Of a DNA stretch of 32,903 nt, positions 1 to 32,903 are shown one piece after another; the first letter of the stretch is position 1, and every line of letters begins with the position of its first letter. Made by a program: the position numbers and the translations under genes. The stretch spans positions 1 to 32,903 of the forward strand of contig JASJDD010000026.1 of assembly GCA_030065735.1 (NCBI GenBank), read 5' to 3'. The stretch comes from Crocosphaera sp. GTDB taxonomy: Bacteria; Cyanobacteriota; Cyanobacteriia; Cyanobacteriales; Microcystaceae. The notes under the pieces are model-generated. The model ran no database searches. It worked only from the letters and a program-made list of their open reading frames with translations, and had not been told where the DNA came from.

Positions 1-201
1 CTTTCTTTTAAGGGCATATCTTGTCTATTTCCACACACACAACAAGTTTTTGAACTGGGAAACCACCTATCTACTATGGTTAGTAAAAAACCAAGGTGAA
101 AAATGTTAGTTTTAAACAATATTGATTCGTTATGATAAACATAACCATTGAGCTAACCTTTCAAATATCATCCAATCTTTAAACCATATTGTTAAATTTA
201 T

Positions 202-1926
202 ATGTATTATTGGAGCCAAAAAAACAATCTAATAACGTCTTTGATTGCCTGGATTTTGACAATTTTAGTAATTTTCACTTTCTTTGTTTGTCTGAGTCCA
301 ATCTTAGGTCAAGAAAAGCCAACAGCCCCTATTATGTTAGAAGGAAGAACCCTATTTTATGTCAGTGAATCAGGACAATATACCGCCCAACAAAGGGCTG
401 AAGAAGCAAATAATCATTTAGAAAAAATATTAGAAGAGAGTGACTCTGCCATTACAGTTGCAATTGATTCAAACCAAGAAGTTCCTGTAATTACCATTAA
501 TGAGCGTTATTTTCTTTCGGTTACTTATAATGATGCTCCTATGGGAAAAAGTTTACAAGGACAAGCGTTAACTTGGAAAAATACCCTAGAAATTGCCATT
601 AGTAAAGCAGAATATGAAAGAACCCCACAATATTATATTAAAGCCATTATTATTGCGATCGCCGTCATTTTTCTCGCCTCTATTTTATCGTGGAAATTAG
701 GAGTTATTTGGCAGCGTTGGCTGGAACCTTTGAAGACAACACCAACCGATCCGAATCCCCCCACTTCTACTGTTTCTCATCAGCCATTAACAGCCCATCC
801 AAGTGAATCTTCTTTTAAGTTCCAGTTAGTAGGATTGTTAGTATTATTAACAATAATTCGGGGAATTATTTGGATTGTTGCTATTGGTTATATTACTCAT
901 TTATTCCCTCAAACTCGGCAATGGAGTGACTTGATTATTGAGATTTTAAAAATTAGTTTAATTACTGATGTTTTCCCTTTAGGCAATCAAAAATATTCGG
1001 TACTTGACTTTTTTATTTTAGTCGGTTTATTAGCCGGTTTAGTGACCTTAACTCGAATGGTCAGCCGTGTGTTAAAATCTAAACTGTTAAGTGCTACTGG
1101 ACTCAATCGTGCAGTTCAAGACACCACCGCTTTAATTGTTAACTATACCTTAATTTTCTTGGGAACGATTGTTGTTCTCCAAGTTTGGGGATTAGACTTA
1201 AGTTCTTTAACGGTTTTTGCTAGTGTTTTAGGGGTAGGGATTGGTTTAGGACTTCAAGGAATTGCCAAAGAATTTGTTAGTGGATTAGTGTTAATTTTTG
1301 AACGTCCTATACAAGTTGGAGATTTTGTTGAAGTGAATAGATTGATGGGAACGGTAGAAAGAATTAGTGTCAGAAGCACAGAAATAAGAACATTGGATCA
1401 AATTTCTGTTATTTTACCTAATTCTCGTTTTTTAGACTCAGAAGTAATTAATTGGAGTCATTCTAGTCCTATTTCTCGCTTAAAAATTCCTATTGGTGTT
1501 GCCTATGGTTCTAATTTAGAAGCAGTTAGAAAAATCTTAATCGATACGGCTAAAAATCATAAAGATATTTTATCTGTGCCATCTCCTCAAGTCTTTTTTT
1601 CCGAGTTTGCTGATAGTTCTCTTAACTTTAATTTATTGGTTTGGATTAGTAAACCCTATAAACAATTTCAAATTAAAAGTGATCTTTACTTCAACATTGA
1701 TAGTAAATTTAGAGAAGAAGGCATCGAAATTCCTTTTCCTCAAAGCGATGTACATTTTCGTTCTAGTGATGTACCTGCACAAACCCTTTCCCCCGAACTC
1801 ATTAATTCTTTAACGAATTTATCGAATAGTTTAGCACTATGGTTAAAACAAAATTCTCATGCTCAAACGATGTCAGATCAAAACAAAGAAATAAAATCAA
1901 ACAAAATAACAAAAAAAGAACCTTAA
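202..1926 (+). CDS. MscS-family mechanosensitive ion channel
   Basis: A 574-aa inner-membrane channel that would release osmolytes when membrane tension rises. Hydrophobic spans lie near residues 10-33 (with a polar, probably periplasmic stretch to about 145), 146-168, 208-232, 268-285 and 308-330. The pore helix is Gly/Ala-rich ([14 protein letters not shown], 340-353) and is followed by the MscS beta-domain signature [13 protein letters not shown] (366-378) and VILPNSRF (403-410). The N-terminal extension makes it longer than E. coli MscS (286 aa), as in many cyanobacterial paralogues. tsaD begins 7 bases after the stop, so the two are probably cotranscribed. No strong Shine-Dalgarno precedes the ATG. 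A small inverted repeat, GTTATG/CATAAC, lies at about 129-145 in the upstream region. Family call is firm; gating properties are unknown. Confidence 0.92.
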
Positions 1927-1933
1927 AACTCTT

Positions 1934-3004
1934 ATGAAAACCATACTAGGAATTGAAACCAGTTGTGATGAAACGGCTGTTGCTATTGTTAATCATCAGA
2001 GGATTTATAGTAGTGTTGTTGCTTCTCAAATTGACTTACATCAACGTTATGGTGGCGTGGTTCCAGAAGAAGCATCTCGTCAACATCTTTTAACTATTAA
2101 CCCTTGTATTGAAGAAGCCTTACAAACAGCAAAATTAACCTGGAATGATATCGATGGCATCGCTGCAACCGTTGCACCAGGATTAATTGGAGCTTTAATG
2201 GTAGGAGAAACAGCAGCTAAAACCTTGGCAATGATTCATCAAAAACCCTTCTTAGGAATCCATCATTTAGAAGGTCATATTTATGCAACTTATCTCAGTG
2301 AACCCCATTGGAAACCCCCCTTTTTATGTTTATTAGTATCAGGGGGTCATACCAGTCTGATTCATGTTAAAGATTGTGGTATTTATGAACAATTAGGAAA
2401 CACCCGTGATGATGCAGCCGGAGAAGCGTTTGATAAAGTGGCAAGATTATTGAATTTAGGCTATCCAGGAGGTCCCATTATTGATAAATTAGCCACTCAA
2501 GGAAATCCCAAAAGATTTAGTTTACCAGAGGGAAAAGTCTCCTTACCACAAGGGGGTTATCATCCCTATGACTTTAGTTTTAGCGGCTTAAAAACGGCGG
2601 TTTTAAGATTAGTAGAAAAGCTCAAACAAGAAAATTCTGAACCCTTACCCATTGCCGATTTAGCTGCCAGTTTTCAAGAAACAGTTGCCCGTTCCTTAAC
2701 AAAAAAAACCATTGCTTGCGCCTTAGATCATAACCTCACTCATATTGCTGTTGGAGGTGGTGTCGCTGCTAATAGTGGCCTGAGAAATCACCTTCAACAA
2801 GCAGGGAAAGAACACAATTTAACCGTTCATTTTCCCCCTCTACAACTCTGTACTGATAACGCTGCTATGATTGCCTCTGCTGCTTGTGATCACCTTAACA
2901 GAGGTCATATTTCTTCCTGGAATTTAGGGGTACAATCCCGTTTAGCCATTACTGATGTGATGACGCTCTATTTACAGACGGGGAGACCAATACTGCTCGG
3001 TTAA
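1934..3004 (+). CDS. tsaD: tRNA N6-adenosine threonylcarbamoyltransferase TsaD
   Basis: A 356-aa cytoplasmic enzyme that transfers the threonylcarbamoyl group to A37 of ANN-decoding tRNAs, giving t6A; in bacteria it works with TsaB, TsaE and TsaC. The N-terminus [14 protein letters not shown] (6-19) is the ASKHA phosphate-binding loop, His111 and His115 in HHLEGH are the metal ligands, SGGHT (136-140) is the second nucleotide motif, and [13 protein letters not shown] (156-168) plus the C-terminal CTDNAAM motif are conserved. Length is normal for the family. The start 7 bases after the upstream channel gene suggests translational linkage. The final residues ([10 protein letters not shown]) are poorly conserved but there is no sign of damage. 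Confidence 0.97.
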
Positions 3005-3040
3005 CAAAATTGATCTGTTGAGACAAGAGGGGGAAGTTCA

Positions 3041-3100
3041 AGAAGTCAGAAGTTCCTCACTCCGTTCCGGCGCTATCGCACAGAACTCAGAAGTCAGAAG
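3041..3100 (-). repeat. Dispersed heptanucleotide-bounded repeat, copy 1
   Basis: This stretch, read on the minus strand, consists of TTCTGAC-type heptamers around a core CTGTGCGATAGCGCCGGAA and a GTGAGGAACTTC segment. The same module occurs on the plus strand at about 13629-13750 and 22884-22964, so it is a dispersed repeat. It fits the short tandemly repeated repetitive (STRR) class known in cyanobacteria. No coding capacity is evident. The rest of the 3005-3255 gap holds another repeat-like string (GAGCTTGTCGAAGTACAC at about 3140-3160), which I could not assign. Confidence 0.8.
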
Positions 3101-3255
3101 CGATAAAAGGGTGCATCTTTGTTTCATTCTCCCCTGTTGCTGAGCTTGTCGAAGTACACCAGCTTAGGGCTACTAAAAACTCCGCACAAAGCGTAGCGGC
3201 TTGTGAGAGTAGTTTATTATAATCAAGTAGAATTTTAAAGTTCACTGTTATTACA

Positions 3256-3963
3256 ATGAAAATTAATCCAACCTTAAAACTAAGTTTACTACTATTATTA
3301 ATCATGTCAGGAGCCGGAACCGCTAGTGCTTATTTGGCTTACCAAGCGGGAACCGAAGCCCTTCAAGGGGTGAGTCAACCAGAAAACAACCCCACCAAGA
3401 AACTAGGAGAGGGATCTCAAAAATCCACTGAACCCACTGAATTTAAACCCATTGACGAAAAAACTATCTTAATTAAAGTTTACGATTATACCCATAAGAA
3501 AAACAAAGCAGCAGCCTCAGGAAAAGACCAAGACCAAAACAAGAGCAAAACCGAGGACAAAACCAGTCAATCAACGGAACATAACCCCCAAGAGATTAAA
3601 CCCTCTCAAACCGTTGCTAATTTACCCTTACACGTGAAAGATCAAGGGGTCAAGTTACAGGTGAATGAAGCAACCAATGAAGGAACAACCTTATCATTAA
3701 AAGTCAATTTACAAAATGAAGGCACAACCCCGGTCAAATTCCTTTATAGTTTTTTAGAGGTTAAAGATAATCAAGGACGTGCCTTAAGTGCCATCACAGA
3801 AGGACTTCCTGAAGAACTTCCCCCCAACAGTGAGAATTTTGTGGGTAAGGTCAAAATTCCCAGTGCGTTAGTGGATGATAGTCAAACCCTATCCTTAAAT
3901 CTAACGGATTATCCCGATCAAAAACTACAACTGAATATCGCCCAAATTCCCGTTATTCGATAA
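3256..3963 (+). CDS. Membrane-anchored or exported hypothetical protein
   Basis: A 235-aa protein I do not recognise. Residues 8-28 are a hydrophobic segment (LSLLLLLIMSGAGTASAYLA) that could be a signal peptide or a signal anchor. Residues 35-120 are low-complexity, rich in K, E, Q, S, T and P, as in flexible periplasmic linkers. Residues about 125-235 look like a beta-rich domain with alternating hydrophobics (VKLQVNEAT, LSLKVNLQNEG), compatible with an Ig-like DUF4352-type fold, but I see no diagnostic residues. The gene lies 38 bases upstream of the CNNM transporter gene on the same strand, so they may share a transcript. Function not assigned. Confidence 0.8.
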   Translation: MKINPTLKLSLLLLLIMSGAGTASAYLAYQAGTEALQGVSQPENNPTKKLGEGSQKSTEPTEFKPIDEKTILIKVYDYTHKKNKAAASGKDQDQNKSKTEDKTSQSTEHNPQEIKPSQTVANLPLHVKDQGVKLQVNEATNEGTTLSLKVNLQNEGTTPVKFLYSFLEVKDNQGRALSAITEGLPEELPPNSENFVGKVKIPSALVDDSQTLSLNLTDYPDQKLQLNIAQIPVIR

Positions 3964-4001
3964 TCTTGGTGATTATTAAACCATCAATTTGACCCATCAA
4001 T

Positions 4002-5408
4002 ATGACCACCCAAGCTATCTTAATACGGGCTTTATCAATTCTCTTGTTGATAGCCATTAACGCCTTTTTTGTCACCGCAGAATTTGCTATGGTTTCAGTC
4101 AGGCGATCGCGGGTCACTCAATTGGTCAAAGCAGGGGATATTCAGGCACAAACGGTACAATCGTTACAGCGTAGTCTTGATCGCCTTCTCTCTACTACCC
4201 AATTAGGCATTACCCTTTCTAGTTTAGCCTTGGGTTGGATTGGAGAAAGTACCATGGCTAAACTGGTGATGGAAATATTGTCAAAATTACCTTTACCTCC
4301 CCTCCTCGCTAACAGTTTATCTCACAGCATCGCTATTCCCATCGCCTTTCTCTCTTTGGCCTATTTACAAATTGTTTTAGGAGAATTATGCCCTAAATCA
4401 GTGGCTTTGATTTATTCAGAACAACTCGCCCGTTTTTTGGGTCCATCTATTGGTGTCATTGCTCAAGTTTTTAACCCTTTTATCTGGATTTTAAATCAGT
4501 CGACCCGTTATTTATTGCACAGTGTTGGCATTAAACACAATACCAACGGGGGTTATAGTCAAGTGACCCCGGAAGAATTACAATTAATTATTGCCACGGA
4601 AGGCGAATCCACTGGGTTAGAAGCCCAAGAACGGGCGTTACTCAAAAACGTTTTTGAATTTAGCGCAGTGACGACGGTAGAAGTCATGGTTCCCCGTACT
4701 CAGTTAGTGGCGATCGCTGAAACGGCCACGTTTGAGGAATTGTTAAAGGAAGTGACAGAAACGGGTCATTCTCGTTATCCGGTTAAAGGAGACTCCCTCG
4801 ATGATATTCTAGGCATTATTGATTTTAAAGATTTGGCACAACCTTTGAGCCAAGGGGATTTGACCCCAACCTCGTCTGTTGAGTCTTGGATCAAACCGGT
4901 TAAATTTGTCTCCGAATCGATGGCCTTGGATGAACTATTAGCATTGATGCAGCGATCGCAATTAAAAATGGTCATGGTGGTGGATGAATTTGGGGGAACA
5001 TCGGGACTGATTACCATACAAGATGTGATTGAAGAAATTTTAGGGAATGATTTAGAAGGGATCACGGAAGAAGAAGATACCTTAAAAATGATTGATGAAG
5101 ATAATTTTTTGATAGAAGCACAACTGAATCTGGAAGAGTTAAATAATGTTTTAGGGTTAGATTTACCTTTAACGGATGAATATCAAACGTTGGGAGGATT
5201 TTTATTGTATCAGTGGCAAAAAATACCCACCGAAGGAGAAACCCTCCATTATGAAAATCTATCGTTTACCATTGTGGATTCTGAAGGACCCCGTTTACGA
5301 CAAATTCATCTCAGTCGACAACCTCCTACCGTTACTGAACCGTTAGAAGAACCGATTGAACCTTTACAAAACTCTAACCAGACGGATGTTGAAACTGATC
5401 CCAATTGA
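4002..5408 (+). CDS. CNNM/CorC-type transporter with DUF21, CBS pair and CorC_HlyC domains
   Basis: A 468-aa inner-membrane protein of the hemolysin C/TlyC/CorC family, related to CNNM magnesium exporters. The DUF21 membrane domain spans about residues 7-185 with hydrophobic segments at 10-30, 68-82, 108-128 and 147-165, and carries the conserved GELCPKSVAL (127-136). The acidic helix and VMVPRTQLVAI (228-238) begin a CBS pair running to about 348; VMVVDEFGGTSGLITIQD (324-341) is the second CBS signature. A CorC_HlyC domain occupies about 365-440 (LGGFLLYQ). Older 'hemolysin' names are historical; transport of Mg2+ or another divalent cation is inferred from the family. Its 3' end converges on a minus-strand Uma2 gene 21 bases away. 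Confidence 0.93.
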   Translation: MTTQAILIRALSILLLIAINAFFVTAEFAMVSVRRSRVTQLVKAGDIQAQTVQSLQRSLDRLLSTTQLGITLSSLALGWIGESTMAKLVMEILSKLPLPPLLANSLSHSIAIPIAFLSLAYLQIVLGELCPKSVALIYSEQLARFLGPSIGVIAQVFNPFIWILNQSTRYLLHSVGIKHNTNGGYSQVTPEELQLIIATEGESTGLEAQERALLKNVFEFSAVTTVEVMVPRTQLVAIAETATFEELLKEVTETGHSRYPVKGDSLDDILGIIDFKDLAQPLSQGDLTPTSSVESWIKPVKFVSESMALDELLALMQRSQLKMVMVVDEFGGTSGLITIQDVIEEILGNDLEGITEEEDTLKMIDEDNFLIEAQLNLEELNNVLGLDLPLTDEYQTLGGFLLYQWQKIPTEGETLHYENLSFTIVDSEGPRLRQIHLSRQPPTVTEPLEEPIEPLQNSNQTDVETDPN

Positions 5409-5429
5409 GTCAACGGTAATCTTTTGATC

Positions 5430-6020
5430 TCAAAAAACATCGCCTTGTAAAATTTGAAATACAGTATAGTTAAACTCAGTAAAAGTAGGAGATTTTAAAC
5501 TATCTGATGAACTAAATATCGTCTCATCATAAAATCCCTCGGATAAAGAAAGAATCGTTACTTTTTCTTGAAGGGGATCAACAATCCAATATTCCGGAAT
5601 ATCCAGTACACTATATTCAGAACGTTTAGCACGGTAATCAATATTTTTGGTTGATTCACTGACCACTTCTACAACTAAAATTGGTGAGGGTTCGTTGAGT
5701 CGAATAACTGCTTCACGGTTTTGTAGTTGTTGCCATTGAGAGGTTAATAAAACCACCACATCAGGAATGCGAACCGTGTCCCATCGAGTTCCACGGGGTG
5801 ATTGAATCCCAATTACCATTTGTTTTGAAACCCAGGGTTGACCAAGACGCTTAATTTCCTGACGAAAACAATAATTGAGAAAGTCGGCAATTTCACCATG
5901 TTGTCCCATTCCCAAACTCATTGCCACTAATTCTCCGTTCACCAGTTCATAAGTTGTATCCGTCTTGTCATCATATTTGAGGTATTCTTGGAGGGTTAAA
6001 TGGTTTTTAGTTAGGGTCAT
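5430..6020 (-). CDS. Uma2 family (DUF820) PD-(D/E)XK nuclease-fold protein
   Basis: A 196-aa protein of the Uma2 family, greatly expanded in cyanobacteria, with a restriction-endonuclease-like fold but mostly unknown roles. The N-terminus LTLQEYLKYDDKTDTTYELV is the usual entry motif. The likely active-site set is visible: Asp87 in RIPDVVVL, Glu118 in LVVEVVSES and Lys132 in YRAKRSEY, followed by EYWIVDP (143-149). The gene is last in a minus-strand group behind aroE (36 bases away). Its upstream spacer contains a heptanucleotide TTATCAG repeat. A second, divergent member is at 25386-25973 in this window. Confidence 0.9.
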   Translation of the reverse strand: MTLTKNHLTLQEYLKYDDKTDTTYELVNGELVAMSLGMGQHGEIADFLNYCFRQEIKRLGQPWVSKQMVIGIQSPRGTRWDTVRIPDVVVLLTSQWQQLQNREAVIRLNEPSPILVVEVVSESTKNIDYRAKRSEYSVLDIPEYWIVDPLQEKVTILSLSEGFYDETIFSSSDSLKSPTFTEFNYTVFQILQGDVF

Positions 6021-6021
6021 T

Positions 6022-6040
6022 TCAGTTATCAGTTATCAGT
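6022..6040 (+). repeat. TTATCAG-type heptanucleotide repeat (short copy)
   Basis: TCAG followed by TTATCAG units, about 2.5 units, between the Uma2 start and the aroE stop. Same family as the longer arrays at 12316-12357 and 21158-21213. Confidence 0.75.
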
Positions 6041-6056
6041 ACACAGTTTACATAAA

Positions 6057-6923
6057 TTAGGAAAAGAGATACTGTTTCAACGCCTGACTCATAACTTCTC
6101 CAGGGACAGGTTGCTGTAACCAAATTTCTAAGGCCGCAGCCCCTTGATAGACTAACATATCTAAACCATCAATAATGTTTAAGCCGTGCTGTTGTGCATC
6201 TTTGAGAAATTGAGTGGGACTGGGATTATAAATTAAGTCGTAGGCGATCGCAGTTGAAGGAAATTTTTTCCATAAATGACTGTCAACGGGAGAATTTTCA
6301 GTATGAGGAAACATTCCCACAGGTGTAGTATTCACAATTAACTGGCTTTGGGATACCAACCCCGATAATTCATCCCAGGAATGGACGGTTATGGAGGCTG
6401 TAAGCTCACTATTATGCCAACTTTGCTTAAATTTATCTAACTTGTCTTGATCACGTCCCACAACGCAAATTTCAGGGCATCCTAATTCAGCTAATCCTAC
6501 CACCACAGCCCTTGCTGCGCCTCCATTTCCCAGGATAATGGGTTTAATGGTGTTCCAGGGGCGATTTAGGGGTTTCAGAGGGGCTAAAAAGCCGATAACA
6601 TCGGTGTTTGTGCCTTTCCACCCTGTTTCTGTGCGCCAAACGGTGTTCACGGCTCCCACTAATTGGGCGGTTGTGGTAATCTCGGATAGGAGAGGGATGA
6701 TAGCCTGTTTATGAGGGATGGTTGCATTAAATCCCATCACTCCGATGGTTGCAAACCCATTTAAAGCGATCGCTAAGTTTTCGGGTTTCACTGGGAAAGG
6801 AATATAAATATAATCGACTCCTAAATGTTCAATGGCTGCATTTTGCATGACAGGGGATAAAGAATGTTCGATGGGATGACCAATGATTCCTAATAGTTTT
6901 GTTTTTCCGGTAATGATTGTCAT
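6057..6923 (-). CDS. aroE: Shikimate dehydrogenase (NADP+)
   Basis: A 288-aa cytoplasmic enzyme that reduces 3-dehydroshikimate to shikimate, step four of the shikimate pathway feeding aromatic amino acids, quinones and tocopherols. Visible motifs are GHPIEHSLSP (15-24, shikimate-binding serines), FNATIPHK with catalytic Lys72, NTD with Asp108, the NADP-binding loop GNGGAARA (132-139), and the C-terminal MLVYQGAAALEIW. Length is standard. It starts 11 bases after the stop of the upstream exported protein gene, so the two are probably one transcript. tyrA, a later step in the same overall route, is elsewhere in the window and not linked. Confidence 0.97.
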   Translation of the reverse strand: MTIITGKTKLLGIIGHPIEHSLSPVMQNAAIEHLGVDYIYIPFPVKPENLAIALNGFATIGVMGFNATIPHKQAIIPLLSEITTTAQLVGAVNTVWRTETGWKGTNTDVIGFLAPLKPLNRPWNTIKPIILGNGGAARAVVVGLAELGCPEICVVGRDQDKLDKFKQSWHNSELTASITVHSWDELSGLVSQSQLIVNTTPVGMFPHTENSPVDSHLWKKFPSTAIAYDLIYNPSPTQFLKDAQQHGLNIIDGLDMLVYQGAAALEIWLQQPVPGEVMSQALKQYLFS

Positions 6924-6934
6924 TATGTTTGAGA

Positions 6935-7513
6935 TTACTCTGAATAGGGAATGACGGTTAAAATTATATGATTATTATCATGATCAAAACTGAGTTCATC
7001 AACCACATACGTATTGGTTTGAGACACAGTAATAATTCCCCTTAATTTCCCTTTACTGATATTAGATAAAATGACTTCAGCTTTTCCATTTTGAGCATTG
7101 GTTATTTTAAAATGGGTGAAAGGTTCTTGCCAAGTTTGTGTTGTATTTGGGTTAGAATCATTATCTCCTCCTCTTATTGTAAGAGATTCTCCATTATGAA
7201 TAAATATAACTTTTCCCGTAAATTCGACTTTTTGAATATCAGAAAGGTCAACTTTTTTTGCTTGATTACTTCTTTCTAGAGTAATCAGAGACTGTTGTTG
7301 ATCAAACTCTGTGATTTTTCCTGAAATTTTTTTATTTCCGTTTAATATTATTGTGGCATCAGAGGGTAACGCTACCGGGACAGCACTATTTTGTGCTTTA
7401 GTAGACTTAATCTCATGGGAAGGTAAAGAAAATCCACTGGTTGGTACGAAATAAAGTCCTAAACCAACAGTTAGAGAAGCAAGGGTAATGATTTTAATTG
7501 ACAGTTTTCTCAT
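6935..7513 (-). CDS. Exported hypothetical protein
   Basis: A 192-aa protein I do not recognise. Residues 1-30 form a signal peptide (basic RKLSIK, then a hydrophobic core) with a plausible cut near GFSLPS. The mature part is beta-rich: ATIILNGNKKISGKITEFD and ITLERSNQAKKVDLSDIQKVEF resemble short Sm-like or 'inner barrel' strands that set a small residue-binding surface, and the pattern recurs at TLTIRGG and GKLRGIITVSQ, so it may hold two related barrels. It leads the minus-strand group with aroE and the Uma2 gene. A divergent promoter region of 47 bases separates it from the plus-strand gene at 7561. Function unknown. Confidence 0.82.
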   Translation of the reverse strand: MRKLSIKIITLASLTVGLGLYFVPTSGFSLPSHEIKSTKAQNSAVPVALPSDATIILNGNKKISGKITEFDQQQSLITLERSNQAKKVDLSDIQKVEFTGKVIFIHNGESLTIRGGDNDSNPNTTQTWQEPFTHFKITNAQNGKAEVILSNISKGKLRGIITVSQTNTYVVDELSFDHDNNHIILTVIPYSE

Positions 7514-7560
7514 GATTTAATGGGATAATATTACCAATATGATCAAGGAGTGGGTTATTT

Positions 7561-8451
7561 ATGTCCGATAGTCAACCTCCAGAAAATAACACACAGATTT
7601 TAGGAACCTTTGCTAGTATTTTGGGGTTGCTAGCAATCTTCCTTTATTTTACAGGATGGATCTATCGTTGGGCCTATTTTGGCTATTTTAAATTAGAATT
7701 AACACGGTTATTTTTTCCCGTGCGATCATTTTTTTTTGTTCCTATTCAAGTGTTTGTGGGTAATGGTTGGGCATTTACTAAGACTATTTTAGCATTATTT
7801 TTAGTGGCAACTGCTATTAAAATGACGCTTTGGTTTGTGGAACCCCTAACAGTGGATTTTATGTTACCGTTATCTCAACCTTTAAACAGTACATCTCGTC
7901 GTAGAAAATGGCAGAAGGTACAGCGTCGTTTGAGGATATCTGCGAAGCATTTTCATCAATTTCCCCCATCTAAGTTTGTGCGAGGGTTAGTTTCTCTTAT
8001 TCCTGTTTCCTTACGAAAAGATTTAATTATTGTTATTTGGTTATTAATCGTTTTATTTTGGTTAGCAAGGAGTCAAGGATGGGATGATGCGCGTCGAGAC
8101 GCGGTTAATGAGACTTCTACTTTACCTGTATTTACCTACATTTTTCCTCAAGAAGAATTAGTCTTAGGACGAGATTTAGATGATGTTTTTAATGACCCTA
8201 GTTTAAAGGATTCTCGTTTTATTGGCGACTTTACTTTATTTGATTATCTTCGAGGATTGGAAGACAATGATCCCACTTTAAAAGAACCGAGAGTTTGGCG
8301 ATTATTACTAGAAAATAATAATATAATTTATTGTTTTTTTGGCTTAGATAAGAATGCTGATAAACAACAAGTTCCTCCTGTTTTAGCAATAAAAACTGAT
8401 AAAAAAGGACAAGTGATGATTTTGTCTCCATCTATTCCTAAGTTAAATTAA
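7561..8451 (+). CDS. Hypothetical integral membrane protein
   Basis: A 296-aa protein of unknown function. Hydrophobic segments lie at about residues 16-36, 55-85 and 152-170; a basic loop (STSRRRKWQKVQRRLR, about 110-125) precedes the last one, and about 125 C-terminal residues appear soluble. An AAGGAG Shine-Dalgarno at about 7543-7549 supports the ATG at 7561. It is transcribed with, or just ahead of, the coiled-coil gene that starts 44 bases downstream. No family motif recognised. Confidence 0.78.
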   Translation: MSDSQPPENNTQILGTFASILGLLAIFLYFTGWIYRWAYFGYFKLELTRLFFPVRSFFFVPIQVFVGNGWAFTKTILALFLVATAIKMTLWFVEPLTVDFMLPLSQPLNSTSRRRKWQKVQRRLRISAKHFHQFPPSKFVRGLVSLIPVSLRKDLIIVIWLLIVLFWLARSQGWDDARRDAVNETSTLPVFTYIFPQEELVLGRDLDDVFNDPSLKDSRFIGDFTLFDYLRGLEDNDPTLKEPRVWRLLLENNNIIYCFFGLDKNADKQQVPPVLAIKTDKKGQVMILSPSIPKLN

Positions 8452-8495
8452 TATTGTATAATACTATATAAGAGTAGTTTCAAATAAGAGTTTTA

Positions 8496-8837
8496 ATGAT
8501 GACTGAACCTGGTAGTGTTACTTATTCCATCCCTGAAATTCTAAAAGGTATTGAAGAAAAATTTAATAAAATTGAAGACAAGTTTGACAAAATTGATGGA
8601 AAGCTAGAAGCTATCCAAAAAGACGTTAAAGATTTAAAGATAGAGGTTACAGAAGTTAAAACAGAATTCAGAAACCTCAAAGAAAATGTCAGAGATATCA
8701 AAACAGTGCAAAACACTTTAGTTAATGAAGTTGCTGATTTAAAAGGGGTTAAATCTTTAGTTATTCCCATTATTGTTGCTGTCATAACTGCTTTCTTAAC
8801 ATTGTTAACTCGTTTTATCCCTAACATAATAATGTAG
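8496..8837 (+). CDS. Small coiled-coil protein with C-terminal membrane anchor
   Basis: A 113-aa protein. Residues about 12-85 show continuous heptads (FNKIEDKFDKIDGKLEAIQK, then DVKDLKIEV, VKTEFRNLKENV), rich in K, E and D, typical of a long parallel coiled coil. Residues 88-113 are a single hydrophobic tail (SLVIPIIVAVITAFLTLL), giving a tail-anchored topology like XhlA-type or related cyanobacterial proteins. Two adjacent ATGs are possible starts (8496 and 8499). The stop codon TAG at 8835-8837 lies inside the left arm of an inverted-repeat element, so the last one or two residues may have been supplied by its insertion. Function unknown. Confidence 0.78.
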   Translation: MMTEPGSVTYSIPEILKGIEEKFNKIEDKFDKIDGKLEAIQKDVKDLKIEVTEVKTEFRNLKENVRDIKTVQNTLVNEVADLKGVKSLVIPIIVAVITAFLTLLTRFIPNIIM

Positions 8838-8990
8838 GTTGGGTTGAGGAACGAAACCCAACACTAGGAAACATCTCATTTGTGTACAAAAATATGTTTT
8901 ATTGTTAATATGATGCTGAATCTAATCATAGGAAAAATTATAATTATCAAGATTTTGTTGGGTTTTACTACTGGTTCAACCCAACCTACA
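8833..8990. mobile_element. MITE-like non-coding element with 15-bp perfect terminal inverted repeats
   Basis: The ends are TGTAGGTTGGGTTGA (8833-8847) and its exact reverse complement (8976-8990). A second nested pair, AAACCCAACA (8854-8863) and TGTTGGGTTT (8956-8965), is also exact. Each end can additionally form its own hairpin (GTTGGGTT/AACCCAAC). It is about 158 bp and has no ORF. Motifs of this GTAGGTTGGGTT type are common dispersed repeats in cyanobacterial genomes. The left arm overlaps the stop codon of the coiled-coil gene, and the right end is 13 bases from the stop of the TPR-CHAT gene. No clear target-site duplication was identified. Confidence 0.75.
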
Positions 8991-9002
8991 ACCTACAAAC
9001 TA

Positions 9003-12000
9003 TTAATTATTGCCGATTAAAATAAAAGGTGACCAAAAGAAAGGATGACTTTTTTCTCCTGTTTCAATATGACTTAATTTAGCTTGTCTCATGGCCTCAT
9101 TTTTACTCATTCCTTGTTGAATATTTGTATAAAAATTAGTCATAATATTCGCACTGATATCATCTTCTGCATTCCATAAACTGGCCATAACTGTTTTTGC
9201 GCCGGCACGTTCCAAAACAAAAGCTAATCCTGATAATTCTCGTCCATTAGCGTTAGCTTCCTTAGCCGTTTGACAAGCACTTAAGGCTAAAATTTCTGTG
9301 TCTTTTAACCCTAGTAAAGCTGCATCTGCAATGTTGTATTGTTCGTTATTTGCAAATAAAATAGTATTGGCTTCCATCCCTAATTTTGGGCAACCTTCAG
9401 GGTCAAAACAGCCATGGGTTCCTAAATGTAAAATCCGAAAACGTGAGGCATTTTCTTTAAACGTTTTTAGGGTAGCATTGGTTCCTAAATAAGCTTCACT
9501 TCCTGGGAAATTTTCTGTCAGATGTTGCGCTTCTTTTTCGGTTCCTAATAAACTTTCATTGGTAGGTTTTGGGTTAGCTAAAGCTAAAGCGGTCATACTC
9601 TTTTCCCCCCTTTCTAAAGGACGGTTAGAAGAAATTTTACTGGTACTAATACGAGTTAAATAATGAATCGGATATTTTTCTAATAAAAATTCTCCTGTTT
9701 CTGGATCAGAAAGGGTTTCAAAGGGAATATAACGGAGTTTTCCTGTGGCAATGATGGCTAAATTTTTAGGAGAAATGGTTTTAATTTCAGATTCTATGGG
9801 ACGAATTAAAAGCTCATAAATCTGTTCACCAGTAACAAACACATCAGCATTTTTATAATCTGATAGTTGCTCACGATATTGAGTAATTAATTGATTAAAA
9901 TTTTCAATATCAATATCTTTTGTGATTACTTTTAATTCTTCAGAAGTGAGAATAAATAGGGCAATTTTATCCGATAAGATTACTGGTTGTATGATCGCTG
10001 TATTTGGCTCAATATTTTCTCTTAAAATAGCAATATCTGTGGGTTTAGTTTCAAACAATTCTGCTACTTCTGGATATTGATCGGCAATAGCTTCTGCTTG
10101 TAGATTTAATTCTGCTTGTAATTCATTAACTTGTTGTGCTTTTGCTGTAGAAAATTCATCTGCTAATTGTTGCCTAAGAAAGTTTAAATCTTTATTTTTT
10201 TGCTTCCAGTCATCAATCTCTTTTTGTATCTCAGGGTTAGCAACTTGGGCATTAATTAAACGGTTATAGTCTGCTAAATCAAACGTTGTGGTAAGGTTAG
10301 CCCATTCAAAGGCTTTTTCGGGTTGATTTTGTTCGATTAAAAGTTCAATAAGTGCAATAGCCCTATTTTCTTCTTGTTTTAAGAATGCTTTTCTATCTTC
10401 CCTTTTCAAACTTCGGCGCATTTCTAAAGTAATATTAACTGATTCTTCCCAATATTTAATAGCTTCAATAGGGCGATCTGTATCTCGGTAAACTGCACCA
10501 ATATTACTCACGGTTGTAGCTTCACCAGAGCGATCGCCCACTTCCTCAAAGATGGGTAAAGCTTGTTGATAGTAGTCTAATGCTTGGTTGGGTTGGCCTA
10601 TGTTGTCGTAAACTGCACCAATATTATTGAGAGTAGTAGCTTCACCAGAGCGATCGCCCACTTCCTCAAAGATGGGTAAAGCTTGTTGATAGTAGTCTAA
10701 TGCTTGGCTGGGTTGGCCTATGTTGTCGTAAACGAAACCAATATTACTCAAGGTTATAGCTTCACCAGAGCGATCGCCCACTTCCCTCGCGATGGGTAAA
10801 GCTTGTTGAAAGTAGTCTAATGCTTGGCTGGGTTGGCCTATACTGCCGTAAATTGCACCAATATTATTGAGAGTAGTAGCTTCACCAGAGCGATCGTCTA
10901 CTTCCCTCATGATGGGTAAAGCTTGTTGATAGTAGTCTAATGCTTGGCTGGGTTGGCCTATACTGCCGTAAATTGCACCAATATTATTGAGAGTAGCAGC
11001 TTCACCAGAGCGATCGCCCACTTCCCTCATGATGGGTAAAGCTTGTTGAAAGTAGTCTAATGCTTGTTGGGGTTGACCTATACTGCGGTAAACTGTACCA
11101 ATATTACTCAGGGTTCTAGCTTCACCAGAGCGATTGCCCACTTCCCTCGTGATGGGTAAAGCTTGTTGAAAGTAGTCTAATGCTTGTTGGGGTTGACCTA
11201 TACTGGCGTAAACTGCACCAATATTACTCAGGGTTCTAGCTTCACCAGAGCGATCGCCCACTTCCTCAAAGATGGGTAAAGCTTGTTGATAGTAGTCTAA
11301 TGCTTGGGCCGGTTTCCCTATGTTGTCGTAAACTGCACCAATATTATTGAGAGTAGTAGCTTCACCAGAGCGATTGCCCACTTCCCTCGTGATGGGTAAA
11401 GCTTGTTGATAGTAGTCTAATGCTTGGCTGGGTTTGCCTATGTTGTCGTAAACTAAACCAATATTATTGAGAGTAGTAGCTTCACCAGAGCGATCGCCCA
11501 CTTCCTCAAAGATGGGTAAAGCTTGTTGATAGTAGTCTAATGCTTGGTTGGGTTGGCCTATACTGCGGTAAACTTCACCAATATTATTGAGAGTATCACC
11601 TTCACCAGAGCGATCGCCCACTTCCTCAAAGATGGGTAAAGCTTGTTGATAGTAGTCTAATGCTTGGGCCGGTTTGCCTATGTTGTCGTAAACTGCACCA
11701 ATATTATTGAGAGTAGTAGCTTCACCTGAGCGATTGTCCACTTCCCTCATGATGGGTAAAGCTTGTTGATAGTAGTCTAATGCTTGGCTGGGTTTCCCTA
11801 TGTTGTCGTAAACTAAACCAGTATTATTGAGAGTAGTAGCTTCACCTGAGCGATCGCCTACTTCCCTGGTGATGGGTAAGGCCTGCTGAAAGTAGTCTAA
11901 TGCTTGTTGGGGTTGACCTATACTGCGGTAAACTGCACCAAGATTATTGAGAATGGTCGCTTCCCCAAAACGATTTTTAATTTCTCGAAAGATAACTAAT

Positions 12001-12311
12001 GCTTGCTCATATTCTTTTAAAGCTTGCTGACGTTGCCCAATATTATCGTAGTTAAATCCCAAACCTAACAAAGAAAACGCTTCTAACTCCCTATCTTGCT
12101 GCTGTCGCGCAATGGTCAATAATTGTTTAAGGGTTTCTATGGACTCCAAGGGTTTTCCTTGTCTTGCTTGTTGTTGCGCTTGTTGTCGCAGTTGTTCTAT
12201 TTGCTCTGATACATTTTCAGTTTGTGCTGTTGAAGGTTGAAGCGTCAATATAGGGGTAATGGGAGTTAGACAAATACCCAAAGTTATGAGACTACTTAGT
12301 ATTGCTTTCAT
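9003..12311 (-). CDS. Exported TPR-CHAT protein (caspase-like peptidase domain)
   Basis: An 1102-aa protein. Residues 1-30 are a signal peptide ending near PSTAQ, so it should act in the periplasm or outside. Residues about 36-610 are tetratricopeptide repeats: about 12 nearly identical 40-residue units with QALDYYQQALPI and GDRSGEATTLNNIGAVYDNI, flanked by two or three diverged units. A coiled linker follows (about 640-730), then the CHAT domain (about 800-1100) with its dyad intact: His966 in LHLGTHG and Cys1013 in ALSACQTA. CHAT domains are clan CD cysteine peptidases related to caspases and separase; the substrate here is unknown. The DNA of the repeats has an exact 120-bp period (about 10500-11940) with HIP1 octamers in 8 units. 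It differs from the cytoplasmic TPR-CHAT of type III-E CRISPR, and no cas genes are nearby. Confidence 0.92.
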   Translation of the reverse strand: MKAILSSLITLGICLTPITPILTLQPSTAQTENVSEQIEQLRQQAQQQARQGKPLESIETLKQLLTIARQQQDRELEAFSLLGLGFNYDNIGQRQQALKEYEQALVIFREIKNRFGEATILNNLGAVYRSIGQPQQALDYFQQALPITREVGDRSGEATTLNNTGLVYDNIGKPSQALDYYQQALPIMREVDNRSGEATTLNNIGAVYDNIGKPAQALDYYQQALPIFEEVGDRSGEGDTLNNIGEVYRSIGQPNQALDYYQQALPIFEEVGDRSGEATTLNNIGLVYDNIGKPSQALDYYQQALPITREVGNRSGEATTLNNIGAVYDNIGKPAQALDYYQQALPIFEEVGDRSGEARTLSNIGAVYASIGQPQQALDYFQQALPITREVGNRSGEARTLSNIGTVYRSIGQPQQALDYFQQALPIMREVGDRSGEAATLNNIGAIYGSIGQPSQALDYYQQALPIMREVDDRSGEATTLNNIGAIYGSIGQPSQALDYFQQALPIAREVGDRSGEAITLSNIGFVYDNIGQPSQALDYYQQALPIFEEVGDRSGEATTLNNIGAVYDNIGQPNQALDYYQQALPIFEEVGDRSGEATTVSNIGAVYRDTDRPIEAIKYWEESVNITLEMRRSLKREDRKAFLKQEENRAIALIELLIEQNQPEKAFEWANLTTTFDLADYNRLINAQVANPEIQKEIDDWKQKNKDLNFLRQQLADEFSTAKAQQVNELQAELNLQAEAIADQYPEVAELFETKPTDIAILRENIEPNTAIIQPVILSDKIALFILTSEELKVITKDIDIENFNQLITQYREQLSDYKNADVFVTGEQIYELLIRPIESEIKTISPKNLAIIATGKLRYIPFETLSDPETGEFLLEKYPIHYLTRISTSKISSNRPLERGEKSMTALALANPKPTNESLLGTEKEAQHLTENFPGSEAYLGTNATLKTFKENASRFRILHLGTHGCFDPEGCPKLGMEANTILFANNEQYNIADAALLGLKDTEILALSACQTAKEANANGRELSGLAFVLERAGAKTVMASLWNAEDDISANIMTNFYTNIQQGMSKNEAMRQAKLSHIETGEKSHPFFWSPFILIGNN
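10500..11940 (-). repeat. Tandem 120-bp repeats encoding TPR units, about 12 copies
   Basis: The 120-bp period is exact and has no indels across about 1.44 kb. Each unit contains the segment encoding QALDYxQQALPI at the same phase (10561, 10681, then every 120 bases to 11881). Variation is concentrated in two short windows: TREV, MREV or FEEV after LPI, and SIGQP, NIGKP or NIGQP. GCGATCGC occurs at the same place in 8 units; others have point variants such as GCGATTGC. Confidence 0.95.
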
Positions 12312-12315
12312 CGCT

Positions 12316-12357
12316 TTATCAGTTGTCAGTTGTCAGTTATCAGTCATCAGTTATCAG
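12316..12357 (+). repeat. TTATCAG-type heptanucleotide array (6 units)
   Basis: Six consecutive heptamers: TTATCAG, TTGTCAG, TTGTCAG, TTATCAG, TCATCAG, TTATCAG. They lie immediately upstream of the TPR-CHAT start. A related CTGCTTACTGCTCACTG tail follows at about 12366-12383. The class matches STRR repeats described in cyanobacteria. Confidence 0.85.
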
Positions 12358-12397
12358 TTAAATTAACTGCTTACTGCTCACTGAAGAAATTGTACTA

Positions 12398-12419
12398 GAA
12401 GCCAACAATTGTTGACTTC
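12398..12419. promoter_or_regulatory. 22-bp near-perfect palindrome between spondin and TPR-CHAT genes
   Basis: GAAG, one mismatch, CAACAATTGTTG, one mismatch, CTTC. There is no T-run on the minus-strand side, so it looks more like an operator than a terminator. It sits 87 bases upstream of the TPR-CHAT start. Binding factor unknown. Confidence 0.4.
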
Positions 12420-12426
12420 CAGCATA

Positions 12427-12536
12427 TATATTTGTAGAGAAATTAGTATATTTGTAGGGAAATTAGTTAAGGTGATTAGGACAATGTAAACCAGTACCAA
12501 AGAATAATCCAACGATCGCTATTCAACCAAGAGAAA
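12427..12536 (-). pseudogene. Decayed duplicate of the PEP-CTERM tail, with 20-bp tandem repeat
   Basis: On the minus strand, directly after the spondin gene's stop, 12463-12536 repeats the last 74 bases of that gene with substitutions. Aligned in the same frame it reads GLFFGTGLHCPNHLN-stop against the functional GLFFGAGLRRRNHHIN-stop, with a TGA at the position of the Leu upstream of it. The Arg cluster is lost. Beyond it, two 20-bp copies beginning TATATTTGTAG (12427-12446, 12447-12466) continue the tandem pattern, and all three copies share GAAATTAGT. This is a partial tandem duplication of the sorting tail that is now non-coding. Confidence 0.8.
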
Positions 12537-13481
12537 TTAGTTAATGTGATGATTACGACGACGTAAACCAGCACCAAAGAATAATCCGGCGATCGCCATT
12601 AAACCGACAGTGGTGGATGATTCAGGAACGGACTGAGGTTCTTGTCCCACTGGAGGTTCTTCAACCACAGTAATGGTGATGTTAGCAATACCATCGGGAT
12701 AGAGATCCTCGTTGTTGAAATTGAGATTAGCAAAATCCGTATCAAAATCCGCTGGTCTATTGAGGAAATTACTATAAGGAGCGCTAACATTAGCGTTAAC
12801 TCCACCTTCATCAACCCCTTGGCCCGCTGCAGTTTGTCCCCCAGGAATTCCGAATAACCCATTACCAGCAGATGTGTCAAAATCATTGACTTCTGTTCCT
12901 GCGTCGTTAACGGTTCCAGCGAGTCCAACATTGAAGGAAATTGAGGTTTCGTCTCCTGTAAATAAGGGGAGTAAATCCCACTGAACGGGATTACCATTAG
13001 CAACATAATAATCACTGGAGGGGAGAACCATCGATAGATAGGAGAACCATCGATTAGAATCATCAGCGACCACTTCAAACATACTCATAGCAGAGTTTCC
13101 TGGAGTGATAGGACCGCTACCAATAGAACCATCAACACGAGTTCCGACTTGAGCAGATGGGAAAACACCACTGACAGGAGTTCCTGAACTGTTATCGATA
13201 TAGGTTAAATTATCCCTAAAGTCTTGGGATACGATGTCAGCAAGACCGTCTTCGGCAATTTGCTCTAACCCTCGCTCAGAAGGGAGTCCTCCGTTGTAAC
13301 TATCAAAGCTACCGTCATGAAATCCGACCCAAACAGGAGTCAGTGTAACACCACCATCGGGGCCGATGTTTTCTACTTCTACTCGTAGGGTCAGTGCTTG
13401 AGCAGACGCTCCGGTAGTGACAACAGAAGCAAAGCTTAAAACCGTTAACAATGTTTTGCTATTTTTGAAGACATTAATCAT
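12537..13481 (-). CDS. Spondin-domain protein with PEP-CTERM sorting signal
   Basis: About 314 aa. I chose ATG 13481; a GTG at 13493 would add four residues. A signal peptide spans about residues 1-28 with cleavage after GASA. The domain that follows (LRVEVENIGPDGGVTLTPVW, then VGFHDGSFDSYNGG and LEQIAEDG) matches the N-terminal spondin domain in bacterial secreted proteins, including the TPVW and H-D-G features. The C-terminus VPESSTTVGLMAIAGLFFGA plus LRRRN is a PEP-CTERM signal: PE(S), a hydrophobic helix and an Arg cluster. In other bacteria this directs processing by an exosortase and surface or exopolymer association. No exosortase is in the window. A partial duplicate of the tail follows the stop. 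Confidence 0.9.
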   Translation of the reverse strand: MINVFKNSKTLLTVLSFASVVTTGASAQALTLRVEVENIGPDGGVTLTPVWVGFHDGSFDSYNGGLPSERGLEQIAEDGLADIVSQDFRDNLTYIDNSSGTPVSGVFPSAQVGTRVDGSIGSGPITPGNSAMSMFEVVADDSNRWFSYLSMVLPSSDYYVANGNPVQWDLLPLFTGDETSISFNVGLAGTVNDAGTEVNDFDTSAGNGLFGIPGGQTAAGQGVDEGGVNANVSAPYSNFLNRPADFDTDFANLNFNNEDLYPDGIANITITVVEEPPVGQEPQSVPESSTTVGLMAIAGLFFGAGLRRRNHHIN

Positions 13482-13544
13482 GGCAGAATTCACAATTGAG
13501 TCGATGATCTTCTCATCAAGTTAGAGGGACTCTCTGAGAATTCC

Positions 13545-13571
13545 CTGAGAAACTTGACAAGTTTTTCTCAG
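13545..13571 (-). promoter_or_regulatory. Stem-loop upstream of the spondin gene
   Basis: CTGAGAAACTT (13545-13555) can pair with AAGTTTTTCTCAG (13559-13571) with a two-base bulge. It lies 64-90 bases upstream of ATG 13481, so it would be in the 5' leader or act as an operator. Function inferred only from symmetry. Confidence 0.4.
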
Positions 13572-13628
13572 CAAAATTTTATTAATTTTTAACAGAATGT
13601 TTACAGAAGTCCTCACCTATAAATTACA

Positions 13629-13750
13629 CTTCTGTGCAGTTGCGCCGCAGCGTAGCGAGGAACTTCTGTGCGATAGCGCATGGTAGTAGTGAGGAACTTC
13701 TGTGCGATAGCGCCGGAACGCAGTGAGGAACTTCTGACTTCTGACTCCTG
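13629..13750 (+). repeat. Dispersed heptanucleotide repeat cluster, copy 2 (three modules)
   Basis: Three successive modules, each CTTCTGTGC plus a GCGATAGCGC-type core plus a TAGTGAGGAA or AGTGAGGAA end, then plain TTCTGAC heptamers. The block 13663-13702 is identical over 40 bases to 22898-22937, and 13698-13737 is nearly identical (inverted) to 3041-3100. It abuts the proS stop codon. The rest of the 13494-13753 gap holds the spondin leader and no ORF. Confidence 0.85.
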
Positions 13751-13753
13751 ACT

Positions 13754-15562
13754 TCATTCAACTCTTTCTTCTTCTACCCGATTTTTTAAGATTTCTACGA
13801 GATTGGTTACCTCAATTTCTTGTGATTCTTTGCTTTTTCTAGTGACTACTTCAACTTTACCTGCTTTTAATGATCTTCCTGTCACCACGCGATAAGGAAT
13901 GCCAATTAAATCAGCATCTTTGAACTTAACCCCTGCTCGTTCATCGCGATCATCTAGCAAGGTTTCTACTCCCATTTGGTTCAATTCGTTGTAGAGATTT
14001 TCGGCAACGTTTATTTGATTTTGATCGTTAATATTTGGCACAATAATAATCACATGATAAGGGGCGATCGCTACGGGCCAAATAATGCCATCTTGATCAT
14101 AAGATTGTTCTACTGCGGCCTGCGCTAAACGGGAGACACCCACCCCATAACATCCCATAACAATCGGTTTTTCTTCTCCATTTTCATCGGTAAAAGTAGC
14201 TCCCATTGCCTGAGAATATTTAGTGCCTAATTGGAAGATATGGCCGACTTCAATTCCTCTTGCACTGGCTAAGGTTTGACTGGGATCATGAACAGCGCGA
14301 TCGCCGATCATTGCTGTTCTAATATCACACACTAAGGCAGGTAATTTAAAGTCTTTGTCCCAATTTCCTGCTACTATATGATAATTCGTTTCATCGGCTC
14401 CTGTAACAAAGTTTTTTAAGTCAACGGCGGTTTGATCAACGATTCTTAAAAACTTCCCTTCTATATATTCTCCAGATGCAATATAATTATCTTCTAAATT
14501 AGGGGAAATATAACCCACAGGTAAGGGTTGATTTGTCCATTTTTTCTGGGCATTTTCATCAGGAACGTTTAACGCTAAGAGGGTAATTGCTTGATACTGT
14601 GGCGCAAGTTTAACTAACTCATTATTTAATTTAACTTCATTAACTTCTTGATCCCCTCGAATACTAACTAAAACTAAGACAGTTTTTCCATTATCATAAA
14701 CCGCTTCATAAAGAACATTTTTGACAATATTGGTAGGGTCGCATTGCAAAAACTGACACAATTTTTCAATGGTATTACAATCAGGGGTTTCTTTTTTTTC
14801 GTAAGTAGTAAAGGGGGATTTTTTGACTTCAGCAGGGAGAGAAACTGCCTTTTCTACGTTAGCTGCATAGTTACCATCTTCTGTATATAAAACCTCATCT
14901 TCTCCTGCTTCTGCCAAGATCATAAATTCTTGGGACGCTGACCCTCCAATGGCTCCAGAATCAGCTTCTACAGCGCGAAAAGCTAACCCACAACGGCTAA
15001 TAATATTACGATAAGCTTGATCCATTGCGTCGTAACTTTTTTGCAAACTAGCTTCATTTTCGTTGAAAGAATAAGCATCTTTCATAATAAATTCTCGTCC
15101 CCGCATTAAGCCAAAGCGCGGGCGAATTTCATCCCTAAATTTTGTTTGAATCTGATACAAATTAACCGGTAATTGTCGATAGGAACGGATCATATCTTTG
15201 GCCACGGTTGTAATTACTTCTTCGTGGGTTGGCCCTAACCCTAATTCCCTTTCCTGTCTATCAATTAAGGAAAACATGATTCCTTCTGCTTTGGTATACG
15301 TTTCCCATCGTCCCGACTCTTTCCACAACTCCGAGGGTTGCAACTGGGGTAAAAGACATTCTTGGGCCCCTGCTGCGTTCATTTCTTCTCGTACTATTTG
15401 TGAAACCTTTTGTAATACGCGCCACATCAGAGGTAAATAAGCATAGATACCGCTACCAATCCGACGAATATAACCCGCTCTCAACAACAGTTTATGACTA
15501 GGAATTTCTGCTTCGGCCGGATCTTCCCGTAGGGTGACAAAAAGCATCTGAGATAGTCGCAT
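13754..15562 (-). CDS. proS: Prolyl-tRNA synthetase
   Basis: A 602-aa class II aminoacyl-tRNA synthetase that charges tRNA-Pro in the cytoplasm. GPTHEE (110-115) is the substrate loop; motif 2 is [17 protein letters not shown] (142-158) followed by MKDAYSF; motif 3 is [17 protein letters not shown] in the C-terminal third of the catalytic domain. The stretch between motifs 2 and 3 (about 230-400) is the bacterial-type insertion domain that hydrolyses Ala-tRNA-Pro. The anticodon-binding domain occupies about 500-590 ([20 protein letters not shown]). GAGGAAA just upstream of the ATG is a good ribosome site. It is monocistronic by appearance. Its stop codon abuts a repeat cluster. Confidence 0.97.
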
Positions 15563-15673
15563 TCAGGGTTTCCTCGCAATTACCAAGTAGTTATTATCGC
15601 ATTTTTTGCGAGTTTCTACCAAGTTGTTAAGAATTATCTCTTTATGGTTGATCATTATTCAGTAAAAATCCCT

Positions 15674-15736
15674 ATCTTTATATAAAGATTTTATAAAGTT
15701 AATTCTTTTTTTTATAAAGATTTTATAAAGTTAATT
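15674..15736 (+). promoter_or_regulatory. Phased direct-repeat operator upstream of comFB
   Basis: TATAAAG occurs at 15681, 15692, 15713 and 15724, i.e. offsets of 0, 11, 32 and 43 bases, all on one helical face. They form two exact 24-bp copies (15681-15704 and 15713-15736) spaced by 8 bases. The first overlaps a perfect 16-bp palindrome ATCTTTATATAAAGAT (15674-15689). The layout resembles binding sites of OmpR/PhoB-type regulators, which use 11-bp-spaced direct repeats. It ends 15 bases before the -35 box at 15752. Confidence 0.6.
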
Positions 15737-15751
15737 ATTCTGAAAAAAATA

Positions 15752-15781
15752 TTCGACAAGTTCAATAAATATGCGTATAAT
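15752..15781 (+). promoter_or_regulatory. Probable sigma-70 type promoter of comFB
   Basis: TTCGAC (15752-15757), 18-base spacer, TATAAT (15776-15781). Transcription would start near 15788, giving a leader of about 140 nt. The leader can form a hairpin between GAACGA (15788-15793) and TCGTTC (about 15825-15830). The rest of the 15563-15929 gap is AT-rich with no further ORF; the proS promoter must lie at its left end. Confidence 0.6.
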
Positions 15782-15929
15782 TATGGAGAACGAAAAATAA
15801 AAAAAATCTAGCATCCGTATTTTCTCGTTCCTTGGGAGGATCCTAAATTGATTGTCAGTTTAATTTCCTTTTTAGAGAAATGACTGGTAAATTAGTGTTT
15901 TTTATCGCTTTTATTTTGAGGATTAACTC

Positions 15930-16493
15930 ATGAACTATTCTGTAGACAGTGGGGCAACAATTCATGTTAATATCATGGAATTATTAGTCCGAGAAGAAAT
16001 TGAGCAACAACTCAAATTTTATCCTAAAAAACTTAGAGATTATATCAATAAAGTTGAAGTTGCTACCTATGCTCTCAATCGTTTACCTTCCCTTTATGCC
16101 TCTACTTTTACAGGCAAAGAGTATCAAAAGCGGACAGGGCAGCAAAAATATCAATCACAAATTACCTTAGCGGTTCGTCAAGCTTTAGCTGCTGTTCAAA
16201 GAGATCCATTAAGGCAATCATTACCCCTCTTTTCGGAAAGTGATGCTCAGTATGAATTAGCAAAAATTTCTTTAAACAAACTAGAAAAACTATTTAAAAA
16301 GCAGGGAATTCTTGCTAATAATCAGAAACTTTCTTGGAACAATTTAATTAGGATAGTGTATCCTTTAATCACCAAAGTAAAATCCAAAAAAATGCCAAGA
16401 CATGAAAGAGAATTTGCAGCACTCACCTATGTTTCTGATCACCTAGCGACTGAAATTTCTCAGGGACCTAGATCATCTCAATTTAAAGGATAA
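15930..16493 (+). CDS. comFB: ComFB-family late competence/cyclic-di-nucleotide receptor-like protein
   Basis: A 187-aa cytoplasmic protein. The ComFB domain covers about residues 10-110: NIMELLVREEIEQQL (14-28), VEVATYALNRLPSLYAS (42-58) and the following TGKEYQ. ComFB is named from the Bacillus comF operon, and cyanobacterial members have been reported as cyclic di-nucleotide receptors influencing natural competence. The C-terminal 70 residues are a less conserved helical extension (LSLNKLEKLFKKQG type). GAGGATTAACTC gives a good Shine-Dalgarno spacing to ATG 15930. Upstream is a strong promoter with four phased boxes, so expression is likely regulated; downstream is a long stem-loop. Ligand binding is inferred from the family. 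Confidence 0.85.
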   Translation: MNYSVDSGATIHVNIMELLVREEIEQQLKFYPKKLRDYINKVEVATYALNRLPSLYASTFTGKEYQKRTGQQKYQSQITLAVRQALAAVQRDPLRQSLPLFSESDAQYELAKISLNKLEKLFKKQGILANNQKLSWNNLIRIVYPLITKVKSKKMPRHEREFAALTYVSDHLATEISQGPRSSQFKG

Positions 16494-16521
16494 AAGGTAA
16501 TTAAAAATTTAACCTGATTGA

Positions 16522-16576
16522 AACTGGTAAGGGGGAGAAAAATGAATTTTCAAAGTATATCTTCTCCTTACCAGTT
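16522..16576 (+). terminator. Long stem-loop after comFB
   Basis: AACTGGTAAGG...AGAA (16522-16539) pairs with TTCTCCTTACCAGTT (16562-16576), about 15 bp with a GGG bulge. No U-run follows, so it may terminate weakly, be a processing or stability element, or act as a rho-independent site only in part. Confidence 0.5.
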
Positions 16577-16685
16577 AAGGAGCAAATTGATAATTCTCAA
16601 GATTTTCTTAAGTTAATTTTGTTTAAAAAACTGTTAAGATGAGAACCATAACTCATTGTAGAAATGAAGAGAATTAAATAATCCA

Positions 16686-16961
16686 GTGTTAGTTTTAATT
16701 TTGCGCCTCATAGATAGGATACAACCTTTGATTATTCCCCTCTGTTTAATAACAGCTTGGGTGTTTATGTTAATGTTAGCAAGTAGTGTTATAGGGATGC
16801 TCATTGATGTTATAAAAAGAGCCAAAAAAATGCACAAAATTCCTTGTAGTCACTGCCAATATTTTACCAATGATTATCGTTTAAAATGTCCTGTTAATCC
16901 GTTTCAAGCTAATACAGAAGCAGCCATTAATTGTAAAGATTATCAGATGGAAGAAAATTAA
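16686..16961 (+). CDS. Small membrane protein with Cys-rich C-terminal domain
   Basis: A 91-aa hypothetical starting at GTG 16686. Residues about 14-42 form one long or two short hydrophobic segments. The C-terminal half carries CSHCQYF (54-60), then LKCPVNP and INCKDYQ, i.e. C-x2-C-x11-C-x14-C spacing that could bind a metal or an Fe-S centre. It ends 2 bases before tyrA, so translation is probably coupled. I recognise it only as a protein type found in cyanobacteria; function unknown. The start codon choice is uncertain because no good ribosome site is visible. Confidence 0.75.
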   Translation: MLVLILRLIDRIQPLIIPLCLITAWVFMLMLASSVIGMLIDVIKRAKKMHKIPCSHCQYFTNDYRLKCPVNPFQANTEAAINCKDYQMEEN

Positions 16962-16963
16962 AC

Positions 16964-17800
16964 ATGAAAATTGGAATTATTGGGTTAGGATTAATTGGGG
17001 GTTCACTAGGATTTGATTTACGCCATCGTGGACATCTTATTTATGGTGTTTCTCGTAAAGAAAGTACCTGTAAAAAAGCAGTAGAAAAGGGAATAGTTGA
17101 TCATGCAAGTATTAACCTTCATTCTCTATCATTGGTTGATATTATTTTTATCTGTACTCCTATCAATTTAATTTATCCCACTTTACAAAAGTTGATTACT
17201 AATTTAAAACAAGATATTATTATTACTGATGTTGGCTCCGTTAAAAGCCCTATCGTCAAGCAATGTGAGCTTTTATGGGATAATTTTGTAGGGGGTCATC
17301 CTATGGCCGGAACGGCTGAACAAGGAATCGAAGCAGCACAAAAAAACTTATTTAAAAATGCCCCTTATGTCATTACTCCCACAAAAAAAACACCAAAAAA
17401 TAGTATCAAAATTTTAGAAGATTTAGCCCAATCTTTAGAATCAATTGTTTATACTTGTTCCCCAGAAACCCATGATCAAGCTGTTGCTTGGATTTCCCAT
17501 TTACCCGTGATGATTAGTGCTAGTTTAATCGCAGCTTGTTCATCAGAAAAAGAGCAAACTGTTTTAAAATTAGCGCAAAAATTAGCCAGTTCTGGGTTTA
17601 GAGATACCAGTCGCGTTGGAGGAGGAAATCCCGAATTAGGAGTAATGATGGCTCAATATAATAAAACCGCTTTACTACATACTTTAGACGGTTATCGTCA
17701 GCAACTAGATGAGATTACGGAATATATTAATACCGAACAATGGGACTCCTTAGAAAAATTACTGATGATGACACAGGAGGGACGATTACCGTTTATCTGA
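16964..17800 (+). CDS. tyrA: Arogenate/prephenate dehydrogenase
   Basis: A 278-aa cytoplasmic enzyme for tyrosine synthesis. The N-terminal Rossmann motif is GIIGLGLIGGSLG (4-16). TDVGSVK (88-94) and GGHPMAGTAEQG (110-121, with catalytic His112) are the family's hallmark, and DTSRVGGGNPELG is the C-terminal substrate-side motif. Cyanobacterial TyrA of this size (Synechocystis type, about 279 aa) uses NADP+ and arogenate, which is the likely specificity here, inferred from relatives rather than proven. There is no fused chorismate mutase or ACT domain. It is tightly linked to the upstream Cys-rich membrane protein gene (2-base gap). Confidence 0.94.
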   Translation: MKIGIIGLGLIGGSLGFDLRHRGHLIYGVSRKESTCKKAVEKGIVDHASINLHSLSLVDIIFICTPINLIYPTLQKLITNLKQDIIITDVGSVKSPIVKQCELLWDNFVGGHPMAGTAEQGIEAAQKNLFKNAPYVITPTKKTPKNSIKILEDLAQSLESIVYTCSPETHDQAVAWISHLPVMISASLIAACSSEKEQTVLKLAQKLASSGFRDTSRVGGGNPELGVMMAQYNKTALLHTLDGYRQQLDEITEYINTEQWDSLEKLLMMTQEGRLPFI

Positions 17801-17883
17801 GTGCAAAAAAATTCTTAGTTTTTCAGCAAAAATACTTAAGTGAGTATATAATCAGATAAATTTTAAATACACTGTTAAGATCA

Positions 17884-18123
17884 ATGAAGAATACAAGACC
17901 TATCACGCTTATGCAGAAGGTTTTTATCAATATTGGCCTAATTCTGCTAGGAATTTCTGCTAATACAACCTTTTTCATCCTTATGGTAACATTCCTGTTA
18001 GGAACAGTAATTTTAGGCTTTTTAAGCAGTCAACCGGAAAGATTTACCTTAAACACCAAAAAAATAAGCAAAGAAAAAGAACGAGAAACATTACCAACGA
18101 CTTCAAGTATCAATTCTAAGTAA
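17884..18123 (+). CDS. Small two-span membrane protein
   Basis: A 79-aa hypothetical. Residues 10-50 contain two hydrophobic segments separated by SANTT (KVFINIGLILLGI and FFILMVTFLLGTVILGFL), and the last 30 residues are highly charged (KKISKEKERE). A TATAAT at 17847-17852 lies 32 bases before the start, but no good -35 is apparent. No family recognised. Its tail overlaps nothing; the next gene begins after a hairpin-forming leader. Confidence 0.6.
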   Translation: MKNTRPITLMQKVFINIGLILLGISANTTFFILMVTFLLGTVILGFLSSQPERFTLNTKKISKEKERETLPTTSSINSK

Positions 18124-18151
18124 TAACCCTGTTCCCTGCGATACAATACCC

Positions 18152-18182
18152 ATAGGGTTATGGTTGTAGAGACTAACCCTAT
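18152..18182 (+). promoter_or_regulatory. Hairpin in front of the HerA-like gene, with a competing third strand
   Basis: ATAGGGTTA (18152-18160) pairs perfectly with TAACCCTAT (18174-18182). TAACCCT also occurs at 18124-18130 and could pair with the same AGGGTTA, so two folds exclude each other. The right arm ends 26 bases before the preferred start at 18209. Confidence 0.4.
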
Positions 18183-18208
18183 ATGTAGTGTATCAATTAC
18201 TGTTGAAG

Positions 18209-19912
18209 ATGACAGATCATCCCCTCGGTGCGGTTGTTCAAGGTTCCCTTTCACAAGGGTTAGAAGTTCGTTTACATTCTGATGTTTCCGTCGAACAAAT
18301 GCGAGTGGGAAAATTTTTGGTGGTGCAAGGGGTGCGATCGCGATTTTTTTGCTTGTTGACAGATGTTTCCTTGGGAACCGCTAACCCCCGTATTTTAGCC
18401 AACCCTCCTAATTTCCAAGATACGTTTATGAGGGATGTCTTAGCCGGAAGTGCTACCTATGGCAATGTGGAACTTGCACCGATGTTAATGTTTACCCCCA
18501 CAGAAGAGGAAGAAACCAGCAATTCTCACAAAGAAGATACTTCGTTAGGATCGTTTCAAGCACAAACCAATGCTGATTTAGAATTGCTTCCTGTTAAAAC
18601 AATACCCACTCATTTTAGTCAAGTTTATGAAGCTTCAGAAAGGGATTTTCGGGCGGTTTTTGGGTGGGAAGATGACCCCACACGGCGCAATTTTGCCATC
18701 GGAAAACCTTTAGATATGGATGTTCCGATTTGTATTGATTTAGATCGTTTTGTTGAGCGTAGTAATGGAGTTTTTGGTAAGTCGGGAACGGGAAAATCTT
18801 TTTTAACGAGATTATTAATTTCTGGGATTATTCGCAAGCAAGCTGCGGTTAATTTAATGTTTGATATGCACTCAGAATATGGGTGGGAAGCGATGAAAGA
18901 AGGGAAAGAAGTTTCGACGGTTAAAGGGTTGCGTCAATTGTTTCCTGGACAGGTTGAAATTTATACGTTAGATCCTGAATCTACTAAAAGAAGAGGGGTT
19001 AATGATGCTCAAGAATTATACTTAAGTTACGATCAAATTGATATCGAAGACATTCGTTTAGTGGGACAAGAATTAGGTATTTCTGAGGCAAGTTTAGATA
19101 ATGCCAACATTTTAGAAGCAGAATATGGTAAGTCATGGATTATGCAATTATTAAACATGACTAATGAAGATATAAAACTATTTTGTCAAGAAAAACAAGG
19201 TCATGCTGGTTCAATTATGTCTTTACAACGGAAGTTAATGCGCTTAGATAATTTAAAGTATTTACGCACCGCTTGTCCTCATAATTATATTAATCAAGTA
19301 TTAGAATCCTTGGATGCAGGAAAGCACGTTGTTATTGAGTTTGGCTCTCAATCTAATATGCTTTCTTATATGTTAGCAACGAATATGATTACTCGTCGAA
19401 TTCATGGTAGTTATGTCAAGAAAGCTGAGCGATTTTTACAGACAAAAAGTCCGAGCGATCGTCCCAGACAATTAGTGATTACCATTGAAGAAGCACACCG
19501 TTTTTTAGACTCTAAAATTGTCCATCAAACTATCTTTGGAACCATCGCTAGAGAGATGCGAAAATATTTTGTTACCCTCTTGATTGTGGATCAAAGACCA
19601 TCAGGAATTGATAACGAAGTTATGTCACAAGTTGGCACAAGAATTACTTGTTTACTAAACGATGAAAAAGATATTGATGCGATTTTTACAGGAGTTTCTG
19701 GGGGACAAAATTTAAGATCAGTGTTAGCAAAGTTGGATTCTAAGCAACAAGCTTTAATTTTGGGTCATGCTGTCCCGATGCCAGTTGTTATCAGAACTCG
19801 TGCTTATGATCAACAATTCTATGCAGAAATCGGGGAAACGGATTGGTCACAATTACCTGATGAAGAAGTGTTTGCAGCAGCAGAAACTGCTAGGGCAGAA
19901 TTAGGATTTTAA
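18209..19912 (+). CDS. HerA-like ATPase (FtsK-HerA superfamily)
   Basis: About 567 aa from ATG 18209; an in-frame GTG at 18188 is possible but has no ribosome site. The N-terminus (PLGAVVQGSLSQGLEVRL) fits a HAS-barrel, as in HerA. Walker A is GKSGTGKS (190-197), Walker B is VITIEEAH (423-430), and the Arg-rich TIAREMRKYF and VDQRPSGID follow as in HerA motor domains. HerA ATPases are hexameric DNA-translocating motors that often pair with NurA nuclease; none is next to it here, so partner and DNA substrate are unknown. Homologues without NurA are common in cyanobacteria. Codon and base use match the neighbours. Confidence 0.9.
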   Translation: MTDHPLGAVVQGSLSQGLEVRLHSDVSVEQMRVGKFLVVQGVRSRFFCLLTDVSLGTANPRILANPPNFQDTFMRDVLAGSATYGNVELAPMLMFTPTEEEETSNSHKEDTSLGSFQAQTNADLELLPVKTIPTHFSQVYEASERDFRAVFGWEDDPTRRNFAIGKPLDMDVPICIDLDRFVERSNGVFGKSGTGKSFLTRLLISGIIRKQAAVNLMFDMHSEYGWEAMKEGKEVSTVKGLRQLFPGQVEIYTLDPESTKRRGVNDAQELYLSYDQIDIEDIRLVGQELGISEASLDNANILEAEYGKSWIMQLLNMTNEDIKLFCQEKQGHAGSIMSLQRKLMRLDNLKYLRTACPHNYINQVLESLDAGKHVVIEFGSQSNMLSYMLATNMITRRIHGSYVKKAERFLQTKSPSDRPRQLVITIEEAHRFLDSKIVHQTIFGTIAREMRKYFVTLLIVDQRPSGIDNEVMSQVGTRITCLLNDEKDIDAIFTGVSGGQNLRSVLAKLDSKQQALILGHAVPMPVVIRTRAYDQQFYAEIGETDWSQLPDEEVFAAAETARAELGF

Positions 19913-20051
19913 CAGTATCTAGTACATACATAAAACTAAAACGTGAAATGTTAATTTTAGTTATGTAACTTTGTTAAATATAATTAATTTTTATATAATA
20001 AAAAGGTTAATAGATAACTTAAAATGTTAATTAATGAGGAAAAATAAAGAT

Positions 20052-20144
20052 ATGAATTTAGAAGATTATTTTGAGTTTATAGCTGATGATGACATTAGGA
20101 TTAAAGATCATCGTATTGGGATCGAAGATGTGCTAAAATATTAA
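20052..20144 (+). pseudogene. N-terminal fragment of a DUF433 family (antitoxin-like) gene
   Basis: The 30-residue reading MNLEDYFEFIADDD, then IRIKDHRIGIEDVL, is a clear match to the start of DUF433 proteins, which usually run to about 75 aa and in cyanobacteria often accompany PIN-like toxins. It has a reasonable ribosome site (GAGGAAAAATAAAG). It stops at TAA 20142, where homology ends and the sequence becomes the antisense of the neighbouring membrane-protein remnant. It is therefore truncated by a deletion or rearrangement. No toxin gene remains. Confidence 0.7.
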
Positions 20145-20351
20145 AGGTAAAATGGCAAAAGTTCCCACCCCTAAAGAAGCGATCGCAAACGGCCAAGCAA
20201 CAATTTTTTGTTCCCTACCATCGATGAATAAAAGATTAGCATAAATAACAGTAACTATGCCAATACTATTAAATACGCTAATAATTAAAGGGTTAATATT
20301 GTCCCAGTTTCCTGTTGACATATTTTTAATCAATTCTATCGATGTGATCAA
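20133..20351 (-). pseudogene. Membrane-protein remnant (probably truncated DUF2834-like gene)
   Basis: A 72-aa reading, from a TTG, with two hydrophobic segments: NPLIISVFNSIGIVTVIYANLL and AWPFAIASLGVGTFAILPLI (the latter about residues 50-70). It matches, from memory, an inner portion of a longer cyanobacterial membrane protein family with LxxxSTGxWxxINPLIIS and DGRxQKIxAWPFAxAS. Both ends look missing: there is an in-frame stop a few codons upstream of TTG, and the sequence ends at the junction with the DUF433 fragment. It could still be expressed as a short protein. The family name is uncertain. Confidence 0.5.
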
Positions 20352-20379
20352 AAACTGCTTGAAATTTCATGATGAAAGA

Positions 20380-20790
20380 TTAAGAAAATAGTTTAATCCA
20401 ACCCCGTTTAAAAGCAAACTCTAAACAAAAACGAGCAACAATAAAACAAATAATACTTTCTATTCCTAAGATAGTTAATTGTCCTAACTGATGGAAAAGA
20501 TCAGAAGACATTTCCACAGGAACTAACCCCCTTACTAAACCAAAAGCTAAGACTGCGCCATCTTTTAAATGACCATTTTCATCCGTACGAATAATATAAC
20601 GATAAGTCACCGCAAAGAGAAACCCACTAATAAACGAGATCGCTACTTTAACCCCTAAACTGATAACATCCGTAATATAAATATCCCAAGTGCTGTAATT
20701 AATGGCTAACATTAGCACATAAGTCACTGTAAAGGCCATTCCCCCACAATAACCTGCTTTAACTGACTCAATGCGTTCTAAATTTGACAC
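20380..20790 (-). CDS. Hypothetical multi-span membrane protein
   Basis: A 136-aa protein with about four hydrophobic segments (about residues 15-33, 42-62, 78-92 and 103-122). It opens with a basic-acidic MSNLERIESVKAGY and has a charged loop IRTDENGHLKDG between segments 2 and 3, followed by FGLVRGLVPVE. No known motif; apparently a conserved cyanobacterial hypothetical. The gene is divergent from petN, sharing a 95-base promoter region. The membrane-protein remnant follows 28 bases downstream of its stop. Confidence 0.75.
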   Translation of the reverse strand: MSNLERIESVKAGYCGGMAFTVTYVLMLAINYSTWDIYITDVISLGVKVAISFISGFLFAVTYRYIIRTDENGHLKDGAVLAFGLVRGLVPVEMSSDLFHQLGQLTILGIESIICFIVARFCLEFAFKRGWIKLFS

Positions 20791-20885
20791 TCTAAATTAT
20801 CCTACTATCGAAAAGCTCACCAAATAGAAGTATCATAGTTTGTGTTGTTTTGATACTCACGTCATTGTTATAGACATAAATCACT

Positions 20886-20975
20886 ATGGATATTTTAGCT
20901 CTCGGTTGGGTTAGCGTCTTAGCTTTATTTACTTGGTCTATTGCTATGGTTGTTTGGGGACGTAACGGTTTCTAG
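20886..20975 (+). CDS. petN: Cytochrome b6f complex subunit PetN
   Basis: A 29-residue single-span subunit (VIII) of the thylakoid cytochrome b6f complex, which moves electrons from plastoquinol to plastocyanin or cytochrome c6. The reading [18 protein letters not shown], then [11 protein letters not shown], matches PetN at nearly every position, including the invariant WGRNG end. It is too short for normal ORF thresholds. A possible -10 TATAGA lies about 20 bases upstream with a weak TTGTTT 18 bases before it. A small membrane-protein ORF begins just after the stop, and a terminator follows that, so the two probably form one unit. Confidence 0.95.
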
Positions 20976-20979
20976 CACT

Positions 20980-21123
20980 GTGGAAACATCTTCTTTTCTC
21001 AATATACTCTTTCTCACTGCCTTCGTGTTACTCATTTTAGTCAGTGGAGGGATACTTTACCTAACAACCCTAGAATGGCGCGATCGTCGTCGTCAAGACC
21101 GAGATAAAAAAAGCGGACGCTAA
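20980..21123 (+). CDS. Small single-span membrane protein downstream of petN
   Basis: About 47 aa from GTG 20980, five bases after the petN stop. An alternative TTG at 20941 would overlap petN in another frame, so I prefer the GTG. One hydrophobic segment (NILFLTAFVLLILVSGGILYL, about residues 7-28) is followed by a basic tail (WRDRRRQDRDKK). Position suggests cotranscription with petN and perhaps a thylakoid role; that is inference only. No family recognised. Confidence 0.65.
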   Translation: METSSFLNILFLTAFVLLILVSGGILYLTTLEWRDRRRQDRDKKSGR

Positions 21124-21128
21124 ACCCT

Positions 21129-21159
21129 GGAGGGGACAATGTTTGTCCTCTCTCCTTTT
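21129..21159 (+). terminator. Intrinsic terminator after the petN unit
   Basis: GGAGGGGACAA (21129-21139) pairs with TTGTCCTCTCTCC (21143-21155), with an internal bulge, followed by TTTT. The T-run merges into the first heptamer of the TTATCAG array. Confidence 0.6.
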
Positions 21160-21213
21160 ATCAGTTACCACTTACCAGTTATCAGTTACCAGTCATCAGT
21201 TATCAGTTACCCG
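21158..21213 (+). repeat. TTATCAG-type heptanucleotide array (8 units)
   Basis: Eight heptamers: TTATCAG, TTACCAC, TTACCAG, TTATCAG, TTACCAG, TCATCAG, TTATCAG, TTACCCG. A GGTCACTGTTCACTGTTTACTG tail-like string follows to about 21247, comparable with that after the 12316 array. Confidence 0.85.
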
Positions 21214-21310
21214 TTAAATTTATCGGTCACTGTTCACTGTTTACTGTATATTCACCCAGATAGGTGAGTGATAACCCCTAAGATGGATGAAGCAATTACC
21301 TAAGGCTAAG

Positions 21311-21370
21311 GAGTATTCTAGTAGGTGTAGAGGACACAAATATTGATACTCTCTACAGGAGTATGACACC
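21311..21370 (+). promoter_or_regulatory. Possible RNA switch: RBS-sequestering hairpin with competing strand
   Basis: ATACTC (21346-21351) pairs with GAGTAT (21359-21364), which contains the Shine-Dalgarno AGGAG of the 47-aa gene (loop TCTACAG). An identical GAGTAT (21311-21316) upstream can pair with the same ATACTC and would free the ribosome site. This two-state layout is typical of translational riboswitches or thermosensors. The sequence does not match a riboswitch class I know; it lacks the glutamine-riboswitch core. Confidence 0.45.
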
Positions 21371-21514
21371 ATGTCTATCAAAAAAATAACCTTCGATACC
21401 GTTGTTATTCTTGCATTCTTGGTTGGGACAGGTTTGCTCTTTAACTATATCTTAGGAACTCCTTTATCCAATCCTCTCCTCGGTAATACCATCACTACAG
21501 AAGAACAGGCTTAA
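21371..21514 (+). CDS. 47-aa single-span membrane protein
   Basis: Too short for common ORF thresholds. The protein opens MSIKKITFDT, has one hydrophobic span (about residues 10-30, VVILAFLVGTGLLF) and ends PLLGNTITTEEQA. A strong AGGAG lies 9 bases before the ATG, inside a hairpin, and a stem-loop follows the stop. These flanking signals make it a credible gene. It is not PetM, PsbX, PsbT or a HLIP by sequence; function unknown. It sits between petN and the candidate sRNA. Confidence 0.75.
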   Translation: MSIKKITFDTVVILAFLVGTGLLFNYILGTPLSNPLLGNTITTEEQA

Positions 21515-21522
21515 TTCTTGTT

Positions 21523-21553
21523 AGGAGTTCATGATAAAAGTAAGAACTCCTTT
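21523..21553 (+). terminator. Stem-loop after the 47-aa gene
   Basis: AGGAGTTC (21523-21530) pairs exactly with GAACTCCT (21544-21551), followed by TT and a mixed tract. A weak intrinsic terminator is the simplest reading. Confidence 0.5.
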
Positions 21554-21619
21554 CATTCTAACCTTGCTAGTTCACCCAAATAGATGAAGATTTCTAAGAG
21601 GGAATTATGGGAGATTAAG

Positions 21620-21716
21620 AACAGCAAGAATAAAAGTTTTACCTACATCGAGATTTCCTCCTCAGATGTACCAGATGACCTCCTCCACCCTATTTGTAGG
21701 GTGGTTTTTATTTTTT
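21620..21716 (+). ncRNA. Candidate trans-acting small RNA with CCUCC loop
   Basis: No ORF lies between 21515 and 21818. A hairpin of TACATC/GATGTA (21644-21649, 21665-21670) exposes GAGATTTCCTCCTCA as a 15-nt loop, then a single-stranded linker CCAGATGACCTCC leads into a terminator. The two CCUCC elements are complementary to Shine-Dalgarno sequences. The 5' end is a guess, since no clear promoter is seen. The layout is that of mRNA-binding sRNAs in cyanobacteria such as PsrR1, but I cannot claim homology. Confidence 0.5.
21685..21716 (+). terminator. Strong intrinsic terminator
   Basis: CCACCCTA (21685-21692), loop TTTG, TAGGGTGG (21697-21704), then TTTTTATTTTTT. The perfect 8-bp stem and long T-run are a textbook rho-independent terminator. 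No ORF ends nearby except the 47-aa gene 170 bases upstream, which has its own stem-loop; hence the sRNA proposal. Confidence 0.85.
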
Positions 21717-21818
21717 AAGTGATTAAAAACCTTCATTATACGTTAACTATTCAAGCGGATTTCATATTACAATAACATTGAACTATTCTCCATTCCCTAG
21801 CCTGTAGAACTATAGAAT

Positions 21819-22868
21819 ATGACCAATATCTTCAGAGAGTATCTTAAAAAAATTGGTAGCGGTGTTCATACAGGCAAAGATTTAACCCGTAGGGAGGCTG
21901 CAGATGCCATGAAACGGATGCTATTGGCCGAAGCAACCCCCGCCCAAATTGGGGCCTTTTTAATGGTTCATCGCATTAAACGGCCAACCCCTGAAGAATT
22001 AGCAGGAATGTTGGATACTTACGCTGAATTAGGACCAAAATTGGCCATTGATAACCTCGCCTTCAATTATCCTGTCACCGTCTTAGGAACCCCCTATGAT
22101 GGGCGATCGCGTATTGCCCCCGTAACCATCCTTACAGCCCTTATTTTAGCCACTGTAGGGGTTCCTGTGGTCCTGCATGGTGGGGAACAAATGCCGACGA
22201 AATATGGGGTTCCTTTAATCACCCTTTGGCAAGGGTTAGGGGTTGATTTTTCACAATTTTCTCTGCAAAAAAGTCAAAGAATATTAGAAAAAACGGGCTT
22301 AACCTTCATTTATTTACCCACCCATTTTCCCGAAGCGTATCAATTAGTCCCTTATCGAGAACAAATTGGCAAACGTCCTCCTTTGGCGACGTTAGAATTA
22401 GTGTGGTCTCCTTGTTCATCCGAGCAAGTTCATCTTATTTCTGGGTTTGTTCATCCTCCCACAGAAACCCTATTTAGAGAAACCCTCAAACTAAGAAATT
22501 TTCACCATTTCACCACTGTTAAAGGGTTAGAAGGCAGTTGTGATTTACCCCAAAGTCGTCCGGCTATTATTGGCATGAATCAACCCAATCATAACCCTGA
22601 ATGGGAACGCTTGCACCTTCATCCCCAGGACTATCAATTAAGCGGTAAAGATGTACCTCTGGAGTCCACAGAACAACTTTTAAACCACATCCAGCAAGTC
22701 TTACAAGGAGAAAATAACCCACTGATGTCCTTAGCCATCTATAACGGTGGGTTTTATCTTTGGCGTTGTGGGGTTTGTGCTGATTTGCCCACAGGGTTTG
22801 ACCAAGCCAAAACCTTACTAACCAGTGGACAAGTTGGGCAAAAATTGCAAGATATTGCCAACTCATAG
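21819..22868 (+). CDS. Anthranilate phosphoribosyltransferase family protein (TrpD2-like)
   Basis: A 349-aa protein of the glycosyltransferase family 3 fold. The helical N-terminal domain (LTRREAADAMKRMLL, AQIGAFLMVHRIKRPTPEEL) is TrpD-like. The PRPP-binding glycine loop GTGGDG of true TrpD is here LGTPYDGRSR (89-98), and VPVVLHGGEQMPTKYG replaces the usual phosphate loop. These changes, and the absence of other trp genes, point to the TrpD2/YbiB subgroup, some members of which bind nucleic acid rather than make tryptophan. Function therefore open. ycf39 follows after a repeat-filled spacer of 203 bases. Confidence 0.85.
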   Translation: MTNIFREYLKKIGSGVHTGKDLTRREAADAMKRMLLAEATPAQIGAFLMVHRIKRPTPEELAGMLDTYAELGPKLAIDNLAFNYPVTVLGTPYDGRSRIAPVTILTALILATVGVPVVLHGGEQMPTKYGVPLITLWQGLGVDFSQFSLQKSQRILEKTGLTFIYLPTHFPEAYQLVPYREQIGKRPPLATLELVWSPCSSEQVHLISGFVHPPTETLFRETLKLRNFHHFTTVKGLEGSCDLPQSRPAIIGMNQPNHNPEWERLHLHPQDYQLSGKDVPLESTEQLLNHIQQVLQGENNPLMSLAIYNGGFYLWRCGVCADLPTGFDQAKTLLTSGQVGQKLQDIANS

Positions 22869-22883
22869 CAGTTTTCAATATGA

Positions 22884-22964
22884 TTTCTGACTTCTGACTT
22901 CTGTGCGATAGCGCATGGTAGTAGTGAGGAACTTCTGACTTCTGACTTCTGACTTCTGACTTCG
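22884..22964 (+). repeat. Dispersed heptanucleotide repeat, copy 3
   Basis: TTCTGAC heptamers, one core module CTGTGCGATAGCGCATGG plus TAGTAGTGAGGAA, then five further heptamers. The 40 bases at 22898-22937 are identical to 13663-13702, in the same orientation. Confidence 0.88.
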
Positions 22965-23071
22965 TTAACACCCCATCAACATTGATCCTAATCTTAGGCA
23001 AAATGTCCAAACGGTGTAACTTTCTGCTAATATCTTAGAGAAACGTTAAGAAACATTACAATTTTATATAA

Positions 23072-24049
23072 ATGAAGTTATTAATCGTCGGCGCAACAGG
23101 GACACTAGGGCGACAAATAGCCCGTCGTGCCTTAGATGAAGGTCATGAAGTCCGTTGTTTAGTCAGAAATGCTAGAAAAGCTGCTTTTTTAAATGAATGG
23201 GGTGCAGAATTAAAAATAGGGGACATCTGTAAACCTGAAACCTTACCCCCTATCTTAGAAGGAATGGAAGTGGTTATCGACGCAGCAGCAGCAAGACCAA
23301 CGGATAGCCTCTCTATGAAAGAAATAGACTGGGATGGTAAGATTAATTTAATTCAAGCGGTTCAAAAAGCAGGGATTGACCGTTATATCTTCTTTTCAAT
23401 TCTCAACGCTGAGAACTATCCTGATGTGCCGTTAATGAACATCAAACACTGTACCGAGAAATTTTTAGAAGAATCAGGGTTAAACTATACCATCTTACGA
23501 CCTAGTGGGTTTATGCAGGGGTTAATTGGTCAATACGCTGTTCCTATCCTAGATAACCAAGCGGTTTGGATCTCAGGAGAAAGCACTCCGATTGCTTATA
23601 TGGACACCCAAGACGTAGCTAAATTGACCATTCGGGTTCTAGAAGTCCCCCAAACCCAAAAACAGACCTATCCGATGGTGGGGACAAAAGCATGGACAGC
23701 AGAAGAAATTATCGCATTATGTGAGAGACTCTCGGATAAACGGGTGAAAATTGCCCGTGTTCCCTTGGGAATGCTAAGATTTTTACGTCGCTTTACTCGT
23801 TTCTTTCAATGGACGTATAATATTTCTGACCGCCTAGCGTTTGCTGAAGTTTTGGCCAGTGGAAAACCTCTCAATGCCTCAATGGATGACGTTTATAAAA
23901 TTCTAGGGGTTGATGCCAAAGAAACGACCACTTTAGAAGCTTATTTTCAAGAGTATTTCAGTCGTATTCTTAAAAAGCTCAAAGAAATCGATTACGAAAA
24001 GAGCAAAGCGAAGAAGAAAAAGAAAACCCCTTTTAAATCTTCTGTGTAA
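23072..24049 (+). CDS. ycf39: Photosystem II assembly factor Ycf39 (atypical SDR)
   Basis: A 325-aa protein with an N-terminal NAD(P)-binding GATGTLGRQ (7-15) and an NmrA-like atypical short-chain dehydrogenase fold; it lacks the classical YxxxK pair. Conserved runs are RCLVRNARKA, ILRPSGFMQGLIGQYAVPIL and IAYMDTQDVA. In Synechocystis the orthologue (slr0399) binds high-light-inducible proteins and helps deliver chlorophyll to newly made D1 in photosystem II assembly. Length matches. The basic C-terminal tail (KAKKKKKTP) is variable. The next gene is an NAD kinase, the same pairing as slr0399-slr0400, which supports orthology. Confidence 0.93.
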   Translation: MKLLIVGATGTLGRQIARRALDEGHEVRCLVRNARKAAFLNEWGAELKIGDICKPETLPPILEGMEVVIDAAAARPTDSLSMKEIDWDGKINLIQAVQKAGIDRYIFFSILNAENYPDVPLMNIKHCTEKFLEESGLNYTILRPSGFMQGLIGQYAVPILDNQAVWISGESTPIAYMDTQDVAKLTIRVLEVPQTQKQTYPMVGTKAWTAEEIIALCERLSDKRVKIARVPLGMLRFLRRFTRFFQWTYNISDRLAFAEVLASGKPLNASMDDVYKILGVDAKETTTLEAYFQEYFSRILKKLKEIDYEKSKAKKKKKTPFKSSV

Positions 24050-24076
24050 GTCAAAGCTGATCCAGGATAATTTGTT

Positions 24077-24994
24077 GTGCCAAAAGTCGGCATTATTTTT
24101 AACGATCTCAAACCCGTCGCTTGTAAAGCTGCTACAGATTTACAAACTCAGTTGACGGAAAAAGGCTGGACTGTTATTTTAGAGACTGGCCGAGGGGGAC
24201 TCCTTGGCTATTCTCAACCCGAACGTCCTGTCTGTCATACTCCTATCGATCATTTAATTCCCCCTAATTTTGATCAAGACATGGCCTTTGCTGTTGTTTT
24301 GGGGGGGGATGGTACTGTTTTGTCTGCCTATCGACAGTTGGCCCCTTGTGGTATTCCCCTATTAACAGTTAATACGGGACACATGGGCTTTTTAACAGAA
24401 GTTTATCTTAACCAGTTATCAGAAGTCTTAGACAAAGTTGTGGCAGGAGACTACGAGACAGAAGACCGTACCATGTTAACGGTACAGCTATATCGTGAGG
24501 ATACTTTACTCTGGGAGGCTTTATCTCTCAATGAAATGGTCATTCACCGCGAACCTTTGACCAGTATGTGTCATTTTGAGATCAAAATCGGCAGACACGC
24601 ACCGGTAGATATTGCTGCTGATGGCTTGATTTTATCCACTCCTACCGGGTCCACAGCCTACTCTTTAAGCGCAGGGGGTCCAGTGGTGACTCCTGATGTC
24701 CCGGTCCTGCAATTAGCCCCTATTTGTCCCCATTCTTTGGCTTCTCGTTCTTTGGTGTTTTCGGATAAGGAAGCGGTGAGCATTTTTCCTGCAACCCCTA
24801 ACCGCATGGTGTTGGTGGTGGATGGTAACGGAGGGTGTTATGTGTTACCCGAAGATAGAATTCATGTTCAAAAGTCTCGTTATTCTGCGCGGTTTATTCG
24901 TTTAGAAGAACCTGAATTTTTCCGTATTTTAAGGGAAAAATTAGGGTGGGGACTTCCTCATATTGCAAAACCAACTTCCGTTGAGTTACCTTAA
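24077..24994 (+). CDS. nadK: NAD kinase
   Basis: A 305-aa cytoplasmic enzyme that phosphorylates NAD to NADP using ATP or polyphosphate. It starts at GTG 24077, 27 bases after ycf39. The catalytic GGDGT motif is at 76-80 (Asp78), followed by [10 protein letters not shown] (99-108) and the substrate-binding [14 protein letters not shown] in the C-terminal beta domain, with VVDGNGG further on. Cyanobacteria have two NAD kinase paralogues; this is the one linked to ycf39. NADPH supply and photosystem assembly sharing a transcript is plausible but only inferred. Confidence 0.95.
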
Positions 24995-25181
24995 TTGTTT
25001 GATTCATCTTTGCCTAACCACTGCTTTTTCTAGGAGCCAATCATCTATCAATATCTGCCAATATCTTCTAAAATCTTTCAATATCTTTCTAGCTCAATAG
25101 TTACAGGTTGTTGTAGCTTTTTGAAGTAAGGGTTTTTAATCGATTGAGAAAAAATGAATCTAGTTTCTAATTGTTATCAAA

Positions 25182-25334
25182 ATGCAAATCGCTAAATTTG
25201 AACAAATTAAACAAATTTTTGATCTCAAAGACGATGAACTTTATTATTACACGGTAGAAGCAGATGGAACTTTAACACTACAGAAAGTCAAAGAGTACGA
25301 AATTTTAGCAGAAGAAGGATTAAAAGAAGTTTGA
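25182..25334 (+). CDS. Small acidic hypothetical protein
   Basis: A possible 50-aa protein opening MQIAKFEQIKQIFDL, then DDELYYYTVEADGTLTLQK and ending EEGLKEV. Composition is protein-like (amphipathic helix, short beta hairpin, acidic) though no clear ribosome site precedes the ATG. No family recognised. The rest of the 24995-25385 gap holds AATATCT direct repeats (about 25048-25090) but no other gene. Confidence 0.5.
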   Translation: MQIAKFEQIKQIFDLKDDELYYYTVEADGTLTLQKVKEYEILAEEGLKEV

Positions 25335-25385
25335 AACACTACAATCAGTTAAGTTAATTATTCAACAACTTTTAGCATAATTTTT

Positions 25386-25973
25386 TCAGTTATTAGTGAT
25401 AGAAATATTTTCATAAATATCAATAATTTTGATATCAATATTAATTGAGTTTAATTGAATAATATCATTGATATCTTGATATTCTTTTAATAACCATTGA
25501 TTATTTTCTGTTTTAGTAAAATGTTCAATAAAATAGTTTGCTTGATCAATTAAAATATATTCTTTCAAATAAGAAATAGAGCGATAATATAAAAATTTAT
25601 CTCCTCGATCATAACTGGAAGTTGAAGGAGACAAAACCTCAAAAATAAGACAAGGATTAATAATTTCATCCTGTCGATTTTCATTAAAAACAGCATCTCC
25701 TGCAATTACCATTACATCAGGATAAACCCCTCTTTTGTAATCAGGTATCCAAACCCTAAGATCACTAGATTGTACACGACAGTTTGTTTGATTTAAAGCT
25801 AACTTTAAACAAAAAATAAGATTCATAATAATTGTGTTATGATTAATTGTTCCACCAGTCATAGCAACAATAACCCCATCGTGATATTCATGTTTAAATT
25901 CGGATACTTCTTCAAGCTTACGATAATTTTCTAAAGAAATAATTTGTTTTTTTGATTTAGCTTGTGTAAGCAT
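25386..25973 (-). CDS. Uma2 family (DUF820) nuclease-fold protein
   Basis: 195 aa from ATG 25973, chosen because AGGAG sits 11 bases upstream; a longer reading to 26045 lacks this. The N-terminus LENYRKLEEVSEFKHEYHDG is the family entry motif. Candidate catalytic residues are Asp86 in YPDVMVI, Glu112 in LIFEVLSPST and Lys126 in GDKFLYY, followed by KEYILID. It differs strongly from the member at 5430-6020. Base use is more AT-rich than in the flanking nadK and ribosomal genes, which suits an acquired gene. Role unknown. Confidence 0.88.
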   Translation of the reverse strand: MLTQAKSKKQIISLENYRKLEEVSEFKHEYHDGVIVAMTGGTINHNTIIMNLIFCLKLALNQTNCRVQSSDLRVWIPDYKRGVYPDVMVIAGDAVFNENRQDEIINPCLIFEVLSPSTSSYDRGDKFLYYRSISYLKEYILIDQANYFIEHFTKTENNQWLLKEYQDINDIIQLNSINIDIKIIDIYENISITNN

Positions 25974-26080
25974 ACAGCAATTTTCTCCTGTTAATCTAAT
26001 CTTGTTGAAAGCTGGCATAATGCCAAGCTTATTTAATAATACCATAATAAATGGTAAATGATTGTTAGCAAAAATGGGGT

Positions 26081-26410
26081 CTACTTAGTTGACCAAGAAT
26101 AATGATAAATTCTCTCAAAAACTCTCTCGATTGATTCTTGGTTTTCTTCTTTTCTCCACGTTATGAAGTAAAAAGGTTGACTGGGATCAAGAATATCGAT
26201 TAAAACATCTGGGTCTAGATTACTTTCCTTTGCTGCTTGATTAATAATCTTCTCTAGTCGTTCCCATTTCTCAGCCATATCTGGAGATGATGGTGAGCAT
26301 GATGCAGGATAAAAGTATCCTAATAAATGACCTTTATATTCAATAGCTATCGGTTCATTTTCTTGGCTTAATAGATGAGAGTTGATTTCATCAACTTGAA
26401 CAGTTTTCAT
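26081..26410 (-). CDS. Phd/YefM-like antitoxin candidate
   Basis: A 109-aa protein. Residues 1-35 (VQVDEINSHLLS, ENEPIAIEYKGHLLGYFYPA) resemble the N-terminal fold of Phd/YefM antitoxins: a short beta-alpha unit, then an IxxxGxxLGYF strand. The middle (KWERLEKIINQAAKESNLD) is helical, and DPSQPFYF resembles the usual end of related short proteins; about 27 more residues follow, which could be an extension produced by a frameshift. No toxin gene is adjacent; the Uma2 gene 107 bases downstream is the only neighbour. Moderate confidence in the family. Confidence 0.6.
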   Translation of the reverse strand: MKTVQVDEINSHLLSQENEPIAIEYKGHLLGYFYPASCSPSSPDMAEKWERLEKIINQAAKESNLDPDVLIDILDPSQPFYFITWRKEENQESIERVFERIYHYSWSTK

Positions 26411-26462
26411 ATTGTTTATGAATCGTTTATTAACTCCATTATATAGAAAAATAATACATTCT

Positions 26463-26498
26463 AAGGAACACCTAAAAAATAAGGAACACCTAAAAAAT
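26463..26498 (+). repeat. Perfect 18-bp tandem duplication
   Basis: AAGGAACACCTAAAAAAT occurs twice in direct succession, upstream of the Phd-like gene. It may be a simple slippage product or a regulatory box pair. Confidence 0.85.
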
Positions 26499-26567
26499 AA
26501 AGCAAATTTATCTAAACCAAGATTTATATAAGCTATCCAAACTAATTAACACTCGTTTGGACTTTAA

Positions 26568-27191
26568 CTAATTACTAACAAAACTTAAAATTTTATTTAT
26601 TATATATCTACGCTTGCTAAACCTGTTGTTAGAAGTCTTATTAGCGTGAGGTAAAGGACTCTGTGGAATATCTTTATCCAAAAAATGGCATAGCTTTTCA
26701 AAGTTATCACCATGTTCCCAACAAATTTCTAGAAAGTTACTATCTCGCCCTTCAAAATAATCTCGAACATTACTATTATGCTGCCTATAAAAATCTAGAT
26801 ACTTTTTTTCGTGTTTGTGTGGATAATTGTATCCATATGCAAGCTTTCGACAATGCTTAATTGGATCAGTTCTCATCGAGTGTTTCTTAATACTCTCTAG
26901 CCAAACTTCAGGACTGCTTCGTACCGTAAGTATAAATTTACTTCCAGGAAACATTTCATCAAGTTCTTTGTAAATCAAAGGCCATGGCCAATCTTGAAAC
27001 AGGTCGTATTGACTAGCAACTCGTTGTACACCCTTTAAATTTTTCCTGAGTATCACATCTTCAAGAAGTTTTCTGCTAACACCTGTACAGCGATAACCTA
27101 GAATACGTCCACATTGCTCTAATGTAGTTGTTCCAGTTTTGTTTAGACCTATTCCAAATATTTTACTGTCAATACTTATTTTTTCAAACAT
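26568..27191 (-). CDS. Sulfotransferase family protein
   Basis: 207 aa from ATG 27191; a longer reading to 27287 would add a hydrophobic leader of 32 residues, and AGGAG at about 27210 leaves the choice open. The 5'-phosphosulfate loop is GLNKTGTTTLEQ (15-26), and the 3'-phosphate motif is LTVRSSPEVWLESI. These define PAPS-dependent sulfotransferases; acceptor unknown, possibly an envelope glycan or small molecule. Composition is AT-rich and the gene lies in a patch of accessory genes between nadK and the ribosomal operon, suggesting gain by transfer. Confidence 0.83.
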   Translation of the reverse strand: MFEKISIDSKIFGIGLNKTGTTTLEQCGRILGYRCTGVSRKLLEDVILRKNLKGVQRVASQYDLFQDWPWPLIYKELDEMFPGSKFILTVRSSPEVWLESIKKHSMRTDPIKHCRKLAYGYNYPHKHEKKYLDFYRQHNSNVRDYFEGRDSNFLEICWEHGDNFEKLCHFLDKDIPQSPLPHANKTSNNRFSKRRYIINKILSFVSN

Positions 27192-27492
27192 ACAAGTTAA
27201 TCTCAGACCGTTCTCCTGAATAGAATAACATAAGAAGAGAGAAAATAAAGAATTAACCAACAATAAACTTCTATTGAACTGCCTCAAGTTCTAAACTTGA
27301 GGATTCTTCACACGATCAAGTATCGTAATTGATACTCATTCTTGATTTCATCGACAAATTGATCCACAAAATAACGAATATTATATTTAGGAATAATTCT
27401 AAACTCATGAATGTTTTTCCCTTATAAAATGATAGAAACTTGATTTTGTCAAAAAAGTGCTTGATTACCCTTCCACAAAATTAATTATTCAA

Positions 27493-27540
27493 AGCCGTCG
27501 GTTAAGGCTCGTCCTGAGCTTACCCAAAGGACGGGGTTTT
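27493..27540 (+). other. Two adjacent hairpins, possible remnant of an IS200/IS605-type end
   Basis: AGCC/GGCT (27493-27496, 27506-27509) is followed at once by CGTCCT/AGGACG (27510-27515, 27528-27533) and GGGGTTTT. Such paired hairpins ending in GGACGGGGTTTT occur at ends of IS200/IS605 and IS607 elements in cyanobacteria; no tnpA or tnpB is present. It may equally be a terminator for the strand running to the right. The rest of 27192-27582 is AT-rich with no ORF. Confidence 0.35.
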
Positions 27541-27582
27541 AAGCGCAAATTTTTGATAATTCAAAAAAGTTACGATTAACCC

Positions 27583-27612
27583 TTGCTTTTTATTCCCAAA
27601 TTCATATACAAT
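27583..27612 (+). promoter_or_regulatory. Promoter of the ribosomal protein operon
   Basis: TTGCTT (27583-27588), 18-base spacer, TACAAT (27607-27612). Transcription would begin near 27619, exactly at the first leader hairpin, leaving about 278 nt of leader before rplC. Confidence 0.65.
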
Positions 27613-27618
27613 ACTTAA

Positions 27619-27896
27619 TTGTGGCCAAAAGGTAGTTAAGAGACCTTGGCTCAAAGTGGGAAATAGTCCGCTTCAAGATACTGAAGACACCAAGCTTTAA
27701 GTCTTGGAGAATTACGGCAGCCCAACTTAACCCGTTTTCACAAGCAGGTTAAACCTATCGTTAACTGTCTATATTGATTTCGCCTAACTTGCGTTAGTGC
27801 GTATTCAGAAAAACAAAGCGAGGAAACACTATCTCGCTTGTTTAGGTGTGAATAATGCACCTAAACATTGTTGTCTAGCCCATAGAGGAAAAAACC
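27619..27896 (+). promoter_or_regulatory. Structured leader RNA of the rplC operon
   Basis: Successive stems: GCCAA-GGT/ACCTTGGC (27624-27650); AGTGGG/TCCGCT and CTTCA/TGAAG around 27660-27690; CCAAG/CTTGG around 27692-27709; TTAACC/GGTTAA around 27725-27753; CGCCTAAC/GTTAGTGCG (about 27780-27801); AAGCGAG/CTCGCTT (27816-27839); and GTTTAGGTG/CACCTAAAC (27840-27866). GAGGAAA then precedes GTG 27897. In other bacteria the first or second protein of this operon (L4) binds its leader; here that is only inference. Confidence 0.55.
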
Positions 27897-28535
27897 GTGG
27901 CTGTTGGTCTTCTTGGAACCAAACTCGGTATGACCCAAATCTTCGAGGAGGAATCTGGCCTCGCCATTCCTGTCACCGTTGTGCAAGCGGGTCCATGTAC
28001 CATTACACAAATTAAAACCAGCGAAACCGACGGTTATAGTGCCGTCCAACTTGGTTATTTAGAAGTTAAAGAAAAAGCCCTAACCAAACCAGAGTTAGGC
28101 CATTTAAAAAAAGTAAACGCATCCCCCTTACGTCATCTTAAGGAATATCGTGTAGATGATACCGCTTCCTATCAGTTAGGAGAAGCCGTCAAAGCCGATA
28201 TTTTTAACGTTGGAGACTTAGTAGATGTTTCTGGAACCTCTATGGGACGCGGGTTTGCCGGTTATCAGAAACGCCACAACTTTAAACGAGGTTCCATGAC
28301 TCATGGCTCGAAAAACCATCGTTTACCAGGGTCAACCGGCGCAGGAACCACCCCAGGAAGAGTCTATCCAGGCAAGAAAATGGCTGGTCAATACGGTGCT
28401 ACGAAAGTCACCACCCGTAAATTGCAAGTGGTTCGTGTTGATGCAGAACGCAACCTTCTGCTGATCAAAGGGGCAGTACCTGGAAAACCAGGAGGCTTGT
28501 TAAATATTACGCCAGCCAAGATTGTTGGTCAATAG
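27897..28535 (+). CDS. rplC: 50S ribosomal protein L3
   Basis: A 212-aa primary 23S rRNA-binding protein, first gene of the cluster; rpsJ is not here, as in other cyanobacteria. It begins at GTG with GAGGAAA upstream. Conserved runs are [11 protein letters not shown] (5-15), [17 protein letters not shown], the loop [18 protein letters not shown] and [14 protein letters not shown]. Full length. The long structured leader upstream is likely to control it and the genes behind it. Confidence 0.98.
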
Positions 28536-28574
28536 AGACAAAACCATCACTAAACGAGAAATAAATCAAGAAAA

Positions 28575-29207
28575 ATGGTTGATTGTAACGTTAAAAACTG
28601 GCAAGGGGAAGAAGTTGGCCAAGCGAGCCTAGAGTTAAAAGTGGCCAAAGAAGAAACAGCATCGCACCTATTGCATCGTGCCGTTGTCCGTCACTTAGCC
28701 AATGCTCGTCAAGGCAATGCTTCGAGCAAAACCAGAGCAGAAGTCAGAGGGGGTGGACGTAAACCCTGGAGACAAAAAGGAACCGGTAGAGCCAGGGCCG
28801 GATCGATTCGTTCTCCCCTATGGCGAGGCGGTGGGGTCATTTTTGGACCAAAACCCAGAGATTTTAGTTTAAAAATGAACCGTAAAGAAAGACGGTTAGC
28901 CCTGAGAACAGCCATAGGGAGTCGAGTAGAAGACATTATTGTGGTTGAAAACTTCGCTGAGCAACTCCCCCAACCCAAAACCAAAGAATTAGCCTCTGCT
29001 TTAGCCCGTTGGGGCGTAGAACCCAGCCAAAAAGTAGCTTTGGTGCTGGTAGAAACCGATGACAACGTTTATTTATCAGCCCGAAATCTTTGTTTTGTCA
29101 AGATTTTGCGAGCCGATAGTTTGAATGTTTATGATCTGCTCAACGCCGATAAAATTGTCATCACCTCCCAAGCCCTAACCAAAATTCAGGAGGTTTACAA
29201 TGACTGA
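28575..29207 (+). CDS. rplD: 50S ribosomal protein L4
   Basis: A 210-aa protein that binds 23S rRNA and reaches the exit tunnel. [20 protein letters not shown] is the loop that lines the tunnel and is fully conserved; [19 protein letters not shown] follows. It ends 8 bases inside the start of rplW, so the two are translationally coupled. In E. coli L4 is the repressor of its own operon; whether this holds here is unknown. Confidence 0.98.
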
Positions 29208-29502
29208 ATATAATCCCCGTGATCTGGCAGATTTAGTAATTAAGCCCATTATTACCGAAAAAGCCACCCTGCTGCTAGAACAGAATAAATATGTGTTTGA
29301 TGTGTTGCCTAAAGCCACCAAACCCGAAATTAAAGCAGCCATCGAAAGTTTATTTGATGTCAAAGTAACTGGGGTGAATACCATTCGTCCTCCCCGTAAA
29401 AAACGCCGTGTGGGTCGATTTATCGGTCATAAACCATTATATAAACGAGCGATCGTCACCTTAGAAGAAGGGGATAGCATCGAACTCTTCCCTGACGTAT
29501 AA
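29200..29502 (+). CDS. rplW: 50S ribosomal protein L23
   Basis: A 100-aa protein at the tunnel exit, the docking site for trigger factor and [24 protein letters not shown] and [18 protein letters not shown] are the family signatures. It overlaps rplD by 8 bases, with a strong AGGAGG inside rplD just before its start. A hairpin spans its stop codon. Confidence 0.97.
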
Positions 29503-29517
29503 CCTTATCCGTCAGGG
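29490..29517 (+). promoter_or_regulatory. Hairpin spanning the rplW stop codon
   Basis: CCCTGACG (29490-29497) pairs with CGTCAGGG (29510-29517), loop of 12 nt containing the TAA. There is no U-run, so it is more likely an RNA processing or stability point in the 110-base rplW-rplB gap than a terminator. Confidence 0.5.
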
Positions 29518-29612
29518 TAAAGTCGAAACAGACTCGCCCTAACGATTAGTCCTGTATCACTTTGGAATCAACAGAAAACTGCTCATTAACAGACCAAACC
29601 TAAACAATCATC

Positions 29613-30440
29613 ATGGGTATTCGTACTTATCGGCCATACACTCCCGGAACGAGACAAGCCTCTGTCTCAGATTTCGCGGATATTACCAAACGTAAGCCGG
29701 AAAAATCACTAACCACCTATAAACACAATAAAAAAGGGCGCAATAACCGAGGCGTTATCACCAGTCGGCATCGGGGGGGCGGTCACAAACGATTATATCG
29801 AATTGTGGACTTTAAACGGGATAAACAGGGAATTCCTGCCAAAGTAGCAGCTATTGAATACGATCCCAACCGTAACGCTCGTATTGCTCTGTTGTTTTAT
29901 CAAGACGGTGAAAAACGCTATATTTTAGCTCCTGCTGGCATCACTGTGGGAACAGAAGTGATCTCAGGAGAAGATTCTCCCTTTGAAGTGGGCAACGCTT
30001 TACCCTTATACAAAATTCCTTTGGGGACAGAAGTTCATAACGTGGAATTAGTCGCCGGGAAAGGCGGTCAAATGGTAAGGGCCGCTGGGGCCGCCGCTCA
30101 AGTGGTAGCCAAAGAAGGAGACTACGTCACCCTAAGACTTCCTTCCAAAGAAGTTCGCATGGTACGTAAAGAATGTTACGCCACCATTGGACGGGTAGGT
30201 AACATTGAAGCCCGCAATATCAAACTAGGGAAAGCCGGAAGAACACGGCATCTAGGACGTAGACCCCACGTCAGAGGCAGTGTCATGAACCCCGTGGACC
30301 ACCCTCACGGCGGAGGAGAAGGACGCGCCCCCGTTGGCAGAAGCGGACCAATGACCCCTTGGGGTAAACCCGCTCTTGGGGCTAAAACCCGTAACAAGAA
30401 AAAAGCGAGTTCTCGCCTCATTGTCCGCCGTCGCCGTTAA
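29613..30440 (+). CDS. rplB: 50S ribosomal protein L2
   Basis: A 275-aa protein at the peptidyl-transferase interface and subunit bridge. The conserved C-terminal [19 protein letters not shown] holds the His that is critical in this protein, and [17 protein letters not shown] is the N-terminal OB-domain signature. Normal length. The upstream 110-base gap holds no ORF, and rpsS follows after 25 bases. Confidence 0.98.
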
Positions 30441-30465
30441 AACAATCGAGTTAGTTGAAATTATT

Positions 30466-30744
30466 ATGAGTCGCTCCTTAAAAAAAGGCCCTTTTATTGC
30501 AGATAGTCTCCTCACTAAAATTGAAAAACTCAATGAAAAAGGAGATAAACAGGTGATCAAAACCTGGTCACGCGCTTCTACCATCATCCCTGCCATGATC
30601 GGTCATACTATTGCCGTTCACAACGGTAAACAGCACGTCCCTATTTTTATCTCCGAACAAATGGTCGGTCATAAACTAGGAGAGTTTGCCCCCACCCGTA
30701 CCTTTAGGGGACACGCTAAGAGCGATAAAAAAGCTCGACGATAA
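30466..30744 (+). CDS. rpsS: 30S ribosomal protein S19
   Basis: 92 aa from ATG 30466, where SRSLKKGPF, the invariant start of S19, begins; a longer in-frame reading to 30376 is not used. [20 protein letters not shown] is the conserved core in the head of the 30S subunit. A repeat-bearing gap of 114 bases separates it from rplV. Confidence 0.97.
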
Positions 30745-30746
30745 TT

Positions 30747-30824
30747 AGTGGGATAGGGGGAATTAAGAATTAAGAAAATTTCTACATTCTGCATTCTAAA
30801 TTCTGAATTTTCACACATCCCATT
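30747..30824 (+). repeat. Heptamer-type repeat inserted between rpsS and rplV
   Basis: GAATTAA twice (30760-30773) and a run of seven-base units ACATTCT, GCATTCT, AAATTCT, GAATTTT (30784-30811), bounded by TGGGAT (30749-30754) and ATCCCA (30817-30822). Such heptamers are unusual inside an essential ribosomal operon. Confidence 0.6.
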
Positions 30825-30858
30825 ACCAATAACAAGTTACAGAAACTAAAAAACCACC

Positions 30859-31221
30859 ATGGCAGTTGATACAACCATAGAAGCGAAAGCCATAGCCCGT
30901 TATATTCGGATGTCACCCTTTAAAGTAAGACGGGTACTCGACCAAATTCGAGGCCGTTCTTACCGTGAAGCCTTAATCATCCTGGAATTTATGCCCTATC
31001 GGGCTTGTGAGCCAATTTTGAAACTATTGCGCTCCGCCGTTGCCAACGCAGAACACAATCAAGGACTTGATCCAGCCACCTTAGTCGTTAGTCAAGCTTA
31101 CGCAGACGGCGGACCAAGTTTAAGACGCTACCGACCCAGAGCGCAAGGACGGGCTTATCAAATTCGTAAACCCACCTGTCATATTACCATTGCCGTCGCC
31201 CCCGAAATAGAAGAGGACTAA
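30859..31221 (+). CDS. rplV: 50S ribosomal protein L22
   Basis: A 120-aa tunnel-wall protein. [22 protein letters not shown] (9-30) and the beta-hairpin tip [20 protein letters not shown] are characteristic. The start is ATG 30859; no strong ribosome site is visible after the repeat-filled spacer. Confidence 0.97.
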
Positions 31222-31230
31222 CAAAACAAT

Positions 31231-31956
31231 ATGGGACAAAAAATACATCCAATTGGCTTTCGTCTCGGTATTACCAAAGAACATAAATCCTGTTGGTACG
31301 CCGATAAAAGACGCTATCCTGAGCTATTACAAGAAGACTTACTGGTTCGGCAGTATGTTGAAAAAAATCTCAGTAATGCCGGTATTGCCGATATTCGGAT
31401 TGAAAGAAAAGCCGATCAGATTGACCTGGCTATTCACACCGCTAGACCCGGTGTGGTCGTCGGTAGAGGTGGAAGCGGTATTGAGCAACTGAGAACCGGT
31501 TTACAAAAAGCCCTGGGGGAAAATCGTCAAATTCGCATCAACGTTATCGAAGTGGCACGGGTTGATGCCGATGCGGCTCTGATTGCTGAATATATTACCC
31601 AACAACTGGAACGACGGGTCTCTTTCCGTCGCGTCGTTCGCCAAGCCATTCAACGGGCGCAACGGGCCGAAGTCAAAGGCATCAAAATTCAGGTGGGTGG
31701 CCGTTTGAACGGGGCTGAAATCGCCAGAAGTGAATGGGTAAGGGAAGGCAGAGTGCCACTGCATACCCTCAGAGCGGACATTGATTATTCCTATCGAACT
31801 GCCCAAACCATTTACGGCATTTTAGGCGTTAAAGTCTGGGTGTTCAAAGGAGAGATTATTCCAGGGCAAGAACAAGAAGCCATGGCCGCACCCGCACCAA
31901 CCCCCAGAAAGAAACGTCGCCCCCAACAATTTGAAGACCGTTCTAACGAAGAATAA
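31231..31956 (+). CDS. rpsC: 30S ribosomal protein S3
   Basis: A 241-aa protein at the mRNA entry site. [20 protein letters not shown] opens it; the KH domain is [14 protein letters not shown], and [14 protein letters not shown] with [21 protein letters not shown] is the conserved C-terminal half. The C-terminal tail is basic. rplV ends 9 bases upstream. Confidence 0.98.
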
Positions 31957-31993
31957 CTAAGACCGTTTAAGTTAAACATTATCATTAACACCC

Positions 31994-32413
31994 ATGTTAA
32001 GTCCTAGAAGAACAAAATTCCGTAAACAGCAGCGAGGGCGGATGAGAGGGTTGGCACACCGAGGCAGTACCCTCAACTTCGGTGACTATGCCCTGCAAGC
32101 CACCGAACCCTGCTGGATTACCTCCCGTCAAATCGAAGCTGCCCGTCGTGCTATGACCCGTTATATCAAACGGGGTGGGAAAATTTGGATTCGGATTTTT
32201 CCCGATAAACCCGTCACCATGCGAGCAGCCGAAACTCGGATGGGGTCAGGGAAAGGTTCTCCTGAATATTGGGTGGCTGTGGTTAAACCCGGAAGAATCA
32301 TGTTTGAGTTATCTGGGGTAGCTGAACCCGTGGCCCGTGAAGCCATGCGTCTAGCTGCTCAAAAACTGCCCATTAAAACCAAGTTTATTACGCGCCAAGA
32401 GGAGTATATCTAA
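31994..32413 (+). CDS. rplP: 50S ribosomal protein L16
   Basis: A 139-aa protein near the A site. [19 protein letters not shown] is the classical start and [20 protein letters not shown] the conserved core. rpmC begins three bases after its stop, so the pair is probably coupled. Confidence 0.98.
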
Positions 32414-32416
32414 ATC

Positions 32417-32650
32417 ATGGCACTACCCAAGATAGAAGAAGTCAGAAAACTCAACGATCAAGAACTAGCAGAGGAAATATTAGCCACCAAACGCAAACTC
32501 TTTGATCTCCGTTTTCAACAGGCCACCCGCCAGCTAGAAAAAACCCACGAGTTTAAGCATACCCGTCATCGCATGGCTCAATTATTAACCGTTGAACGGG
32601 AAAGACAACTCAACCTTAATCAATCATCCAGTACCACAGAGGAGACATAA
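32417..32650 (+). CDS. rpmC: 50S ribosomal protein L29
   Basis: A 77-aa two-helix protein at the tunnel exit. [20 protein letters not shown] and [20 protein letters not shown] are the family's helix signatures. Gaps to rplP and rpsQ are 3 and 7 bases. Confidence 0.95.
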
Positions 32651-32657
32651 GTTAATT

Positions 32658-32900
32658 ATGGCTGTAAAAGAAAGAGTTGGGGTAGTGGTTAGTAACAAAA
32701 TGGATAAAACCGCAGTTGTAGCGGTTGAAAACCGTTCCCCTCACCCAAAATACCGAAAAATTGTCGTCAAAACCAAGAAATTTAAGGCACATGACCCCGA
32801 AAATCAGTGTCGAGAAGGCGACCGCGTTCGCATTCGAGAAACCCGCCCCCTCAGCCAAACCAAACGCTGGGAAATCAAGGAAATTTTAACCGCTCATTAA
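32658..32900 (+). CDS. rpsQ: 30S ribosomal protein S17
   Basis: 80 aa from ATG 32658 ([20 protein letters not shown]), complete within the window. The OB-fold signature is [20 protein letters not shown], followed by [20 protein letters not shown]. An upstream in-frame ATG at 32592 lies inside rpmC and is not used. rplN would be expected next, beyond the window. Confidence 0.96.
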
Positions 32901-32903
32901 ACC

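Follow-up and report, generated by a model that had tools for sequence, protein, structure and literature searches.

A conserved candidate small RNA with two anti-Shine-Dalgarno tracts, associated with a small-protein gene in Crocosphaera and retained in probable diatom endosymbionts

In Crocosphaera sp. (contig JASJDD010000026.1, of which 32,903 nt, here called the window, were analysed), an intrinsic terminator lies between a gene for a 47-aa protein and a TrpD2-like gene, which raises the question of what kind of element this terminator closes. An earlier note proposed a small RNA (sRNA) that displays an anti-Shine-Dalgarno loop and that might be linked to photosynthesis through its place beside petN. 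The parts on which this proposal was built, a 6-bp stem TACATC/GATGTA with TTTCCTCCTC in its loop and a perfect 8-bp terminator followed by a T-run, are indeed present (Table 1), the tail after the terminator stem, TTTTTATTTTTT, reaching position 21716. The CCTCC described in the linker was also found, at 21679-21683 and again at 21682-21686, but this final copy overlaps the terminator stem by 2 nt.

Table 1. Positions in the window of the predicted sRNA, its parts and the associated upstream features.
Feature	Position	Strand	Details
Promoter motif copy 1	21251..21267	+	TTCACCCAGATAGGTGA, near-palindromic, 5' of the 47-aa gene
47-aa protein gene	21371..21514	+	one hydrophobic stretch; Kyte-Doolittle 19-residue maximum 2.17
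Promoter motif copy 2	21571..21587	+	TTCACCCAAATAGATGA, 5' of the sRNA
Putative extended -10	21608..21616	+	TGGGAGATT in the window, TGGGATATT in several relatives; conserved alignment block
Predicted sRNA, about 90 nt	21623..21716	+	start predicted; end set by the terminator
Hairpin 1	21644..21670	+	TACATC 21644-21649 / GATGTA 21665-21670; fold adds GAG/CTC
Anti-Shine-Dalgarno tract 1	21654..21663	+	TTTCCTCCTC, between the arms of hairpin 1
Anti-Shine-Dalgarno tract 2	21676..21683	+	TGACCTCC
Intrinsic terminator	21685..21716	+	8-bp stem 21685-21692/21697-21704, T-rich tail

A 216-nt query has matches in 11 of 59 relatives, with the genome of the window counted: all nine genomes of the Crocosphaera set, G016 (g9) and G010 (g3). 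The Crocosphaera set consists of the window genome (G000) and G001-G008, that is, six Crocosphaera genomes including C. watsonii WH 8501, Cyanothece sp. BG0011 and the unicellular cyanobacterium SU3. Throughout this set, about 70 nt (21640-21709, not counting the terminator loop) form a nearly invariant core, which is found in three further genera as well; over the 11 sequences, which represent three genera, 60 of 82 core columns are invariant. Unlike the core, the terminator loop and the DNA past the terminator drift. Model R1 matched 17 of 50 family genomes; with G021, which was found by a pattern search allowing up to two mismatches, the carriers number 18 and belong to four genera; among 388 genomes of the order, the same core pattern was found in 17, missing G033. 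A search of 38 family genomes with model R2 gave E <=1.2e-16 in the six known carriers that had been supplied to it and at best 1.7e-3 outside these six, some match at E <=1 being present in 30 of the 38. All seven g14 genomes carry the core and keep tract 1, the spacer, TGACCTC and then the terminator, with small variants in G021 (GCTTTCC), G028 (CTCTTC) and G033 (a 4-nt insertion).

Alignment A3, which comprises 14 of the 18 carriers (the near-duplicates G004, G005, G006 and G008 being omitted), shows where the constraint lies. Both TTTCCTC of tract 1 (interrupted in G033 by its insertion) and TGACCTC of tract 2 are invariant in all 14 copies, and a terminator follows on the same strand 3' of the tracts in each of them, whereas hairpin 1 and the terminator loop vary. 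The possibility, raised in the earlier note, that only the terminator would turn out to be conserved is thus reversed. The outer six pairs of the terminator helix are kept in 96.4% of the A3 cells, with a two-sided change at one pair; the pairs of hairpin 1 are kept in 76.2%, three of the six being pairable in most rows and three showing two-sided change. The covariation score of the whole structure was equalled by 26 of 500 shuffles. All 11 sequences of Crocosphaera, g9 and g3 have the uninterrupted 6-bp display stem, but it does not form in the g14 folds, and a universal display role for hairpin 1 was therefore rejected. Residual hairpin 1 pairing may exist in g14; a shifted GUUUU/(A or G)GAAC stem was also considered there and dropped, being worth only +0.2 to +0.3 kcal/mol.

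Positions 21584-21718 fold at -30.7 kcal/mol (z -1.19), a stability that is by itself unexceptional, because 21 of 200 shuffled sequences fold equally well or better. The same interval contains a 44-aa ORF, but a coding function was discarded since the frame is not conserved: from the equivalent ATG, the ORF spans the core in 3 of 10 genomes (G000, G003 and G008), and in the remaining seven it is cut short after 3-16 codons. This lack of a conserved frame, together with the insertion in G033, backs the sRNA reading. Transcription is predicted to start at about 21623, and the sigma-70 promoter scan listed no site at the sRNA or at the putative -10 (Table 1).

Several of the g14 carriers have reduced genomes. 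Two of them, G028 and G033 (sizes 2,794,318 and 3,020,309), are probably the spheroid bodies of Epithemia turgida and Rhopalodia gibberula, respectively, and G021 (4,679,413) is probably Rippkaea orientalis PCC 8801; spheroid-body and R. orientalis PCC 8801 chromosomes are described in PMC11131595. Two more spheroid bodies are probably represented by G069 (3.07 Mb) and G070 (2.48 Mb). The RNA is retained here without intact photosystem I genes: searches for PsaA/PsaB found none in G028 and G070 (and none either in the draft genome G002), and G033 and G069 have fragments, mostly with stops. For G028 and G033, this agrees with the photosystem loss published for both named spheroid bodies (PMC5638926). 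Among the four small g14 genomes (G028, G033, G069 and G070), identity is 91-97% in the core bins (-20 to +39) and 97% in the motif bin, compared with 51-71% in the spacer bins from -180 to -21, 80-82% from -220 to -181 and 40-76% downstream.

The distribution of the RNA is associated with nitrogen fixation. A nifH gene above the cut-off is present in 25 of the 50 family genomes and in 16 of the 18 carriers, the two exceptions being the incomplete genomes G000 (79.7%) and G004 (85%); among non-carriers, 9 have nifH and 23 do not (Fisher p 7e-5, kinship ignored). As the RNA is missing from nine genomes with nifH, the two smallest (G015 and G024) among them, it is not required for nitrogen fixation.

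The genes downstream of the RNA differ between genomes, so that the element is not the leader of one gene; instead, the RNA travels with the upstream gene for the 47-aa protein. A homolog of this gene lies 5' of the RNA in 12 of the 18 carrier loci and none was found at the loci of G028, G033, G067, G069 and G070; the G006 contig begins too near the core to reveal it. To judge from its sequence, the product is a membrane-type protein and would be located in the membrane; it had no match in Pfam or NCBIfam. In a profile search at E 0.01, matches came from 4 of the 148 genomes; two are marginal, the one in G037 (E 0.002) containing a stop and the one in G155 (E 0.006) lying within a 911-aa frame, and no g3 or g14 genome is among the matches listed. 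Identity with Norf1/AtpTheta (known from PMC5126843) was considered and rejected in a comparison by profile only, the four g13 genomes listed yielding no match to the profile. The genome of the window contains a second, diverged 47-aa homolog (G000:C152:4410-4541, locus L085, E 1.5e-5), and its single R1 match is the one in the window.

The two genes also share a rare promoter motif. In the window it occurs at two places, both exact, where 0.13 are expected at up to two mismatches, and two occurrences were reached in 1 of 100 shuffles. Its exact form, TTCACCCANNTAGRTGA, has 15 matches in the nine genomes of the Crocosphaera set, all 15 at the cassette locus, compared with none for the reversed pattern. 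Six of these genomes have two exact copies and G001, G006 and G007 have one, the copy before the 47-aa gene being slightly different in G001 and G007. Outside the genus, a copy precedes the RNA in G016 and the 47-aa gene in G010 and G068, and one related copy lies 182-240 nt 5' of the core in G067, G028, G069 and G033; in G070 a near copy was overlooked by the search expression, which found no copy in G021. The motif is probably the site of one regulator and, given that the same motif stands at both predicted Crocosphaera promoters, this regulator probably controls both parts of the cassette. A GGATGAAG half-site was also observed 3' of motif copy 1.

The accessibility of the tracts differs between lineages. 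In the 11 copies from Crocosphaera, g9 and g3, the hairpin loop leaves tract 1 open, at an unpaired probability of 0.99, and tract 2, in the linker, has values of 0.62-0.83 across the 18 genomes when 30 nt upstream are included. In the endosymbionts, tract 1 partly pairs with a downstream GGAA (unpaired 0.18-0.26 in G033, G069 and G070; in G028, 0.73 with 30 nt upstream and 0.25 with 15), which would leave mainly tract 2 exposed.

Searches for potential targets returned few candidate ribosome-binding sites that recur between genomes. Exact 11-nt complements of tract 1 (GAGGAGGAAAT) are rarer than the reversed control in the 18 genomes (119 vs 148, the RNA's own complement included), and recurrent open frames in 80 inspected regions amount to two pairs only. 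The pattern GGAGGAAAN{1,10}ATG gave 174 matches vs 104 for the reversed form in six genomes, and 100 such regions from five of the six contain five recurrent groups. These are a hydrophobic protein of 123-124 aa without family assignment in Pfam (three genomes), a DUF1257 protein (Pfam; two genomes), a protein of two endosymbionts that we take to be ribosomal protein S9, and two groups that are probably not starts because their frames run on upstream or are very short. All these candidates are leads only, as the pattern itself selects strong Shine-Dalgarno sites.

Taken with the two invariant tracts, the conservation of the core in 18 of 50 family genomes upholds the part of the earlier proposal that concerns an sRNA. 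The suggested link to photosynthesis did not hold, because the adjacency to petN is not conserved and the RNA is kept where psaA/psaB are not intact. A PetN-like frame lies upstream in six loci (G000, G001, G002, G005, G007 and G010); a motif search of up to about 1.5 kb upstream found none in G003, G004, G008, G016, G021, G067, G028, G033, G069 and G070, and the upstream DNA of G006 and G068 is too short to judge. Closeness to petN is thus a misleading guide to function.

We consider it likely that the locus is a small-protein/sRNA cassette whose RNA acts in trans as an anti-Shine-Dalgarno regulator that blocks several mRNAs. The 5' half would encode the 47-aa membrane-type protein and the 3' half an sRNA of about 75-90 nt that exposes the pyrimidine tracts UUUCCUC(CUC) and UGACCUC(C), both of which would base-pair with purine-rich Shine-Dalgarno regions and block translation. 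In Crocosphaera, the sRNA would have its own promoter, with the motif common to the small-protein promoter, whereas in the Rippkaea/spheroid-body lineage a longer transcript, with a single motif copy at its start, would probably yield the sRNA from its 3' portion. That the cassette is a dedicated riboregulator of the unicellular nitrogen-fixing lifestyle, in which the small membrane-type protein and the sRNA are under one private regulator and the RNA half was kept in the organelle-like, nitrogen-fixing diatom endosymbionts after photosynthesis and the protein half were lost, is a possibility that we advance with considerable doubt. If true, post-transcriptional control in an emerging nitrogen-fixing organelle would have a candidate in this RNA; in any case, a conserved RNA that is absent from Rfam and survives strong genome reduction offers an entry to post-transcriptional control in nitrogen-fixing unicells.

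Tract sequence that is conserved without a conserved display hairpin, exact complements that are not enriched and unimpressive predicted targets would also be compatible with tracts whose partner is not the Shine-Dalgarno site of an mRNA but a protein (ribosomal protein S1 or an RNA chaperone) or a different RNA (one with GGAGG that is sponged). We regard this as unlikely because both of the separate tracts are complements of the Shine-Dalgarno core and lie largely open in the majority of folds. It is less likely still that the element belongs to the 47-aa mRNA, as a conserved 3' UTR with terminator whose action, through stability or autoregulation, is confined to cis: the frequent presence of the 47-aa homolog upstream and the shared promoter motif would fit, but the core persists in the five genomes that have no such homolog at the locus, and in Crocosphaera a separate motif copy stands directly 5' of the RNA. 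A leader or attenuator of the downstream TrpD2-like gene is suggested by the arrangement in the window and contradicted by synteny, and a chance arrangement is at odds with conservation far above that of the flanks; we give hardly any credence to either.

Comparison with PsrR1 had been recommended in the earlier note, and the two RNAs proved distinct. The PsrR1 core used here, TTGAGTTCTCCTAGATA (22 nt) before a terminator, was taken from hoxH-linked loci that, from their gene position, are presumably PsrR1. It is absent from the element and, within three mismatches, from all nine genomes of the Crocosphaera set, so that the sRNA could in principle be a diverged PsrR1 that fills the same role as a high-light repressor of photosynthesis genes. 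In local alignments with two PsrR1-like loci it scored 30 and 28; the shuffled sequences had 95% points of 27 and reached at most 31 and 35. Such a descent is nevertheless very improbable, because G010 carries both RNAs at different loci (L196 for the PsrR1-like one), the sRNA is kept where psaA/psaB are gone or decayed, and petN is not a constant neighbor. PsrR1 (SyR1) resembles the proposed sRNA in being a cyanobacterial trans-acting sRNA that interacts with ribosome-binding regions, those of psaL, psaJ, chlN and cpcA according to PMC6202907, and differs in its core sequence and locus; its promoter is described as being under RpaB control (PMC12850537).

Rfam gave no match at the curated threshold in the window or in eight related loci, the window having five weak matches below it (E 1.7-7.7), and the titles and abstracts retrieved from the open-licence literature contained no sRNA of this kind from unicellular nitrogen fixers. 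A close analogy in working mode is with the alphaproteobacterial alpha-r14/cuckoo RNAs, whose anti-Shine-Dalgarno motifs are unpaired and whose stems are variable (PMC10746234, PMC3927594). Their member NfeR1, from a nitrogen-fixing symbiont, pairs where translation of ntrBC begins and thereby silences it (PMC10746234), an established case of anti-Shine-Dalgarno silencing that supports the mode of action proposed here. The unpaired state is clear in 11 copies of the sRNA and tract 1 is partly paired in the endosymbionts. However, those RNAs are described as having three hairpins, each with CCUCCUCCC (PMC10746234, PMC3927594), whereas the cyanobacterial sRNA, which has no Rfam match, has one lineage-specific anti-Shine-Dalgarno hairpin besides the terminator, the tracts UUUCCUCCUC and UGACCUCC, and no CCTCCTCCC in 21200-21720. 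The order of a small-protein gene, sRNA and terminator recalls the Rhodobacter ccaF1-CcsR1-4 operon, and short DUF1127 proteins frequently accompany CcsR-like sRNAs (PMC10253847). CcaF1, however, has 71 aa and is an RNA-binding DUF1127 protein whose gene shares a transcript with four sRNAs (PMC10253847), whereas here there is a hydrophobic 47-aa protein with a single RNA and, in the Crocosphaera loci, a second promoter motif. Yfr1 is likewise short and cyanobacterial, and between its 5' stem-loop and its terminator hairpin lies an unpaired stretch that is ultraconserved, but its motif is the undecanucleotide ACUCCUCACAC, which was not found in 21200-21720, and Yfr1 is reported from all cyanobacterial lineages (PMC2190773). 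IsaR1 is a 68-nt iron-stress sRNA of Synechocystis 6803 that is conserved in cyanobacteria (PMC6202907); in five g13 genomes, which are probably Synechocystis-like, model R2 gave no confident match, the best having E 0.019 and 0.037 and covering model positions 52-86 only. By the features compared, the sRNA is not PsrR1, alpha-r14 or Yfr1; it fits an anti-Shine-Dalgarno working mode and matches no family described in Rfam and the literature searched.

Two observations concern the surroundings in the window. The petN gene is followed by a 60-aa hydrophobic frame (20941-21123) that recurs with petN in five relatives and has sub-threshold matches only in Pfam. Intergenic short repeat-like stretches (ATCAGTTACC and TGACTTC units) are seen by eye at 21160-21250 and 22885-22965.
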